Source: Agromyces italicus DSM 16388 (lineage in GTDB: Bacteria > Actinomycetota > Actinomycetes > Actinomycetales > Microbacteriaceae). From it: 64,000 nucleotides of DNA. The notes beneath the pieces were generated by a model that saw only the letters and a list, made by a program, of their open reading frames with translations, had not been told where the DNA came from and did no database searches. This document shows positions 1 through 64,000 of this stretch, in pieces. Within the stretch, counting starts at the first letter, position 1, and each line of letters starts with the position of its first letter. The position numbers and the translations under genes were made by a program. Location of the stretch: positions 124,001 to 188,000 of the forward strand of contig NZ_ATXF01000010.1 in NCBI RefSeq assembly GCF_000421545.1. The letters run 5' to 3'.

Positions 1-670
1 GCTCGGTGAAGACCGGTTCGACCCGGTCGCCGGCGCTGCGATCGGTCGAGTCGGAGGCGCGCAGCGCCGATCGGGCGATGAGCAGGGTGTCGCCGACGAT
101 GCTCCGACCCCACAGGGCGAGGCGATCGGCGAGTCCGGGCTCCGCCTCGATCGCCGCACGCAGTTCGGCGTCCAGCACCTCGCCGATGCCGCCGCCCGCG
201 AGGATTCCGCGGACCCGGGCACCGAGCACCGCGGGGAGTCCCTCGGCGAGACGCGAGAAGTAGTCGTCGAGCATGCCCGAGGTGACGTGCACGCCGAGCA
301 GCAGCTCGTGCCAGTCGGCGCCGGCGGTCGACTCGCCGAGTCGATCGGTCGCCGGTGCGAACGGCACCATGACCGCCTCGGGTTCGACACCGAGGTGGCG
401 CAGTTCGGCGATGAGCTCGTGGTGCCGGCGGAGGGCGACGCCCGCCGCGGCGCTCAGCCCCTCCTTCGAGCGCATCGACGGCGCACCGATCACCGCGGTC
501 GAGAGGCTCTCGAAGAACTCGAGCTGGATGTACGCGGCCTGCCCGAGGAACGGCACCGGTTCGGGCACGAGCTCGGTGAAGTCGACCTTGGTGACCTCCG
601 TGGGGGCGACCCGGGGTCGCAGCCGCGGAAGCTCGGGGCGCGCACCGCGCCTGCTGGACCAGAACACCAC
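1..670 (-). CDS. Ferritin-like-fold protein (MiaE-like), partial
   Basis: The gene runs off the left edge, so its 3' end is missing; 223 codons are visible. It starts at GTG 670; a second GTG follows directly. The protein looks alpha-helical and acidic with Glu/His pairs typical of a di-iron ferritin fold: QLEFFESLSTAV near residue 47, EGLSAAAG near 70 and RRHHELIAEL near 82. Actinobacterial relatives are annotated as ferritin-like or MiaE-like (tRNA 2-methylthio-isopentenyladenosine hydroxylase fold); actual tRNA hydroxylation is unproven. It is divergent from a DEAD-box helicase, the same pairing I recall for M. tuberculosis Rv3210c/Rv3211. A TAGGCT box lies six bases before the first GTG, which supports that start and a leaderless mRNA. 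Confidence 0.75.
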   Translation of the reverse strand, partial: MVFWSSRRGARPELPRLRPRVAPTEVTKVDFTELVPEPVPFLGQAAYIQLEFFESLSTAVIGAPSMRSKEGLSAAAGVALRRHHELIAELRHLGVEPEAVMVPFAPATDRLGESTAGADWHELLLGVHVTSGMLDDYFSRLAEGLPAVLGARVRGILAGGGIGEVLDAELRAAIEAEPGLADRLALWGRSIVGDTLLIARSALRASDSTDRSAGDRVEPVFTE

Positions 671-676
671 GCAGAC

Positions 677-682
677 AGCCTA
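677..682 (-). promoter_or_regulatory. -10 box of the ferritin-like gene (leaderless)
   Basis: TAGGCT on the minus strand, six bases upstream of GTG 670, placing the transcription start at or next to the start codon. Confidence 0.55.
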
Positions 683-815
683 TCCGAGGCGCACAGGGAC
701 TCTCCGATAGGGTGTAAGGGCATGCGGACATCGGAGCCGCGGCCGTGCGCCCGGGGTTGAAGTCGAGGCGCACCTCACGACCTTCATTCTCGAAGCACGA
801 CCGACAGGCAGATTT

Positions 816-2339
816 GTGACCACTTTCACCGAGCTCGGCATCGCGTCCGACATCGTCGACGCCCTCGCCGGGAAGGGCATCATCGATGCCTTCCCCATCC
901 AGGAGCAGACCATCCCCCTCGCCCTCTCCGGGCAGGACATCATCGGCCAGGCGAAGACCGGCACCGGCAAGACCTTCGGGTTCGGCCTCCCGCTGATCCA
1001 GCGCCTCGGCGACGACCCCGCGCACGGCGTCAAGGCGCTCGTCGTCGTGCCGACCCGCGAACTCGCGGTGCAGGTGACGGAGGACCTCGAGCTCGCCACC
1101 TCGAACCGGCCCACGACGATCGTCTCGATCTACGGCGGCAAGGCGTACGAGGGTCAGATCGAGCAGCTCAAGGCCGGCGCGCAGATCGTCGTCGGCACCC
1201 CCGGGCGTCTCCTCGACCTCGCGAGCCAGCGTCTCCTGAACCTCGGCGAGGTGCAGGAGATCGTGCTCGACGAGGCCGACAAGATGCTCGACCTGGGCTT
1301 CCTCGCCGACATCGAGAAGATCTTCTCGAAGGTGCCGGCGGTGCGTCACACGATGCTCTTCTCGGCGACCATGCCCGGGCCGATCGTCGCGCTCGCGCGC
1401 CGCTTCATGTCGAAGCCGATCCACATCCGTGCGAACGACCCCGACGAGGGCCTCACGCAGGCGAACATCAAGCACCTCGTGTACCGCGCGCATTCGCTCG
1501 ACAAGGACGAGGTGATCTCGCGCATCCTCCAGGCCGAAGGTCGCGGCAAGACGGTCATCTTCACGCGGACGAAGCGCGCGGCGGCCAAGCTCGTCGAGGA
1601 GCTCAACGACCGCGGATTCAACGCCGCGGCGGTGCACGGCGACCTCAATCAAGACCAGCGCGAACGCGCGATGGCGGCGTTCAAGGCCGGCAAGAAAGAC
1701 GTCCTCATCGCGACGGATGTCGCGGCGCGCGGCATCGACGTCGATGACGTCACGCACGTGATCAACCACACCATCCCCGACGACGACAAGACGTACCTGC
1801 ACCGCGCGGGCCGCACCGGCCGCGCCGGCAAGACCGGCATCGCCGTCACGTTCGTCGACTGGGACGACCTGCACAAGTGGGCGCTCATCAACCGCGCCCT
1901 CGAGTTCGGGCAGCCCGAGCCGACCGAGACCTACTCGTCGAGCCCGCACCTGTTCAGCGACCTCGACATCCCCGCCGGCACCAAGGGGCGTCTGAAGCCC
2001 GCCGCTCCCGCGGCGAGCGCGACCCGTTCGAGCACCGCCGGCCGGAGCGAGCGCGTCGAGCGCCGCGACGGCGGCGAGCGCCGCGAGGGTGACGGCGAGC
2101 GCGCCCCGCGCACCCGCAACCGACGTCGCACGCGCGCCGGCGAGCCGACCTCGGGCGAGTCGGCCTCGCCCGAAACCTCGAGCGAGACCCCCGTGGCGAA
2201 GGAGCCGGGCACCGGCACCCACGACGGCAAGGGGCACGAGCACCACGACGGCAAGCCGGCTCCCCGCCGTCGCCGCCGCCGCGGCGGCGCCGGGCGCAGC
2301 GGCGCCGCGGGTTCGGCCTCGACCGCGCCCCAGGCCTGA
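816..2339 (+). CDS. DEAD/DEAH-box ATP-dependent RNA helicase
   Basis: 507-residue cytoplasmic RNA helicase of the RhlE/CshA type. Motifs appear in order: Q motif FPIQEQT (about 27), Walker A AKTGTGKT (about 46-53), PTRELAVQ, TPGR, DEAD (about 152), SAT (about 183), ATDVAARGIDV and HRAGRTGRAG (about 329). The last 130 residues are a low-complexity, Arg- and Glu-rich tail ending in runs of Arg, a typical nucleic-acid-tethering extension. The start is GTG 816; no strong Shine-Dalgarno sequence and no close -10 box are visible, so it probably has a leader. It likely unwinds structured RNA in ribosome assembly or mRNA turnover. It is divergent from the ferritin-like gene. Confidence 0.93.
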   Translation: MTTFTELGIASDIVDALAGKGIIDAFPIQEQTIPLALSGQDIIGQAKTGTGKTFGFGLPLIQRLGDDPAHGVKALVVVPTRELAVQVTEDLELATSNRPTTIVSIYGGKAYEGQIEQLKAGAQIVVGTPGRLLDLASQRLLNLGEVQEIVLDEADKMLDLGFLADIEKIFSKVPAVRHTMLFSATMPGPIVALARRFMSKPIHIRANDPDEGLTQANIKHLVYRAHSLDKDEVISRILQAEGRGKTVIFTRTKRAAAKLVEELNDRGFNAAAVHGDLNQDQRERAMAAFKAGKKDVLIATDVAARGIDVDDVTHVINHTIPDDDKTYLHRAGRTGRAGKTGIAVTFVDWDDLHKWALINRALEFGQPEPTETYSSSPHLFSDLDIPAGTKGRLKPAAPAASATRSSTAGRSERVERRDGGERREGDGERAPRTRNRRRTRAGEPTSGESASPETSSETPVAKEPGTGTHDGKGHEHHDGKPAPRRRRRRGGAGRSGAAGSASTAPQA

Positions 2340-2439
2340 CGGGCCCCGCGACCACTCGTACCCGCGTGACGCTCGAGGCGCCGCACGCGGCACCCCGAGC
2401 GCGACCAGCCGACGCACGACGGGCGATACTGCGCGAGCG

Positions 2440-2819
2440 TCGTGCGGGCGGGTGGATCGTTCGGATGCCGCGGAGCTCGGAGCGCCGCGTCGGTGGCGGC
2501 GAGCGCGTCGTTGCGGTACGGGGAGAGCAGGTCGATCGCCTCGGGCCACTGCGGTGAGAGGATCGGCAGCCCGAGCAGCGCGGCCGCCGAATACGCGGTG
2601 AAGATCGGTCGCGCGAGCGAGAGGGCGGCCGCCCTCGTGAGTTCGGCGTGGCGCTCGCGAGGGAGCAACGGCGCCTCGCCCGCTCGGCGGTCGACGCCGA
2701 CCCGGACGCTTGGAGTCGACCTGCCGCGATGTCGGCCGCAGCTCGCTCTCGCGGCCGTGCGCAGCCGCATCGCGGGCGAGCACGAACCGGTGCGTTCCGT
2801 CTGTGAACGAGGATGCCAT
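2440..2819 (-). pseudogene. Decayed AbiEi-type / DUF559-family N-terminal region
   Basis: No intact frame exists here, but the minus strand translates in pieces to a recognisable actinobacterial AbiEi-like N-terminus. ATG 2819 opens MASSFTDGTHRFVLARDAAA in one frame. A second frame then carries VRVGVDRRAGEAPLLPRERH and AALSLARPIFTAYSAAALLG followed by LPILSPQWPEAIDLL, a motif common in type IV antitoxin AbiEi-like proteins. Next comes YRNDALAATDAALR, which belongs much later in intact members, implying an internal deletion. So at least one frameshift and one deletion are present, and no cognate AbiEii toxin is visible. The remaining gap 2340-2981 between helicase and PHP genes shows nothing else. 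Confidence 0.6.
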
Positions 2820-2981
2820 GGCGACATGCTCGTCCTGAGATGCCGGCGCAGGCTCCGCCGAGACACTCCGGGGGGGACGAGAGCCCGGCTTGGGTCGGTG
2901 GAGGAGGAGTGGGCACCACGATCGAAGACGGAATCCGCAACCGAGCCACGAATGAACGGGGTTCGATCGCCGAAAGCTGCT

Positions 2982-3881
2982 TCAGTCGAGAAGCGAGGCT
3001 CGATCGCGCGACCCGGGCAGCACCAGCTCCGACCCGCGCCCTTCGGCGATGAGCTGACCGACGATGTCGGGGGCGGTGCGGCACTCCCCGAGTCGATTCG
3101 TCTTGCCGGTGCCGTGGTAGTCGCTCGAGCCGGTGATCGCGAGCCCGAACCGCTCGGCGAGCTCGCGCAGCCGGGGCTTCGCGTCCTCCTGGTTCTCGGG
3201 GTGGTCGACCTCGAGCCCGAAGAGCCCGGCGTCGACGAGCTGCGCGAGCCGCGCCGGCGGCACGATCCGCTCGGCGCCGCGGGTGCCGGGGTGCGCGAGC
3301 ACCGGCACTCCGCCCGCCCCGCGGATGAGGCGAACCCCGGTGAGCGGGTCGGGTGCGTAGTGCGGCTGCGCGTACCCCGCACTCGGGTGCAGGATTCCGG
3401 AGAACGCCGCCGATCGCGTCTCGACGAGCCCGCGCGCGACGAGTGCGTCGGCGATGTGCGGGCGGCCGATGGTCGCGCCGTCGGCGGTCTGAGCGAGCAC
3501 ATCGTCCCAGCTGAGGTCGTAGTCGCGGCCGATGCGGCGCACGATCTGCTCGGCACGGGTGAGGCGCGACTCGCGGATGCGCGCGGTCTCGGCGAGGAGC
3601 ACCTCGTCGAGCGGGTCGATGAGGTAGCCGAGCAGGTGCACGCTCGCGAAGCCCTCGCGGGTCGACAGCTCCATGCCCGGAATGAGGGCGACACCCGTCT
3701 CGGCGACCGCGGCCGCCGCCTCGGCCCAGCCGCCCGTCGAGTCGTGGTCGGTGAGCGCGATGCCCCAGAGCCCGGCCGCGGCGGCCTGCCGCATGAGCTC
3801 GGCCGGCGCCTCGGTTCCGTCAGACACCGTCGAGTGGGTGTGCAGGTCGGCTTCGCCTGGAACGGCGGGGGCATCTGACAT
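2982..3881 (-). CDS. PHP-domain phosphoesterase (TrpH/YciV-like)
   Basis: 299-residue metal-dependent phosphoesterase of the polymerase and histidinol phosphatase superfamily. Metal ligands are visible: DLHTHSTVSDG (about 12-22), ALTDHDSTGG (about 43-52), PHIADALV, LAHPGTRG (about 195) and SSDYHGTGK near residue 255. Relatives include 3',5'-nucleoside bisphosphate phosphatase / RNase AM (YciV); the exact substrate cannot be told here. ATG 3881 is supported by a -10 box six bases upstream, indicating a leaderless transcript. It is divergent from the EEP-family gene and convergent with the helicase across a pseudogene-bearing gap. Confidence 0.85.
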   Translation of the reverse strand: MSDAPAVPGEADLHTHSTVSDGTEAPAELMRQAAAAGLWGIALTDHDSTGGWAEAAAAVAETGVALIPGMELSTREGFASVHLLGYLIDPLDEVLLAETARIRESRLTRAEQIVRRIGRDYDLSWDDVLAQTADGATIGRPHIADALVARGLVETRSAAFSGILHPSAGYAQPHYAPDPLTGVRLIRGAGGVPVLAHPGTRGAERIVPPARLAQLVDAGLFGLEVDHPENQEDAKPRLRELAERFGLAITGSSDYHGTGKTNRLGECRTAPDIVGQLIAEGRGSELVLPGSRDRASLLD

Positions 3882-3887
3882 CCCCCC

Positions 3888-3893
3888 ATGCTA
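3888..3893 (-). promoter_or_regulatory. -10 box of PHP gene (leaderless)
   Basis: TAGCAT on the minus strand, separated by six G residues from ATG 3881. Confidence 0.5.
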
Positions 3894-3970
3894 TCGACGC
3901 CCCATGCGGCCGACCTTCGCGGATCGGCCTTCGCGTGAGGCTCACCGGGCGTTCCCAGAGTCGGTGCACC

Positions 3971-3976
3971 TAGTGT
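3971..3976 (+). promoter_or_regulatory. -10 box of EEP gene (leaderless)
   Basis: TAGTGT seven bases upstream of ATG 3984. It overlaps the alternative GTG 3975, which argues that ATG 3984 is the true start. Confidence 0.5.
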
Positions 3977-3983
3977 GGGTGGA

Positions 3984-5009
3984 ATGCTCCCCCGCATCCT
4001 CGGCTGGGCCGTCGTCCTCGGCACCGCCGCCGTCGCGCTCGTGCTCGTCTGGCCGCAGGCGTTCGGCCTGCAGAACCAGTGGATCGCGGCGCACGTGGTC
4101 GCGCTCCGTGGAGTGGGTGCGGTCTGCGGTGCCGTCGTCGCGGTGATCTTCGCGCTGCTCGCCATCCCCCGTCGCGCGCGCCGCTTCGCAACCGCGATGG
4201 CCGTCGTCTTCGCCCTCTTCGCGGGCGGCAACGTCGCGGTGCTCGCGGTGCGCGGCACAGGCAGCACGGATGCCACGGGCACGACGCCGCCCGATTCGGT
4301 CACCGTGCTGGCGTGGAACACGCTCGGCGAGGTGCCCGACGCGTCGACCATCGCGGGCCTCGCACTCGACGAGGGCGCCGACGTGGTCGTGCTGCCCGAG
4401 ACGACCGACCCGCTCGGCGAGGAGGTCGCGATCGCGATGCGCGAGGGCGGGTCGCCGATGTGGGTGCACACGCTCGCGTACGACGACGTGGCGAAGGCGC
4501 GATCGACGACGCTGCTCATCAGCCCCGAGCTCGGCGACTACGAGGTCGTCTCGGCCGAGGCGCCCGGCCCGCCCGGCAACACGAACACCCTGCCGAGCGT
4601 CGTCGCCGAGCCGGTCTCGGGCGACGGCCCGCGCATCGTCGCCGTGCACGCGGTCGCGCCGATCCGCTGGGAGCTGCGCAACTGGCGCAGCGACCTCGAC
4701 TGGCTGGCCGAGCAGTGCGCCGGCGAGAACGTGATCATGGCGGGCGATTTCAATGCGACCGTCGATCACTTCGCCGGTCGCGGCGTCGAGGGCGGTGACC
4801 TCAGCCGGTGCCGTGATGCCGCGGTCGCGGCCGGCTCGGCCGCGCTCGGCACCTGGCCGACCGACCTGCCCGAGCTGCTCGGCAGCCCGATCGACCACGT
4901 GCTCGCGACGCCCGGCTGGACGGTGGATCGCTTCGAGGTGATCGGCACGCTCGACGACGCGGGCAGCGACCACCGCCCGATCGTCTCGACGCTGACTCGA
5001 GCGGGTTGA
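3984..5009 (+). CDS. Membrane-anchored endonuclease/exonuclease/phosphatase-family protein
   Basis: 341 residues. Three hydrophobic segments lie in the first 90 residues (PRILGWAVVLGTAAVALVLV, VVALRGVGAVCGAVVAVIFA and ATAMAVVFALFAGGNVAVLA). An extracytoplasmic EEP domain follows, with VLAWNTLGE, VVVLPETTD (catalytic Glu), IMAGDFNAT (Asp/Asn) and GSDHRPIV (Asp-His). It probably cleaves a phosphodiester or phospholipid-type bond outside the membrane; the substrate is unknown. I chose ATG 3984 over GTG 3975 because of the -10 box at 3971. The stop codon lies inside a dispersed palindromic repeat (5004-5076). Confidence 0.82.
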   Translation: MLPRILGWAVVLGTAAVALVLVWPQAFGLQNQWIAAHVVALRGVGAVCGAVVAVIFALLAIPRRARRFATAMAVVFALFAGGNVAVLAVRGTGSTDATGTTPPDSVTVLAWNTLGEVPDASTIAGLALDEGADVVVLPETTDPLGEEVAIAMREGGSPMWVHTLAYDDVAKARSTTLLISPELGDYEVVSAEAPGPPGNTNTLPSVVAEPVSGDGPRIVAVHAVAPIRWELRNWRSDLDWLAEQCAGENVIMAGDFNATVDHFAGRGVEGGDLSRCRDAAVAAGSAALGTWPTDLPELLGSPIDHVLATPGWTVDRFEVIGTLDDAGSDHRPIVSTLTRAG

Positions 5010-5076
5010 GGAGCGGCGACGCGTCTCGAAACCGCCGCGACCGGGTCTCGAGACGCTCGTGCCTCGCTCCTCGACC
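5004..5076. repeat. Dispersed palindromic repeat, copy 1 (double arm)
   Basis: A left arm at 5004-5033 and a right arm at 5043-5076 are imperfect inverted copies of one unit, with shared pieces GAGGAGCG and CGTCTCGA. Single copies of the same unit occur at 25583-25621 and 56965-57003. The TGA stop of the EEP gene (5007-5009) lies in the left arm. The hairpin could act as a terminator or a REP-like element. Confidence 0.75.
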
Positions 5077-5102
5077 GCCTGCGCCGGTGCGAGAATGGAG
5101 TC

Positions 5103-6677
5103 ATGGCGAACTCGAGCGACACCTCCACCACTGAGACCGCGGCCTCGGCCACGACGAACGGCGACGAGGCCGGGCGCAACGCGAATCGGTCGACGACGCC
5201 CGGCTCCGAGGGCTTCAAGAACTTCATCGGCAGCGGCTGGGCCGATCGCGATGAGACGCTGCCGCAGGCACGACCCCAGGCGGCGAACGCCGCCGCGCGT
5301 CGCGCGAAGGTCTCCGCCGCGTTCCCGGGCCAGCGCCTCGTCATCCCCGCGGGTGACATGAAGCAGCGCGCGAACGACACCGACTACCCGTACCGGGCGC
5401 ATTCGGCGTTCGCGCACCTCACCGGCTGGGGCTCCGACTCCGAGCCCGGTGCGGTCCTCGTGCTCGAGCCGAATGGAGACACCGGTCACGAGGCGACCGT
5501 GTACTTCCGCGAGCGAGCGGGCCGCGACTCCGAGGAGTTCTACGCCAACCCCGCGATCGGCGAGTTCTGGATCGGCCCCCGTCCCTCCGTCGCGCACGTC
5601 GCCGCCGACCTCGCGGTCGCCACGCGTGACATCCTCGACTTCGACGCCGTCGTCAACGCGATCGACACGGCCACCCTCGTCGTGCGTGAGGCCGACGCCG
5701 CGATCACCGAGCGCGTCGACCACGCCCGCATCCGCTTCGCCGCCGAGCGCGTGCTCAGCGAGAACGCCCAGGACGCGGCGTTCTCGCTCGAGGTCGGCGG
5801 CGACCACGAGCCCGACGGCGAACTCGCGCGCGTCGTGAGCGAGCTGCGACTCGTGAAGGACGAGTACGAGATCGCCGAGATGCGCGCCGCGATCGACGCG
5901 ACCGAGCGCGGATTCGGCGAGGTGCTCGCCGAACTCCCCCGCATCACCGCCGAGGTGCGCGGCGAACGCGTCATCGAGGGCGTCTTCGCGACCCGGGCCC
6001 GGCTCGACGGCAACGACGTCGGCTACGGCTCGATCGCTGCGGCAGGGCCGCACGCGACGATCCTGCACTGGACCCGCAACGACGGCCCCGTCGTACCGGG
6101 CGATCTCGTGCTGCTCGACGCGGGCGTCGAGCTCGACTCGTACTACACGGCCGACATCACGCGCACCTTCCCGGTGAACGGCACCTTCTCGCCCGTGCAG
6201 CGCCAGGTCTACGAGGCCGTGCTCGAGGCCGCCGACGCGGCGTTCGCGATCGTGAAGCCCGGAATCGTGTTCCGCGAGGTGCACGCCGCGGCGATGGCCG
6301 TCATCGCACGCAAGACCGCCGAGTGGGGCTTCCTGCCGGTCTCCGCCGAAGAGTCGCTCCTGCCAGACAACCAGTTCCACCGCCGCTACATGGTGCACGG
6401 CACGAGCCACCACCTCGGTCTCGACGTGCACGACTGCGCGCAGGCGCGGCGCGAGCTCTACATGGACGGCGTGATCGAGGCCGGCATGATCTTCACGATC
6501 GAGCCGGGCCTGTACTTCCAGCCCGACGACCTCACGGTCCCGGCCGAGTTCCGCGGCATCGGCGTGCGCATCGAGGACGACATCCTCGTCACCGCCGACG
6601 GCGCCGAGAACCTCTCGGTGCGCATTCCGCGTACGGCCGACGCCGTGGAGGCGTGGGTGCAGGGCGCCCGCGGCTGA
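5103..6677 (+). CDS. pepP: Aminopeptidase P family (Xaa-Pro aminopeptidase)
   Basis: 524-residue cytoplasmic metallopeptidase that removes an N-terminal residue preceding proline. An N-terminal creatinase-like domain (about 60-230) is followed by the pita-bread catalytic domain. All five dimetal ligands are present: LLDAGVELD and ADITRTFP (Asp, Asp), HGTSHHLGLDVHD (His), FTIEPGLYF (Glu) and IGVRIEDDILV (Glu). The first 45 residues are a Thr/Ala/Asn-rich, probably disordered extension seen in actinobacterial homologues. GAGAAT lies six bases before ATG 5103, a weak -10 suggesting leaderless expression. It is monocistronic, convergent with the PGPGW gene after 51 bp. Confidence 0.93.
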   Translation: MANSSDTSTTETAASATTNGDEAGRNANRSTTPGSEGFKNFIGSGWADRDETLPQARPQAANAAARRAKVSAAFPGQRLVIPAGDMKQRANDTDYPYRAHSAFAHLTGWGSDSEPGAVLVLEPNGDTGHEATVYFRERAGRDSEEFYANPAIGEFWIGPRPSVAHVAADLAVATRDILDFDAVVNAIDTATLVVREADAAITERVDHARIRFAAERVLSENAQDAAFSLEVGGDHEPDGELARVVSELRLVKDEYEIAEMRAAIDATERGFGEVLAELPRITAEVRGERVIEGVFATRARLDGNDVGYGSIAAAGPHATILHWTRNDGPVVPGDLVLLDAGVELDSYYTADITRTFPVNGTFSPVQRQVYEAVLEAADAAFAIVKPGIVFREVHAAAMAVIARKTAEWGFLPVSAEESLLPDNQFHRRYMVHGTSHHLGLDVHDCAQARRELYMDGVIEAGMIFTIEPGLYFQPDDLTVPAEFRGIGVRIEDDILVTADGAENLSVRIPRTADAVEAWVQGARG

Positions 6678-6728
6678 TCTCGGCTCGTCTGGGCGGTCGT
6701 CCTCCTCGCGGCACGCGGCCGAGCGGAG

Positions 6729-7109
6729 TCAACCCGCCGAATTCGCCGCACGCGCGGCGCGGCGAGCCCGCCACCACGCCCAGAAGCGGGCGAGCTGGCG
6801 CTTCGTGAACGCCGCAAGCCGTTTCGCCCACGCGAACTCGGTGCCGAGGATCGCGAGGCCGAGGAACACGACGAGCCAGCCGGGGCCGGGCAGCGGTACG
6901 AGCAGCAGTCCGCCGACCGCGATGGCTCCGCCGAGCATGCCGACGATCACCCGGTAGCTGCGGCGGAGCAGCGGCCGGCCGTCGATGCGGTGCCGGATGT
7001 CTCGGAGGAGCCGTCGCAGCGGACGATCGGCCCGCTCGCCCTCGGCGATCTCACGATCGATCTCGAGTTCGAGTGCGGCCCGCGGCTCATCCCTCGCGCG
7101 GCGTGTCAT
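6729..7109 (-). CDS. PGPGW-motif transmembrane protein (TIGR02611-like)
   Basis: 126 residues. A charged N-terminal half is followed by two adjacent hydrophobic segments (VIVGMLGGAIAVGGLLLVPL and GWLVVFLGLAILGTEFAW) joined by PLPGPGW, the signature of the putative transmembrane PGPGW family. The C-terminus is basic (WWRARRAARAA). Function is unknown in the family. A longer upstream reading exists, but ATG 7109 is favoured by the -10 box TATCGT six bases before it. It lies 47 bp downstream of the general-stress-like gene on the same strand. Confidence 0.8.
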   Translation of the reverse strand: MTRRARDEPRAALELEIDREIAEGERADRPLRRLLRDIRHRIDGRPLLRRSYRVIVGMLGGAIAVGGLLLVPLPGPGWLVVFLGLAILGTEFAWAKRLAAFTKRQLARFWAWWRARRAARAANSAG

Positions 7110-7115
7110 GACATC

Positions 7116-7121
7116 ACGATA
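7116..7121 (-). promoter_or_regulatory. -10 box of PGPGW gene (leaderless)
   Basis: TATCGT on the minus strand, six bases upstream of ATG 7109. Confidence 0.45.
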
Positions 7122-7155
7122 TATCGCGACTCTGGGAGTCGGCCGAGCCGGAGGG

Positions 7156-7944
7156 CTACGCCTCGCCGTCGCCGGCCTCGGCGGCGCGGCGGGCGCGCTG
7201 TTCGGCTTCGGCCTCGCGTGCCTCCCGGGCGGCGCGGCGGGCGGCGTCCTGCGCCTCGCCGTAGGTGAGCCCGCGCGGCGCTTCGGCGACGGGGGCGGAT
7301 GCCTCGCCGTCGGCGCCGTCGGCCGGGGCGGCTCCGGCATCGGCAGAAGCCCCCTGCGCTCTCGGCTCCGCCGGGGCGGGCGGCACCGCCGGCACGGCCG
7401 GAGGCGGCGTTGCCGCGGCATCGTTCGTCTGACCCGGTGCAGGTGGGAAGACCTGACCCGAGGTGCCGAGCACGTTGCGGGCCCGCGCCACGTGCGCGGG
7501 CTCGGCGATGATGGCGTAGCGGGTGGCGAGCACCTGCATGACCGAGGTGAAGTCGCGACGGCGACGGTTGAGCGAGTACGACACGACGCTGAAGATCATG
7601 CCGAACCCGGCACCGATGAGCACCGCCGCGCCGAGGATGCCCAGTGAGGCGCCCGACGGGGCGAAGATGAAGAACAGGAGCCCGAGGAAGAGGCCGAACC
7701 ACGCCCCCGACAGCGCTCCGGCCCCGGCCGCGCGGCTCCAGCTCAGCTTGCCGGTGATGCGCTCGACGCTCGTGAGGTCGGTGCCGACGATCGCCAGCTC
7801 CTTCACGGGGAACTCGGCCTTCGAGAGTCGGTCGACCGCGGCCTGCGCCTCGGCGTAGCTCTCGAAGCTCGCCACCGTCTCGCCCTTCGGCAGGGTCGGG
7901 AACTCGCGGCCGGCACGGCCGCCGAACGGCGTCTGGTTGGTCAC
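7156..7944 (-). CDS. General stress protein 17M-like membrane protein
   Basis: 262 residues. The N-terminus has the YflT/general stress protein 17M-type fold (ASFESYAEAQAAVDRLSKAE, then FPVKELAIVGTDL). Two hydrophobic segments at about 70-120 (GAWFGLFLGLLFFIFAP and LGAAVLIGAGFGMIFSVV) follow. The rest, from residue about 160, is a long Ala/Pro-rich tail ending in charged AREAREAEAEQRARRAAE, probably disordered then helical. The start is GTG 7944; GAGAAT sits six bases upstream on the minus strand, again fitting leaderless transcription. Role in stress is inferred from the family name only. Confidence 0.75.
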   Translation of the reverse strand: MTNQTPFGGRAGREFPTLPKGETVASFESYAEAQAAVDRLSKAEFPVKELAIVGTDLTSVERITGKLSWSRAAGAGALSGAWFGLFLGLLFFIFAPSGASLGILGAAVLIGAGFGMIFSVVSYSLNRRRRDFTSVMQVLATRYAIIAEPAHVARARNVLGTSGQVFPPAPGQTNDAAATPPPAVPAVPPAPAEPRAQGASADAGAAPADGADGEASAPVAEAPRGLTYGEAQDAARRAAREAREAEAEQRARRAAEAGDGEA

Positions 7945-8011
7945 CGGGCCATTCTCCCACGCCCCGCGGCCCGACGGCCTGGATGAGGCCCGCGACGAGG
8001 CATCCGGGGGC

Positions 8012-8017
8012 TAAGTT
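8012..8017 (+). promoter_or_regulatory. -10 box of MgtE_N/DUF1003/mrp operon (leaderless)
   Basis: TAAGTT six bases upstream of GTG 8024; it is the only promoter-like box seen ahead of the three overlapping genes. Confidence 0.5.
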
Positions 8018-8023
8018 GGAACC

Positions 8024-9352
8024 GTGAGCGCAACGAGAGTCTTCGTCGCCCGACTCGCCGGGTGCGCCGTCTTCGACCCCGCCGGCGATCGGGTCGGCAA
8101 GGTGCGCGACGTCCTCGTCGTGTACCGCAAGAGCGACCCTCCGCGCGTCGTCGGCCTCATCGTCGAGATTCCCGGCAAGCGCCGCGTGTTCGTCTCGATC
8201 GGGCGGGTCACCTCGATCGGCGGCGGCCAGATCATCACGACCGGGCTCATCAATCTGCGGCGCTTCGAGCAGCGCGGCGGCGAGGTGCGCGTCATCGCCG
8301 AGATGCTCGGCCGCAAGGTGCTCTTCAACGACGGTTCGGGAACGGCCACCATCGAGGACGTCGCGATCGAGGAGCAGGAGCCCGGCGAGTGGGAGGTCGA
8401 CCAGCTCTTCGTGCGCCGACCCAAGGGCGCCTCGCCGTTCTCGAAGGGCCAGTCGGCGTACGTCACCTGGCGCGAGGTGCGCGAGCAGCTCGCGACCGGT
8501 GAGGCGCAGTCGGCCGAGCAGCTCATCGCGACCTACTCCGAGCTGAAGCCGGCCGACCTCGCGTCGACCCTGCTCGACCTGCCCGCGCAGCGGCGCCAGG
8601 AGGTCGCCGAGGAGCTCCCCGACGACCGGCTCGCCGACGTCCTCGAAGAGATGCCCGAGGCCGACCAGGTCGTCATCCTGGCGGGTCTCGGCGACGACCG
8701 TGCCGCCGACGTGCTCGACCACATGCAGCCAGACGACGCCGCCGACCTCATCGCCCAGCTTCCCGAGGAGCGCGGCGAGCACCTCCTCGAGCTCATGGAG
8801 CCGGAGGAGGCCGAGGACGTCCGCTTCCTCCTCTCCTACGGGCCCGACACCGCGGGCGGACTCATGACCACCGAGCCGATCATCGTGTCGGCCGACGCGA
8901 CGGTCGCCGAGGGGCTCGCCCTCATCCGCCGCCACGATCTGCCGCCCGCGCTCGGCGCCGCGGTCTGCGTGACGCTGCCGCCGTACGAGCCGCCCACCGG
9001 CCGGTTCCTCGGCATCGTGCACTTCCAGCGGATGCTCCGGTACCCGCCCCACGAGCGTCTCGGCACCCTGATCGACCAGGGCCTCGAGCCCGTGCGGGCC
9101 GACACCTCGGCCGCCGAGGTCAGCCGCATCCTCGCGAGCTACGACCTCGTCTCGGTGCCGGTCGTCGACGAGAAACACCGACTCGTCGGGGTGGTGACGA
9201 TTGACGACGTGCTCGACTACCTGTTGCCCGACGACTGGCGAAGTCACCCCGAAGAAGACGAGCTGGCCAAGCGCACGACCACGCGGGCGCAGCTGACGAC
9301 GGGAAGCATCCCGATCCCGTACGGAAGGAGGGGAGCAGATGGCACGCACTGA
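8024..9352 (+). CDS. MgtE N-domain / CBS-domain protein lacking the Mg channel
   Basis: 442 residues. A PRC-barrel-like N-terminal part (about 1-130) carries KVRDVLVVYRKSDPPRVVGL. It is followed by MgtE intracellular N-domain helical repeats (about 165-275, with repeated LADVLEEMP and DAADLIAQLPEE units) and a CBS pair ending VVDEKHRLVGVVTIDDVLDY. The membrane channel domain of true MgtE is absent, so this is probably a soluble Mg- or nucleotide-sensing regulator; homologous to Rv1232c from memory. GTG 8024 fits the upstream -10 box. The 3' end overlaps the DUF1003 gene by 14 nt, with AAGGAGGGGAG as that gene's ribosome-binding site. Confidence 0.85.
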   Translation: MSATRVFVARLAGCAVFDPAGDRVGKVRDVLVVYRKSDPPRVVGLIVEIPGKRRVFVSIGRVTSIGGGQIITTGLINLRRFEQRGGEVRVIAEMLGRKVLFNDGSGTATIEDVAIEEQEPGEWEVDQLFVRRPKGASPFSKGQSAYVTWREVREQLATGEAQSAEQLIATYSELKPADLASTLLDLPAQRRQEVAEELPDDRLADVLEEMPEADQVVILAGLGDDRAADVLDHMQPDDAADLIAQLPEERGEHLLELMEPEEAEDVRFLLSYGPDTAGGLMTTEPIIVSADATVAEGLALIRRHDLPPALGAAVCVTLPPYEPPTGRFLGIVHFQRMLRYPPHERLGTLIDQGLEPVRADTSAAEVSRILASYDLVSVPVVDEKHRLVGVVTIDDVLDYLLPDDWRSHPEEDELAKRTTTRAQLTTGSIPIPYGRRGADGTH

Positions 9353-9860
9353 GTCGGAAGACCGTCGATTCGACACGCCGAAGGGCATCCGCCGCACCGC
9401 CCCCTTCCGTGGCGGCTCTGCCGACAACGATCGCTTCGGCCGCTTCACCGAGTGGGTGGCGCGCGGCATGGGCACGCCGGGGTTCCTCGTCGGCCTGTCG
9501 GTGTTCGCCATCGGCTGGATGGCGTGGAACACGTTCGCGCCGTCGGCCTGGCGCTTCGACGACATCGCAATCGGGTTCACCGCGCTCACCCTCATGCTCT
9601 CGTTGCAGGCGTCGTACGCCGCGCCGCTCATCCTGCTCGCGCAGAACCGGCAGGACGACCGCGACCGGGTGCAGATCGAGCAGGACCGCCAGCGCGCCGA
9701 GCGCAACCTCGCCGACACCGAGTACCTCGCCCGCGAGGTCGTCGCCCTGCGCCTCGCGGTGAAAGACCTGGCGTCGAAGGAGTTCATTCGCGCCGAGCTG
9801 CGCGCGATCCTCGAGGAGCTCGACCGCCGCGACGAAGAGGAGACCGAGCATGCCGGATGA
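9339..9860 (+). CDS. DUF1003 membrane protein
   Basis: 173 residues with two transmembrane helices (about 46-65 and 75-103) separated by the short FAPSAWRFDDIAIGF segment, then a charged coiled-coil-like tail rich in Arg/Glu/Asp (QDDRDRVQIEQDRQRAERNL). This is the DUF1003 arrangement, usually placed beside MgtE-like CBS proteins. It overlaps the MgtE_N gene by 14 nt and mrp by 11 nt, implying translational coupling. Function is unknown; the neighbourhood suggests divalent-cation or Fe-S related physiology, which is inference. Confidence 0.88.
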   Translation: MARTESEDRRFDTPKGIRRTAPFRGGSADNDRFGRFTEWVARGMGTPGFLVGLSVFAIGWMAWNTFAPSAWRFDDIAIGFTALTLMLSLQASYAAPLILLAQNRQDDRDRVQIEQDRQRAERNLADTEYLAREVVALRLAVKDLASKEFIRAELRAILEELDRRDEEETEHAG

Positions 9861-11070
9861 GACCGGCACGCCCGACGCGCCCGTTTCCCCCGCCTCGACG
9901 GCCTCGCCGCTCGAGCAGGCTGTGCTGCGCGCCCTCGAATCGGTCATCGACCCCGAGATCCGCAAGCCCATCACCGAGCTCGACATGGTCGATCGCGTCG
10001 TCGAGCGTGAGAACGGCCTCGTCGAGGTGGGCATCAGGCTGACGATCGTCGGATGCCCCGCTTCCGACCGGATCGAACGCGACGTGCGGCAGGCCGCCGA
10101 GTCGGTCGCCGGGGCGGGCAACGCCGCGGTCGAGCTCTCGGTGATGACCCCCGAGCAGCGCGCCGCGCTCACCGAGCGACTGCGTGGCGGCCGGGCGGCG
10201 CGCACCAACCCGTTCGGCCCCGGCTCGCTGACACGCGTGATCGCCGTGACGAGCGGCAAGGGCGGCGTCGGCAAGTCGACCGTCACGGCGAACCTCGCCG
10301 TGGCGCTCGCCGCCCGCGGCCTCGCGGTCGGTCTCGTCGACGCCGATGTGCACGGCTTCTCGATTCCCGGGCTCCTGGGGCTCGTCGACGACGACGGCCT
10401 CGCCGCCCGCCCGACGCGGGTCGACGAGATGATCCTGCCGCCCGTGGCGCACGGCGTGAAGGTGATCTCGATCGGCATGTTCGTCGAGCCCGCGGCCCCC
10501 GGCGGGCGCGCCTCGTCGACGGCGGTGGCGTGGCGCGGGCCGATGCTGCACCGCACGCTCTCGCAGTTCCTCACCGACGTGTACTTCGGTGACCTCGACG
10601 TGCTGCTCGTCGACCTGCCGCCCGGCACGGGCGACGTCGCGATCTCGCTCGGGCAGTTGCTGCCGAACGCCGAGGTCGTCGTCGTCACGACCCCACAGGC
10701 GGCTGCGGCCGATGTCGCCGAGCGGTCGGGCGTCGTCGCCCGGCAGACGGGTCAGCGCATCGTCGGCGTCGTCGAGAACATGGCCGCGCTCGTGCAGCCG
10801 GACGGCACCCTGCTCGAGCTCTTCGGTTCGGGCGGCGGCGCCCTCGTCGCCGAGCGGCTCTCGGCGGGCGCCGGCGGGGGCGAGCCGGTGCCGCTGCTCG
10901 CGAGCGTGCCCCTCAGCATGGCGCTGCGTCAGGGCGGCGACATGGGCGTCCCGGTCGTCGTCGCCTCGCCCGACGATCCGGCGGCGCGTGCGATCGAGCA
11001 GGTGGCCGCGCAGCTCTCGGCGATGCCCCGTTCACTCGCGGGGCGCCGACTCGACGTCTCGGTCCGATGA
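9850..11070 (+). CDS. mrp: Mrp/NBP35-family P-loop ATPase, Fe-S carrier
   Basis: 406 residues. An N-terminal MIP18/DUF59 domain (about 18-100; VIDPEIRKPITELDMV) is followed by a deviant-Walker-A ATPase with SGKGGVGKST at about 135-144 and DLPPGTGD near 258. This architecture belongs to the Mrp/ApbC family, which binds and transfers Fe-S clusters in the cytoplasm. The usual CxxC pair of many homologues is not visible in the C-terminal part, so cluster binding by this protein is less certain. It is last in the MgtE_N-DUF1003-mrp operon. Confidence 0.92.
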   Translation: MPDETGTPDAPVSPASTASPLEQAVLRALESVIDPEIRKPITELDMVDRVVERENGLVEVGIRLTIVGCPASDRIERDVRQAAESVAGAGNAAVELSVMTPEQRAALTERLRGGRAARTNPFGPGSLTRVIAVTSGKGGVGKSTVTANLAVALAARGLAVGLVDADVHGFSIPGLLGLVDDDGLAARPTRVDEMILPPVAHGVKVISIGMFVEPAAPGGRASSTAVAWRGPMLHRTLSQFLTDVYFGDLDVLLVDLPPGTGDVAISLGQLLPNAEVVVVTTPQAAAADVAERSGVVARQTGQRIVGVVENMAALVQPDGTLLELFGSGGGALVAERLSAGAGGGEPVPLLASVPLSMALRQGGDMGVPVVVASPDDPAARAIEQVAAQLSAMPRSLAGRRLDVSVR

Positions 11071-11634
11071 GTCGGATGCCACGTGCTGCTGCCGCAGAGC
11101 GGTGCACGTGGCACGCGGCCGGGCCGGTGCACGAGGCAGTGGCGCCGACCAGGCACGCGCACTCGACGCCCGTTCGCCATTTCTCGGCGAGGGTTCCGGA
11201 ATTCGCTCTGTCAGTTCCCCCTCATCGACGGAACGGGACGGAGTAGACCCTCGGCCGCCGGCCGGGCCGGTGCGAGGATGTCGACCAAGCGCGCTCACTC
11301 GGGCCCCGCTCGCCATCGCTGGGCGAAAGCTCCGGAATTCGCAAAGTCAGTTCCCCCTCATCGAAGGAACCGAGTCGGGCCCGCTGCACCGGACGCAGCC
11401 CGGACTTTCTGCCTGATCCTTCTCCATCGGGTCCATCCACCCACCACCGACCCACGCGAGCCGCCCCACCGATGAGGCGGAACTGGCACAGCACCCACAA
11501 GACGACACAGCCCCAACACTGCACCGCCGACAAGACGACAAGACGACAAGACGACAAGACGACAAGCCGACTCCACCCCACCGATGAGGCGCAACTGGCA
11601 GAGCTCGAACGGAATCTCGGTCCGGCCGGGAGGA
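11071..11634. repeat. Noncoding repeat hub between convergent genes
   Basis: No credible gene is present. Four copies of a core CAGTTSCSCCTCATCG occur: two on the plus strand (11212-11228 and 11348-11364) and two on the minus strand (11470-11485 and 11582-11597), pointing at one another. The plus copies sit in two diverged direct repeats of about 136-143 bp (roughly 11117-11255 and 11260-11395), each with GGAATTCG just ahead of the core. Between the minus copies, about 11528-11567, the octamer ACAAGACG is repeated about five times in tandem. mrp and the PLP-enzyme gene converge on this region. Confidence 0.8.
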
Positions 11635-13218
11635 TCAGCGCCCGACGGCAGCCGGCGGCTCGACGACGCGGGCGAGCAGTTCGACGAGCAGGCGCTCGGT
11701 GAGCGGCCCGGGCAGCGCCTCGACGAGCGCGAGCACCGGTGCGAGCCGGTCGGGCAGCGCGCCCTCGCCGCCGAGGAGTCCGGCGGCACCCAGGATCGCG
11801 GCGGCGCCGTCGGAATCGAGGCCGGCCGCGAGCCCGGCGAGCACCTCGTCCCCTGCGAGCGCGGACAGCCCGCCGTCGTCGCCGACGAAGCCCGGCAGCG
11901 CCTCGACGAGGCCGGCGAGCGCGGCGCCGCCGTCGATCTGCGGGATGCCTCTGACTTCGTCGGCGGCGCTCACGAGCGCCGCGACGAGTTCGGGCAGCAC
12001 CCGTTCGGTGACGGGCGTCACGGTGAGGTGCGTCGTGTGCGGCAGCCGAGTGCCGTCGGCTTGGCCGAGCCCGGGCTGAAGTTGCAGCTGCCAGCCGGCC
12101 GAGCGTGCGGCATCCGCCCAGTGGTGGGGGTCGACGCGCGAGGTGGCCGGCGCGTCCTCGTCGGTGGCGACCGCGAGCAGCGGGCCGGTGGGCGAACCGA
12201 CGACCCGCAGCCCCTCGATTCCGTCGATCGTGGCGCGCAGCGCCGCGGTCGCGCGCGCCGCCTGCGCGGTGAGCTCGGTGAAGCCCGGCTCGCCGAGGGC
12301 TTCGATGATCGCCCAGGCCGCAGCGAGCGGGCCCGCCGGCTTCGAGCCGGTCATCGTCGGATTCACGACGGGGTACCCGGGCCATCCGGTCGTGGCGAAG
12401 TACTGGTGGCGCTGCCGATCGCGTCCGCGGGTCAGCAGGACCGACGCGCCCTTCGGCGCATACCCGTACTTGTGCAGATCGGCCGAGACGCTCGTCACGC
12501 CGGGCACGGAGAGGTTCCAGGCGGGCAGAGGCTCGGGCCAGAACGCGAGCGCGAACCCGCCGATGCAGGCGTCGACGTGCAGAGCGATGCCGCGCGCTGC
12601 GGTGATCGCCGCGACATCGGCGACGGGATCGAGGCTCGCGAACGGGTACGAGGGCGCGCTGAGCACCACGAGGGCGACGTCGTCACCGAGCCGCTCCTCG
12701 ATCGCCGCGGGCGTGAGCGTGCCCGTCGCCGGGTCGACCGACACGAGGTCGAGTTCGAGGCCGAAGTAGTGCGCCGCCTTGCGGAACGCCGCGTGCACCG
12801 TCACCGGGGCCACCAGGCGCGGCACGCGCGGCGATCCGAGCCGGGCCGCGCGCCAGGTGTCCCTGGCCGACTTCACCGCGAGCAGGCAGCTCTCGGTGCC
12901 GCCGGAGGTGACCGAGCCGACGACGACCTCGGCTTCGCCGCGACCGGCTTCCGCCTCGCCGCCGTCACCGCCGAGCACCCGGCGGGCGAAGCCGACCACG
13001 CTCCGTTCCATCGCGGCGACCGAGACGAACGTCGTCGGGTCGAGCCCGTTGACCGGTTGAACGCGGCGGGCCGCCTCGGCGGCGAGTTCGTCGAGCGCGG
13101 CGAGCCCCGAGTCGTAGACGTACGAGAGGACGCGCCCGCCGTGCGTCGGCGCATCGGCCGAGCGCAGCGCGTCGAGTTCGTCGAGAATGTCGGATGCCTC
13201 GCGGCGGAACCCGCTCAT
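11635..13218 (-). CDS. PLP-dependent group II decarboxylase / sphingosine-phosphate-lyase-like
   Basis: 527-residue fold-type I PLP enzyme. VTSGGTESCLLA (about 100) binds cofactor phosphate, HAAFRKAAHYFGL follows, HVDACIGGF holds the PLP-pyridine Asp, and DLHKYGYAPKG carries the Schiff-base Lys at about 250. This motif set matches the sphingosine-1-phosphate lyase branch rather than classical GadB. The last 90 or so residues are an Ala/Leu/Gly-rich helical extension not needed for the fold. ATG 13218 overlaps the stop of the upstream GPH transporter (ATGA), so the two are translationally coupled. The substrate is probably an amino acid or amino alcohol imported by that transporter (inference). 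Confidence 0.8.
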   Translation of the reverse strand: MSGFRREASDILDELDALRSADAPTHGGRVLSYVYDSGLAALDELAAEAARRVQPVNGLDPTTFVSVAAMERSVVGFARRVLGGDGGEAEAGRGEAEVVVGSVTSGGTESCLLAVKSARDTWRAARLGSPRVPRLVAPVTVHAAFRKAAHYFGLELDLVSVDPATGTLTPAAIEERLGDDVALVVLSAPSYPFASLDPVADVAAITAARGIALHVDACIGGFALAFWPEPLPAWNLSVPGVTSVSADLHKYGYAPKGASVLLTRGRDRQRHQYFATTGWPGYPVVNPTMTGSKPAGPLAAAWAIIEALGEPGFTELTAQAARATAALRATIDGIEGLRVVGSPTGPLLAVATDEDAPATSRVDPHHWADAARSAGWQLQLQPGLGQADGTRLPHTTHLTVTPVTERVLPELVAALVSAADEVRGIPQIDGGAALAGLVEALPGFVGDDGGLSALAGDEVLAGLAAGLDSDGAAAILGAAGLLGGEGALPDRLAPVLALVEALPGPLTERLLVELLARVVEPPAAVGR

Positions 13219-14690
13219 CGGGTGCTCCCATCGGTCGTGTCGGGGGTGCTCGGCGCCCTCGGGGCGGTCGGGCCGTACGGTGACGCCTCATGCTGCGGTT
13301 CGGTGCTGCTCGGCGGGTCGACGTTGACATCGCCCCGCCGCAACGGGTAGCGGCGCAGCACCACGACGCTCGCGACGACGAGCAGGGCCGGCACGAGGCT
13401 GAACGAGAGCGCGATCCCCGCGATCGCAGCGGGCGCCTGCATCACGGTCTCGGCGCCGGTCGACTCGAGGTACCCGGTCGCGGCGAGCATGAGGGTGAGC
13501 AGGGTCGCGCCGAGCGCCATGCCGGCCGTCTCCCCCGCCGTCCACACTCCGCCGAAGCTGCCGGCGCGCTCGCGGCCCGTCATGCGCGCGTCGTGCGAGA
13601 TGACATCTGGCAGCATCGCCATCGGCAGCGACTGCATGCCCGCGTAGGCCGCGCCGGCGACCGCGACGGGCAGGTACACCCACGACCCCGGCAGCCAGAC
13701 GAGGAGCACCATGCAGAGCGTGGCCGCCGCGAACACGAGGCTCGCGATGCGGAACGCGCGTTCCTTTCCGATCCTGCGAGCGAGCACGCCCCACGCCGGG
13801 GCGACGAGCAGTGCGGGCGCGATCAGCGCGACGAACAGCAGGGTCACGGCCGCCTCCGACTCGAGCACCCACGTCGCGACGAACTGCGCCCCGGCGAGCA
13901 TGAGGCCCGTCGCGAGGCCCTGCAGCACGAAGACCGTGAGCAGCACCCGGAACGGCAGGCTGCGGCGCAGCGCCCGGAAGCCCTCGCGGTAGCCGTCTGC
14001 GGCCGGCTCCGCGGGCGGCCGGCCGGCCGCCGGGAGTTCGTCGGTGCGACGGAGGCCCGTGGCATCCGACCGCTTCGCCGTGCCCGCGGCGATCAGCATG
14101 CCGACGCCGATGACGACGCCCGCGACGATCGCCATCACGAGGTAGCCCGTGACCTCGTCGTCGAACGCGCGACGGATCTCGGGGCCGCCGGCGCCGAACA
14201 GCAGGATCGCGAGGGTGAGCACCACGACGCGCCAGGTCAACAGCCGCGTGCGCTCGTCGTAATCGGGGGTGAGTTCGGCGGGCAGGGCGATGTACGGCAC
14301 CTGGAAGAGGCTGAAGGCGGTCGCCGTGGCGAGGAACGCGATGAAGACCCAGACGCCGGATGCCGCGGGTGAGACGCCCGGCGGCACGGCGAAGGTGAGC
14401 GCGAAACCGACGGGCAGGGCGAGCGCGCCGACGAGCATCCCCGTGCGGCGGGTGCCGCGGCCGGCGAGCACCCGGTCGCTGCGGGCGCCGATCCATGGGT
14501 CGATCACGACGTCCCACACCTTGGCCGCGGTGACCACGAGACCGGCGATGAGCGCGCTGACGCCGAGCGTGTCGGTCAGGTAGTACACGAGGACGAGTCC
14601 GGGCAGCGTCGCGAAGCCACCGGTGCCGAGCGATCCGATCGCGTAGCGGGCCACGACGCCGCGGGACAGGGGGCGCTCCGCTGCGGTCAT
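13215..14690 (-). CDS. MFS transporter, GPH cation-symporter family
   Basis: 491 residues with about 12 transmembrane helices. YLTDTLGVSALIAGLV and the loop DVVIDPWIGARSDR are the signature of the MelB-like glycoside-pentoside-hexuronide:cation symporters. The C-terminus is Pro/Thr/Ser-rich. The first gene of a two-gene operon with the PLP enzyme (4-nt overlap). A -10 box lies six bases before ATG 14690, divergent from the promoter of the aldehyde dehydrogenase gene only 31 bp away. Some GPH members carry sulpholipid or fatty-acid-like cargo, so a sugar substrate should not be assumed. Confidence 0.85.
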   Translation of the reverse strand: MTAAERPLSRGVVARYAIGSLGTGGFATLPGLVLVYYLTDTLGVSALIAGLVVTAAKVWDVVIDPWIGARSDRVLAGRGTRRTGMLVGALALPVGFALTFAVPPGVSPAASGVWVFIAFLATATAFSLFQVPYIALPAELTPDYDERTRLLTWRVVVLTLAILLFGAGGPEIRRAFDDEVTGYLVMAIVAGVVIGVGMLIAAGTAKRSDATGLRRTDELPAAGRPPAEPAADGYREGFRALRRSLPFRVLLTVFVLQGLATGLMLAGAQFVATWVLESEAAVTLLFVALIAPALLVAPAWGVLARRIGKERAFRIASLVFAAATLCMVLLVWLPGSWVYLPVAVAGAAYAGMQSLPMAMLPDVISHDARMTGRERAGSFGGVWTAGETAGMALGATLLTLMLAATGYLESTGAETVMQAPAAIAGIALSFSLVPALLVVASVVVLRRYPLRRGDVNVDPPSSTEPQHEASPYGPTAPRAPSTPDTTDGSTR

Positions 14691-14696
14691 GGAGGC

Positions 14697-14702
14697 AGTG
14701 TA
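14697..14702 (-). promoter_or_regulatory. -10 box of GPH transporter operon (leaderless)
   Basis: TACACT on the minus strand six bases before ATG 14690; TTGACC lies about 19 bp further upstream as a possible -35. Confidence 0.55.
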
Positions 14703-14733
14703 CTCACTCGGCGAGCGACTGGGTCAACTGTCC

Positions 14734-14739
14734 TAGACT
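14734..14739 (+). promoter_or_regulatory. -10 box of aldehyde dehydrogenase gene (leaderless)
   Basis: TAGACT six bases before ATG 14746. It makes ATG 14746, not GTG 14740, the preferred start. Confidence 0.6.
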
Positions 14740-14745
14740 GTGCGC

Positions 14746-16296
14746 ATGCGCGCCCAGACCGCCCCCGCCGACCTCCTCCGCAGCCTGAGCGACGACGTCG
14801 TCGCGTCGGGCTCCGAGACCATCGCCGTGCCGACCCCTTCGACCGGTGAGACGCTGCACGAACTGCCCCGTTCGAACGCCGCCGATGTTCGCGACGCGAT
14901 CGCGAGGGCTCGCCTCGCGCAGCTCTCCTGGGCTCGGGCCGGCTTCGCCGCCCGCCGCCGCATCCTGCTCGCCGCGCACGACCTCATCCTCGAGCGCCGC
15001 GAAGAGCTGCTCGACCTCATCCAGCTCGAGAGCGGCAAGACCCGCGGACAGGGCATCGAGGAGATCTTCCAGGCCGTCTCGGTGACCCGCTACAACGCCA
15101 TCGCGGCCCGCGGGGTGCTGCGCGGCCGCGCCGTCCGCTCCGGGATCCCGACCGTCGCGACCACCCGGGTGCGCTTCGCACCCAAGGGCGTCGCGGGTGT
15201 CATCACCCCGTGGAACTACGCGCTGAGCCTCGCCGCGATGGACGTGGTGCCCGCACTCGCAGCCGGCTGCGCCGTCGTGCAGAAGGCCGACGACCAGGGT
15301 GCGCTGTCGATCCTCGCGCTGCGTCGCGCCTTCATCGACGCCGGCGTCCCCGAGTCGCTGTGGGCCGTCGTCGCCGGCGACGTGGCAGACGTCGGCGAGG
15401 CGCTCACCGACGAGGCCGACTACATCTGCTTCACCGGCTCGACCGCGACCGGCCGCAGGATCGCCGAGAAGGCGGGGCGCCGTCTCGTCGGCGCCTCGCT
15501 CGAGCTCGGCGGCAAGAACCCGCTGCTCGTGCTCGACGACGCCGACCCCGCCGAAGCGGCGGCGAACGCCGCCCACGCCTGCTTCTCGGCGATGGGCCAG
15601 CTGTGCGTCTCGATCGAGCGCATCTACGTCGACCAGAAGATCGCCGGCGAGTTCCAGCGGGCGCTCATCGAGCGCCTGCGCGGCGCGAAGCTCGGCACCT
15701 CGCTCGGCTTCGGCGCCGACTTCGGTTCGCTCGCGAGCGCCGCCCAGCTCGCACGCGTCGAGGCGCATCTCGCCGACGCCGTGGCGAAGGGTGCGACGGT
15801 GCTCGTCGGCGGCAAGGCACGCCCCGACCTCGGGCCGTGGGTGTTCGAGCCGACGATCCTCACGGGCGTCACCCCCGAGATGGACCTCTACGCCGAGGAG
15901 ACCTTCGGGGCGATCGCCTCGCTCTACCTCGTCTCGAGCGACGACGAAGCCGTCTTCGCCGCGAACGCGAGCCACTACGGGCTGAACGCCGCCGTGTTCA
16001 CCGGCTCGCCCCGTCGCGGGCAGCGCGTCGCCGATTCGCTCGCGGCCGGCAGCGTCAACATCAACGAGGGCTACCGCGGTGCGTTCGCCTCGGTCGCCGC
16101 TCCGATGGGCGGGGTCAAGCAGTCGGGTGTCGGGCGTCGCAACGGCGAGGCGGGTCTGCTGCGCTTCGTCGAGCCGGTGACGATCTCGCGGTCGACGGGC
16201 CTGCTGCAACTGCCGCGCACCTCCGACGAGTACGAGGCCCAGGCGCCGCTGCTGCTGCTGCTCGCGCGGGCGCTGAAGGCCGTCCGCCGCGCCTGA
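14746..16296 (+). CDS. Succinate-semialdehyde-type NAD(P) aldehyde dehydrogenase
   Basis: 516-residue aldehyde dehydrogenase of the GabD2-like branch. The NAD-binding fold shows TPWNYALSLAAMDVVPALA and FTGSTATGRRIAE. The general base is Glu at about 253 in LELGGKNPLLVLDD and the nucleophile is Cys at about 287 in GQLCVSIERIYVD. It oxidises an aldehyde to the acid in the cytoplasm. It stands divergent from the GPH-transporter/PLP-lyase pair, so it may oxidise the aldehyde released by that lyase (inference). ATG 14746 is chosen because of the -10 box at 14734. Confidence 0.88.
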   Translation: MRAQTAPADLLRSLSDDVVASGSETIAVPTPSTGETLHELPRSNAADVRDAIARARLAQLSWARAGFAARRRILLAAHDLILERREELLDLIQLESGKTRGQGIEEIFQAVSVTRYNAIAARGVLRGRAVRSGIPTVATTRVRFAPKGVAGVITPWNYALSLAAMDVVPALAAGCAVVQKADDQGALSILALRRAFIDAGVPESLWAVVAGDVADVGEALTDEADYICFTGSTATGRRIAEKAGRRLVGASLELGGKNPLLVLDDADPAEAAANAAHACFSAMGQLCVSIERIYVDQKIAGEFQRALIERLRGAKLGTSLGFGADFGSLASAAQLARVEAHLADAVAKGATVLVGGKARPDLGPWVFEPTILTGVTPEMDLYAEETFGAIASLYLVSSDDEAVFAANASHYGLNAAVFTGSPRRGQRVADSLAAGSVNINEGYRGAFASVAAPMGGVKQSGVGRRNGEAGLLRFVEPVTISRSTGLLQLPRTSDEYEAQAPLLLLLARALKAVRRA

Positions 16297-16350
16297 CGCG
16301 GGCGCGAGGCATCCCTTCGCCCCCTTGTGCGCGGGCCGACGCCGCGCCGC

Positions 16351-16746
16351 TCAGGTGGCTTCGGAGTCGAAGGGCGCGGGCTCGTCGGCGCCGAGCGACT
16401 CGCGCTTGCGCTTGCGCTGCAGGTAGGCCGAGTTCTCGTTGACGCCGGCACGCGCGACAACCGGCGCGGCGGCGGCCTCTTCGGCGAAGGGATCGACGTC
16501 GGTCAGCGCCTCGCGGATGATGCGACGCGGGTCGTACTGGCGCGGGTCGAGCTTCTTCCAGTCGACGTCGTCGAAGTCGGGGCCCATCTCTTCGCGCATG
16601 CGGTCTTTCGCGCCGCTCGCCATGTCGCGGAGCGATCGCACGAGTCGCCCGAGCTGCGCGGCGTAGTGCGGCAGCCGTTCTGGGCCCAGGAGGAAGACGG
16701 CGATCACCCCGATGATGAGGAGCTTCTCGAACGTCAGACCGAACAT
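16351..16746 (-). CDS. tatB: Sec-independent translocase subunit TatB
   Basis: 131 residues. One N-terminal membrane helix (LIIGVIAVFLLGPERLP) is followed by an amphipathic helix (HYAAQLGRLVRSLRDMASGA) and a charged tail. GPERLP at the hinge is diagnostic of TatA/TatB, and the conserved membrane Glu precedes it in MFGLTFEKLL. A longer upstream reading exists, but ATG 16746 starts the canonical MFGL sequence and is six bases from a TATCCT -10 box. It forms the substrate-receptor part of the twin-arginine export channel. In M. tuberculosis sigE, rseA and htrA lie between tatB and the O-methyltransferase (recalled); here they are absent and the two genes are divergent. Confidence 0.92.
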   Translation of the reverse strand: MFGLTFEKLLIIGVIAVFLLGPERLPHYAAQLGRLVRSLRDMASGAKDRMREEMGPDFDDVDWKKLDPRQYDPRRIIREALTDVDPFAEEAAAAPVVARAGVNENSAYLQRKRKRESLGADEPAPFDSEAT

Positions 16747-16752
16747 GCCTAC

Positions 16753-16758
16753 AGGATA
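16753..16758 (-). promoter_or_regulatory. -10 box of tatB (leaderless)
   Basis: TATCCT on the minus strand six bases upstream of ATG 16746. Confidence 0.5.
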
Positions 16759-16837
16759 GTCGGCGGCGAGGCATGCGAACGCCACGCGCCGCGGCCCGTA
16801 GGCTGGGGTGTTGAGAGAGCCACCAGGGAGCCGCAAC

Positions 16838-17470
16838 GTGTCTGATCACGACCTGAACTGGAAGTACGCCGACGAGTCGGTCGTCGAGTCCGAACCGATC
16901 GTCAAGGCGCGTCAGCAGTCCCTCGAGCTCGGCGTCGATCCGGTCTCCCCGGCGGTCGGTGCGCAGCTGGCCGTCGTCGCGGCCGCGTCGCGGGCGAGTT
17001 CGATCATCGAGGTCGGCACGGGCGTCGGCGTCTCGGGCCTCTGGATGCTTCAGGCGGCCCGGCACGCGATGCTGACCTCGATCGACACCGAGAACGAGTA
17101 CCAGCAGCACGCCCGCCAGCACTTCGCCGACGCAGGTATCACGGCGGCCCGCGTGCGACTCATCGCCGGGCGCGCGGGCGAGGTGCTCCCGCGAATGAAC
17201 GAGAGCTCCTACGACGTCGTCTTCATCGACGCGGATGCCCCGTCGGTCATCGAGTACGCCGAGCACGGCCTGCGCCTCGCGAAGCCCGGCGGCAGTGTGC
17301 TCGTGGCCCGGGCGCTGTGGAAGGGTCGCGTCGCCGACCCCGCCAAGCGCGACGAGGCGGCGAGCGCGTTCCGCACCCTCATCGCCGAACTCGCCCCCTC
17401 GACGGCGGTGGCGACGGCGATCTCGCCCGCGGGCGAGGGCCTGTTGCAGATCGTCAAGCTCGGGGCCTGA
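16838..17470 (+). CDS. Class I SAM-dependent O-methyltransferase
   Basis: 210 residues, Rossmann-fold methyltransferase of the catechol-type O-methyltransferase family (MDMC/Rv1220c-like). SAM-binding motif IIEVGTGVGVSGLWML at about 51-66, SIDTENEYQQHAR for ribose binding, and FIDADAPS as the metal/active-site Asp motif. GTG 16838 is preceded by AGGGAG seven bases upstream and by a TAGGCT -10 at 16799-16804, giving a leader of about 27 nt. The natural substrate is unknown. It ends just before a long palindromic element. Confidence 0.88.
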   Translation: MSDHDLNWKYADESVVESEPIVKARQQSLELGVDPVSPAVGAQLAVVAAASRASSIIEVGTGVGVSGLWMLQAARHAMLTSIDTENEYQQHARQHFADAGITAARVRLIAGRAGEVLPRMNESSYDVVFIDADAPSVIEYAEHGLRLAKPGGSVLVARALWKGRVADPAKRDEAASAFRTLIAELAPSTAVATAISPAGEGLLQIVKLGA

Positions 17471-17485
17471 CGCCGGGGTCCGCCA

Positions 17486-17619
17486 GTTTCTCAGGAACAC
17501 ACCGGGGTTTCTCAGGAGGCGCGGATGTCGCGGGCTACCCCCACGCCCGGAATTCCGGTGTTCGGCGCCGCGCCCCGAGTACTCGACTCCTGAGCAACAG
17601 CACGGCGCTCCTGAGAAAC
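17486..17619. repeat. 134-bp symmetric palindromic element (GTTTCTCAGGA family), copy 1
   Basis: GTTTCTCAGGA occurs at 17486-17496 and 17507-17517. Its inverse TCCTGAGNAAC occurs at 17588-17598 and 17609-17619. Spacing within each arm is 21 bp, and the palindrome CCGGAATTCCGG (17547-17558) sits exactly at the centre. It lies between the converging O-methyltransferase and DUF3117 genes and contains no ORF of note. It could form a long hairpin or cruciform, a bidirectional terminator or a MITE-like element. Confidence 0.8.
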
Positions 17620-17687
17620 AGCACGCGTCCGTTAACGACTCGAGCCCCGAGAACGTCCTCGGGGCTCGCAGTCGTGGTGCGTGTGAC

Positions 17688-17861
17688 TCAGGCAGGGTTC
17701 ACGACGCCGGCGAGGACGTCGTAGAGCTCCTTGGCCTCAGCGTCGTTCACCGAGACGACGAGACGACCGCCACCTTCGAGCGGCACGCGCACGATGATGA
17801 GTCGACCCTCCTTCACAGCCTCCATAGGCCCGTCTCCGGTGCGTGGCTTCATGGCCGCCAT
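17688..17861 (-). CDS. DUF3117 small conserved actinobacterial protein
   Basis: 57 residues: MAAMKPRTGDGPMEAVKEGR followed by a beta-rich IIVRVPLEGGGRLVVSV segment, a near-canonical DUF3117 sequence (Rv1211-like). Function is unknown. ATG 17861 is preceded by AAAGGGGA about seven bases upstream; GATAAT at 17890-17895 (minus strand) is a good -10, giving a leader of about 20 nt. A perfect DnaA-box sequence lies 70 bp upstream of the gene. Confidence 0.9.
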   Translation of the reverse strand: MAAMKPRTGDGPMEAVKEGRLIIVRVPLEGGGRLVVSVNDAEAKELYDVLAGVVNPA

Positions 17862-17932
17862 TGAGCTCCCCTTTCGTGGCTGAGATTCCATTATCGGCCA
17901 TCTGCGGCGGTGCTGGGAAATCACCCCGAGAA

Positions 17933-17941
17933 TGTGGATAA
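17933..17941 (-). promoter_or_regulatory. Perfect 9-mer DnaA box
   Basis: TTATCCACA on the minus strand, in the gap between the mannosyltransferase stop and the DUF3117 promoter. It is a single site with no cluster around it, so this is not an origin. Confidence 0.4.
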
Positions 17942-17962
17942 CCGGACGGGGTATTTCGCCGA

Positions 17963-19168
17963 TCAGGGCGGCGTCCAGTCATAGGTGTCGATGCGCCACA
18001 CGAGGGCGATCCACGCGTACTGCAGCGCCACGAAGAGCACCACGACCGACCAGCGGTACCACCGGGCGCGCGGCACGGCGAGCGCCCCCACGATCGGGAA
18101 CATCGGCGAGACGATGCGGAAGGTCGACGACTGCGGGAAGAACACGGCGAGCAGGTACAGCGCATAGCTGGCGAGCCAGAACCTGATGTCGACGCCGAGG
18201 CGCCGGACCGCCGGGAGGAACAGAACGGCCGCGAGGGTCGCGACGAGCACGACGACCGCGCCGATGCCGAACCACGCGGGCAGCCCCACCCAGTTCGCCC
18301 ACCACACGCCACCCTGGAACCAGGCGGTGAACGGCACGAGCTCCTTGTGGCCGAGGTACCCGGCCCGCCACGCGAGTTCGGTCGCGGTGTAGCCGTCGGG
18401 CACGCCCGTGACCGCCCACACGACGAGGGGCCAGGCGAAGCCGACCGCGGCGGTGAAGAGCCCGACGGCGATGACGAGGAGCTGCTCGCGCACCGGGAAC
18501 GGGTCGCGGGCGCGATGCCACCACCGCCAGATGAAGTGCAGCGCGAGCGTGAGCGCGAAGGCGAGCGCCCCGGGACGCGTGAACGACCACGCCACGACGA
18601 CGGGCACGAGCCATCCGTAGCGCCGATCGACGAGGAGGAGCAGCGCGAGCGCGACCCACAGGAACCCGAGGGATTCGGCGTAGCCGAACTGCATGATCGG
18701 GGAGACCGGTGCGATCGCGAAGAGCACCACGGCGAACAGTGCGCGGTCGGGCTCGAGGAAGCGCGACATCAGGCGGTGGAACACCAGCGCGGCGCCGAGG
18801 CCCGCCAGCACGGCGATGGTGACGGATGCCGCATTCCAGGGCAGCCCGAGCCAGGTGACGGCGCCCGTGAGCTGCGGGAAGAGCGGCAGGAACGCCCACG
18901 CGTTCTCGCCGATGTGGCCGGATTCGCCGACGGGGAGTTCGGACGGGTACCCGGCGATCCAGATGATCTGGTACCAGCGGGCGTCCCAGATGTTCGCGAA
19001 GTCGAAATACCCCGGCTGGGCGCCCGTCCAGGCGTTCGGGCCCTGACGCGCGGCGACGTCGAGCACCATGACGGTGGTCAGCGCACGCGCGGCGAGGTAC
19101 ACGGCGGCGACCTTCGCCCACCACGGGGTGAGGCGCCATCGCACGCGAAGCGCCGTCGACGAGCTCAT
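17963..19168 (-). CDS. PIG-V-like integral membrane mannosyltransferase
   Basis: 401 residues with about nine to ten transmembrane helices. FANIWDARWYQIIW near residue 58 (loop-1 Asp), HIGENAWAFLPLFP and QFGYAESLGFLW match the actinobacterial PIG-V family (GT-C fold, polyprenyl-phosphate-mannose-dependent mannosyltransferase). It probably adds mannose to a lipid or protein acceptor on the outer membrane face. Its ATG 19168 overlaps the stop of the HepT-like gene by 4 nt, and that gene overlaps the HTH-MNT gene, so all three look like one translationally coupled operon. Confidence 0.82.
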   Translation of the reverse strand: MSSSTALRVRWRLTPWWAKVAAVYLAARALTTVMVLDVAARQGPNAWTGAQPGYFDFANIWDARWYQIIWIAGYPSELPVGESGHIGENAWAFLPLFPQLTGAVTWLGLPWNAASVTIAVLAGLGAALVFHRLMSRFLEPDRALFAVVLFAIAPVSPIMQFGYAESLGFLWVALALLLLVDRRYGWLVPVVVAWSFTRPGALAFALTLALHFIWRWWHRARDPFPVREQLLVIAVGLFTAAVGFAWPLVVWAVTGVPDGYTATELAWRAGYLGHKELVPFTAWFQGGVWWANWVGLPAWFGIGAVVVLVATLAAVLFLPAVRRLGVDIRFWLASYALYLLAVFFPQSSTFRIVSPMFPIVGALAVPRARWYRWSVVVLFVALQYAWIALVWRIDTYDWTPP

Positions 19169-19554
19169 GCGGTTCGCAGCCGAGCGACGATATCGGGCAG
19201 GTCTCGTGTCGCCGTGAGCCAGAAGACCTCGTCGTTCATCGTCGCGTACCCGCCGTGCGCGACGATGTTCCGAATGGTCCGAAGCGCGGCGAACTCATCG
19301 GGCGTCAGGCGCTCGCGCAACCCCGAGGCGTCCGGTCGCTCGAGCAGACCGAAGAGGCGGACGACGACCATCGATGCGGCGTCGTACGACGCCGCCCCGT
19401 CGGAGAATTCCGTGCGCGGAGTCCCGATCACCCGTTCGGCGAGCCGCCGCTCGACACGGGCGAGCTCGTCGGCGAGATTACGCCGATCGGTCGACCCCCG
19501 GGCGTCGCCGGTCGACCGCGGCCTCGGAACGAAGCGGTCGCCCCCATCGCTCAC
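19165..19554 (-). CDS. HepT-like HEPN-domain protein (putative toxin RNase)
   Basis: 129 residues. The N-terminal 40 residues are Arg/Asp-rich and unlike the family. The rest is a DUF86/HEPN helical domain ending RTIRNIVAHGGY and NDEVFWLTATRDLPDIVARL. The catalytic motif reads R-N-I-V-A-H then GGY: RX4H is intact, but Tyr is one residue further away than in the RX4HXY of HepT, where MntA adds AMP. It is preceded by an HTH-MNT antitoxin-like gene (4-nt overlap) and followed by the mannosyltransferase (4-nt overlap). The likely role is a type VII toxin neutralised by its partner (established for HepT/MntA; inferred here). Confidence 0.75.
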   Translation of the reverse strand: MSDGGDRFVPRPRSTGDARGSTDRRNLADELARVERRLAERVIGTPRTEFSDGAASYDAASMVVVRLFGLLERPDASGLRERLTPDEFAALRTIRNIVAHGGYATMNDEVFWLTATRDLPDIVARLRTA

Positions 19555-20027
19555 AGCGGCACTGCCGAAGCGAGCAGTTCTGCACCGAGCGCGGTCGCGG
19601 CCGCGCTTTCGGCGTCGACGACGTCGACCGGGAAGCCCGTGAGTCGCTCGACCTCGGCCGCGAATGCCGCGAGCGGGATCATGCCCGCGCCCGTGGTCGT
19701 ATCGACGAAGAGGTCGATGTCGCTGTCGAAGCGATCTTCCCCGCGCAGCATCGATCCGAAGACGCGCAAGCCGCTGATCTGCCGGGCCGCGGCGGCGGCG
19801 CGGATGCGATCGCGATGCAGTTCGAGCGCGATCGACGGACGGTAGTCGGCGACCTCGAGAATGCGTGCGAGCATCTTCGCAGAAGGCGCGCGGCTCCCGC
19901 GCTCGATCGCTGCGAGGTTCGGCTGGGAGATGCCGGCTCGTGCTGCGAGGGTCGCCTGGGTGAGCCCGGCGTCTCTGCGGGCTGCCGAGATCAGCGACGG
20001 CGCCTCGGCCGGATCGAACCGCACCAT
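19551..20027 (-). CDS. XRE HTH - minimal nucleotidyltransferase fusion (MntA-like antitoxin)
   Basis: 158 residues. An N-terminal XRE-type HTH occupies about 13-65 (LTQATLAARAGISQPNLAAI then ERGSRAPS). A MNT domain follows, with GSMLRGEDRFDSDIDLFVD, which fits the GSX10DXD nucleotidyltransferase motif, then VDVVDAES as the third acidic strand. In HepT/MntA pairs the MNT protein AMPylates the HEPN toxin; the fused HTH probably autoregulates the operon. ATG 20027 is seven bases from a consensus TATACT -10 box, so I prefer it over ATG 20048. It overlaps the HepT-like gene by 4 nt. Confidence 0.8.
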   Translation of the reverse strand: MVRFDPAEAPSLISAARRDAGLTQATLAARAGISQPNLAAIERGSRAPSAKMLARILEVADYRPSIALELHRDRIRAAAAARQISGLRVFGSMLRGEDRFDSDIDLFVDTTTGAGMIPLAAFAAEVERLTGFPVDVVDAESAAATALGAELLASAVPL

Positions 20028-20034
20028 GCGACCG

Positions 20035-20040
20035 AGTATA
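20035..20040 (-). promoter_or_regulatory. -10 box of HTH-MNT/HepT/PIG-V operon (leaderless)
   Basis: TATACT on the minus strand, seven bases before ATG 20027; the best match to TATAAT among the boxes seen here. Confidence 0.6.
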
Positions 20041-20092
20041 TCAGTCATGAAATACGCGCGGTTCACGCGCCCTTGGCAACCCGGTCCGACAT

Positions 20093-21184
20093 TCACGCCC
20101 CGGAGAGCCAGGCGCGCAGCGCCCGCTCGCTCTCGACGATCTGCTGCGTCGCGACGCGCTCGTCGTCGGCGTGCGCCTTCAGCGGGTCGCCGGGACCGAA
20201 GTTCACGGCGGGGATCCCGAGGGCGCTGAAGCGGGCGACATCGGTCCAGCCGTACTTGGGTCGGGCCTCGGCACCGACCGCCGCGACGAACTGCTGCGCG
20301 AGCGGTGCGTCGAGCCCGGGTCGCGCACCTTCGGCGCTGTCGACGATCTCGACATCGAAGCCGTCGAAGACCTTGCGAACATGGGCGGATGCCTCGGCGA
20401 CGCTGCGGCTCGGCGCGAAGCGGTAGTTCACGGTGAGCACCGCCTCGTCGGGGATGACGTTGCCCGCGATGCCGCCGCGCACGAGCACCGCGTTGAGCCC
20501 CTCGCGGTAGGCGAGCCCGTCGACCTCGACGGTCTCGGCCTCGTACTCGGCGAGACGGGTGAGCGCGGGCGCGAGCTTGTGGATGGCGTTGTCGCCGACC
20601 CAGCTGCGTGCCGAGTGCGCGCGCAGGCCCCTCGTGCGCACCTCGGCGCGGAGGGTGCCGTTGCACCCGCCCTCGACCTGCCCGTTCGAGGGTTCGCCGA
20701 GGATGGCGAAGTCGCCCGTGAAGAGCTCAGGCCGATTGCGCGCGAGCCGGCCGAGCCCGTTGAGGGAGGCGGCGACCTCTTCGTGGTCGTACCACATCCA
20801 GGTGAGGTCGACGATTGGATCGGTGAGCTCCGCCGCGAGCTTCAGCTGCACGGCGACACCGGCCTTCATGTCGACCGTGCCGCGCCCCCACAGGTACTCG
20901 GCGCCGTCGATCGTCTCGACGCGGGTCGGCACGTTGCCGTTGATCGGCACCGTGTCGAGGTGCCCCGCGATCACGACCCGCCGCTCGCGGCCGAGGTTCG
21001 TGCGGGCGACGATCGTGTCGCCGTCGCGGATGACCTCGAGATGGGATGCCCCGGCGAGCGCGCGCTCGACGAGGTCGGCCAGGAGCCGTTCGTCGCCGGA
21101 TTCGCTCGGGATGTCGCAGATCGCCTGCGTGATGGCGACCGAGTCGGCGGTGAGATCGAGCGAGAGCGGAGCGTCGGCAGGCAT
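20093..21184 (-). CDS. dapE: Succinyl-diaminopimelate desuccinylase
   Basis: 363-residue zinc peptidase of the M20 family. It hydrolyses N-succinyl-LL-diaminopimelate to LL-diaminopimelate and succinate in the succinylase branch of lysine/peptidoglycan synthesis. Metal and catalytic residues are visible: AGHLDTVP (His, catalytic Asp), [10 protein letters not shown] (bridging Asp), DHEEVAAS (Glu pair), and the distal metal His near the end in [10 protein letters not shown]. The dimerisation-domain motif [20 protein letters not shown] is also present. ATG 21184 is six bases from a TAGACT box. dapD is only 2.4 kb away, with the arsenic cassette between them. Confidence 0.93.
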
Positions 21185-21190
21185 CCCCCG

Positions 21191-21196
21191 AGTCTA
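21191..21196 (-). promoter_or_regulatory. -10 box of dapE (leaderless)
   Basis: TAGACT on the minus strand six bases before ATG 21184. Confidence 0.55.
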
Positions 21197-21243
21197 TTCG
21201 CGTGGGAGGCCGTCCGGCCCGGCGTCGCGGACGCGGGCCCGCT

Positions 21244-21249
21244 TAGACT
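21244..21249 (+). promoter_or_regulatory. -10 box of arsC
   Basis: TAGACT 41 bp before ATG 21291, giving a leader of about 35 nt that carries a GAGGAG Shine-Dalgarno-like run. Confidence 0.45.
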
Positions 21250-21290
21250 GAGGTTCTTCAAGAGTCCTTCGAGCCCGAGGAGCCCCGCCG

Positions 21291-21707
21291 ATGCCCGAGA
21301 AGCCCACCGTGCTGTTCGTCTGCGTGCACAACGCCGGCCGCTCGCAGATGGCTGCGGGATTCCTGCGCGAGCTCGGCGGCGACCGGGTCGAGGTGCGCTC
21401 GGCCGGCTCGGAGCCGAAGGAGCTGATCAACCCGGTCGCGGTCGAGGCGATGGCCGAGCAGGGCATCGACATCACGCACAATGTGCCGAAGGTGCTCACG
21501 ACCGACGCGGTCCGCGACTCCGACGTGGTCATCACGATGGGCTGCGGCGACGCCTGCCCGATCTTCCCGGGAAAGCGCTACGAGGACTGGCAGCTCGACG
21601 ACCCCGCCGGGCAGGGCATCGAGGCCGTGCGCCCGATCCGCGACGAGATCCGCGGCCGCGTCGAGGCCCTCCTCGCCGAGTTGCTCCCCGAGCGCTCGGG
21701 CGCCTGA
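21291..21707 (+). CDS. arsC: Arsenate reductase / arsenate-mycothiol transferase (LMW-PTP fold)
   Basis: 138 residues. The phosphatase P-loop CVHNAGRSQ (CX5R, Cys at about 11) lies near the N-terminus. MGCGDACPIFPGKRYEDW carries the second Cys pair and DDPAGQG holds the general acid Asp. In actinobacteria this group uses mycothiol/mycoredoxin or thioredoxin to reduce arsenate to arsenite. It is 36 bp from the convergent flavoprotein gene, with an ArsR regulator beyond. No arsenite pump gene lies in this cassette. Confidence 0.88.
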   Translation: MPEKPTVLFVCVHNAGRSQMAAGFLRELGGDRVEVRSAGSEPKELINPVAVEAMAEQGIDITHNVPKVLTTDAVRDSDVVITMGCGDACPIFPGKRYEDWQLDDPAGQGIEAVRPIRDEIRGRVEALLAELLPERSGA

Positions 21708-21743
21708 CCGGCGAGCACCGGCTTCACGGCGCCGCCGAGAGCT

Positions 21744-23075
21744 TCAGCAGCCCGAACTCGAGGAGCAGCAGCTCGAGGCGCCGCCGAGATCGGTCGAGCA
21801 CACCCCCGTCGCGGGCAGCACGAGTTCGACGTTCGTGGCGGCCGCGAGATCTCCGGCGATCCAGGCGGTGACCGAGCGCACCTGCTCGTACCCCGTGGCG
21901 AGCAGGAAGGTCGGCGCACGGCCGTACGACTTCATTCCGACGATGAAGAAGCCGTGCTCGGGGTGCGTGAGTTCGGCGAAGCCGTGCGGTTCGACCGTGC
22001 CGCACGAGTGCACGTTCGGATCGATGAGCGGTGCGAGCCGCTTCGGCGCCTCGACGATCTCGTCGAGGTCGAGTCGGATCTCGCGCAGCGGGTCGAGGTC
22101 GGGTCGGAAGCCCGTCGCGTTCACGACGAGGTCGCTCGGGTGCACCGCCAACTCGCCGGAACGCTGTCCGACCAGCTCGACGCCGTCGCCGGCGCGGCGG
22201 GCGCGGAGGATCTCGAATCCGTCGACGAGCTCGACGTCGCCGCGGCGGACTGCGGCGTCGACGCGGCCCCCGAGTTTCGCGCGGTCGGCGAGCCCGTCGT
22301 CAGCCGATGACGACACTCGGACGGCCTGGGCGTTGCGGATCAGCCAGGTGACCCGGGTGCCCGGCACCTCCCGCGCGAGCTGCACGAGCCCGAGCAGCGT
22401 GTTCGCCGCAGAGTGGCCGGCGCCGACGACCGTCGTGTGTCGTCCGGCGAAGGTGTCGCGATCGCGCCCGAGCACGTCGGGCAGGGCGGGCTGCACGAGG
22501 TCCGCGATCTCGTCGAGCCCGAGCAGAGCCAGCCCGCTCGAGCCCAGGGAGTTCGGCGTGCGATACGTGCCCGAGGCGTCGATCACCGCGCGGGCGGTCA
22601 GTTCTTCGACGCCGGCCGCGGTGCGCAGGCGCACGAGGAAGGGAGTGGTCGACCGCTTGGACGTGCGGGTGCGGTCCATGCCTTCGCGGCTGACCGCGAG
22701 CACCTCGGCGCCGGTACGGATTCGCGAGGCGATCGGCTCGAGTCGGCTGAGCGGCGCGAGATAGGCGTCGACGAGCTCGCGGCCCGCCGGCGCACGCTCG
22801 GGGTCGGGCAGCTCCCAGCCCTGCGCCTCGAGCAACCGCCTCGACGCCGGGTCGACGAGGTGCTTCCACGGCGAGAAGAGCCGGGTGTGCCCCCAGGCCC
22901 GCACGCTGTCGGCGATGCCGTCGCCGGCCTCGAGCACGACGAAGTCGATGCCGCGCAGGGCGAGGTTCGCGGCCGCGGCGAGCCCGATCGGACCGGCGCC
23001 CACGATCACCACCGGCAGGGTCGACAGATGATGATCGTCGGTCGCGGGCCGGGCGGTCAGTTCGATCAGCGTCAC
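21744..23075 (-). CDS. FAD/NAD(P)-binding monooxygenase-like protein of the ars cassette (ArsO-like)
   Basis: 443 residues. An FAD dinucleotide-binding motif VVIVGAGPIGLAAA at about 23-36 is followed by LEAGDGIADSVRAWGHTRLF. A second Rossmann motif TTVVGAGHSAANTLLG lies near 217 for NADPH, and VVNATGFRPDL near 325; this is the flavin monooxygenase/ArsO arrangement. The C-terminus is Cys-rich (GVCSTDLGGASSCC then SSSSGC), five Cys in the last 20 residues, a plausible metalloid-binding tail. GTG 23075 has AGGAGG six bases upstream. It is divergent from arsR, with two operator-like repeats between them. Confidence 0.78.
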   Translation of the reverse strand: MTLIELTARPATDDHHLSTLPVVIVGAGPIGLAAAANLALRGIDFVVLEAGDGIADSVRAWGHTRLFSPWKHLVDPASRRLLEAQGWELPDPERAPAGRELVDAYLAPLSRLEPIASRIRTGAEVLAVSREGMDRTRTSKRSTTPFLVRLRTAAGVEELTARAVIDASGTYRTPNSLGSSGLALLGLDEIADLVQPALPDVLGRDRDTFAGRHTTVVGAGHSAANTLLGLVQLAREVPGTRVTWLIRNAQAVRVSSSADDGLADRAKLGGRVDAAVRRGDVELVDGFEILRARRAGDGVELVGQRSGELAVHPSDLVVNATGFRPDLDPLREIRLDLDEIVEAPKRLAPLIDPNVHSCGTVEPHGFAELTHPEHGFFIVGMKSYGRAPTFLLATGYEQVRSVTAWIAGDLAAATNVELVLPATGVCSTDLGGASSCCSSSSGC

Positions 23076-23088
23076 TGCATCCTCCTGA

Positions 23089-23108
23089 ATATCGAGCGAT
23101 ATCGATGA
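23089..23108. promoter_or_regulatory. ArsR operator candidate 1
   Basis: AATATCGAGCGATATCGATG lies between the -10 region and ribosome-binding site of the flavoprotein gene; near-identical halves recur at 23150-23170. Confidence 0.55.
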
Positions 23109-23149
23109 ACTTCGATGTCGTCAGTATGGAATCAAACATCGATGGTTGT

Positions 23150-23170
23150 CAATATCGAGTAGTATCGATG
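23150..23170. promoter_or_regulatory. ArsR operator candidate 2
   Basis: CAATATCGAG followed by TAGTATCGATG repeats operator 1 and contains the arsR -10 box (23160-23165). Binding here would block the regulator's own promoter. A third partial match, ACATCGATGG, lies at 23137-23146. Confidence 0.55.
23160..23165 (+). promoter_or_regulatory. -10 box of arsR (leaderless)
   Basis: TAGTAT six bases before ATG 23172, inside operator candidate 2. Confidence 0.5.
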
Positions 23171-23171
23171 C

Positions 23172-23537
23172 ATGGTCACGACGCTCGAAGTCACGGATGT
23201 CTCTGCCGGCGTGTGCTGTGCACCGCTCGTTCACGAGCCGCTCAGCACCGTCGACGCCGAACGACTCGCCCACACCATGAAGGCCCTCGCCGACCCCACC
23301 CGGCTCCGACTGCTGTCGATCGTCGCCGCCTCCGAGGGGCAGGAGGCCTGCGTCTGCGACCTCACCGAGCCCGTCGCCCTCAGCCAGCCGACCGTCTCGC
23401 ACCACCTCAAGATCCTCACCGAAGCGGGCTTCCTCAGCCGAAGCAAGCGCGGCACCTGGGCGTACTACGCGCTCGTCCCCGAGCGCCTCGACGAGGTCGC
23501 CCGCACGCTCCTCGCCGGCTCGCACACCGGCGTGTGA
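23172..23537 (+). CDS. arsR: ArsR-family winged-helix metalloregulator
   Basis: 121 residues. The winged HTH shows LADPTRLRLLSIVA, LSQPTVSHHLKILTEAG and SRSKRGTWAYYALV. Candidate As(III) ligands are a vicinal Cys pair near the N-terminus (GVCCAPL, residues about 14-15) and ACVCDL near the DNA-binding helix (about 58-60). It should repress the divergent flavoprotein gene and itself, releasing DNA on binding arsenite (established for the family). The AT-rich intergenic region carries two matching operator repeats. Its start is fixed by the -10 box at 23160. Confidence 0.9.
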   Translation: MVTTLEVTDVSAGVCCAPLVHEPLSTVDAERLAHTMKALADPTRLRLLSIVAASEGQEACVCDLTEPVALSQPTVSHHLKILTEAGFLSRSKRGTWAYYALVPERLDEVARTLLAGSHTGV

Positions 23538-23578
23538 GCACCGACGTCGAACCACGTCACACGCACACCCCGCCTCGC

Positions 23579-23584
23579 TACCCT
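23579..23584 (+). promoter_or_regulatory. -10 box of dapD (leaderless)
   Basis: TACCCT six bases before ATG 23591. Confidence 0.5.
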
Positions 23585-23590
23585 TGAAGC

Positions 23591-24541
23591 ATGCCCGCGA
23601 ACGACACCTCCTCCCCCGCTGCCCGCACCGCCTCCGCCGCCGGGCTCACGACCATCGCCGGTGACGGCACGGTGCTCGACGCGTGGTTCCCGACGCCACG
23701 ACTCGGCTCCGAGGCATCCCCCCTCGCCCCCGAGCACGCCGCCCTCGCGGGCGACGACTCCCGCCGCAACGTGCGCATCGAGCAGCTCGAGCTCACGATC
23801 GACCTCGATGCGGCTCCCGCGGGCACGGCCGACGCCTACCTCCGCCTCCATCTGCTCTCGCACCTCCTCGCGGCGCCCAACACGGTGAATCTCGACGGTG
23901 TCTTCGGCCACCTGCCCGCCGTCGTCTGGACGAACGCCGGCCCGGTGCAGCCCGCCGACTTCGACCGGCTGCGGCCGGCGCTGCAGCGCGCGGGCATCCA
24001 CGCGACGGGGCTCGACAAGTTCCCGCGCCTGCTCGACTACGTCACTCCCGAGCGGGTGCGCATCGCGGATGCCTCGCGCGTGCGCCTCGGCGCGCACCTC
24101 GCCCCCGGCACGACGGTCATGCACGAGGGCTTCGTGAACTTCAACGCCGGCACGCTCGGCACCTCGATGGTCGAGGGTCGCATCTCGCAGGGCGTCGTCG
24201 TCGGCGACGGCAGCGACATCGGCGGCGGCGCGTCGATCATGGGCACCCTGTCGGGCGGCGGCACCCAGCGCGTCGAGATCGGCGAGCGGGCGCTGCTCGG
24301 CGCGAACTCGGGCATCGGCATCTCGATCGGCGACGACTCGGTCGTCGAGGCGGGCCTCTACGTCACCGCGGGCACGAAGGTCGTGATCGTCGGTCACGGC
24401 GGCGAGGAGCGCACCGTGAAAGCGGTCGAGCTGTCGGGGCAGCCGGGCCTGCTGTTCCGCCGCAACTCGCTGAGCGGTCGCGTCGAGGTGCTCGCGCGCG
24501 ACGGGCACGGCATCGTGCTCAACTCGGCGCTGCACGCGTAG
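23591..24541 (+). CDS. dapD: 2,3,4,5-tetrahydropyridine-2,6-dicarboxylate N-succinyltransferase
   Basis: 316-residue left-handed beta-helix acyltransferase of the actinobacterial DapD type. It transfers succinyl from succinyl-CoA to tetrahydrodipicolinate in lysine/DAP synthesis. An N-terminal alpha/beta domain (about 60-150) is followed by hexapeptide repeats: [40 protein letters not shown] (catalytic Glu region) and [20 protein letters not shown]. The last 48 bp before the stop codon are exactly repeated 1,024 bp downstream, which marks an integration-like event. ATG 23591 lies six bases from a -10 box. Confidence 0.93.
24490..24537 (+). repeat. 48-bp direct repeat, left copy (3' end of dapD)
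   Basis: Identical base for base to 25514-25561. It begins GCTCGCGCGCGACGGGCACG and ends CGGCGCTGCACGC, inside the dapD coding sequence. Looser similarity (GCGCCCGGWACGC) continues past the stop codon. Confidence 0.85.
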
Positions 24542-24602
24542 AGGCGAGGGCGCCCGGAACGCGGTTGCGCTTCAACGACACGCGAGGATCATCGCCGCGT
24601 AA

Positions 24603-25109
24603 TCACTGCACGCACGCCTCGGGGTCGATCTTGGCTTCGAGGAGTTGCTGCCAGACTGTGGCCGCATCAGCGGCTGGTGCGATACCGTGCTCCTCGAGAC
24701 ACGCTTGGTAGAGCCTGTTCGTTTCAGAGGTGTCTTCGTGCGCAAGCTGCCAGGCGACATCGATCTGAGCGAACTCTCGTTCGTAGCAGCGCTGATCGTC
24801 GCCGGATCGGATGGCGTCGGCGTCGGCCACGGCGTAGTCGATGACGTCGCCATCCGACTCGGAGACGATGACCTCGGCGCCCGCCTGCTCCATGCACTCG
24901 GCAAACCGGGCGAAGCCGGCGTCGTACTCCGAACGGGAAACCTCGCCGTCGCCCATCGCGCTCGACTGCTCGTCCGAGATCAGGATCTTGGGCAAGTCGC
25001 TCCTGGTGATCTCCGCGCTGTCGGCGGTCGCATCCGCCATCGCACATCCGGTCAACGTGCCGAGGACGGCGAACGCCACAACGATCGCGCCGGCTTTTCG
25101 AGTGTTCAT
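24603..25109 (-). CDS. Islet lipoprotein, function unknown
   Basis: 168 residues. The signal peptide MNTRKAGAIVVAFAVLGTLT ends in lipobox LTGC (Cys at about 21), so it should be lipid-anchored on the outer face of the membrane. The mature part is acidic with paired Cys residues (FAECMEQAGAEV, DDQRCYERE and YQACLEEHGIAP), a Cys-stabilised helical pattern. No family was recognised. ATG 25109 is preceded by a GGGGAGAGG purine run; a longer upstream start is possible but would bury the signal peptide. It lies wholly in the islet bounded by the dapD repeats. Confidence 0.7.
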   Translation of the reverse strand: MNTRKAGAIVVAFAVLGTLTGCAMADATADSAEITRSDLPKILISDEQSSAMGDGEVSRSEYDAGFARFAECMEQAGAEVIVSESDGDVIDYAVADADAIRSGDDQRCYEREFAQIDVAWQLAHEDTSETNRLYQACLEEHGIAPAADAATVWQQLLEAKIDPEACVQ

Positions 25110-25122
25110 CAGCCTCTCCCCG

Positions 25123-25479
25123 TCAACTCGTGAACGTCGGGTGCACGGCACCGTGATGTTCACCGCTCGTCGTACCGGATTGGTACTTCACCGCAGAACT
25201 CGCCCCATACACCCAGCCGGTCCAATACGTCGGTCCGCCGGGGTATGCCATAAAGCGGGCACGAACACCAACTTCAACAATGTGGCAATCGCTGGTCTTG
25301 TAGGTCTGCGCCCCGCCAGAGAGATCGGTGTTCCTCCAGGAATAGCCTTTGATCTGCCCCGTTCCACCGGTTCCGTAGACACAGTTGATCGAGTTGTTGC
25401 CCAGCGCAGGACCGAGCCGGAGACCAAGACCATCGTTGCAAGGACTTCCCCCCGAAGGTCGTTCGCAACGCTTTCGCAT
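25123..25479 (-). CDS. Islet small protein, possibly frameshifted secreted protein
   Basis: 118-codon frame from ATG 25479. From residue about 27 the sequence looks like a mature secreted protein (GNNSINCVYGTGGTGQIKGY, then SWRNTDLSGGAQ, YKTSDCHIVEVGVRAR and YWTGWVYGAS) with two Cys. The first 25 residues look wrong for a signal peptide. The neighbouring frame over the same DNA (about 25405-25460) reads LRGEVLATMVLVSGSVL, a plausible signal peptide core, suggesting a frameshift or a different start. TAGTGT lies directly before ATG 25479. No family was recognised. It is 13 bp from the lipoprotein gene. Confidence 0.45.
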   Translation of the reverse strand: MRKRCERPSGGSPCNDGLGLRLGPALGNNSINCVYGTGGTGQIKGYSWRNTDLSGGAQTYKTSDCHIVEVGVRARFMAYPGGPTYWTGWVYGASSAVKYQSGTTSGEHHGAVHPTFTS

Positions 25480-25513
25480 ACACTAGCGCGAGCCTCGACA
25501 TGGAACAAGGATG

Positions 25514-25561
25514 GCTCGCGCGCGACGGGCACGGCATCGTGCTCAACTCGGCGCTGCACGC
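25514..25561 (+). repeat. 48-bp direct repeat, right copy (dapD 3'-end duplicate)
   Basis: Perfect copy of 24490-24537, followed by ATAG where dapD has GTAG. It no longer belongs to a gene and marks the right end of the islet. Confidence 0.85.
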
Positions 25562-25582
25562 ATAGGGCGCGCCCGGTACGCA

Positions 25583-25621
25583 GGTTTCGAGACGCGTCGA
25601 CTCCGTCGGCGCTCCTCGACC
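25583..25621 (-). repeat. Dispersed 39-bp repeat, copy 2
   Basis: Read on the minus strand it starts GGTCGAGGAGCGCCG and ends CGACGCGTCTCGAAACC; about 36 of 39 positions match the copy at 56965-57003. It lies just outside the right end of the dapD islet. Confidence 0.75.
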
Positions 25622-25680
25622 AGCGGTGGTCCTCCGGGTGGGTCATGCGACCCATTCGCACGGAGTACAGTGGTGCTTCC

Positions 25681-25702
25681 GAGACCGCCGTGCGGCGGTC
25701 TC
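25681..25702 (+). promoter_or_regulatory. Hairpin in the leader of the penicillin acylase gene
   Basis: GAGACCGCC and GGCGGTCTC form a 9-bp stem with a GTGC loop, between a TACAGT -10 candidate (about 25665) and the AAGGAG ribosome-binding site. It may stabilise or attenuate the transcript. Confidence 0.4.
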
Positions 25703-25727
25703 GTCGCGCGCATCACGAAGGAGTGAC

Positions 25728-28331
25728 GTGGGTACCGACGCCCCGAGAACCCGCCGCCATCGCGGCCTGAGCTTCCTCATCGGCCTGCTGGTCACCGTGC
25801 TGGTGCTCGGCGTCGCGGGTGCCGGCCTCGGCTGGTGGACGGTGCAGCGCTCGTTCCCGACGACGAGCGGCCGCATCGATGTGCCCGGGCTCACCACGAG
25901 CGTCACGGTGTACCGCGACGACGCCGGCATCCCCCAGCTCGTCGCCGAGACGAGCCGCGACCTCTTCTTCGCGCAGGGCTACGTGCACGCGCAGGATCGC
26001 TTCTGGGAGATGGACTTCCGCCGCCACGTCACCGCGGGCCGCCTCGCCGAGATGTTCGGCGAATCGCAGGTCGGCACCGACAGCTTCATCCGGACCCTGG
26101 ATTGGCGGGGCATCGCCGAGCAGGAATACGCACAGCTCGACGAGGAGTCGCGCGCGTACTACGAGGCCTATGCCGCGGGGGTGAACGCCTATCTGGGCGA
26201 ACGCAGCGGCGCCGATCTCTCGCTCGAGTACGCGGTGCTCGGCCTCCAGAACGGCGCCTACTCCCCCGAGCCGTGGACCCCGGTCGACTCGATCGCCTGG
26301 CTCAAGGCCATGGCCTGGGATCTCCGCTCGAACCTCGGCGACGAGATCGACCGGGCTCTCCTGGCCTCCGCGCTGCCCGCCGAAGAGGTCGCGCGCCTCC
26401 ACCCCGACTTCCCGTGGGGCGCGATGCCGACGATCGTCGGCGGTCCCCTCGTCGCCGCGCCGGTCGCCTCCTCGGTCACCCCGCTCGACGATGCGGGCGA
26501 ACCGGGCGCCGAGAACGCGGCGGCGACCGACGCGTCGACGACTTCGACGATCGAGGCGGATGCCACGGCGCCCGAGCATCTCGCGGCGCTCGCCTCGCTC
26601 GCGCAGACCATCGATGGCATCCCCGAGCTGCTCGGCCCCGAGGGCGGCGATCTCGGTTCGAACTCGTGGGTCGTCTCGGGCGCGCTCACCGAGAGCGGCA
26701 AGCCGCTGCTCGCGAACGACCCGCACCTCGGGCCGGCGATGCCCTCCATCTGGACGCAGATGGGTCTGCACTGCGCCGTGGTGAACGACGCCTGCCCGTT
26801 CGACGTCGCCGGCTACTCGTTCTCGGGGCTGCCCGGCATCGTGATCGGTCACAACGAACGCATCGCCTGGGGCTTCACCAATCTCGGGCCCGATGTCGCC
26901 GACCTCTACCTCGAGCGCGTCGACGGCGACAGCTACGAACTCGACGGAACGATGGTGCCGCTCACGATCCGCGAAGAGGTCATCGAGGTCGCGGGCGGCG
27001 ACCCGGTGACGATCACCGTGCGCTCGACCGGTCGCGGGCCGATCGTCACCGGCATCGGCTCCGACTTCGGCGCGGTCGCCGAGTCCTACCCCGCGGCATC
27101 CGACGCCCCAGAGGGCGACTACCAGGTCTCCCTGCAGTGGACCGCGCTCACCCCCGGCACCACGGCCCAGGCGATCTTCGCGCTCGACCGTGCGCGCGAC
27201 TGGGAGGGGTTCCGCCACGCGGCCTCCCTCTTCGACGTTCCGTCGCAGAATCTCGTCTACGCCGACGACACGGGCATGATCGGCTACCAGGCGCCCGGCA
27301 AGATCCCCGTGCGCAAGTCGGGCGACGGCACCGTGCCGATGCCCGGCTGGACGAGCGCGAACGGCTGGTCCGGCATGCTGCCGTTCGATCAGCTGCCGAG
27401 CGTGCAGAACCCGCCTGCGGGCTATATCGTGACCGCGAACAACGCCGCCGCGGGCCCCGACGGCCCCCTGATCACGAAGGACTGGGACTACGGCTACCGC
27501 GCCGCGAGCATCGACAAGCTGATCCGCGAGCGACTCGACGCCGGCGAGAAGCTCACGGCCGACGACCTCCTCGACATCCAGCTCGACACGAGCGACCTGA
27601 ACGCGCAGCAGTTCCTGCCGTTCATCGCCGAACTCTCGGCGAGCCTCGACGGCGATGCCGCGCGCGGCGCGGCCCTGCTCGACGGCTGGAACGCGAAGGC
27701 CGACGCCGACAGCGCCGAAGCCGCCTACTTCGCCGTGTTCTGGCGCACTCTGCTGGGCGACATGTTCGGCGAGCTGCCCGAGCAGACCCGCCCACAGGGC
27801 GGCGACCGCTGGTTCGACGTCGTCGGCACCCTGCTCGGCGAACCCGAGAACGATTGGTGGGGCGACGGCGGCCGCGATGCGGCGATCTCCGGCGCGCTCG
27901 ACGCGGCGTGGGCCGAGGCATCCGAGCTCATGGGCGACGACGACGCCGCATGGCGCTGGGGCGAGCTGCACACCCTCACGCTCACCAATCAGAGCTTCGG
28001 AGAGTCGGGCATCGGGCCCATCGAGTGGCTCTTCAACCGCGGACCCTACGAACTCGGCGGCGGCTCGGCGATCGTCAACGCGATCGGCTGGGACGCGAGC
28101 ATCGGCTACGGCGTCGACTGGGTGCCGTCGATGCGCATGGTGATCGACCTCGACGACCTCGACGAGTCGCGCTGGATCAACCTCACGGGCGCGTCGGGGC
28201 ACGCCTTCAATCCGCACTACGACGACCAGGCGCCGCTCTGGCAGCGCGGCGAGACCCGGCCGTGGCCGTTCACGCTCGACGCCGTCACCGAGGCTGCGCA
28301 CGACACGCTCGTGCTGCGGCCGGCCGGCTGA
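25728..28331 (+). CDS. Penicillin acylase family amidohydrolase
   Basis: 867 residues, Ntn-hydrolase precursor. An N-terminal membrane helix or signal anchor (LSFLIGLLVTVLVLGVAGAG) is followed by the alpha subunit (about 55-240, with RDDAGIPQLVAETSRDLFFA and AQDRFWEMDFRRH). The beta subunit begins at the nucleophile Ser in GSNSWVVSG near residue 308, where autoproteolysis normally occurs; ANDPHLG and NERIAWGFTN follow. Such enzymes deacylate penicillins, acyl-homoserine lactones or related amides on the cell exterior; the substrate here is unknown. GTG 25728 has AAGGAG five bases upstream; upstream in-frame codons are noncoding. Confidence 0.88.
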   Translation: MGTDAPRTRRHRGLSFLIGLLVTVLVLGVAGAGLGWWTVQRSFPTTSGRIDVPGLTTSVTVYRDDAGIPQLVAETSRDLFFAQGYVHAQDRFWEMDFRRHVTAGRLAEMFGESQVGTDSFIRTLDWRGIAEQEYAQLDEESRAYYEAYAAGVNAYLGERSGADLSLEYAVLGLQNGAYSPEPWTPVDSIAWLKAMAWDLRSNLGDEIDRALLASALPAEEVARLHPDFPWGAMPTIVGGPLVAAPVASSVTPLDDAGEPGAENAAATDASTTSTIEADATAPEHLAALASLAQTIDGIPELLGPEGGDLGSNSWVVSGALTESGKPLLANDPHLGPAMPSIWTQMGLHCAVVNDACPFDVAGYSFSGLPGIVIGHNERIAWGFTNLGPDVADLYLERVDGDSYELDGTMVPLTIREEVIEVAGGDPVTITVRSTGRGPIVTGIGSDFGAVAESYPAASDAPEGDYQVSLQWTALTPGTTAQAIFALDRARDWEGFRHAASLFDVPSQNLVYADDTGMIGYQAPGKIPVRKSGDGTVPMPGWTSANGWSGMLPFDQLPSVQNPPAGYIVTANNAAAGPDGPLITKDWDYGYRAASIDKLIRERLDAGEKLTADDLLDIQLDTSDLNAQQFLPFIAELSASLDGDAARGAALLDGWNAKADADSAEAAYFAVFWRTLLGDMFGELPEQTRPQGGDRWFDVVGTLLGEPENDWWGDGGRDAAISGALDAAWAEASELMGDDDAAWRWGELHTLTLTNQSFGESGIGPIEWLFNRGPYELGGGSAIVNAIGWDASIGYGVDWVPSMRMVIDLDDLDESRWINLTGASGHAFNPHYDDQAPLWQRGETRPWPFTLDAVTEAAHDTLVLRPAG

Positions 28332-28355
28332 GCGCTTCACGCACCCCGACGGCGA

Positions 28356-28387
28356 ACGGCCCCGATTCCATCCTCGGAATCGGGGCC
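28356..28387. terminator. Bidirectional hairpin terminator
   Basis: CGGCCCCGATTCC (28356-28368) pairs perfectly with GGAATCGGGGCCG (28375-28387) around a six-base loop, between the converging penicillin acylase and citrate synthase genes. Confidence 0.75.
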
Positions 28388-28394
28388 GCTCGGC

Positions 28395-28441
28395 GTTCGG
28401 TCGCTCGGTCGCTCGGTCGCTCGGTCGCTCGGTCGCTCGGC
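28395..28441. repeat. TCGGTCGC octamer tandem repeat
   Basis: TCGGTCGC is repeated about five times head to tail directly after the terminator hairpin and before the citrate synthase stop codon. Likely a slippage-prone tract. Confidence 0.75.
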
Positions 28442-28452
28442 GCGAGCCTGGC

Positions 28453-29763
28453 TCAGACGCCCGGGTAGTGCCGTTCGGGCTCGCCCGTGTAGAGCTGCTG
28501 CGGGCGACCGATCTTCGTCTGCGTGTCGAGGTTCATCTCGCGCCAGTGGGCGATCCAGCCGGGCAGGCGGCCGATCGCGAACAGCACGGTGAACATGCGC
28601 GTCGGGAAGCCCATCGCCTTGTAGATGACGCCGGTGTAGAAGTCGACGTTCGGGTAGAGGCGGCGCTCCTTGAAGTAGTCGTCCTCGAGGGCGAACTGCT
28701 CGAGCTCTTTGGCGATGTCGAGCAGCGGGTCGTTCACGCCGAGGCTCTCGAGCACGGCATCGGCCGACTGCTTCACGATCTTCGCACGCGGGTCGTAGTT
28801 CTTGTAGACGCGGTGTCCGAAGCCCATGAGCTTGACGCCGTCTTCTTTGTTCTTCACGCGCTCGACGAATCGGCCGACGCCCTCGCCCGACTCCTGGATG
28901 CGGGCGAGCATCTGCAGCACGGCCTCGTTCGCGCCGCCGTGCAGCGGGCCCGAGAGCGCCTGGATGCCGGCGGAGATCGACGAGTACAGGTTCGCGCCGG
29001 TCGAGCCGACGAGGCGGACCGTCGAGGTCGAGGCGTTCTGCTCGTGGTCTTCGTGGAGGATCAGCAGCCGGTCGAGCGCCTTCGCGAGCGTCGGGTCGAT
29101 GTGGTACGGCTCGGCCATGTTGCCGAAGTTCAGACGAAGGAAGTTCGGCACGAAGTCGAGCGAGTTGTCGGGGTAGAGGAACGCCTGGCCGAGGCTCTTC
29201 TTGTGCGCGTAGGCGGCGATGACCGGCAGCTTCGCCAGCAGGCGCAGCGTCGTCAGCTCGACGTGGTCGGGGTCGTGCGGGTCGGACGAGTCCTCGTAGT
29301 AGGTCGACAGGGCCGCGACCGCACTCGAGAGCACCGACATCGGGTGCGCGGTGTGCGGCAGCGCCGAGAAGAACCGCTTGAGGTCTTCGTGCAGCAGCGT
29401 GTGGCGGCGCACCTTCTCGTCGAAGTCGGCGAGCTGATCGGCACTCGGCAGTACGCCGTAGATGAGGAGCCAGGCGACCTCGAGGAAGGTGGAGTGCTCG
29501 GCGAGTTCTTCGATCGGGTAGCCCCGGTAGCGGAGGATGCCCTGCTCGCCGTCGATGTACGTGATCGCCGACCGCGTCGACGCGGTGTTGACGAAGCCGT
29601 AATCGAGGCCAGTGAGGCCCGTCTGCCGGGTCAGCGTCGAGAGGTCGAGGCTGGAGTTGCCCGCGACGGCGCGTCGAACCGGGAACTCGGCCGTGCCGCC
29701 GGGGAAGCTGAGGGTTGCGGTCTCGGGGTTCTGCCCCGCCGCGGGGTTCACGACGTCGCTCAC
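28453..29763 (-). CDS. gltA: Citrate synthase
   Basis: 436-residue type II citrate synthase, condensing oxaloacetate and acetyl-CoA at the entry to the TCA cycle. Catalytic residues are in SGPLHGGANE, GFGHRVYKNYDPRA and PNVDFYTG. The reading frame continues to GTG 29796, but GTG 29763 (MSDVVNPAAG) has AGGAGG six bases upstream and matches usual N-termini, so I prefer it. A TAGGCT -10 at 29844-29849 gives a leader of about 75 nt. The terminator at 28356-28387 ends the transcript. Confidence 0.95.
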   Translation of the reverse strand: MSDVVNPAAGQNPETATLSFPGGTAEFPVRRAVAGNSSLDLSTLTRQTGLTGLDYGFVNTASTRSAITYIDGEQGILRYRGYPIEELAEHSTFLEVAWLLIYGVLPSADQLADFDEKVRRHTLLHEDLKRFFSALPHTAHPMSVLSSAVAALSTYYEDSSDPHDPDHVELTTLRLLAKLPVIAAYAHKKSLGQAFLYPDNSLDFVPNFLRLNFGNMAEPYHIDPTLAKALDRLLILHEDHEQNASTSTVRLVGSTGANLYSSISAGIQALSGPLHGGANEAVLQMLARIQESGEGVGRFVERVKNKEDGVKLMGFGHRVYKNYDPRAKIVKQSADAVLESLGVNDPLLDIAKELEQFALEDDYFKERRLYPNVDFYTGVIYKAMGFPTRMFTVLFAIGRLPGWIAHWREMNLDTQTKIGRPQQLYTGEPERHYPGV

Positions 29764-29943
29764 GGCGCCTCCTGTGATCGTCACTTGCGCGGTCACCTGC
29801 TTTCAGGGGCCGTCGGCGTAGGGTCGGCTGCGGCCCGACCTACAGCCTAGACGTGCTCGGGGCACACTGTCGCATCCGCCAAGAGATCCTTGTATACATT
29901 GGCTGGTCGTCACAGCGACCGGATGTGTCGTGGTGAACGGATG

Positions 29944-31059
29944 CTACGTGCGAGCCGCCGCACGGAGGCGTTCGGCGGCGGCGGCGATGCGCTCGTCGCT
30001 CGCGGTGAGCGAGAGCCGCACGTGCTCGGGGTGGTGGACGCCGTAGAAGTGCCCGGGACCGCCGACGATGCCGAGATCGGCCAGACGGCCGATCGACTCC
30101 CAGGCGTCGCGCCCCTCGCTCGCCCAGAGGTAGAGCCCCGCCTCGCTGCGGTCGATGCGGAACCCGGCCGACTCGAGCGCCGGCAGCAACTGCTCGCGGC
30201 GCGCGCGATAGCGCGCCTTCTGCTCGGCGACGTGGGCATCGTCGCGCAGCGCCGCGATCATCGCCTGCTGCAACGGTCGGGCGAGCATCAGCCCGGCGTG
30301 CTTGCGCACGTTCGTGAGCCGGCCGAGGACCGTACGGCAGCCGGCGAGGAACGCGGTGCGGTAGCCCGCCATGTTCGACTGCTTCGAGAGCGAGTACGCG
30401 ACGAGCGTGTTGCGCCGGCTGTCGCCCACGACCCGGGGGTCGAGCAGGCTCGGCACCGGGGCATCCGCCCATTCGCCCGCCCAGCCGAGCTCGGCGTAGC
30501 ACTCGTCGCCGACGATGATCGCGTCGAGCTCGAGGGCGCGCTCGCGCGCCGCCCGCAGTTCGTCGATCGACAGCACGCGGCCGTCGGGGTTGCCCGGGCT
30601 GTTCAGCCACACGAGTTTCGTGGCCGCGGGCCACTCGGCGGGGTCGTCGCTCGCCATCGCGGTCGCCCCGACGAGCACCGCACCCATCTCGTAGCTCGGG
30701 TACGCGGCCTTCGGGTGCACCACGACGTCACCCTCGCCGAGCCCGAGCAGGAACGGCAGCAGCGCGACGAGCTCTTTCGAGCCGACCGTGGGCAGCACGT
30801 TCTCGCGGCCGAGGCCGGTCACGCCGCGACGCCGCGCGAACCAGGCCACGATCTCGTCGCGCAGCTCGTCGGTGCCGACCGTCAGCGGATAGGCGTGGGC
30901 GTCGCTCGCTGCGGCGAGGGCCTCGCGCACGACGGCGGGCGTCTCGTCGACAGGCGAGCCGATCGACAGGTCGACCACCCCGCCCGGGTGCGCCGCGGCG
31001 CGCTCGCGATACGGGACCATGAGGTCCCACGGGTAGTCGGGAAGCTCGCGCCCGGCCAC
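29944..31059 (-). CDS. dapC: Succinyldiaminopimelate transaminase
   Basis: 371-residue fold-type I aminotransferase. DLSIGSPVDETPAVV at the N-terminus, NSPGNPDGRV for the PLP region, VGDECYAELGW and SLSKQSNMAGYRTAF, with the Schiff-base Lys, are all seen. It makes N-succinyl-LL-DAP from N-succinyl-2-amino-6-oxopimelate in lysine synthesis. GTG 31059 lies two bases after the fdxA stop, so the pair is an operon and probably translationally coupled; longer in-frame readings upstream are only the fdxA region in another frame. The fdxA-dapC pair is common in actinobacteria. Confidence 0.9.
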   Translation of the reverse strand: MAGRELPDYPWDLMVPYRERAAAHPGGVVDLSIGSPVDETPAVVREALAAASDAHAYPLTVGTDELRDEIVAWFARRRGVTGLGRENVLPTVGSKELVALLPFLLGLGEGDVVVHPKAAYPSYEMGAVLVGATAMASDDPAEWPAATKLVWLNSPGNPDGRVLSIDELRAARERALELDAIIVGDECYAELGWAGEWADAPVPSLLDPRVVGDSRRNTLVAYSLSKQSNMAGYRTAFLAGCRTVLGRLTNVRKHAGLMLARPLQQAMIAALRDDAHVAEQKARYRARREQLLPALESAGFRIDRSEAGLYLWASEGRDAWESIGRLADLGIVGGPGHFYGVHHPEHVRLSLTASDERIAAAAERLRAAART

Positions 31060-31061
31060 GG

Positions 31062-31403
31062 TCAGTGGCCCTGCGGCGGCAGCGCGGCGATGATCGGGTG
31101 GTCCATCGCGATGACGCCGACCTTCGCGGCGCCGCCGGGCGAGCCGACCGCGTCGACCGTGGCCGTCGAGATCTCGAAGAACTCGACGTTGGCCTTGTAG
31201 TAGTCGGCCCACTCGTCGGGCAGGTCGTCTTCGTAGTAGATCGCCTCGACCGGGCAGACCGGCTCGCACGCACCGCAGTCGACGCACTCGTCGGGGTGGA
31301 TGTAGAGCGACCGCCCACCCTCGTAGATGCAGTCGACCGGGCACTCGTCGATGCAGGCGCGGTCCTTCACATCGACGCACGGGAGGGCGATGACATAGGT
31401 CAC
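31062..31403 (-). CDS. fdxA: Seven-iron ferredoxin
   Basis: 113 residues. An N-terminal cluster region CVDVKDRACIDECPVDCIY is followed by CVDCGACEPVCPVEAIYYED, giving the Cys pattern for one [3Fe-4S] and one [4Fe-4S] cluster, as in mycobacterial FdxA/FdxC. A cytoplasmic electron carrier. GTG 31403 has AAGGAG about 12 bases upstream. The -10 TAGACT (31439-31444) overlaps the stop codon of the DUF6113 gene, so the promoter sits in the junction of the two genes. Confidence 0.93.
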   Translation of the reverse strand: MTYVIALPCVDVKDRACIDECPVDCIYEGGRSLYIHPDECVDCGACEPVCPVEAIYYEDDLPDEWADYYKANVEFFEISTATVDAVGSPGGAAKVGVIAMDHPIIAALPPQGH

Positions 31404-31441
31404 GGTGGTTCGTGCTCCTTCGAAGAGGCGGGGACTTCAGT

Positions 31442-31870
31442 CTATGCGTGCGCGTCGGCGGCCGCGCGCGAGCGCCGACGCGAGGGGAGCTCGGGCCAGG
31501 CGACGATCAGCACGGCGATCAGCGCCGGGGCGACCGCCCAGACCGTGCCGGCGACATCGCCGGCGACGAGCACCGAACCGCCGCCCGGCCCCGGAAGCGT
31601 GAGCACGGCGACGATGACGACGAGACCGGCCGCCGTCGCAGCGGCGATCGCACGCCCGTGAGTCAGGAGACGGATTCCGAGGAGGAGCGCGGCGACGCCG
31701 ACGAGCGCCGCGATGATGCCCCACGGGATCGCGACCTCGCCGATGCGGAGCACATGCCGGTGACCGACGGTTGCGACCGCCCCGTAGACGACGCCCACCA
31801 CCGCGGCGAGCAGGAGCCCCCCGATGCGACTGGCGAGCGAGAAGCCGCCGGTGTCGTGGCCGGTGCTCAC
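31442..31870 (-). CDS. DUF6113-like four-helix membrane protein
   Basis: 142 residues, four hydrophobic segments (GGLLLAAVVGVVYGAVATVG, GIIAALVGVAALLLGIRLL, IAAATAAGLVVIVAVLTLP and TVWAVAPALIAVLIVAWP) and a basic, Ala-rich C-terminus. It resembles the DUF6113 family found beside fdxA in actinobacteria; function is unknown. ATG 31870 overlaps the lipoprotein stop codon by 4 nt, so the two are coupled. Confidence 0.7.
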   Translation of the reverse strand: MSTGHDTGGFSLASRIGGLLLAAVVGVVYGAVATVGHRHVLRIGEVAIPWGIIAALVGVAALLLGIRLLTHGRAIAAATAAGLVVIVAVLTLPGPGGGSVLVAGDVAGTVWAVAPALIAVLIVAWPELPSRRRSRAAADAHA

Positions 31871-32316
31871 GGCGCCGGGGTGACCGTGTAGGAGACCGTC
31901 TCGCCGTCGGCGGCGAGGAGGACGAGGTACGTGCCGTTCGAGTAGACGAGTGCGTCGGCCCCGCTGCCCGAGAGCTCGGTGTTCTTCGCGAAGCCGGCAC
32001 CCTCGAGCTTCGCGGCCGCATCGGCGACCGGGTCGGCGGCGGTCGAGGTGATCATCACGATCCAGCCGTCGGCGCCGCCGGCGCCCGCGCCGAGCGCGAT
32101 CTCACCGTCGACGAGCGGGATCTCGGACGGGAAGTCGCCCGGCAGTTCGCCGTCGAGGCTGACCTCTCCGCCGGTGGCGTCTTCGATCGCACCTTCGACG
32201 CCCTCGTTCACCAGGTCTTCGATCGGGTTGACGCAGCCCGTGAAGAGCGCGGCGGACAGCGCGGCGATCGCGACGGCCGCGGCGGCCCGCCGTGCGGTGA
32301 CGAGACTCCTGGACAT
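31867..32316 (-). CDS. Small secreted lipoprotein
   Basis: 149 residues. The signal peptide (RRAAAAVAIAALSAALFTGC) ends in lipobox FTGC, followed by an acidic low-complexity linker (EGVEGAIEDATGG) and a small beta-rich domain ending YTVTPAP. No family was recognised. The frame is open further upstream, but ATG 32316 sits seven bases from a TAGACT box and starts the signal peptide. It is first in an operon with the DUF6113 gene. Confidence 0.75.
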   Translation of the reverse strand: MSRSLVTARRAAAAVAIAALSAALFTGCVNPIEDLVNEGVEGAIEDATGGEVSLDGELPGDFPSEIPLVDGEIALGAGAGGADGWIVMITSTAADPVADAAAKLEGAGFAKNTELSGSGADALVYSNGTYLVLLAADGETVSYTVTPAP

Positions 32317-32323
32317 GGCTTCG

Positions 32324-32329
32324 AGTCTA
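32324..32329 (-). promoter_or_regulatory. -10 box of lipoprotein/DUF6113 operon (leaderless)
   Basis: TAGACT on the minus strand, seven bases before ATG 32316. Confidence 0.5.
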
Positions 32330-32402
32330 CCCGGCGCACCGCAGGCGGGGCGGGTGCCGTAGCGTGGAGCCGACACCGCCCCGACGGAGAGGATCGACGA
32401 CG

Positions 32403-33218
32403 ATGACCGAAGGCACGAGCCCCGCGACGGCCGAGCAGTCCGAAGTGCGCGTCGAGCGCGACGGGCCCTTCGCGATCGTCACGATCGACCGCCCCGCGGC
32501 CCTCAACGCGCTCTCCCCCGCGGTGCTCGCGGCCCTCGCCGACGCCTTCGCCGGGCTCGCCGACGAGGGTCCGGCCGTCCGGGGCGTGCTGCTCACTGGC
32601 GCCGGTGGGCGCGCGTTCGTCGCCGGCGCCGACCTGCGCGAGCTGGCCGACCACACACCGGCCGAGGGTGAGGACGCGGCCGATGCCGGTCACCGCGTCG
32701 CCGCCATGATCGAGTCGCTGCCCGCCCCGGTGATCGCCTGCGTCGACGGCTTCGCGCTCGGCGGCGGTCTCGAGCTCGCACTCGCCTGCGACTTCATCTA
32801 CGCCACGGACGCCTCGGCGTTCGGTCAGCCCGAGGTGAAGCTCGGGCTGATCCCCGGCTTCGGCGGCACGGTGCGGCTGCCCCGCGCCGTGGGGCTCGCA
32901 CTCGCGAAGGAGCTGATCTACACGGGCCGTCGCATCGGCATCGAGGAGGCCGTCGCGGCCGGCCTCGTCGCCCGCCGCTTCGCCGATCGCGAGGCGCTCT
33001 TCGTCGGCGCGCGCGCGACGCTCGAGCTCATCGCCCAGAACGCCGCGCCCGCCGTGGGGCTCGCCAAGCGGGTGCTCGTGGATGCCACGGGGCAGCCCAC
33101 GGCGACGGCGACACTGCTCGAGATCGCCGGATTCGGCGATGCGTTCCGCACCGACGACATGCGCGAAGGCGTCGCCGCCTTCCTCGAGAAGCGCGAGCCC
33201 CGCTTCACGGGCGCCTAG
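32403..33218 (+). CDS. Enoyl-CoA hydratase/isomerase family protein
   Basis: 271 residues, crotonase fold. ALNALSPAVLAALADAF, the oxyanion-hole segments AFVAGADLRELA and GFALGGGLELALACD, and GQPEVKLGLIPGFGGT are present; the last contains one of the two catalytic Glu, while the upstream one falls in the LGGGLELA helix. It likely hydrates 2-enoyl-CoA in beta-oxidation, though isomerase or lyase chemistry cannot be excluded. The transcript has a leader: TAGCGT at 32359-32364 and GGAGAGG before ATG 32403. Confidence 0.88.
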   Translation: MTEGTSPATAEQSEVRVERDGPFAIVTIDRPAALNALSPAVLAALADAFAGLADEGPAVRGVLLTGAGGRAFVAGADLRELADHTPAEGEDAADAGHRVAAMIESLPAPVIACVDGFALGGGLELALACDFIYATDASAFGQPEVKLGLIPGFGGTVRLPRAVGLALAKELIYTGRRIGIEEAVAAGLVARRFADREALFVGARATLELIAQNAAPAVGLAKRVLVDATGQPTATATLLEIAGFGDAFRTDDMREGVAAFLEKREPRFTGA

Positions 33219-33234
33219 GTGGAATGAGTTCCCT

Positions 33235-33350
33235 CGCCTTCAGCGGTCGTCGGCGTGAGGGATCGCTTGGCCGGCGCCTGATGAGCCGGTTATGCCAGAT
33301 CCCGGCGGCGAGGGCGAGGAGTCTGGCGGCGACACACGGGAGTGGCCCCC
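33235..33350 (-). pseudogene. Transposase C-terminal relic (IS5/IS982-like)
   Basis: The minus strand encodes CVAARLLALAAGIWHNRLI and, after a one-base shift, AKRSLTPTTAE. Together they resemble the closing ALAAxIWHN...KRSLTAYDH part of actinobacterial IS5/IS982-type transposases. Everything upstream (catalytic DDE region) is gone. The relic lies between the enoyl-CoA hydratase gene and a perfect 24-bp inverted repeat. Family assignment is from memory of the motif only. Confidence 0.55.
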
Positions 33351-33400
33351 GCCTGGGGCGCGCCCGCCCGTAGCGTTCGAGGGTGAGCATCTCTGGAGCT

Positions 33401-33474
33401 CGTTTCGGGGGTGCTTTCCCGCAAGGTCGGCACGGAATCGCGGCACCACATTGCGGGAAAGCACCCCCGAAACG
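33401..33474. repeat. Perfect 24-bp inverted repeat
   Basis: 33401-33424 (begins CGTTTCGGGGGTGC) and 33451-33474 (ends GCACCCCCGAAACG) are exact reverse complements separated by 26 bp. There is no T tract on either side. It lies between the converging enoyl-CoA hydratase and M23-peptidase genes; the rest of 33219-33522 shows only the transposase relic. Confidence 0.85.
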
Positions 33475-33522
33475 GCGTGGCCTGGTGGGGGCGTCGTACA
33501 CCGAGCCCGAGCGGGTCGAGGA

Positions 33523-34320
33523 TCAGCCGACGCGGGCCACGAGCCAGGCGAAGCCGTCGAAGCGCACGCCGTCGGTGCCGAACATCTCGAGGTGGAGGTG
33601 CGGGCCGGTCGACTGACCGGTGGTGCCGACGCGCCCGAGCTGCTGCCCGGCCGTCACTCGCTGACCCTCTGAGACCGCGATCGAGCCGTACTGCATGTGG
33701 GCGTACGAACTCGTGACGAGCTCGCCCCCGATGTTGTGCTGCACCTCGACGTTCACGCCGAGACCGCCGCCGCCCTCGGTCGCGAGCACGACGACGCCGT
33801 CGGCGATCGACATCACCGGGGTGCCGTCACCCGGGTTGAAGTCGATGCCGTCGTGGACCGTCGAGCAGCCGGCGCAGGGCGCGCTGCGCGGGCCGAAGCC
33901 CGAACTGCGCCGGTCGGGGTTCTGCACCGGCCAGACGACGGCGCCGGTCTCGATGAGCGAGACGGCGCCGACACTGGCGACCTCCGAGACGATGGGCGGC
34001 GGGGCCTTGTGCACGTCGTAGGACTCGATCGCGAGGGTCGATTCGACCGCTTCGCTGCCGACCTCGACGGTCTGCGGGGTGAAGGTCACGGTGTCCTCGA
34101 CCGGGGCGTACACCGAAGCGCGGTGCTCGACGTCGGTCGCCGTGATCGCGAGCGCCGGAACGCTGGTCGCGACGATCATGCCGCCGGTGAAAGCCATGGC
34201 GATCACCGAGAAGGCCTGCCGGGCGGCGAAGCGGGGAAGGATGCGCCCGCGGCGCGGGGCCGTCGTGCGGGCAGAACTGCGGGTGGCCGCGCGGCGGCCG
34301 CGTTGGGGGAAGGAAGTCAT
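33523..34320 (-). CDS. M23-family peptidoglycan endopeptidase
   Basis: 265 residues. A basic Arg-rich N-terminus and signal sequence (FSVIAMAFTGGMIVATSVPALA) precede an extracellular linker and a LytM/M23 domain. Zinc ligands are in HDGIDFNPG (HxxxD, about 156) and the HLHLE motif near 240. Two Cys at about 148-151 (APCAGCST) may form a disulfide. It cuts peptidoglycan cross-bridges during growth or division (family role). The GTG three bases upstream is an alternative start. GTTACGTA-like sequences at 34324-34333 and 34385-34396 flank the promoter region. Confidence 0.85.
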   Translation of the reverse strand: MTSFPQRGRRAATRSSARTTAPRRGRILPRFAARQAFSVIAMAFTGGMIVATSVPALAITATDVEHRASVYAPVEDTVTFTPQTVEVGSEAVESTLAIESYDVHKAPPPIVSEVASVGAVSLIETGAVVWPVQNPDRRSSGFGPRSAPCAGCSTVHDGIDFNPGDGTPVMSIADGVVVLATEGGGGLGVNVEVQHNIGGELVTSSYAHMQYGSIAVSEGQRVTAGQQLGRVGTTGQSTGPHLHLEMFGTDGVRFDGFAWLVARVG

Positions 34321-34460
34321 CACAGGTTACGTATGAGGGGGTCGGGTTTCGTGGCGAAACTGGTTCGAGATCGAGACAATCTCAGGTAACGTACGCAGCG
34401 ATTCTGGGAGAAACCTCCGATGCGCATGCATGAAAGCCGGGCATCCTCCACGAAAGCGAA

Positions 34461-34497
34461 ACGCGGATGCCACGGGGCGACCCCGTGGCATCCGCGT
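34461..34497. terminator. Terminator hairpin after typA
   Basis: 34461-34477 and 34481-34497 pair perfectly over 17 bp (arms ACGCGGATGCCACGGGG and its complement) with a CGA loop, 24 bp beyond the typA stop codon. Confidence 0.75.
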
Positions 34498-34520
34498 TCG
34501 GTTGCGCGATTCGCTGCCGA

Positions 34521-36425
<1,905 letters not shown>

Positions 36426-36588
36426 GGATGGGTTCCTCGCGGTGGGGCATCCGCTCTGTCAGGCCACCCGGAAACGGGCTCGGCCGGGCGCCGCGGATGC
36501 GCTGGATGGGAGTCTGTGGGAGCGCGGACGACCGTGTATCGACGGTTCGCGCCAAGCAATCCTACCGTGCGCACCCGGGTGAACGCCG

Positions 36589-36623
36589 AACGCCCGGCAT
36601 CCGATGGTCGGATGCCGGGCGTT
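36589..36623. terminator. Terminator hairpin of the ABC importer operon
   Basis: 36589-36604 pairs perfectly with 36608-36623 (16 bp; arm AACGCCCGGCATCCGA) with a TGG loop, 15 bp after the ATPase stop codon and about 25 bp upstream of the typA -10 box. Confidence 0.75.
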
Positions 36624-36637
36624 CCGGACGTGCGGAG

Positions 36638-38356
36638 CTACGCTCCGAGTTTGATGTTCGCGCCCGGGATGGCCGCAAGCAGGTCTCGGGTGTACTGCTC
36701 CTTGGGGTTGCCGAACACCTCGTCGGTGGTCGCCGCCTCGACGATGCGCCCCTTCTGCATCACGCAGACGTTGTCGGCGATGACACGCACGACCGCGAGG
36801 TCGTGGGTGATGAAGAGGTACGTCAGGTTGAGCTCGGCCTGAAGCTCGGCGAGCAGGCGTAGGATCTGCGCCTGCACCAGCACGTCGAGCGCGGAGACCG
36901 CCTCATCGAGGATGACGATCTCGGGCTTCAGCGCGAGCGCACGCGCGATGGCGATGCGCTGGCGCTGGCCGCCCGAGAGCTCGTTCGGGTAGCGGCTGAC
37001 GAGCGTGCGCGGCAGCGACACCTGGTCGAGCAGCTCGAACACGCGCTCGCGACGCGACGCCGGCGTGCCGACCTTGTGCGTCGACAGTGGCTCGGCGATG
37101 GTGTTGCCGATGTTGCGCAGCGGGTTCAGCGAACCGTACGGGTCCTGGAAGACGGGCTGCATACGGCTTCGGAGACCGAACATCTCTTTGCCGCTCACGC
37201 TCGCGAGGTCGTGACCGCCGACGACGATCTTGCCGCTGGTCGCGTCTTCGAGCTTCAACAGCATCTTCGCGACGGTCGACTTGCCCGAACCGGATTCGCC
37301 GACGAGCGCCGTGGTGGTGCCCTTCGCGATCTGGAACGAGACGTCGTCGACCGCGGTGAAGTCGCCCGAACCGCGGATCTTGAAGACCTTGGTGAGGTTC
37401 TCCACCACGATCGCCGGCGGCTGCGAGGCCGCGGCCTCGAGTGCCTCGGCGCGGGCCTCGGCGGTCGCCAGCAGGTCGATCGTCTCACCGGCCGCCGTCG
37501 AGGCGTCGGCGGCGATCGAGGACTCGGCCGCCGCGATGCTGCCCGTCGCCTGGATGCGCCGCGAGGCGAGGCTCGGGGCGGCGGCGACGAGACGCTGCGT
37601 GTACGGGTGCTGCGGGTTCTGCAGGATGTCGGCCGAGGGGCCCGCTTCGACGACCTGGCCCTTGTACATGACGAGGAGCTGCTCGGCGCGCTCGGCCGCG
37701 AGGCCGAGGTCGTGCGTGATGAACAGCAGCGTCGTGCCGAGTTCGCGGGTGAGCGACTCGAGGTGGTCGAGGATGACCCGCTGCACCGTCACATCGAGCG
37801 CCGAGGTCGGCTCGTCGGCGATGAGGAGCTGCGGGTTGGCCGCGAGGCCCATGCCGATGAGCACGCGCTGGCGCATGCCGCCCGAGAACTGGTGCGGGAA
37901 CTGCTTGAGACGCCGGTCGGCGTCTTGCAGGCCGGCCTCCTTCAGCACCTGGATGGCACGCTTCTTGACCTCTTTGCGGCCGGTGGCGATGCCGTTCGCA
38001 CGGATCGCCTCCTCGACCTGGAAGCCGATCGACCACACCGGGTTGAGGTTCGACATCGGGTCTTGAGGCACGAAGCCGATCTTGCGACCGCGGATCTGTT
38101 CCATCTCGTGCTGCGAGGCCTGGGCCAGATCCTGCCCGTCGAGCAGCACCTGTCCGCCCGAGATGTGGCCGGTACCCGGAAGCAGGTTGATGATCGCGTG
38201 CGCGGTCGTCGACTTGCCCGAGCCCGACTCGCCGACGATCGCGAGGCTGGAGCCGCGGTCGAGCGTGAAGCTCACCCCGCGGACCGCCTGCACGACACCG
38301 GTCTGGGTGCGGAATCCGACCTCGAGGTCTTTGACTTGGAGCAGGGGGGTGCTCAT
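36638..38356 (-). CDS. Peptide/nickel-type ABC transporter, fused double ATPase (DppD-DppF)
   Basis: 572 residues with two complete ABC cassettes. Cassette 1 (about 5-260): GESGSGKSTT, FSGGMRQRVLIGM and LLIADEPTSALD. Cassette 2 (about 310-555): GESGSGKSTVAK, LSGGQRQRIAIARAL and VILDEAVSALD, where Glu remains but the usual DEPT reads DEAV. The linker at 265-310 is Ala-rich. It powers import of the substrate bound by the lipoprotein at 40368-41990. Its ATG overlaps the stop of the upstream permease by 4 nt. Last gene of a four-gene operon, ended by the hairpin at 36589. Confidence 0.93.
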   Translation of the reverse strand: MSTPLLQVKDLEVGFRTQTGVVQAVRGVSFTLDRGSSLAIVGESGSGKSTTAHAIINLLPGTGHISGGQVLLDGQDLAQASQHEMEQIRGRKIGFVPQDPMSNLNPVWSIGFQVEEAIRANGIATGRKEVKKRAIQVLKEAGLQDADRRLKQFPHQFSGGMRQRVLIGMGLAANPQLLIADEPTSALDVTVQRVILDHLESLTRELGTTLLFITHDLGLAAERAEQLLVMYKGQVVEAGPSADILQNPQHPYTQRLVAAAPSLASRRIQATGSIAAAESSIAADASTAAGETIDLLATAEARAEALEAAASQPPAIVVENLTKVFKIRGSGDFTAVDDVSFQIAKGTTTALVGESGSGKSTVAKMLLKLEDATSGKIVVGGHDLASVSGKEMFGLRSRMQPVFQDPYGSLNPLRNIGNTIAEPLSTHKVGTPASRRERVFELLDQVSLPRTLVSRYPNELSGGQRQRIAIARALALKPEIVILDEAVSALDVLVQAQILRLLAELQAELNLTYLFITHDLAVVRVIADNVCVMQKGRIVEAATTDEVFGNPKEQYTRDLLAAIPGANIKLGA

Positions 38357-39312
38357 CGCTGTGCCCTCGCCTTCGGGTCGAGTGCGTCTCGCACGACTTC
38401 ACCGAGCATGATGAACGAGAACACGGTCAGGGACAGGGCGATCGACGGGTAGATCAGCACCTGCGGTGCGGTGCGGAGGGTCGTCTGCGCCTGGGCGATG
38501 TCGTTGCCCCACGACATGAACGTCGAGGGCAGGCCGACGCCGAGGAACGAGAGCGTCGCCTCGGCGACGATCGCACCGGCGAGCGAGATCGTCGCGATCA
38601 CGATGACGGGCGCGATCGAGTTGGGCACGACATGCGCCCACAGGATCTTGAACCGCGAGACGCCGATCGCCGTGGCGGCGGTCACGAAGTCGGAGTTCTT
38701 GACCCTGAGGATCTCGGATCTCAGCACACGTGCGGTCGCGGGCCACGCGAAGACGCCGATCGCGAGGGAGATGACCCACACGCTCCGGTAGTTCGCGAGC
38801 ACCGACATGATGACGACCGCGGCGAGGATGTAGGGGATCGAGAAGAAGATGTCGCCGACGCGCGAGAGCACCCCGTCGACCCAGCCGCCGTAGTAGCCCG
38901 CGAACGCGCCGAACAGCACGCCGAGGGTGAACACGAGGATGGTGACGATGATGCCGACCGACAGCGAGGTGCCTGCGCCGTAGACGATGCGCGCGAACAC
39001 GTCGCAGCCCTGACGCGTGAACCCGAGCGGGTGCCCGGGAACGGGCGCCCCGTTGCTGTTCGCGAGCTGGCAGCCCTCGTTCGGCGACTCGTTCGTGAAC
39101 AGGCCGGGGAAGAGCGCGACGAACACGATGATGAGGATCAGCGCGGAGGAGATCCAGAACATCGGGCGGCGGCGCAGATCGTGCCAGGCGTCGATCCAGA
39201 GGTTCGACGGCTTGCCCTCGGTCTTGACGCTGTCGATCGCGGCGAGCGGCGTCTCCTCCAGCGGAGCGACGTAGTGCTCGATGCGGGGTTTCGATGAAGA
39301 CGTGTCAGGCAT
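38353..39312 (-). CDS. Peptide-type ABC transporter permease (DppC-like)
   Basis: 319 residues. A cytoplasmic N-terminus of about 55 residues, then about six membrane helices with the extra N-terminal domain typical of DppC/OppC, and the EAA-like loop around AATAIGVSRFKILWAHVVPN, which contacts the ATPase. Its start overlaps the upstream permease gene by 8 nt and its stop overlaps the ATPase start by 4 nt. Confidence 0.9.
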   Translation of the reverse strand: MPDTSSSKPRIEHYVAPLEETPLAAIDSVKTEGKPSNLWIDAWHDLRRRPMFWISSALILIIVFVALFPGLFTNESPNEGCQLANSNGAPVPGHPLGFTRQGCDVFARIVYGAGTSLSVGIIVTILVFTLGVLFGAFAGYYGGWVDGVLSRVGDIFFSIPYILAAVVIMSVLANYRSVWVISLAIGVFAWPATARVLRSEILRVKNSDFVTAATAIGVSRFKILWAHVVPNSIAPVIVIATISLAGAIVAEATLSFLGVGLPSTFMSWGNDIAQAQTTLRTAPQVLIYPSIALSLTVFSFIMLGEVVRDALDPKARAQR

Positions 39313-40231
39313 AACGGATCCTCGGGTCGAGCACGGCGTAGAGAAGGTCGATCAGGAGGTTCACGACGAGGTACAGCAGCACCATGACCGTGACGAAGGA
39401 GACCACCGTCGGCCCTTCGCCCTTGAGTACCGCCTGGTAGAGGGTGCGCCCGACTCCGGGCACGTTGAAGATGCCCTCCGTCACGGTCGCACCCACGAGC
39501 AGCGTGCCGAAGTCGGTACCGAGATAGGTGACCACCGGGATCAGCGAGTTGCGCAGGATGTGCACGGGCACGACGCGCCGTCGCGTGAGCCCCTTGCTGT
39601 ACGCGGTCCGGACGAAGTCGAGGCTCTGCGTCTCGATGACCGAGGAGCGCGTCAATCGCACGATCTGGGCGAAGCTGATCGTCGCGAGCACGATGGCCGG
39701 CAGGATCAGATCGACGAACCCCGGGTCGCCGCCCACGGTCGGGCTGAACCAGCCCCACTGGATCGCCAGGAAGTACTGGGCGACGAAGCCGAGCACGAAG
39801 ATCGGCAGCGAGATCAGCACGAGGCTCACCGCGAGACCGGTCGCATCGAAGATGCCGCCCTTGCGGAGTCCGCTGATGAGGCCGACCAGGATGCCGGCGA
39901 CCATCTCGAAGAAGATCGCGAGGATGGCGAGTCGGATCGTCACGGGGAAGGTGCGCGCGAGCACTTCAGTGACCGGCTGCCCCGAGTAGGTGACGCCGAA
40001 GTCGCCCTGGAAGATGCCGATCAGGTAGTAGAAGTACTGCACGATGAACGGGTCGTTCAGGTGGTACTGATCACGGATCTGGTCGATCACGCCGGGAGCC
40101 GGCGGACGGTCGCCGTAGAGCGCCGCGATCGGGTCGCCCGGCATGGCGAAGACCATGAAGTAGATGAGGAAGGTGGCTCCGAGGAGCACGGGGATGATTT
40201 GGAGGAGGCGCTTTCCGGTGTACCAGAGCAT
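39305..40231 (-). CDS. Peptide-type ABC transporter permease (DppB-like)
   Basis: 308 residues. The N-terminus (GKRLLQIIPVLLGATFLIYF) is the usual first helix of the DppB/OppB group. The conserved periplasmic PGDPIAALYGDRP follows, and the EAA loop is RTAYSKGLTRRRVVPVHILR. About six membrane helices. First permease of the operon; 136 bp separate it from the binding-protein gene, occupied by a hairpin. Confidence 0.9.
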   Translation of the reverse strand: MLWYTGKRLLQIIPVLLGATFLIYFMVFAMPGDPIAALYGDRPPAPGVIDQIRDQYHLNDPFIVQYFYYLIGIFQGDFGVTYSGQPVTEVLARTFPVTIRLAILAIFFEMVAGILVGLISGLRKGGIFDATGLAVSLVLISLPIFVLGFVAQYFLAIQWGWFSPTVGGDPGFVDLILPAIVLATISFAQIVRLTRSSVIETQSLDFVRTAYSKGLTRRRVVPVHILRNSLIPVVTYLGTDFGTLLVGATVTEGIFNVPGVGRTLYQAVLKGEGPTVVSFVTVMVLLYLVVNLLIDLLYAVLDPRIRYA

Positions 40232-40300
40232 CAGCGCTCCTCAGTGTCTAGTGCTGAGAGCATTTTGGGCCGCAATCACAGAGTCGAGCAACAGATATCA

Positions 40301-40338
40301 GCATGATGTCCGGGGCGTTGCCGCCCCGGACATCATGC
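40301..40338 (-). terminator. Intercistronic hairpin between binding protein and permease genes
   Basis: 40301-40316 pairs perfectly with 40323-40338 (16 bp, arm GCATGATGTCCGGGGC, six-base loop). It lies 30 bp after the binding-protein stop codon and probably ends most transcripts or protects the upstream mRNA, keeping the binding protein in excess. Confidence 0.7.
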
Positions 40339-40367
40339 TAGACGGGATTATAGGCGAAAGTGACGCC

Positions 40368-41990
40368 TCAGCCCTTGGTGATCTGGTGGTAGAGCGGCAC
40401 CGAGTCCCAGCCGAACACCACGTTGTCGACCGTGTCGGCGGAGACGCCGGTCACGTTCGAGTACCACAGCGGGATCGCGGGGAGATCCTTCAGCAGGACT
40501 TCCTGAGCCTGCTGGTAGATCGCGGTCGCGTCCTCGACCGAAGCGGCCAGGCCACCCTCCTTGAGGAGGTTGTCGAACTCTTCGCTCGAGTAGTCCTCGT
40601 AGTTCGATCCGGCACCGGTCTGGTAGAGCGGGGCGAGGAAGTTGTACATCGAGGGGTAGTCGCCCTGCCAGCCGGCGCGCGTGCCACCGGTCAGCTTGTC
40701 GTTCGTGCGGTCGTCGAGGGCCGCGGCGAACGTCGGGTAGGGCTTGCCCACGGCCTGGATGCCGAGGGTGTTGGCGATCGAGTTCACGACCGCGTCGACC
40801 CAGGCCTGGTGGCCGCCGTCGGCGTTGTACGAGAGGTCGAAGACGGTGTCGCCGTAGGGGGCGATCGCGTCGGCCTCGGCCCAGAGCTTCTTGGCCTCTT
40901 CGGGGTTGTACTCGAGGACCTCAGCGCCCTCGAGCTTGTCGGTCCAGCCCGCGATGACCGGCGAGGTGTAGTCGGTCGCCGGGGTGCGGGTGCCCTGGAA
41001 GATCACGTCGGTGATCTCGTCGCGGTTGATCGCCATCGAGATGGCGGCGCGACGGAGCTCGCCCTCTTCGCCGCTCCAGTGCTCGAGGTAGTACGGCATG
41101 TTGAAGCCCTGGAAGATGGCGGCCGGCTGGTTGACCGCGCGGTCGCCGAACTCGTCTTCGTAGGTCTCGAACGCCGAGTCGGGCACGGCGTCGAGGACGT
41201 CGAGGTTGCCGCCGAGGACGTCGGCGTACGCCGTGTCCTGCGAGGCGTAGAAGACGATCGAGAGACCGCCGTTGGCGGGCTTGCGAGCGCCGTCGTAGTC
41301 GGGGTTGGTCACGAGGTCGATCTTCTCCTCGTGCACCCACGCGTCTTCGCCCGCGAGCATGTACGGACCGTTGCCGATGGGGCTCTCGCCGAAGGCCTCC
41401 ATGTCGTCGAAGGCGGCCTCGGGCAGCGGCGAGTACGCCGAGTAGCCCAGGCGCAGCGGCCAGTCGGCCTCGGGCGCGACGAGGGTGACCTCGAAGGTCA
41501 GGTCGTCGACGACCTTGAGGCCGGTGAGCTCGGAGTCGGCCTCGTAGCTGAAGCCCTCGATGTTGTCGAAGAAGTACGACGAGCCCTGCGCGTTGCTGAA
41601 GAGGGCGCCGTAGTTCCACGCGTCGACGAACGAGTTCGCGGTGACGTCGGAGCCGTCGGTGAAGGTCTGGCCCTCCTTGATCTTGACGGTCCAGTGCTGG
41701 CCGTCCTCCGACTCGATCGACTCGGCGACGTCGTTCTCGATCTCACCGTCGGCCGTATAGGCGACGAGGCCCGCGAACAGCGACGTGATGATCTTGCCGC
41801 CACCGGTCTCGGTGGTGTTGGTCGGGATCAGCGGGTTCTGCGGCTCGGAGCCGTTCGTCGTGATGATCGCGTCAGGGTCACCGGCGGGCGAGGTGGCCTC
41901 GCTTCCGCCGCCGCTCGTGCAACCGGTGAGCACCAGTGCGCCGGCTGCAGCAAGAGCAATGGCTGCAACGCCGATTCTCTTGATCTTCAA
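40368..41990 (-). CDS. Peptide-type ABC transporter substrate-binding lipoprotein
   Basis: 540 residues. The signal peptide (GVAAIALAAAGALVLTGC) has lipobox LTGC, followed by a Ser/Gly linker and an SBP_bac_5 fold (PLIPTNTTETGGGKIITSLF, FTDGSDVTANSFVDAWNYGA and GESPIGNGPYMLAG). It binds oligopeptide-like ligands outside the membrane. I choose the TTG at 41990 because AGGAGG lies four bases upstream and the signal peptide begins MKIKRIG; longer in-frame readings have no ribosome-binding site. First gene of the importer operon. Confidence 0.92.
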   Translation of the reverse strand: MKIKRIGVAAIALAAAGALVLTGCTSGGGSEATSPAGDPDAIITTNGSEPQNPLIPTNTTETGGGKIITSLFAGLVAYTADGEIENDVAESIESEDGQHWTVKIKEGQTFTDGSDVTANSFVDAWNYGALFSNAQGSSYFFDNIEGFSYEADSELTGLKVVDDLTFEVTLVAPEADWPLRLGYSAYSPLPEAAFDDMEAFGESPIGNGPYMLAGEDAWVHEEKIDLVTNPDYDGARKPANGGLSIVFYASQDTAYADVLGGNLDVLDAVPDSAFETYEDEFGDRAVNQPAAIFQGFNMPYYLEHWSGEEGELRRAAISMAINRDEITDVIFQGTRTPATDYTSPVIAGWTDKLEGAEVLEYNPEEAKKLWAEADAIAPYGDTVFDLSYNADGGHQAWVDAVVNSIANTLGIQAVGKPYPTFAAALDDRTNDKLTGGTRAGWQGDYPSMYNFLAPLYQTGAGSNYEDYSSEEFDNLLKEGGLAASVEDATAIYQQAQEVLLKDLPAIPLWYSNVTGVSADTVDNVVFGWDSVPLYHQITKG

Positions 41991-42057
41991 TGTTCCTCCT
42001 GTGAGATGTGCGCGGGGGCAGAACGGCTCGTGACCGCCCTGTGCGCTTCGTGGTGCA

Positions 42058-42103
42058 AGACTACGAATCGTTCCCTGAGATGCAAAGTCGAGACGGAAAC
42101 CGT
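42058..42103 (-). promoter_or_regulatory. Promoter and candidate operator of the ABC importer operon
   Basis: On the minus strand, -35 TTTGCA (42081-42086) and -10 TAGTCT (42058-42063) are 17 bp apart. The palindrome ACGGAAACCGT (42093-42103) abuts the -35 and may be a repressor or activator site. The leader is about 60 nt. Confidence 0.5.
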
Positions 42104-42197
42104 TACCGATGCGCAACCTAGCGTCACGGTGAGCGACACAGAACGCCGCATCGGCGCACGATCGTTGCGTCAGACCTCCGCATGCGAGGATTGCAGC

Positions 42198-42962
42198 ATG
42201 CCCGATGCACGACGACTGCGAATCGAGCTCGCGATCGTGCTCGGCCTCTCGCTCGGCGCCTCGGCCGTCTACTCGATCGTCTCCATCATCGGGCGGGTCA
42301 CCGACACGCGGCCTCTCGCCGATCAGTCGGCGGCGATCAACCAATCTCGCTCGAGCCGCGAGTGGCTCGACTTCACATACCAGTTCCTCGACGTCTTCTT
42401 CGGGCTCTTCGTCGTGGCACTCGCGCTCTACCTGCTCTGGCGGCCCGGCGGAAGTCCCTTCCGGCGCATCGGGTTCGACCTCACGAGGCCGGGGCGGGAC
42501 GTGGCATCCGGCCTCGCGCTCGTCGCCGCCATCGGCGTGCCCGGTCTCGCGCTGTACGCGATCGGGCGCGCAGCCGGCGTGACCGTCGCGGTGGTGCCGT
42601 CACCGCTCGACACCTACTGGTGGACGATCCCGATCCTCGTGTTCGCGGCCCTGAAGGCGGCGCTCGTCGAGGAGGTCATCGTCGTCGGGTACCTCTTCAC
42701 ACGCCTGCGCGAACTCGGCGTCGGCCCGTGGGCGACGATCGTCTCGAGCGCGCTCCTGCGCGGCACGTACCACCTGTACCAGGGCTTCGGGCCCTTCGTC
42801 GGCAATGCGGCGATGGGCGTCGTCTTCGGCTGGTGCTACCTGCGATGGGGGCGCACGATGCCACTCGTCGTCGCGCACTGGGTGCTCGACATGGTGTCGT
42901 TCATCGGCTATCCCCTGGCGGTCGCATGGTGGCCGACGCTCTTCGCTCCTCCGGCGCAGTGA
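42198..42962 (+). CDS. CPBP-family intramembrane protease-like protein
   Basis: 254 residues, about seven hydrophobic helices. CPBP/Abi motifs: ALVEEVIVVGYLFTRL (motif 1 Glu pair), RGTYHLYQGFGPF (motif 2 His) and AHWVLDMVSFIGY (motif 3 His/Asp). Members cleave membrane-embedded substrates or act in bacteriocin immunity; the role here is unknown. The frame is open far upstream, but that part only mirrors the binding-protein gene on the other strand. GAGGAT lies six bases before ATG 42198. Its 3' end overlaps the convergent small gene by 62 nt. Confidence 0.82.
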   Translation: MPDARRLRIELAIVLGLSLGASAVYSIVSIIGRVTDTRPLADQSAAINQSRSSREWLDFTYQFLDVFFGLFVVALALYLLWRPGGSPFRRIGFDLTRPGRDVASGLALVAAIGVPGLALYAIGRAAGVTVAVVPSPLDTYWWTIPILVFAALKAALVEEVIVVGYLFTRLRELGVGPWATIVSSALLRGTYHLYQGFGPFVGNAAMGVVFGWCYLRWGRTMPLVVAHWVLDMVSFIGYPLAVAWWPTLFAPPAQ

Positions 42963-43353
42963 GTGCAGCGGGCCCGAACAGCGAGCGGATGCCGCGTGCG
43001 AGACGCCTGCGCACGACCCGGCGGCGCGGGGCCAGGTGCCGAGCGCTCGGCGCAGGGCGGAGCGGCACGGCTGCCACGACCCCGGCAGTGGGCGGGACCG
43101 ACGGCGCGTCGTTCGCGTCGAGGTCGCCGCTCACGTGGAGCGACCGGCGACTGGGCGTGCAGACCACGCCGAGATAGCCGCCGCGCGCGAAGTCCATCAC
43201 GTCCTGCGCGTGACGCATGGCCTGGGCCGACTCGGCCACGCTGCCACGGCGTCGCAGGCGCTGCTCGAGACCCGCGGTGTCGGCGGTTGCGACGCTCACG
43301 ACGACGAAGATCGCGATGAACGCGATTCCAGCGATCATGTCGATGGCCGGCAT
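42901..43353 (-). CDS. Small membrane-anchored protein of unknown function
   Basis: 150 residues. One N-terminal helix (MIAGIAFIAIFVVVSVATAD) precedes a charged Arg-rich cytosolic part with helical AQAMRHAQDVMDFAR. No family was recognised. ATG 43353 has a strong GGGGAGG ribosome-binding site and a TACACT -10 at 43413-43418. The 3' end runs 62 nt into the convergent CPBP gene, so the true C-terminus may be shorter if the stop was displaced by mutation. Confidence 0.55.
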   Translation of the reverse strand: MPAIDMIAGIAFIAIFVVVSVATADTAGLEQRLRRRGSVAESAQAMRHAQDVMDFARGGYLGVVCTPSRRSLHVSGDLDANDAPSVPPTAGVVAAVPLRPAPSARHLAPRRRVVRRRLARGIRSLFGPAALTAPEERRASATMRPPGDSR

Positions 43354-43543
43354 GCGGCACCTCCCCGTGCCTCCGTCCCGGGTCGCCACGGAAGAAATCC
43401 CGAGAGAATCTCAGTGTACTCCCGGGGGTGCGGCACGTGACCACCCTGATCCGCCGGTCTTCGCTGCTCGGCAGCATGGAGGGACCCTCGCTCGGAGGGG
43501 AACGCCCGGCTTCTCGCCGGAGACCGAGAGACGGAACCGAACC

Positions 43544-43741
43544 ATGCACCTCGCCGCAGCCCTCGCCGCCGGCCGCCTCGCCGCCCGCGCCGCCGACCGC
43601 CGCTTCCGGGCGCCCGAGCTCGAGACAGAGATCCGCGAGGCGCACGAGCGCGTCATCGCGCGGCGCGTCGCTCCGGTCGCCGCACCGTCGCGCCGCGACT
43701 ACCCGGAGCGGGGGCGGCACGCCGCCCCGCGCCCCGCGTGA
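43544..43741 (+). CDS. Possible small protein
   Basis: 65 codons from ATG 43544: an Ala/Arg-rich helix (MHLAAALAAGRLAARAADRR) and a charged stretch (PELETEIREAHERVIARR). No family was recognised and the ribosome-binding site (GAGACGGA) is weak. It could be a real basic small protein or a chance ORF. Confidence 0.35.
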   Translation: MHLAAALAAGRLAARAADRRFRAPELETEIREAHERVIARRVAPVAAPSRRDYPERGRHAAPRPA

Positions 43742-43760
43742 TCCACCCCCGCCGCGAGAC

Positions 43761-43849
43761 GTTTCTCAGGAACCGGAGCCCGAAACAGCACCCAACTCAG
43801 GAGTAACGGGCCGATTTCGACCGCACCGGCCCGAAATCTCCTGAGAAAC
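43761..43849. repeat. GTTTCTCAGGA palindromic element, copy 2
   Basis: GTTTCTCAGGA (43761-43771) faces TCCTGAGAAAC (43839-43849), with an internal CTCAGGAG at 43796-43803 and a GATTTCG/CGAAATC stem inside. The same family as the 134-bp element at 17486-17619, again between converging genes (small ORF and gcvP). Confidence 0.7.
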
Positions 43850-43864
43850 AATTGCTGCGTCGGA

Positions 43865-46753
<2,889 letters not shown>

Positions 46754-46765
46754 CGGGTCGGGTCC

Positions 46766-47137
46766 TTACTCGCCGGTGAGCGCGGTGTACTCGTCGCGCG
46801 TGAGCAGCTTCGGCAGGCTCGAAGTCGACACCTTCAGCAGCCAGCCCTCGCCGAAGGGGTCGCTGTTCACGAGCTCGGGGGCGTCGACGACGGCCTGGTT
46901 CGCCTCGACCACCTCGCCGTTGACGGGGGCGAAGAGCTCGCCGACCGACTTCGTCGACTCGATCTCGCCGACGACGGTGCCCTCGGTGATGGTGGTGCCC
47001 GCTGCGGGCAGGTCGACGTAGACGACGTCGCCGAGCTTCTCGGCGGCGTAGTCGGTGATGCCGATCGTGGCGACGTCGCCGTCGATCGCGATCCACTCGT
47101 GCTCTTCGGTGTAGTGCAGTGCGGTGAGGTCGGTCAT
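46766..47137 (-). CDS. gcvH: Glycine cleavage system H protein
   Basis: 123 residues. The lipoyl domain has the modified Lys in [14 protein letters not shown] (about residue 62) and [20 protein letters not shown] upstream. It shuttles the aminomethyl intermediate between GcvP, GcvT and lipoamide dehydrogenase. ATG 47137 has AAGGAG seven bases upstream; the frame is open upstream only as a shadow of gcvT. Confidence 0.95.
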
Positions 47138-47207
47138 GGGGTGCTCCTTGTGGTGTGGATGACTCGGGGCTCGCGCCGGCGACCGTCGCGGCCGCACGGC
47201 GCCGGGA

Positions 47208-48383
<1,176 letters not shown>

Positions 48384-48456
48384 GAGTTCTCCTTGACTGG
48401 CCTGCTGCGGGTGCAGTGCGCGGTCGCGATTCGTGCGGCGGATGCCGCATGAGAAC

Positions 48457-48656
48457 TCCCCCTCTGTCATGAGCCTGAGAGTTTCACGCGTTGACGCGCT
48501 TTCACCGTGGGCGGCCCCGCGGAGACAGGGTCTCGTGCGGAGCACTTTTCAGAGTGGCCTCGTCGTCGCGGTGTGAGACCTGAGAGATTGGCAGGGAGGC
48601 TTGCTCCTTCGGTGCCGGCGCTGCTCGTGCGAACAGTGCTGCCGGCTCTCCCGCGA
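48457..48656 (-). ncRNA. Tandem glycine riboswitch (gcvT-type)
   Basis: On the minus strand two aptamer copies can be recognised. Aptamer 1 (about 48656-48545) has CGGGAGAGCC, GCACCGAAGGAGCAA, AATCTCTCAGG and ACTCTGAAAAGTG. Aptamer 2 (about 48535-48457) has CCTGTCTCCGCGGGG, GTGAAAGCGCGTC, AACTCTCAGGC and ATGACAGAGGGGGA. This is the classical two-aptamer glycine sensor that turns on gcv genes when glycine is plentiful. The 73 nt between it and GTG 48383 hold the expression platform; no strong terminator is evident there, so translational control is possible. Confidence 0.88.
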
Positions 48657-48689
48657 CGCGTCGATGGCCCGGTATGAGGTTGTACCGTG

Positions 48690-48695
48690 ATCCTA
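48690..48695 (-). promoter_or_regulatory. -10 box of gcv operon
   Basis: TAGGAT on the minus strand, about 34 bp upstream of the first riboswitch helix, giving a plausible start near 48683. Confidence 0.5.
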
Positions 48696-48816
48696 GCAGC
48701 GGCGCGACGCCAAGCGCGGCGGGCTTCGGCACCCCCAGATCGCGGTATGCCGGGCGCTGACGTCGGGCGGTACGCTCGTCGCGTCGGCACGGTCGAGCCA
48801 AGGCGGGTGGAAGCTG

Positions 48817-51800
48817 ATGTCGCAACAACAGCAGAAGGCGAGTACGGGGCCGCACGAACCGTCGCCCGACGGCCCGCCCGACCGCCCCGAGTGGCCGGGC
48901 ATCCAGGCGCGCACCTGGCAGCGGATCGGCGAGGGACTGTCGCTCGCGTCGATCGTCCTGCTCATCGCCGTCGCCCTGGCCGAACTCGACCGGCTCATCG
49001 CGAGCGTGCCGGACGCCGCAGGTCAGAGCCACTCGCTGAACCTCGCGCTGAGCCCGTTTTCGCTCCTGCAACGAACGAGCTGGAGCGCCTGGGCGGAGAT
49101 GCCGTGGCATACGCAGATCGGACAGTGGATCATCCTCTCGGCGGCACTCGACGCAGTCATGGTGGTGGCGTACGCGATCCTCCTGCACCGTCTGATCCTG
49201 ACCGCGCCGCGTTCGGCGCAGGCCGTGCCGGCGATCGCCTTCGCCACGATTCTCGCGAGCGAATGCCTCGAGGCCGCCCTGCAGATCGGCGCCGGCGCCG
49301 CAGTGGCGACCGGCATGACGGACGTCGCCCACTCCGTCGGTCGTCTCATCGCCTTCGTCACGCTCGCGAAGGTGCTCGGCTTCATCGTGCTCGCGGTCGC
49401 CGTGATGCGGATCCCCGAGTACCGCTCGTGGATCGGCGGCCGGCTGCGCCGCCTCGGCCGAGCGATCTGGGTGCACCGGCTCGCCGCGCTCGTGATCCTC
49501 GCCCTCTTCGTGCTGGCGTGCATCCCGGCGGCCGATCTCCTCGACCAGCTCCCCGACGTGGAGCGACAGTGGGCCGATGGCCGGCTCGGCGGCTGGCATG
49601 CGGCCTTCGGCATCACCGCCCTGCTCGTCACGGGCCTCCTCACCTTCGCACTCAACCGTCGACGCACCCGGTACATGATCGAGACCCGCGTTCACGGCTG
49701 GGTCGGGCGCCCCTCGCCGTCATGGCTCCACGCGGCGGGTCCGTGGCTCATCGCGCCGGCGGCCCAGCTCCTGCTCGCCGTCATCACCCTCCTCATCGCC
49801 GCGCTCAACGGCTCGGCAGCGGCAATCCACCTTCCGACGTTCCTCGCGATCCTCGGGGTCGAGCTCGCCGTCGCCGTGCTCGCGGCCGTCACCTGGCCTT
49901 GGTCGCGCAGGCATCCCGAATCGCCGCGCACCGCCGACGTCGAACGCGCCGCCGACAGCTGGATCGTCGGCGACTCGCTCGCAGCGATCGTGCTCGTGGT
50001 CGGCGCGATCGGCGTCGTGCGCTCCTTCCTCGTGCCGATAGTGCTGGGCGGCTCCGACGCGGGAATCCTCGGCTGGGTACTCGTCCCGTTCTCGGTCGTC
50101 GTTGTCGTCCTGGCTCCATGGGCGACGCTCACTACTGCGAACGTGCTCACGTCGGGCGCCCGCCTGGCCCGGCGCTCGCGACTCGACCCGACCGACGCCC
50201 GGCATCCCGACGGCGTGCACGTCTCGAAATCGGGCTGGGTCGAGTGGCTGGCCTTCGTCGCCGGCGCGGCGGTGCTGCTCGGCGGCCTGCTCTTCCCCGC
50301 GCAGATCGGGGCGACCTTCGGCGCGGTCGCGGTCATGCTCGTCTCGCTCGGCGCCTGGGTGGCGGTGTTCGGTGCATTCACGCTCATCGTGCAGGCCCGC
50401 GAACTCATCGCACCGTTCCGATGGATGAACATGCGGGCGGCGCCCATCATCACGCTCGGCCTCATCGTCCCGCTCGTGATCAATGTCGCACTCGCGGCGA
50501 TGCCATGGAAAGGGGCCTCCGACACGGCGCTGCACGAGGTGCACGTGTCGAACACCGAGCCGGCGGCGAACCCCGTCGAGCCTGATGCGTTGCGCGATCG
50601 CCTCGAGGCGCTCCGTGCCGACACCGAGTGCGCGGTCCCCCTCGAGGTCGGCGACGACGGTGAACCCGACGAGAGCGGCCCGTCTGCCCGGCCGGTCTTC
50701 CTCATCGCCTCGGAGGGCGGCGGCATCCGCGCCGCCTACTGGACGGCCTCGGTGCTCGGAGCGCTCGACGGCTGTGCCGCCCGCTCCGGACTTATCGCGA
50801 GCGGAATCAGCGGGGGCTCGGTCGGTCTCGCCCTCGCGAGCGCGATCGACGACCGCGCGCAGCGCGACCCCGAAGCGATCGTCTCCGAGGCCCGCAACCT
50901 CTCGGGGCCCGAATCGGTGTCGTCGGCCGCGCTCGGGCTCGTCGTCGGCGATGCCGTCGCGGGCGGCTGGGGCGTGCACGTGCCCTCGTACCTCGACCCC
51001 GAACTCGGCGACGACGAGGGTTGGCGATGGCGCGACCGTGCGGCCTTGATCGAGTCGTGGTGGGAGAACGGCACTTCGCTCGGCGAACCGTTCACGAACG
51101 AGATCGACCCCCTCACGGGCGCGCTGCTCATGAACTCGGCCGACGTCGTCACGAAGTGCCGGCTGCTCGTACAGCAGGCGCCGATCATCGCCGACCGCAG
51201 CGACCCCGCGGCGCATGGCGAGGGGCGGATCGGCCCGTGCGACGGCACGGGCGGGCTTCCGTCGATGCTGCAGTTCGACGAACTGCCCGGCCTCGCCGAC
51301 GCGCAGGACGCATCCGACTGCCTCGCCGGCCTCGACTGGTCGACGGCGGCGATGCTCTCCGCCCGCTTCGCCGTGATCACCCCGACGGGCAGCCTGCCCG
51401 GGCAGTCACCCTGCGGCGATGTGGCCGGCGCACAGTTCGTCGACGGCGGCTACGTCGAACCCACCTCGCTCGCCACGATCGCCGACATCGCGCCTGCACT
51501 CATGGCCCGCTTCGCCGAGGTGAACGCCCGACCCGGCTCGAACGTGACGCTCGTCCCGGTGCTGCTCTACCTGCGGAACTCACAGGGGTACGACCTCGTC
51601 ACCGACATCGCCCGGGCCGAGGCCGAGCCGCTCGCCCCCATCACGGGCAACGCGGCGCGCGTGCGCCTCACCGGACAAGATGCGTGGATCCAGCGCATCG
51701 CGCTCTCCATGCCCGAGTCGTGCCCCGGCGAGCGGGCGACGGGCGACGCCGGACAGATGACGGGCGACCGGGAACTCTCAGCGTGCCGGACGGCGTTCGA

Positions 51801-52101
51801 CGCGGTCGTCGGCCCGGGCGGCACGGCCGAGGGCGGCGTGATCGTCGTCGCACCGGCGTCGGAGCCGGCGGTGGTGCCGCCACTCGGCTGGGCGCTCTCG
51901 GAGGCGAGTCAGGCTCGCTTCAGCGCGGCGCTGCACACCGCAGCGAACTGCCCCGGCCAAGGCGACCGGTCAACGCGCGCCGAGCGGGCGGCCGCGAGCC
52001 ACCACTACCCAGGACTCGACACCGTTCCCGCCCTGTTCGGCGAGGAGAAGACGACGGAGATCTGCGGGCGCATCGATGCCCAGCTCGAGGGAGCCGACTG
52101 A
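48817..52101 (+). CDS. Polytopic membrane protein fused to a patatin-like phospholipase domain
   Basis: 1,094 residues. The first 530 or so hold about 12-13 hydrophobic helices, with charged loops between. After a linker (about 530-620) comes a patatin fold: SEGGGIRAAYW (oxyanion Gly-Arg motif, about 628-638), GISGGS with nucleophile Ser at about 665, and VDGGYVEP with the catalytic Asp at about 876. All dyad residues are intact, so a lipid acyl hydrolase acting at the membrane is likely. The C-terminal 200 residues carry about six scattered Cys. ATG 48817 is preceded by a TACGCT box at 48771. It is divergent from the gcv riboswitch. The membrane half is not recognised as a known transporter. 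Confidence 0.78.
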   Translation: MSQQQQKASTGPHEPSPDGPPDRPEWPGIQARTWQRIGEGLSLASIVLLIAVALAELDRLIASVPDAAGQSHSLNLALSPFSLLQRTSWSAWAEMPWHTQIGQWIILSAALDAVMVVAYAILLHRLILTAPRSAQAVPAIAFATILASECLEAALQIGAGAAVATGMTDVAHSVGRLIAFVTLAKVLGFIVLAVAVMRIPEYRSWIGGRLRRLGRAIWVHRLAALVILALFVLACIPAADLLDQLPDVERQWADGRLGGWHAAFGITALLVTGLLTFALNRRRTRYMIETRVHGWVGRPSPSWLHAAGPWLIAPAAQLLLAVITLLIAALNGSAAAIHLPTFLAILGVELAVAVLAAVTWPWSRRHPESPRTADVERAADSWIVGDSLAAIVLVVGAIGVVRSFLVPIVLGGSDAGILGWVLVPFSVVVVVLAPWATLTTANVLTSGARLARRSRLDPTDARHPDGVHVSKSGWVEWLAFVAGAAVLLGGLLFPAQIGATFGAVAVMLVSLGAWVAVFGAFTLIVQARELIAPFRWMNMRAAPIITLGLIVPLVINVALAAMPWKGASDTALHEVHVSNTEPAANPVEPDALRDRLEALRADTECAVPLEVGDDGEPDESGPSARPVFLIASEGGGIRAAYWTASVLGALDGCAARSGLIASGISGGSVGLALASAIDDRAQRDPEAIVSEARNLSGPESVSSAALGLVVGDAVAGGWGVHVPSYLDPELGDDEGWRWRDRAALIESWWENGTSLGEPFTNEIDPLTGALLMNSADVVTKCRLLVQQAPIIADRSDPAAHGEGRIGPCDGTGGLPSMLQFDELPGLADAQDASDCLAGLDWSTAAMLSARFAVITPTGSLPGQSPCGDVAGAQFVDGGYVEPTSLATIADIAPALMARFAEVNARPGSNVTLVPVLLYLRNSQGYDLVTDIARAEAEPLAPITGNAARVRLTGQDAWIQRIALSMPESCPGERATGDAGQMTGDRELSACRTAFDAVVGPGGTAEGGVIVVAPASEPAVVPPLGWALSEASQARFSAALHTAANCPGQGDRSTRAERAAASHHYPGLDTVPALFGEEKTTEICGRIDAQLEGAD

Positions 52102-52146
52102 GCCGGACCGAGAACCCGCCCGTTCGACGGCCGCACGGCCCTCAGA

Positions 52147-54153
52147 TCACTCCGGCCGGTTGCCGTGCGCGTCGTGCTCGAAGGGCGTCTCGACGCCGCG
52201 GTAGGCGAGGCTCATCATCATGCCCGCCGCGGCGTGCTCGAGGTCGTGGCAGTGGTCCATCCAGATACCGGGATTGTCTGCGACGAGCAGCACCTCCCAC
52301 ACCTCGCCGGGGCGCACGTCGACGGTGTCGAGCCAGAGCGGTGCCCCGCGTGCGGGCTCGCCGTCGCGTGAGAGCACGAGCACGTGGTGGCCGTGCACGT
52401 GCATGGGGTGCACCTCGAACCCGCGGTTCGCGATCGTCAGCCGCACGACGTCGCCCTCGTCGACCTCGACCGGCTCGATGTGGGGGAACACGCGACCGTT
52501 CACGGTGTACGCGTAATTCGGGGCGCCGCCGACGAAGCGCGGCATGCGGTCGAGCACGAGCTCGGCGGTGGCGGTGACCTCGCCGAACTCGGCGGGCACC
52601 TCGCCCGGCGGCGTCTCGGGCGGTGTGCCGTAGTCGAGCAGGTCGAGCTCGGGCAGTTCGGCAGGGGCGGGCTCGGATGCCTCGGGGCCGGCGTCGGCGC
52701 TGTCGCCGGTCGCTCCATCGCCCGGCGGCCGGAACACGAGTGCAGAGCCGTCGGTCGCATCGACGACGAACCGGACCTCGCCGTCGGGCATCTCGAACAC
52801 GAGGTCTGCGCGGGCCCCGGCGCCGAGCGCGACCGCCTCCCCCGTCAGCTCCCGGCCGCCGTCGAGGTCGCGGCCGTCGACGGCGACGACGCGGAACGGC
52901 GCCCCGGCGACCGCGGCGCGCAGCGGCGTGCGGTCGGTGTTCGCGACGCGGAGCCGCACGGCGGTGCCGGGTTCGGCCTCGTGCAGCTGCTCGCCGTCGT
53001 CCCCGCCGAGGAGCACGGCGCCGCCGATCGTGTGCACGGGCACCGCGAGGTCGAGCGCCTCGGCGACGCCGCCCGCGGGTTCGACGACGAGCATGCCGTA
53101 GAGGCCGCGCCGCACGCCCTCTGAGGAGACCTGGTGGGTGTGGTACCAGTAGCTGCCCGGGGTGTCGGCGACGAAGCGCGAGACGAACTCGCCGCCCGGC
53201 ATGACCGCGTCCTGCGTCACGCCCGCCACCCCGTCCTCGCCGTTCGGCACGTCGACGCCGTGCCAGTGCAGCGTGACGCCGTCGTCGATGTCGCGATTTC
53301 GCAACGTCGCCTCGACGAGCTCGCCCTCGGTCACCCTGATCTCGGGGCCAGGCAGGCGATCGCCGAACGACCAGGCCTCGATCTCGGTGCCGCTCGAGAG
53401 GGTGAGCTCGCGATGCGCGGCGACGAGCTCGATGCGCCGCACCGGGGCGTCGAGACCTTCAGGGGTCCGAAGTTCGTCGACCGAGACCGCAGCGGATGCC
53501 TCGGCGCCGGCGCCGCTCGCGGGGAGTGCGCCCGCGTTCGCGCCCGGCGCGCCGCCGGCGTGGGCGTGCGCGGCCGAGGCCTCGATCGAGGGCGGCGCGG
53601 TGTCGGCGAGCCACACCCAGCCGATCGAGCCGGCGAGCACGATCACGCCGATGCCGGCGAACCCGACGATCGCGCGGCGGCCGCGTCGGGCGAGCACCGC
53701 CCACGCGAGTCCGGTGCCGAGCACCACGAGCCCGGCGAGGACCGCCGTCGCGGCGGGCATCGGCGGGTAGCCGAGGATCCAGCACGCCGCCGCGCCGGCT
53801 GCGACGGCGAAGCCGCCGCCGAGCATGAGCACCCGCGGACCGGGCTCGGCGGGTTCGCGGCGCCAGCGCACGAGACCGACGACCGCGCAGCCGAGGCCGA
53901 CCGCGGCGAAGGGCGACGCGACGACGAGCTTCTCGCCGGCGAACCACCAGCCGCGACCGGCGAGGAGCACCGCGAGGACGGTCGAGACGAGCACCGCCGT
54001 CGCAGCCCCGGCGACGAGCCCGACGACGAGCCGGCGCTCGCGGACCGTCGGCGGACGGGCGGCCCCGACGGCGACGAACCCGGCGGCGAGCTGCGCACCG
54101 GAGGCCGCGAGGATGGCCGCGGCGTACACGGCGAGGAGGGCGGCGGTGGTCAT
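52147..54153 (-). CDS. Multicopper oxidase with N-terminal membrane domain
   Basis: 668 residues. The first 190 hold about six membrane helices. From about 225 there are cupredoxin domains facing outside, with all copper motifs present: LHWHGVDVP, YWYHTHQVS, HPMHVHGHHV and MDHCHDLEHAAAGMM (type 1 Cys-His with axial Met, trinuclear His residues). A Gly/Glu/Asp-rich insert lies near 490-540. It is probably an extracytoplasmic cuprous or metal oxidase; a laccase-type substrate cannot be excluded. In an operon with the DUF6220 gene 36 bp upstream. Confidence 0.87.
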   Translation of the reverse strand: MTTAALLAVYAAAILAASGAQLAAGFVAVGAARPPTVRERRLVVGLVAGAATAVLVSTVLAVLLAGRGWWFAGEKLVVASPFAAVGLGCAVVGLVRWRREPAEPGPRVLMLGGGFAVAAGAAACWILGYPPMPAATAVLAGLVVLGTGLAWAVLARRGRRAIVGFAGIGVIVLAGSIGWVWLADTAPPSIEASAAHAHAGGAPGANAGALPASGAGAEASAAVSVDELRTPEGLDAPVRRIELVAAHRELTLSSGTEIEAWSFGDRLPGPEIRVTEGELVEATLRNRDIDDGVTLHWHGVDVPNGEDGVAGVTQDAVMPGGEFVSRFVADTPGSYWYHTHQVSSEGVRRGLYGMLVVEPAGGVAEALDLAVPVHTIGGAVLLGGDDGEQLHEAEPGTAVRLRVANTDRTPLRAAVAGAPFRVVAVDGRDLDGGRELTGEAVALGAGARADLVFEMPDGEVRFVVDATDGSALVFRPPGDGATGDSADAGPEASEPAPAELPELDLLDYGTPPETPPGEVPAEFGEVTATAELVLDRMPRFVGGAPNYAYTVNGRVFPHIEPVEVDEGDVVRLTIANRGFEVHPMHVHGHHVLVLSRDGEPARGAPLWLDTVDVRPGEVWEVLLVADNPGIWMDHCHDLEHAAAGMMMSLAYRGVETPFEHDAHGNRPE

Positions 54154-54189
54154 CTCGCCCTCCTCACCGTGAGTGTGGTCGCGACGGAC

Positions 54190-54714
54190 TCAGCGGCTCG
54201 CCGCGGGGTCCGGGGCGGCTTCGACGGTCGGCTCGGTCTCCGCGTGCGAGGTGGGTGCCGAGGCATCCGCACCGTCGCCGATGGCGGGCTCACCAGGGCG
54301 ACCCTCGCGCACGAGCCTGCGCGCCCGGCCGACCAGCACGATCGCCGCGATGAGGATGATCGCGCCGTTGAGGCCGTGCAGCGACACCATGAGCGTCGCG
54401 CCGAGCGGCGGTGCGGTGTGGTCGTCGGGACCGAGGCCGAAGACGACGCCCGTGAGGATGAACAGCAGCGTCTGGACGACGAGCAGGATCAGCGGCAGTG
54501 CCGAGAGCCAGACGGTGCGCTTGCCGGCCTTCGCGAGGGCCGCGGTGATGATGAGCAGCAGCGCGAGGATCGGCAGCACGATGCGGCCGTTGGTGCCGTG
54601 GATCGCGAAGAGCTCGTCTTCGGGATCGGAGAAGACGCCCACCGCGGCAAGGTAGAGCTGCAGCATGACGCCGGCCGTGAAGAGGACGGTGACGGTGAGA
54701 TAGAGCTTGCGCAT
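54190..54714 (-). CDS. DUF6220 membrane protein
   Basis: 174 residues with four membrane helices (LYLTVTVLFTAGVMLQLYLA, GRIVLPILALLLIITAALA, WLSALPLILLVVQTLLFIL and LHGLNGAIILIAAIVLV), conserved HGTNG and HGLNG loops, then an acidic Ala/Pro-rich tail. It matches the DUF6220 family often paired with membrane multicopper oxidases; a role in electron transfer or heme/quinone binding by its paired His is a guess. ATG 54714 has GAGGCG six bases upstream; the frame is open above it without a ribosome-binding site. Confidence 0.75.
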   Translation of the reverse strand: MRKLYLTVTVLFTAGVMLQLYLAAVGVFSDPEDELFAIHGTNGRIVLPILALLLIITAALAKAGKRTVWLSALPLILLVVQTLLFILTGVVFGLGPDDHTAPPLGATLMVSLHGLNGAIILIAAIVLVGRARRLVREGRPGEPAIGDGADASAPTSHAETEPTVEAAPDPAASR

Positions 54715-54849
54715 TTCGACGCCTCGCTTCCAGGGCGATCGGGGTTCGGACACCTCATCGTGCGCGTCGGCCGTCCTGGGCGGCATCAGTGGCGGCACGG
54801 ATCCGCGGTCAGCGCCTCCCCCGAGTTCGCCTTCTGGTCATCTCGACTG

Positions 54850-54855
54850 TAAGCT
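54850..54855 (+). promoter_or_regulatory. -10 box of nrtR-nad operon
   Basis: TAAGCT, about 12 bp upstream of the operator palindrome, so the transcription start falls at or beside the operator. Confidence 0.5.
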
Positions 54856-54868
54856 GAGCATCGCCGCA

Positions 54869-54891
54869 CTTCGAGTCAACCTGACTCGAAG
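54869..54891. promoter_or_regulatory. NrtR operator candidate
   Basis: Perfect 10-3-10 palindrome: CTTCGAGTCA, ACC, TGACTCGAAG. It lies just downstream of the -10 box and 50 bp before the nrtR start codon, where a repressor would block transcription of the whole NAD operon. Confidence 0.7.
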
Positions 54892-54940
54892 CCGTTCAAC
54901 CCCCATCCATCACCATCGATCACCGACGGAAGGACGAGGA

Positions 54941-55645
54941 ATGCCGCACCAGCTCGACGCCCCGACCAGGCTCGCCGTCTCCACGGTGATCTTCGCGCTG
55001 CGCCCCGACGCCGCAGGCCGAGCCGTGCTCTGGACCCCGCTCGTGCGTCGCACCCGCGAGCCCCAGCGCGGCCTCTGGGCGCTGCCCGGCGGCTGGCTCC
55101 CGGTCAACGAGGAGCTCGAGGTCGCCGCCGCCCGCACACTGCGCGCGACGACCGGCCTCGCCCCCAAGTACCTCGAGCAGCTCTACACCTTCGGCGACGT
55201 CGACCGCTCCCCCGACGCCCGCGTCGTCTCGGTCGTCTACTGGGCGCTCGTGCAGAGCGATGAGGCCGCACGCGCCGTCGCCGGGCCGAACGTGCGCTGG
55301 GTTCCGGCCGACACGTTGCCCGAACTGGCCTTCGACCACCGTCGCATCGTCGAGTACGCGCTCTGGCGGCTCCGCACGAAGGTCGAGTACACCGAGATCG
55401 CGCACGCCTTCCTCGGCGAGCAGTTCACGCTCGCCGAGCTCCGGGAGATCTACGAGGCGGTGCTCCAGCGCAGCCTCGATCCGGCGAACTTCCGGCGCAC
55501 GATGATCGCGTCGGGCCGACTGCGCGAGACCGGCGAACTCCTCGCCGGCGCCGCGCACCGCCCACCGAAGCTCTACCGCTACGACCCCTCGGCACGAACG
55601 GCCGAGGCCCGAGAACCCTTCCAGAGCGAGAGGCCCGCCTCATGA
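54941..55645 (+). CDS. nrtR: NrtR-family NAD biosynthesis regulator (Nudix-related)
   Basis: 234 residues. An N-terminal Nudix fold has PQRGLWALPGGWLPVNEELE, but the catalytic REUXEE helix reads RTLRAT, so the hydrolase Glu residues are lost, as expected for the ADP-ribose-sensing regulator NrtR. A winged-helix C-terminal domain (YTEIAHAFLGEQFTLAELRE, then YEAVLQRSLDPANFRRT) binds DNA. It should repress the nad operon at the palindrome 54869-54891 and release on ADP-ribose. ATG 54941 has AGGACGAGGA in front. Its stop codon overlaps nadA by 4 nt. Confidence 0.9.
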   Translation: MPHQLDAPTRLAVSTVIFALRPDAAGRAVLWTPLVRRTREPQRGLWALPGGWLPVNEELEVAAARTLRATTGLAPKYLEQLYTFGDVDRSPDARVVSVVYWALVQSDEAARAVAGPNVRWVPADTLPELAFDHRRIVEYALWRLRTKVEYTEIAHAFLGEQFTLAELREIYEAVLQRSLDPANFRRTMIASGRLRETGELLAGAAHRPPKLYRYDPSARTAEAREPFQSERPAS

Positions 55646-57012
55646 CCATCACGAACCCCGACGTGCGCAACGCGGCATCCGTCGACCGCACGCTGAAGCT
55701 CATCGCGGCGGGCGCGACCGAGGGGGCGAGCTGCGCGCCCGAGCTCGCGGACGGCCCCTGGGAGTTCGACGCGGGCCCCGCCGGCTACGGCCCCGGCGCC
55801 TCGATGGGCGACGTCATCCCAACCGGCTCACCCCGCCAGGGTGCGCTCCCCGAGGCGTATCGGCTCGCGAGCGACGACGAACTGCACGCGCGCATCCGTG
55901 CCGCGAAAGCGACCCTCGGCGAGCGCGTCGTCGTGCTCGGCCACTTCTACCAGCGCGACGAGGTCGTCGAGCACGCCGACTTCGTGGGCGATTCGTTCCA
56001 GCTCGCGAACGCGGCGCTCACGCGGCCCGATGCCGACGCCATCGTCTTCTGCGGCGTGCACTTCATGGCCGAGACGGCCGACCTCCTCTCGCGCCCCGAG
56101 CAGGCCGTGATCCTGCCGAACCTCGCCGCGGGCTGCTCGATGGCCGACATGGCCGACGAGAGCTCGGTCGAGGAGTGCTGGGAGCAGCTCGCCGAGGTCT
56201 ACGGCGACCTCGACGTTGCGGATGCCACGGGGCGGGTGCCGGTCATCCCGGTGACCTACATGAACTCCTCGGCGGCGCTCAAGGGCTTCGTCGGCAGGCA
56301 CGGCGGCATCGTCTGCACGTCCTCGAACGCGCGCATCGTGCTCGAGCAGGCCTTCGAGCGCGGGCAGCGGGTGCTGTTCTTCCCCGACCAGCACCTCGGA
56401 CGCAACACGGCGAAGGCGATGGGCGTGCCGCTCTCCCGGATGCCGATGTGGAACCCGCGGAAGCCGCTCGGCGGATCCTCGTCCGACGAGCTCCTCGATG
56501 CGAAGGTCATCCTCTGGCACGGATTCTGCTCGGTGCACCGGCGCTTCACCGTCGACCAGATCGCCGCGGCGCGCGCCTCGCACCCCGGCGTGCAGGTCAT
56601 CGTGCACCCCGAGTGCCCGATGCCCGTCGTCGACGCCGCCGATGCGGCCGGCTCGACCGACTTCATCGTGAAGGCGATCCAGGCCGCCCCGGCGGGCTCC
56701 ACCTTCGCGATCGGCACCGAGATCAACCTCGTGCAGCGCCTCGCGGCCGAGCACCCCGAGCACGAGATCTTCTGTCTCGACCCCGTCGTCTGCCCCTGCT
56801 CGACGATGTACCGGATCCACCCGGGCTACCTCGCGTGGGTGCTCGAGGAGCTCGTCGCCGGCCGCGTCGTCAACCGCATCACGGTTCCGGCCGACGTCGC
56901 CGATCCCGCGCGCGTCGCCCTCGAGCGCATGCTCGCGGCGAAGCCGCCGGCGTCTCCTTCCGCCGGTCGAGGAGCGCCGCCGGAGGCGACGCGTCTCGAG
57001 ACCGGAGCCTGA
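55642..57012 (+). CDS. nadA: Quinolinate synthase
   Basis: 456 residues, [4Fe-4S] enzyme condensing iminoaspartate with dihydroxyacetone phosphate to quinolinate. Three cluster Cys are seen in IVFCGVHFMAE, GIVCTSSNAR and VVCPCSTMYRIHP. The N-terminal 70 residues are a variable extension. The C-terminus ends SAGRGAPPEATRLETGA, encoded by a dispersed 39-bp repeat (56965-57003) that has become part of the coding sequence. It overlaps nrtR by 4 nt; nadB starts one base after its stop codon. Confidence 0.95.
   Translation: MTITNPDVRNAASVDRTLKLIAAGATEGASCAPELADGPWEFDAGPAGYGPGASMGDVIPTGSPRQGALPEAYRLASDDELHARIRAAKATLGERVVVLGHFYQRDEVVEHADFVGDSFQLANAALTRPDADAIVFCGVHFMAETADLLSRPEQAVILPNLAAGCSMADMADESSVEECWEQLAEVYGDLDVADATGRVPVIPVTYMNSSAALKGFVGRHGGIVCTSSNARIVLEQAFERGQRVLFFPDQHLGRNTAKAMGVPLSRMPMWNPRKPLGGSSSDELLDAKVILWHGFCSVHRRFTVDQIAAARASHPGVQVIVHPECPMPVVDAADAAGSTDFIVKAIQAAPAGSTFAIGTEINLVQRLAAEHPEHEIFCLDPVVCPCSTMYRIHPGYLAWVLEELVAGRVVNRITVPADVADPARVALERMLAAKPPASPSAGRGAPPEATRLETGA
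56965..57003 (+). repeat. Dispersed 39-bp repeat, copy 3, inside nadA
   Basis: It begins GGTCGAGGAGCGCCGCCGG and ends CGACGCGTCTCGAGACC; about 36 of 39 bases match the copy at 25583-25621. It encodes the last 14 or so residues of NadA and reaches within nine bases of the stop codon. Confidence 0.75.
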
Positions 57013-57013
57013 C

Positions 57014-58579
57014 ATGACGCGCGTGCTCGTCATCGGCGGGGGAATCGCGGGCCTCTGGGCCGCGGTGCGCTCGGCCGACGCCGGCTGCTCGGTCGAACTG
57101 GTCACGAAGACCGAGCTCGCCGAGAGCAACACGAGGTACGCGCAGGGCGGCATCGCCGCGGCGCTCTTCCCCGACGACTCGGCCGCCCGTCACATGGCCG
57201 ACACGCTCGGCGCGGGCGCGGGCCTGGCCGACCTCGAGGCGGTGCGGGTGCTCTGCGATGAAGGACCGGCGCGCGTGCGCGACCTGATCCGATTCGGCGT
57301 CGCCTTCGACCGCGGCGACTCGGGCCTCTCACGCGGGCTCGAGGCCGCGCACTCGCGCGCCCGCATCGTGCACGCCGGCGGCGACGCGACGGGCGCGGCC
57401 ATCGAGGCGGCGCTCGTCGGCACGGTGCGACGGCGTGCAGTGCGCATCGACGAGCGCACGATGCTCGTCGACCTCCTGGTCGAGCCGGGGCACGGCGGGC
57501 GCCCGGCCGTCGTCGGCGCGCGGCTCCTCGACGGGCAGGGCGCGATCACCCTGCGCCGCGCCGACGCGGTCGTGCTCGCGACCGGCGGCAACGGGCGGCT
57601 CTACCGGCACACCACCAACCCCGACGTCGCAACGGGCGACGGTGTCGCCGCCGCCTGGCGCGCGGGCGCGGCCGTCGCCGACCTCGAGTTCACGCAGTTC
57701 CACCCGACGGCGCTCGCCGCTCCCGGCACGCCGCTCATCTCCGAGGCCGTGCGAGGAGAGGGCGCGGTACTTCGCGACGTGGCGGGGCGCCGGTTCATGA
57801 CCGAAGTGCACCCCGACGCCGAGCTCGCCCCCCGCGACGTCGTCGCCCGCGCGGTCTGGCGGCGCATGGCTGCACAGGGCGGCGAGCCTGTGCGGCTCGA
57901 CGCGACCGCACTCGGCGAGGAGTTCCTCGCCGAGCGGTTCCCCGGACTCGACCGGGTGGTGCGCGACGACGGCTTCGACTGGAGCCGCGAGCCCGTGCCC
58001 GTGACGCCCGCCGCGCACTACGCGATGGGGGGCGTCGCCACCGACCTCGACGGCCGCGCGAGCCTCGCCGGCCTCTACGCCGTCGGCGAGTGCGCCCGCA
58101 CCGGCGTGCACGGCGCCAACCGGCTCGCCTCCAACTCGCTGCTGGAGGCGGCCGTGTTCGCCGAGCGGGCCGCGCGGGCGATCGCCTCGCCGGTCTCGTC
58201 GCCGGTCGTCGGCACCCACGATCGGCACACTGCGCAGGAGCCGGTGCGGGACGGCGTGTCGCGGCCGCGTGCTGACGACTCGTCACGTGTCCCGGTCGAC
58301 CGAGCCGCGCTTCAGGCGCTCATGTGGGAGCACGTCGGGCTCGAGCGCGACGAGCAGGGACTCGCCGAGGCATCCGTACGACTCGACGGGTGGAGCGCCC
58401 CCGCGCCCGTCGATCGCCGCTCGGCCGAAGACCGCAACCTGCTCGACCTCGCCCGCCTCACCGTCGCCGCGGCGCTCGCGCGCCGGGCGAGCGCCGGCGC
58501 CCACTTCCGCACCGACGACCCGTCGGGCGCGCCCGGCGCCGCCGCACCCGCGCTCGCACCCGAACTGGAGGCCGCCTGA
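57014..58579 (+). CDS. nadB: L-aspartate oxidase
   Basis: 521-residue FAD enzyme oxidising L-aspartate to iminoaspartate for NadA. The dinucleotide-binding motif VIGGGIAGLWAAVRS lies at the N-terminus; SNTRYAQGGIAAALF (about 36-50), EFTQFHPTAL and GVHGANRLASNSLLEA follow. ATG 57014 has GAGACCGGAG upstream within the nadA end. It overlaps nadC by one base (TGATG). Confidence 0.95.
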   Translation: MTRVLVIGGGIAGLWAAVRSADAGCSVELVTKTELAESNTRYAQGGIAAALFPDDSAARHMADTLGAGAGLADLEAVRVLCDEGPARVRDLIRFGVAFDRGDSGLSRGLEAAHSRARIVHAGGDATGAAIEAALVGTVRRRAVRIDERTMLVDLLVEPGHGGRPAVVGARLLDGQGAITLRRADAVVLATGGNGRLYRHTTNPDVATGDGVAAAWRAGAAVADLEFTQFHPTALAAPGTPLISEAVRGEGAVLRDVAGRRFMTEVHPDAELAPRDVVARAVWRRMAAQGGEPVRLDATALGEEFLAERFPGLDRVVRDDGFDWSREPVPVTPAAHYAMGGVATDLDGRASLAGLYAVGECARTGVHGANRLASNSLLEAAVFAERAARAIASPVSSPVVGTHDRHTAQEPVRDGVSRPRADDSSRVPVDRAALQALMWEHVGLERDEQGLAEASVRLDGWSAPAPVDRRSAEDRNLLDLARLTVAAALARRASAGAHFRTDDPSGAPGAAAPALAPELEAA

Positions 58580-59487
58580 TGACCGAAGCCCGTGAGATCG
58601 ACCGCATCGTGACGATGGCCCTCGACGAGGATGCCCCGTGGGGCGACCTCACGAGCGAGACGCTGATCCCGCAGGCGGCGACCGCGACGGCCGAGCTCGT
58701 CGCCCGCGAGCCGGGCGTGCTCAGCGGCATCGAGGTGTTCGCCGCGGCGTTCCGTCTCGTCGATGCCCGCGTCGCCGTCGTGCAGCTCGCCGCTGACGGC
58801 GAGGCCTTCGCCGCCGGACAGGTGCTCGCGCGCGTGCAGGGGCCCGCGCGGGGCATCCTGCGCGCCGAACGCGTGGGCCTCAACCTCGTGCAGCGCATGT
58901 CGGGCATCGCCACGTTGACGGCGCGCTACGTCACCGCGGCCGCGGGCACCCGAGCGCGCATCGTCGACACCCGCAAGACCACGCCCGGCCTCCGCAGCCT
59001 CGAGCGGCAGGCCGTGCGCGACGGCGGCGGGCGCAACCACCGGCGCTCGCTCTCCGACGCGATCATGGCGAAGGACAACCACCTCGCCGTGCTCACAGCC
59101 GACGGCACCGACCTGGCCGCCGCGCTGCGCGCGGCGCGCGATCGGATGCCGCACACCGCCCACCTCGAGGTCGAGGTCGACCGCCTCGAGCAGATCGAGG
59201 CGGTGCTCGCGGGCGGCGCCGACACGGTCATGCTCGACAACTTCACGACCGACGACCTCGTCGAAGGCGTCGCCCTCATCGCGGGACGCGCCGTCGTCGA
59301 GGCGTCGGGCGGGGTGTCGCTCGACACGGTCGCCGCGATCGCCGCGACCGGGGTCGACGTGATCTCGGTCGGCGCGCTGACCCATTCGGTGCGTTCGCTC
59401 GACCTCGGGCTCGACGTCGTCGTCGAGGCGCCGGCCACGCGCGTCGAGGTCGCCGCCCCGGCCACCGCACCTGCGGGGCATCCGTGA
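58579..59487 (+). CDS. nadC: Nicotinate-nucleotide pyrophosphorylase (quinolinate phosphoribosyltransferase)
   Basis: 302 residues. DEDAPWGDLTSETLIP at the N-terminus, DTRKTTPGLRSLERQAVRDG, GGGRNHRRSLSDAIMAKDNH and the barrel-end VEASGGVSLDTVAAIA are all characteristic. It converts quinolinate and PRPP to nicotinate mononucleotide. ATG 58579 overlaps the nadB stop codon; a longer in-frame reading upstream lies wholly in nadB. The 3' end overlaps the desulfurase start by 4 nt. Confidence 0.95.
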   Translation: MTEAREIDRIVTMALDEDAPWGDLTSETLIPQAATATAELVAREPGVLSGIEVFAAAFRLVDARVAVVQLAADGEAFAAGQVLARVQGPARGILRAERVGLNLVQRMSGIATLTARYVTAAAGTRARIVDTRKTTPGLRSLERQAVRDGGGRNHRRSLSDAIMAKDNHLAVLTADGTDLAAALRAARDRMPHTAHLEVEVDRLEQIEAVLAGGADTVMLDNFTTDDLVEGVALIAGRAVVEASGGVSLDTVAAIAATGVDVISVGALTHSVRSLDLGLDVVVEAPATRVEVAAPATAPAGHP

Positions 59488-60629
59488 TCTTCCTCGACCA
59501 CGCGGCGACCACGCCCGTGCGCCGGGAGGCGCTCGAGGCGATGTGGCCCTATCTGACGGGGGCCTTCGGCAACCCATCGAGCCGGCACGGGCTCGGAGAC
59601 GAGGCCGCGCGGGCCCTCGCTGCCGCGCGCCTCGCAGTCGCGGAGGTCGTAGGCGCCCGCCCTGGCGATGTCGTCTTCACGAGCGGCGGCACCGAGGCCG
59701 ACAACCTCGCGCTGAAGGGCCTCGCGCTCGCGGCGCCGCGGGGCGGGCACCTCGTCGTCTCCCCCATCGAGCACGAAGCGGTGCTCGAGTCGGCCGCGTA
59801 CCTCGCCCGGCATCACGGCTTCGAGATCTCAGAGGTCGCGGTGGATGCCGCGGGGCTGGTCTCGCCGGACGCGCTCGCCGCGGTGCTCCGGCCGGACACC
59901 GCGCTCATCTCGGTGCAGCTCGCGAACAACGAGATCGGCACCGTGCAGCCCGTCGCGGAGCTCGCGGCGCTCGCGCACGCGCACGGCGCCCTGATGCACA
60001 GCGATGCGGTGCAGGCCGCGGGCTGGCTGCCGCTCGGGCTCGACGAGCTCGGCGTGGACGCGCTCTCGCTCGCCGGGCACAAGGTGGGCGCCCCGAAGGG
60101 CACGGGCGCGCTCATCGTGCGCGGCCGGCTGCCGCTCGAGGCGGTGCTGCACGGCGGCGGCCAGGAGCGCGGCCGACGCTCGGGCACCGAGAACGTCGCG
60201 GGAGCGGTCGCCTTCGCGACGGCGCTCCGGCTCGCCGAAGCCGAGCGCGCCTCGGCCGCGGCCCGCGTCGGCGCCCTCGGCGCCCGACTCGCGGCCCGCG
60301 TGCTCGCCGAGGTGCCTGAGGCCCGGCTCACGGGCGACGCGACCCGGCGGCTGCCCGGCACGGTGTCGTTCGTCTTCCCCGGCACGAGCGGCGAAGCGGT
60401 GCTGCTCGAACTCGAGCGCGACGGCGTCGTCTGCTCGAGCGGCTCGGCGTGCGCCGCGGGCAGCGACGAGCCCTCGCACGTGCTCACTGCGATCGGCCTG
60501 CCGGCCGATCTCGCGCAGACCGCCGTCAGGTTCACGCTCGGTTCGTCGACGACGGCGAGCGAGATCGAGGATGCCGCGACCGCCGTGGCACGGGCCGTGT
60601 CCGCGGTGCGCGGTATCGTGACGACATGA
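59484..60629 (+). CDS. Cysteine desulfurase (NifS/IscS-like) of the nad operon
   Basis: 381 residues, PLP enzyme releasing sulfur from cysteine. FLDHAATTPV at the N-terminus, SGGTEADNLALKG, SDAVQAAG, the PLP Lys in SLAGHKVGAPKGTG and the catalytic Cys in VVCSSGSACAAGS are present. Fused translationally to the nad operon (start overlaps nadC by 4 nt), it is best explained as supplying the NadA Fe-S cluster, as proposed for NifS-like genes next to nadB in other bacteria. Confidence 0.92.
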   Translation: MIFLDHAATTPVRREALEAMWPYLTGAFGNPSSRHGLGDEAARALAAARLAVAEVVGARPGDVVFTSGGTEADNLALKGLALAAPRGGHLVVSPIEHEAVLESAAYLARHHGFEISEVAVDAAGLVSPDALAAVLRPDTALISVQLANNEIGTVQPVAELAALAHAHGALMHSDAVQAAGWLPLGLDELGVDALSLAGHKVGAPKGTGALIVRGRLPLEAVLHGGGQERGRRSGTENVAGAVAFATALRLAEAERASAAARVGALGARLAARVLAEVPEARLTGDATRRLPGTVSFVFPGTSGEAVLLELERDGVVCSSGSACAAGSDEPSHVLTAIGLPADLAQTAVRFTLGSSTTASEIEDAATAVARAVSAVRGIVTT

Positions 60630-60769
60630 GCAATTCGATTCCCGCACCTGCCGCCGACGACGACGCGAACGACCGCCGCGTCGAGAACGAGCTGGCCCCC
60701 GAAGAGCAGCTGCTCGAGGGTTGGCTGCCTCGCCCGACGCCGACCGACGGTCCGGCACCGGCTCCGTAG
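60626..60769 (+). CDS. Small acidic protein at the end of the nad operon
   Basis: 47 residues: acidic (AADDDANDRRVENELAPEEQ) then Pro-rich (RPTPTDGPAPAP). ATG 60626 overlaps the desulfurase stop codon (ATGA). TATCGT six bases before it offers a second, leaderless promoter. No family was recognised; it is probably disordered. Coupling to the operon makes it more credible than a chance ORF. Confidence 0.5.
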   Translation: MSNSIPAPAADDDANDRRVENELAPEEQLLEGWLPRPTPTDGPAPAP

Positions 60770-60954
60770 CCCGCGACTCCGCACATTCTCGTGAACGCGG
60801 TCGCCGCGGCGGCCGCGTTCCATGCATTCCGATCGATCTCGGCATCTGGGAATAGCGCGTCGCCCCCCGCGGGTTGACCCACCTATTCGATCTCTCTCAC
60901 GTTTCGACGCCTGACTCCGGCGCACCCGCGCCGATCTCGATTGGACTCACCGCT

Positions 60955-62493
60955 GTGACCGAACGCGCCGTATCCGACCTCGATCCCTCGACCGCCTCGA
61001 CCCCGGCCATCAGCGCCGAAGCCGCCGCCCAGGACGCGGCGGTCATCGCCCACCAGCCCGCGCACGGCGCCCGCAACTCGCGGGTGATCTGGCTGCTGCT
61101 GGCCGCGACCTTCGTCGTCTTCCTGAACGAGACGATCATGGGCGTCGCGATCCCGCACCTCGTCGACGACCTGCACATCACGCTCTCGGCCGCCCAGTGG
61201 CTCACCACGGCGTTCATGCTGACGATGGCGGTCGTCATCCCGATCACGGGGTTCATGCTTCAGCGCATCCCGACGCGTCCGGTGTTCATCCTCGCGATGA
61301 GCCTCTTCTCTGCGGGCACGCTCCTCGCGGCCGTCGCCCCGGGCTTCGAGGTACTGCTCGGCGCCCGGGTCGTGCAGGCCACCGGCACCGCGATCATGAT
61401 GCCGCTGCTCATGACGACCCTCATGACCCTCGTCGCGCCCGCCGACCGCGGCCGCTTCATGGGCCGGGTGTCGATCGTCATGTCGGTCGCCCCCGCCATC
61501 GGCCCCACGATCTCGGGCGTCATCCTGACGTTCCTCTCGTGGCGGTTCATGTTCTGGCTCGTGCTGCCGATCGCCCTGGTGATGCTCGTCGTCGGCATCC
61601 GCCGCGTCGAGAACGTCAGTGAGACCCGCGAGCTGCCGATCGACGCCTTCTCGATCGTGCTCTCGGCTCTCGGCTTCGGCGGGCTCGTCTACGGCCTGAG
61701 CCTCGTCGGCGGCGTCGTGAGCGGCCGCTCCCCCGCCGACCAGGCCGCCATGTGGATCTCGATCGCGGTCGGCGTGGCCGGCATCGCCGCCTTCATCCTG
61801 CGGCAGCTCGTGCTCCAGCGCAGCGATCGGGCGCTCCTCGACCTCCGTACCTTCGGCTCGCGCAACTTCTCGATCTCGATCGGCCTGATGACGGTGATGA
61901 TGGCCGCCCTGTTCGGCACCATCATCCTGCTGCCGATCTACCTGCAGAACGTCCTCGGGCTCGAACCGCTCATGACCGGACTCCTGATGCTGCCGGGCGG
62001 GCTCATCATGGGGCTGTTCGGGCCGACCGTCGGCCGGCTCTACGATCGCCTCGGCCCGACGCCGTTGCTCGTGCCCGGCACGATCGGCGTCGCGGCGGTG
62101 CTGTGGAGCCTCACCCTCGTCACCGAGTCGACCCCCGCTTGGCTCGTGCTCATCGCGCACATGGTCATGTCGACCTCGCTCGCGTTCGTCTTCACCCCGC
62201 TGTTCACCTCGGCGCTCGGCTCGGTCGAACCGCGCTTCTACTCGCACGGTTCGGCGATCCTCGGCACCATCCAGCAGGTCGCCGGCGCGGCCGGCACGGC
62301 GTTGTTCATCACGGTGATGACCTCCCGCACCGCGACGGTCGCGGCGGGCGGCGCCCCGGCGATCGCGGCCGAAGCGGCCGGCATCCGCGCGGCATTCCTC
62401 GTCGGCGCGATCATCTCGCTCGTCGCGGTGGTCGGCGCGTTCCTGGTGCGCAAGCCTGCCGACATGGAGCAGGGCGCACCGGTCGGCCACTGA
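60955..62493 (+). CDS. MFS multidrug transporter, DHA2 (EmrB/QacA-like)
   Basis: 512 residues with about 14 membrane helices. LNETIMGVAIPHLVDDL (motif D1 region), ARVVQATGTAIMMPLLMTTL (motif B/C area with Arg) and SVAPAIGPTISGVI (antiporter motif C) point to proton-driven drug export. The frame is open to TTG 60874, but GTG 60955 is preferred because TGGACT lies seven bases upstream and the extra N-terminus lacks similarity. Substrates are unknown. Ended by a strong hairpin. Confidence 0.88.
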   Translation: MTERAVSDLDPSTASTPAISAEAAAQDAAVIAHQPAHGARNSRVIWLLLAATFVVFLNETIMGVAIPHLVDDLHITLSAAQWLTTAFMLTMAVVIPITGFMLQRIPTRPVFILAMSLFSAGTLLAAVAPGFEVLLGARVVQATGTAIMMPLLMTTLMTLVAPADRGRFMGRVSIVMSVAPAIGPTISGVILTFLSWRFMFWLVLPIALVMLVVGIRRVENVSETRELPIDAFSIVLSALGFGGLVYGLSLVGGVVSGRSPADQAAMWISIAVGVAGIAAFILRQLVLQRSDRALLDLRTFGSRNFSISIGLMTVMMAALFGTIILLPIYLQNVLGLEPLMTGLLMLPGGLIMGLFGPTVGRLYDRLGPTPLLVPGTIGVAAVLWSLTLVTESTPAWLVLIAHMVMSTSLAFVFTPLFTSALGSVEPRFYSHGSAILGTIQQVAGAAGTALFITVMTSRTATVAAGGAPAIAAEAAGIRAAFLVGAIISLVAVVGAFLVRKPADMEQGAPVGH

Positions 62494-62520
62494 GCCGAGC
62501 GCAGCATCAGCAGGCACCGA

Positions 62521-62558
62521 CGGCAACGGCCCGGGCGTTCCCGCCCGGGCCGTTGCCG
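62521..62558. terminator. Bidirectional terminator hairpin
   Basis: 62521-62537 pairs perfectly with 62542-62558 (17 bp, arm CGGCAACGGCCCGGGCG, loop TTCC), followed by TTCGTTCG. It lies between the converging MDR transporter and VWA genes. Confidence 0.8.
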
Positions 62559-62573
62559 TTCGTTCGTGGAGAT

Positions 62574-64000
62574 TCAGCCGCAGTTCGGGCGGCAGGAGCG
62601 CTGCGAAAGCGCGTCGACGAGCACGATGCCGAGGTCTTCGGGCTTCGTGGCCGAGTACGCGGCACCCTTCGTGGCCTGCGCGATCTGCTGCATCGCCGGC
62701 ACGTCGGTGTCGGGACCGAACCCGACCATGATGACCGGAACGGGCTTCGTCGGGTCGTCGATCTTCTTCAGCTCGGCGAGGAGCGTGTCGAGCGAGATGC
62801 CGTTCTCGTCCTCGTTCTTGCCGTCGGTGATGAGCAGCACCGAGTTGACCTTCTCAGGATCGTAGGTCTCGCGCACCCGCTTCACCGCGGCGAGCGTCGT
62901 GTCGTAGAGTCCGGTGGCGCCGCCGAGGCGCGCGGGCAGCGACTGGATCACGCCGGCGATCTGCTGCGTATGCGCGGCGTCTGCGAGCGGCGCGATCGGC
63001 GAGAGGTCTTCGTAGTCGAGTTCGCCGTTGCGGGCGGTCGAGAACACCCAGACGCCCAGTTCGACCTCGCCCGAGAACTTCTGCATGGCGCCGAGCGCGG
63101 CCTGCTGGAAGATGTCGATGCGCCGCAGGCCGTTCGCGGCCGGCTCCTCCATCGACCCCGAGACGTCGATGACGGCGAGCATGCGCGACCGGAGCGTCAG
63201 GACGCCCCAGGCGCGCAGGATCTCGAGCTGCGCGGCGGCGTCGGCGGCGGGCTCGGCGGCGGGGCCTTCGGCTCCCACCCCGGCCAGGTCGAGGAGTCCG
63301 CTGCCGTCTGCGGCGCGGAACCCGGCCTTCGCGAGGGGCTTCGCGCCGTCGCGCACGGCGGCCTCGAACGCGTCGAGCAGTTCGGCCTTGGTCGTGGACT
63401 TCTCGCCGTCCTCCGCGTCGGCGGCGGGCTCTTCACCCTCGGCGTCGCCCTGGGCGGCGAGTCGCACGAAGGGGTAGTCGAGCGCGAGGGTGCCGTCGGC
63501 CGGGTACGCGGCGACGAGCGGCTCCGGCGGCTCTTCGCTGTTGTAGGCGGCGACCTGCGCCTCCGTCGTGATGACGACCGAGGGGGTGTCGCCGGCGCCG
63601 AGCGCGCTGAACGCAGCGCTCGTCGATGCGGGGATCGACTTGCCGAGCGCGATCATCGCTCCGGCGAACTGACGAGGGTCCTCAGTGGAGGAATGGCCGC
63701 GCAGTGCGAGCAGGCCGGCGAGACTCGCCGCGGATGCCTCGGGGTCGGGCAGGATCGTCGGCAGCGCCCCGCCGAGCACCCGCGACCAGCTGACCGGTTC
63801 GCTCGCGAGTTCGGTCGCGTCGGTGGCGGCCGCGGCGAAGACGACCGGCGTCGAGGCGATCGAAGCGCGCGCGTCGACCTCGGGAGCGGTCTGCCCGAGG
63901 GATGCGGCGGTCGCGTTCATGCGGTCGAGCCACACGCTCGACTCGGGCACCCACGCATCGGCGTCGACACCGCCCGAGGCGAGCACGGCGGCCGTGTCGG
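62574..64000 (-). CDS. Substrate-binding / von Willebrand factor A protein, partial
   Basis: The start lies beyond the right edge; at least 475 residues are visible. An SBP-like region is followed, from about 190 residues before the end, by a vWA domain with an intact MIDAS: DVSGSM (about residue 295 of the visible part), the Thr in GGATGLYDTT, and LLITDGKNEDENG. It probably sits outside the cell membrane and binds a divalent metal and a protein or glycan partner. The acidic insert GEEPAADAEDGEKS sits between the domains. The C-terminus has a Cys pair (SCRPNCG). It converges on the terminator at 62521. Confidence 0.85.
   Translation of the reverse strand, partial: DTAAVLASGGVDADAWVPESSVWLDRMNATAASLGQTAPEVDARASIASTPVVFAAAATDATELASEPVSWSRVLGGALPTILPDPEASAASLAGLLALRGHSSTEDPRQFAGAMIALGKSIPASTSAAFSALGAGDTPSVVITTEAQVAAYNSEEPPEPLVAAYPADGTLALDYPFVRLAAQGDAEGEEPAADAEDGEKSTTKAELLDAFEAAVRDGAKPLAKAGFRAADGSGLLDLAGVGAEGPAAEPAADAAAQLEILRAWGVLTLRSRMLAVIDVSGSMEEPAANGLRRIDIFQQAALGAMQKFSGEVELGVWVFSTARNGELDYEDLSPIAPLADAAHTQQIAGVIQSLPARLGGATGLYDTTLAAVKRVRETYDPEKVNSVLLITDGKNEDENGISLDTLLAELKKIDDPTKPVPVIMVGFGPDTDVPAMQQIAQATKGAAYSATKPEDLGIVLVDALSQRSCRPNCG

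Follow-up and report, generated by a model that had tools for sequence, protein, structure and literature searches.

Organization of the dapD locus

The window, that is, the whole 64,000-bp stretch of Agromyces italicus DNA analyzed here, comes from a soil actinobacterium and contains a duplicated gene end. The gene is dapD, an essential gene of the lysine pathway, and its last 52 bp, stop codon included (24490-24541), recur at 25514-25565 with 51 of 52 bases identical. The two copies start 1024 bp apart and enclose a short islet, behind which lie a spacer and an amidase gene:

23591-24541, plus strand: dapD, 316 aa, intact (Pfam Hexapep_2 and THDPS_M above cut-off)
24490-24541, plus strand: repeat copy 1 (direct repeat D1), containing the last codons of the functional dapD and its stop
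24542-25513, no strand: islet, 972 bp, GC 62%, missing at the same site in relatives
24550-24569, plus strand: diverged repeat extension behind copy 1, aligned with 25569-25589
24603-25109, minus strand: intact lipoprotein gene of 168 aa with an LTGC lipobox (by eye), belonging to no named family (alignment A1)
25123-25501, minus strand: small secreted-protein gene, broken, with an open frame at 25123-25479 and a likely start codon at 25499-25501 (from sequence, frames and comparison with locus L180 of genome G003)
25514-25565, plus strand: repeat copy 2, the displaced former dapD end, now non-coding, base 25562 changed
25566-25727, plus strand: native dapD-to-amidase spacer, resembling those of G032 and G019 (alignment)
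25728-28331, plus strand: penicillin amidase family gene, which in Agromyces customarily follows dapD (the ORF 25626-28331 matches Penicil_amidase at E 8e-231)

The initial annotation had reported a perfect recurrence of 48 bp (24490-24537 at 25514-25561). This holds, and the true repeat reaches further, to 24541 and 25565, stopping exactly at the dapD stop codon. In a window of the same composition, about 7e-17 perfect 48-mer pairs are expected by chance. A 38-base core of the repeat, searched with up to three mismatches, has two sites in the 3.73-Mb genome, both at the dapD locus, and no third copy of the dapD end was detected by this search. At the single mismatch between the copies, copy 1 agrees with five aligned relatives, and the substitution in copy 2 is hence the derived state. 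The GC content between the copies is indeed lower than that of the whole window (62.3% versus 71.1%), and the lipoprotein and the small ORF attributed to the islet were both found, the latter lacking a proper 5' end. No sigma-70-like promoter or intrinsic terminator was recognized in 24400-25800, in what is a weak test on GC-rich DNA.

An arrangement of this kind might be suspected of being an artefact of assembly, a reading that has nothing but the rarity of the arrangement in its favour. We deem it highly improbable: the islet lies well inside a contig of 231,562 bases (C10), at 148.5-149.6 kb, its repeat copies differ by one base, and a DNA search of the genome returned no second full copy of the islet, just two matches of about 35 bases.

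An empty site in Agromyces relatives

A dapD homolog was identified in all 60 Agromyces genomes, and in 55 of them a penicillin-amidase match begins 71-211 bp past the dapD stop, the upper figure (G019) reflecting an amidase match that begins at residue 36. The remaining five are the window genome, with 1187 bp to the amidase; G074, in which dapD and the amidase are separated by 5571 bp with frames that by eye look like transposase, transporter and two-component genes; G065, with no amidase match behind dapD; and G078 and G082, whose contigs end behind dapD. In 57 other Agromyces genomes the scan reached 0.9 kb or more past dapD, and none of them has a second dapD end. The DNA scanned amounted to about 1.5 kb for most of the first 30 genomes and to 5-10 kb for most others, and a larger element is excluded wherever the amidase gene comes straight after dapD.

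The initial annotation had suggested comparing this region across relatives, and the comparison yielded the one-copy empty sites that it had in mind and no larger elements between the repeats. Two patterns that it had set against its own reading did not occur: no islet-free relative carries both copies, and the islet is not vertically conserved, being represented as DNA in the other Agromyces genomes of the 60 by pieces of at most 67 bp. The blastn match to G032 begins at 25514, and past copy 2 the window can be aligned with the spacer of G032 and G019. Since the native spacer of the lineage follows copy 2, this copy is the displaced native dapD end; and since copy 2 bears that spacer and relatives show the empty site, the islet is an insertion. 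The dapD-amidase interval carries cargo in a few genomes of the family, and this cargo differs among G074 and two genomes of another genus, G090 and G172.

The dapE-dapD interval (21202-23574 in the window) varies too, with FAD-monooxygenase-like (by eye) and ArsR genes in the window, a ROK-like gene in G032 and a 1172-aa glycosidase-like ORF in G013 (both by eye). A separate observation concerns a record titled Stenotrophomonas maltophilia P13 (JACEFY010000018.1; L102), the DapD of which is 69% identical to the actinobacterial DapD of the window, possibly through contamination.

The edges of the islet

The weaker match said to continue beyond the repeat is present and short: 24550-24569 and 25569-25589 agree in 18 of 21 columns, with one gap. 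Tests with 5000 shuffled or random sequences each put its p value at 0.0002-0.002 when the windows span 30-40 bp, and the signal drops over 60 bp (p = 0.003 and 0.026). Because the coding part of the repeat is identical at 51 of 52 positions whereas the part past the stop has diverged and acquired a gap, the pair points to a donor allele rather than to a simple target duplication.

At the opposite edge, adjoining copy 2, the small secreted-protein gene is broken. Its domain lies in the frame 25123-25479, which starts without a signal peptide, and the likely start codon and the hydrophobic stretch sit in other frames. The start codon is 12 bp from copy 2, with no ribosome site visible by eye, unlike in G003. 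An edge so close to a start codon, with no visible ribosome site and a broken frame, fits an illegitimate junction better than the natural end of an element.

Repair of a break would be one way to arrive at such a structure. Foreign DNA would have been caught at a staggered or re-replicated break in the dapD end, fill-in would have generated a 52-bp target duplication, and selection would have kept those events that left dapD whole. The simple direct duplication around foreign DNA devoid of element features agrees with this, as does a perfect 9-bp inverted repeat across the right junction (25486-25494 and 25513-25521). Against a background of about 0.6 inverted repeats of this kind per kb of the window, however, this one may be due to chance, and the diverged extension past the stop is unexpected if one site gave both copies. 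We regard break repair as unlikely.

The lipoprotein module in other genomes

At a cut-off of E 0.01, the lipoprotein is matched in 10 of the 60 Agromyces genomes, the window genome counted, and below 1e-19 in five, again including the window genome; a slightly longer query found it in 14 of the 150 genomes sampled from the family. Directly upstream and in the same direction, a small secreted-looking gene is present in G003, in G018 (two loci), in G035 and, outside the genus, in G093, and a weaker match to it precedes the lipoprotein in G069. The pair of secreted protein and lipoprotein is patchy in the family. It constitutes an unnamed conserved module, a secreted-looking protein with a conserved-cysteine lipoprotein (loci L180, L181, L182, L189, L170, L205 and L207), some versions of which extend to a peptidoglycan-binding-domain protein, an ABC ATPase (by Pfam) and a membrane-like protein without Pfam match. 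Its role is possibly in peptide export or immunity. Phage and plasmid records encode no such lipoprotein at the limits used.

Direct repeats flanking the module within 5 kb were absent, at the cut-off, from 15 of 20 other lipoprotein-homolog loci, a set from which two more loci lacking a lipoprotein match were excluded. The other five loci have flanking repeats, none of which is a dapD end, and a separate check of nine loci revealed no repeats around the module. With 15 of 20 loci free of flanking repeats, the module is disfavoured as a mobile unit. The non-autonomous cassette put forward in the initial annotation is weakened on the same grounds, and further by the right edge of the islet, which cuts the start region of the broken gene. 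One five-gene version of the module with transporter-like genes (L178; G144:C19:57000-76000) lies between near-identical direct repeats of 165 bp at 5552 and 9759, 4.2 kb apart and unrelated to dapD.

The dapD end as a possible integration site

Two features of the islet are those of an integrative element: direct repeats comprising a gene 3' end that restores dapD, and an empty site in relatives. It might accordingly be the remnant or satellite of a site-specific element for which the dapD 3' end served as attB, with an attP carrying a dapD end, the two copies as attL and attR, and a recombinase since lost or acting from elsewhere. This is the main rival to the reading that we favour, and we hold it to be possible rather than probable. 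The passage of the repeat through the stop codon, which regenerates dapD, and the empty site both speak for it. Against it, the lack of a recombinase noted in the initial annotation was borne out: neither islet ORF matches any family at E 1 or better in Pfam, NCBIfam or PHROGs, and the PF00589 (tyrosine recombinase) and PF00239 matches of the genome (seven and one, respectively) all lie outside contig C10. In addition, the boundary with copy 2 interrupts a gene in its start region. Nor does the islet have the marks of an IS element or transposon: its two ORFs match no family, and no inverted repeat of at least 16 bp pairs its edges.

Data on mobile elements also argue against an integrative element. 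One rather narrow dapD-end pattern, which fits the end in the window and would miss that of G090, had no exact match in IMG/VR, and the dapD-end hits in phage and plasmid records were just weak or bacterial-looking among the matches listed (20 of 152 and 20 of 59 records). A phage origin was considered and rejected, as the two unannotated 'Bacteriophage sp.' records that matched best show bacterial-looking frames (citrate-synthase-like and dapD, labelled by eye). Two GenBank records filed as bacteriophage, MT836793.1 and MT835995.1, combine dapD ends with bacterial-looking frames and are probably chromosome fragments; in Pseudonocardia, an annotation table places a dapD on a plasmid. A search of the literature, mostly outside subscription journals, brought up no account of dapD as an integration site, its one match dealing with gene-therapy vectors. 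Likewise, dapD did not occur among the matches listed for attachment sites and genomic islands, and the titles of work on Agromyces genomic islands point to nothing on the dapD locus.

A second duplicated dapD end bears on the same question. In G090, a genome of another genus, the last 27 bp of dapD plus 9 bp beyond are repeated at 35 of 36 positions 1099 bp downstream (L231; G090:C2:218000-236000, dapD end near 9110, minus strand), an independent duplication of the dapD 3' end. The repeat encloses, on the opposite strand, a gene with DUF2231 and Rieske domains that is unrelated to the cargo in the window, and genes of the epimerase and TetR families come next, ahead of the amidase gene. In G172, the sole comparison genome in the genus of G090, the interval holds an amidohydrolase-family gene and no second dapD end. 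Of 398 genomes in the family, 132 matched a wider dapD-end pattern, which copy 2 of the window fails by one base; two exact hits occurred in G090 only.

Besides G090 and Agromyces, 116 regions were added from the list of genomes matching this pattern. The pooled set comprises 244 distinct dapD ends, each followed by 700 bp or more; the downstream DNA covered amounts to about 5 kb for 206 of them and to at least 9 kb for 165. A duplicated gene end was observed at two of the 244 dapD ends (window and G090) versus one of 2355 other gene ends, which a simple composition rule had picked out; the sole control case is a called gene end near the module locus in G144. The difference has a Fisher p of 0.025, or about 0.18 once the case of the window, which prompted the search, is set aside. 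Other repeats behind dapD (G304, G218, G345 and the Microbacterium loci L137, L140 and L112) were rejected as gene-end duplications, being palindromic or terminator-like, tandem paralogues or a local tandem repeat. The repeat in G304 (L260) is a 58-nt palindromic element whose copies (11041-11098 and 12040-12097, 83% alike) flank the gene behind dapD, and similar hairpins follow dapD at L137 and L140.

The dapD end is therefore a possible preferred site, and both the G090 case, with unrelated cargo of similar size in another genus, and the excess of duplicated dapD ends lend weight to the att remnant. Among the 244 ends, however, we encountered no larger element that bears a second dapD end, and the unusual integration target of the initial annotation is a possibility, given that a dapD-end duplication with unrelated cargo recurs in one other genus. 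A bolder proposal strikes us as quite unlikely. It would make the 3' end of dapD an att-like target used repeatedly across Microbacteriaceae: small cassettes of roughly 1 kb, carrying unrelated genes but no recombinase of their own, would be inserted there, probably by an enzyme supplied from elsewhere, and every insertion would leave behind an extra dapD end.

Origin of the islet

The islet looks like a decayed one-off acquisition and not like a working mobile element. The reading that we favour, and to which we attach close to an even chance, is that DNA was imported through homology in the dapD end, that the event was closed by illegitimate joining, and that what remains is a decaying scar, a term already offered in the initial annotation and well supported here. 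We infer a donor, an order of events and a mechanism combining homologous with illegitimate joining. On the incoming DNA, the secreted-protein/lipoprotein module would have stood behind the 3' end of a closely related dapD. Homologous recombination in the dapD end would have produced, at one side, an intact dapD with new downstream sequence; at the other, illegitimate joining 52 bp before the old dapD terminates would have left that gene end and its native spacer behind as copy 2. From then on, the islet would have been immobile and subject to decay.

Import is favoured over a living att element because the repeat has a diverged continuation, the start region is cut, and neither a recombinase nor a larger relative was seen. 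It is supported as well by the empty site, by the native spacer joined to copy 2, by the varied cargo of the interval in G074, G090 and G172, and by an apparent exchange of dapD-end alleles in a relative. In G013 (L216), the final 180 bp of dapD are closest to G064, G081, G018 and G067 (85-86%), whereas over that stretch the window shares about 91% with G032 and G019, which are equally close to each other; the dapD 3' end of G013 resembles another Agromyces clade and is probably a recombinant allele. A recombinant origin of the window's own dapD end was rejected, G013 being the odd one. On the other hand, a dapD with the secreted-protein/lipoprotein module behind it, as a donor would have, was not seen in the Agromyces genomes scanned. 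Three further points weigh against import: the similarity of the extension spans just 21 columns and fades in longer windows, a repeat ending exactly at a stop codon is also a hallmark of site-specific integration, and the duplicated dapD end of G090 may indicate a preferred site.

Comparison with known systems

The dapD islet illustrates cleanly how an essential gene can come through the arrival of foreign DNA in its final codons. It also shows that looking like an att-flanked island and being supported as one are different things. With a similar case at dapD in a second genus, a larger set of genomes could test whether the site is preferred.

The 3' end of a protein-coding gene serves as attB for the integrative element e14, which resides at icd. 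SGI1 is reported to use trmE in the same manner. The dapD islet resembles elements of this type in its direct repeat of a gene 3' end, in the regeneration of the gene and in the empty site of relatives; it departs from them in that no recombinase was found and there are no mobility genes, in its size of about 1 kb, in having one edge that cuts a gene, and in that no related element was seen at dapD. Hotspots of gene exchange bounded by core genes are a known class, and the different cargo between dapD and the amidase in G074, G090 and G172 is reminiscent of them, whereas 55 of the 60 Agromyces genomes carry no cargo there. In homology-facilitated illegitimate recombination, one junction is homologous and the other is not, and recipient sequence can be duplicated in the process. 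The dapD islet differs from it in that the donor has not been seen and the junction is known from a single genome, and it matches it both in the proposed pair of junctions and in the duplicated recipient sequence.
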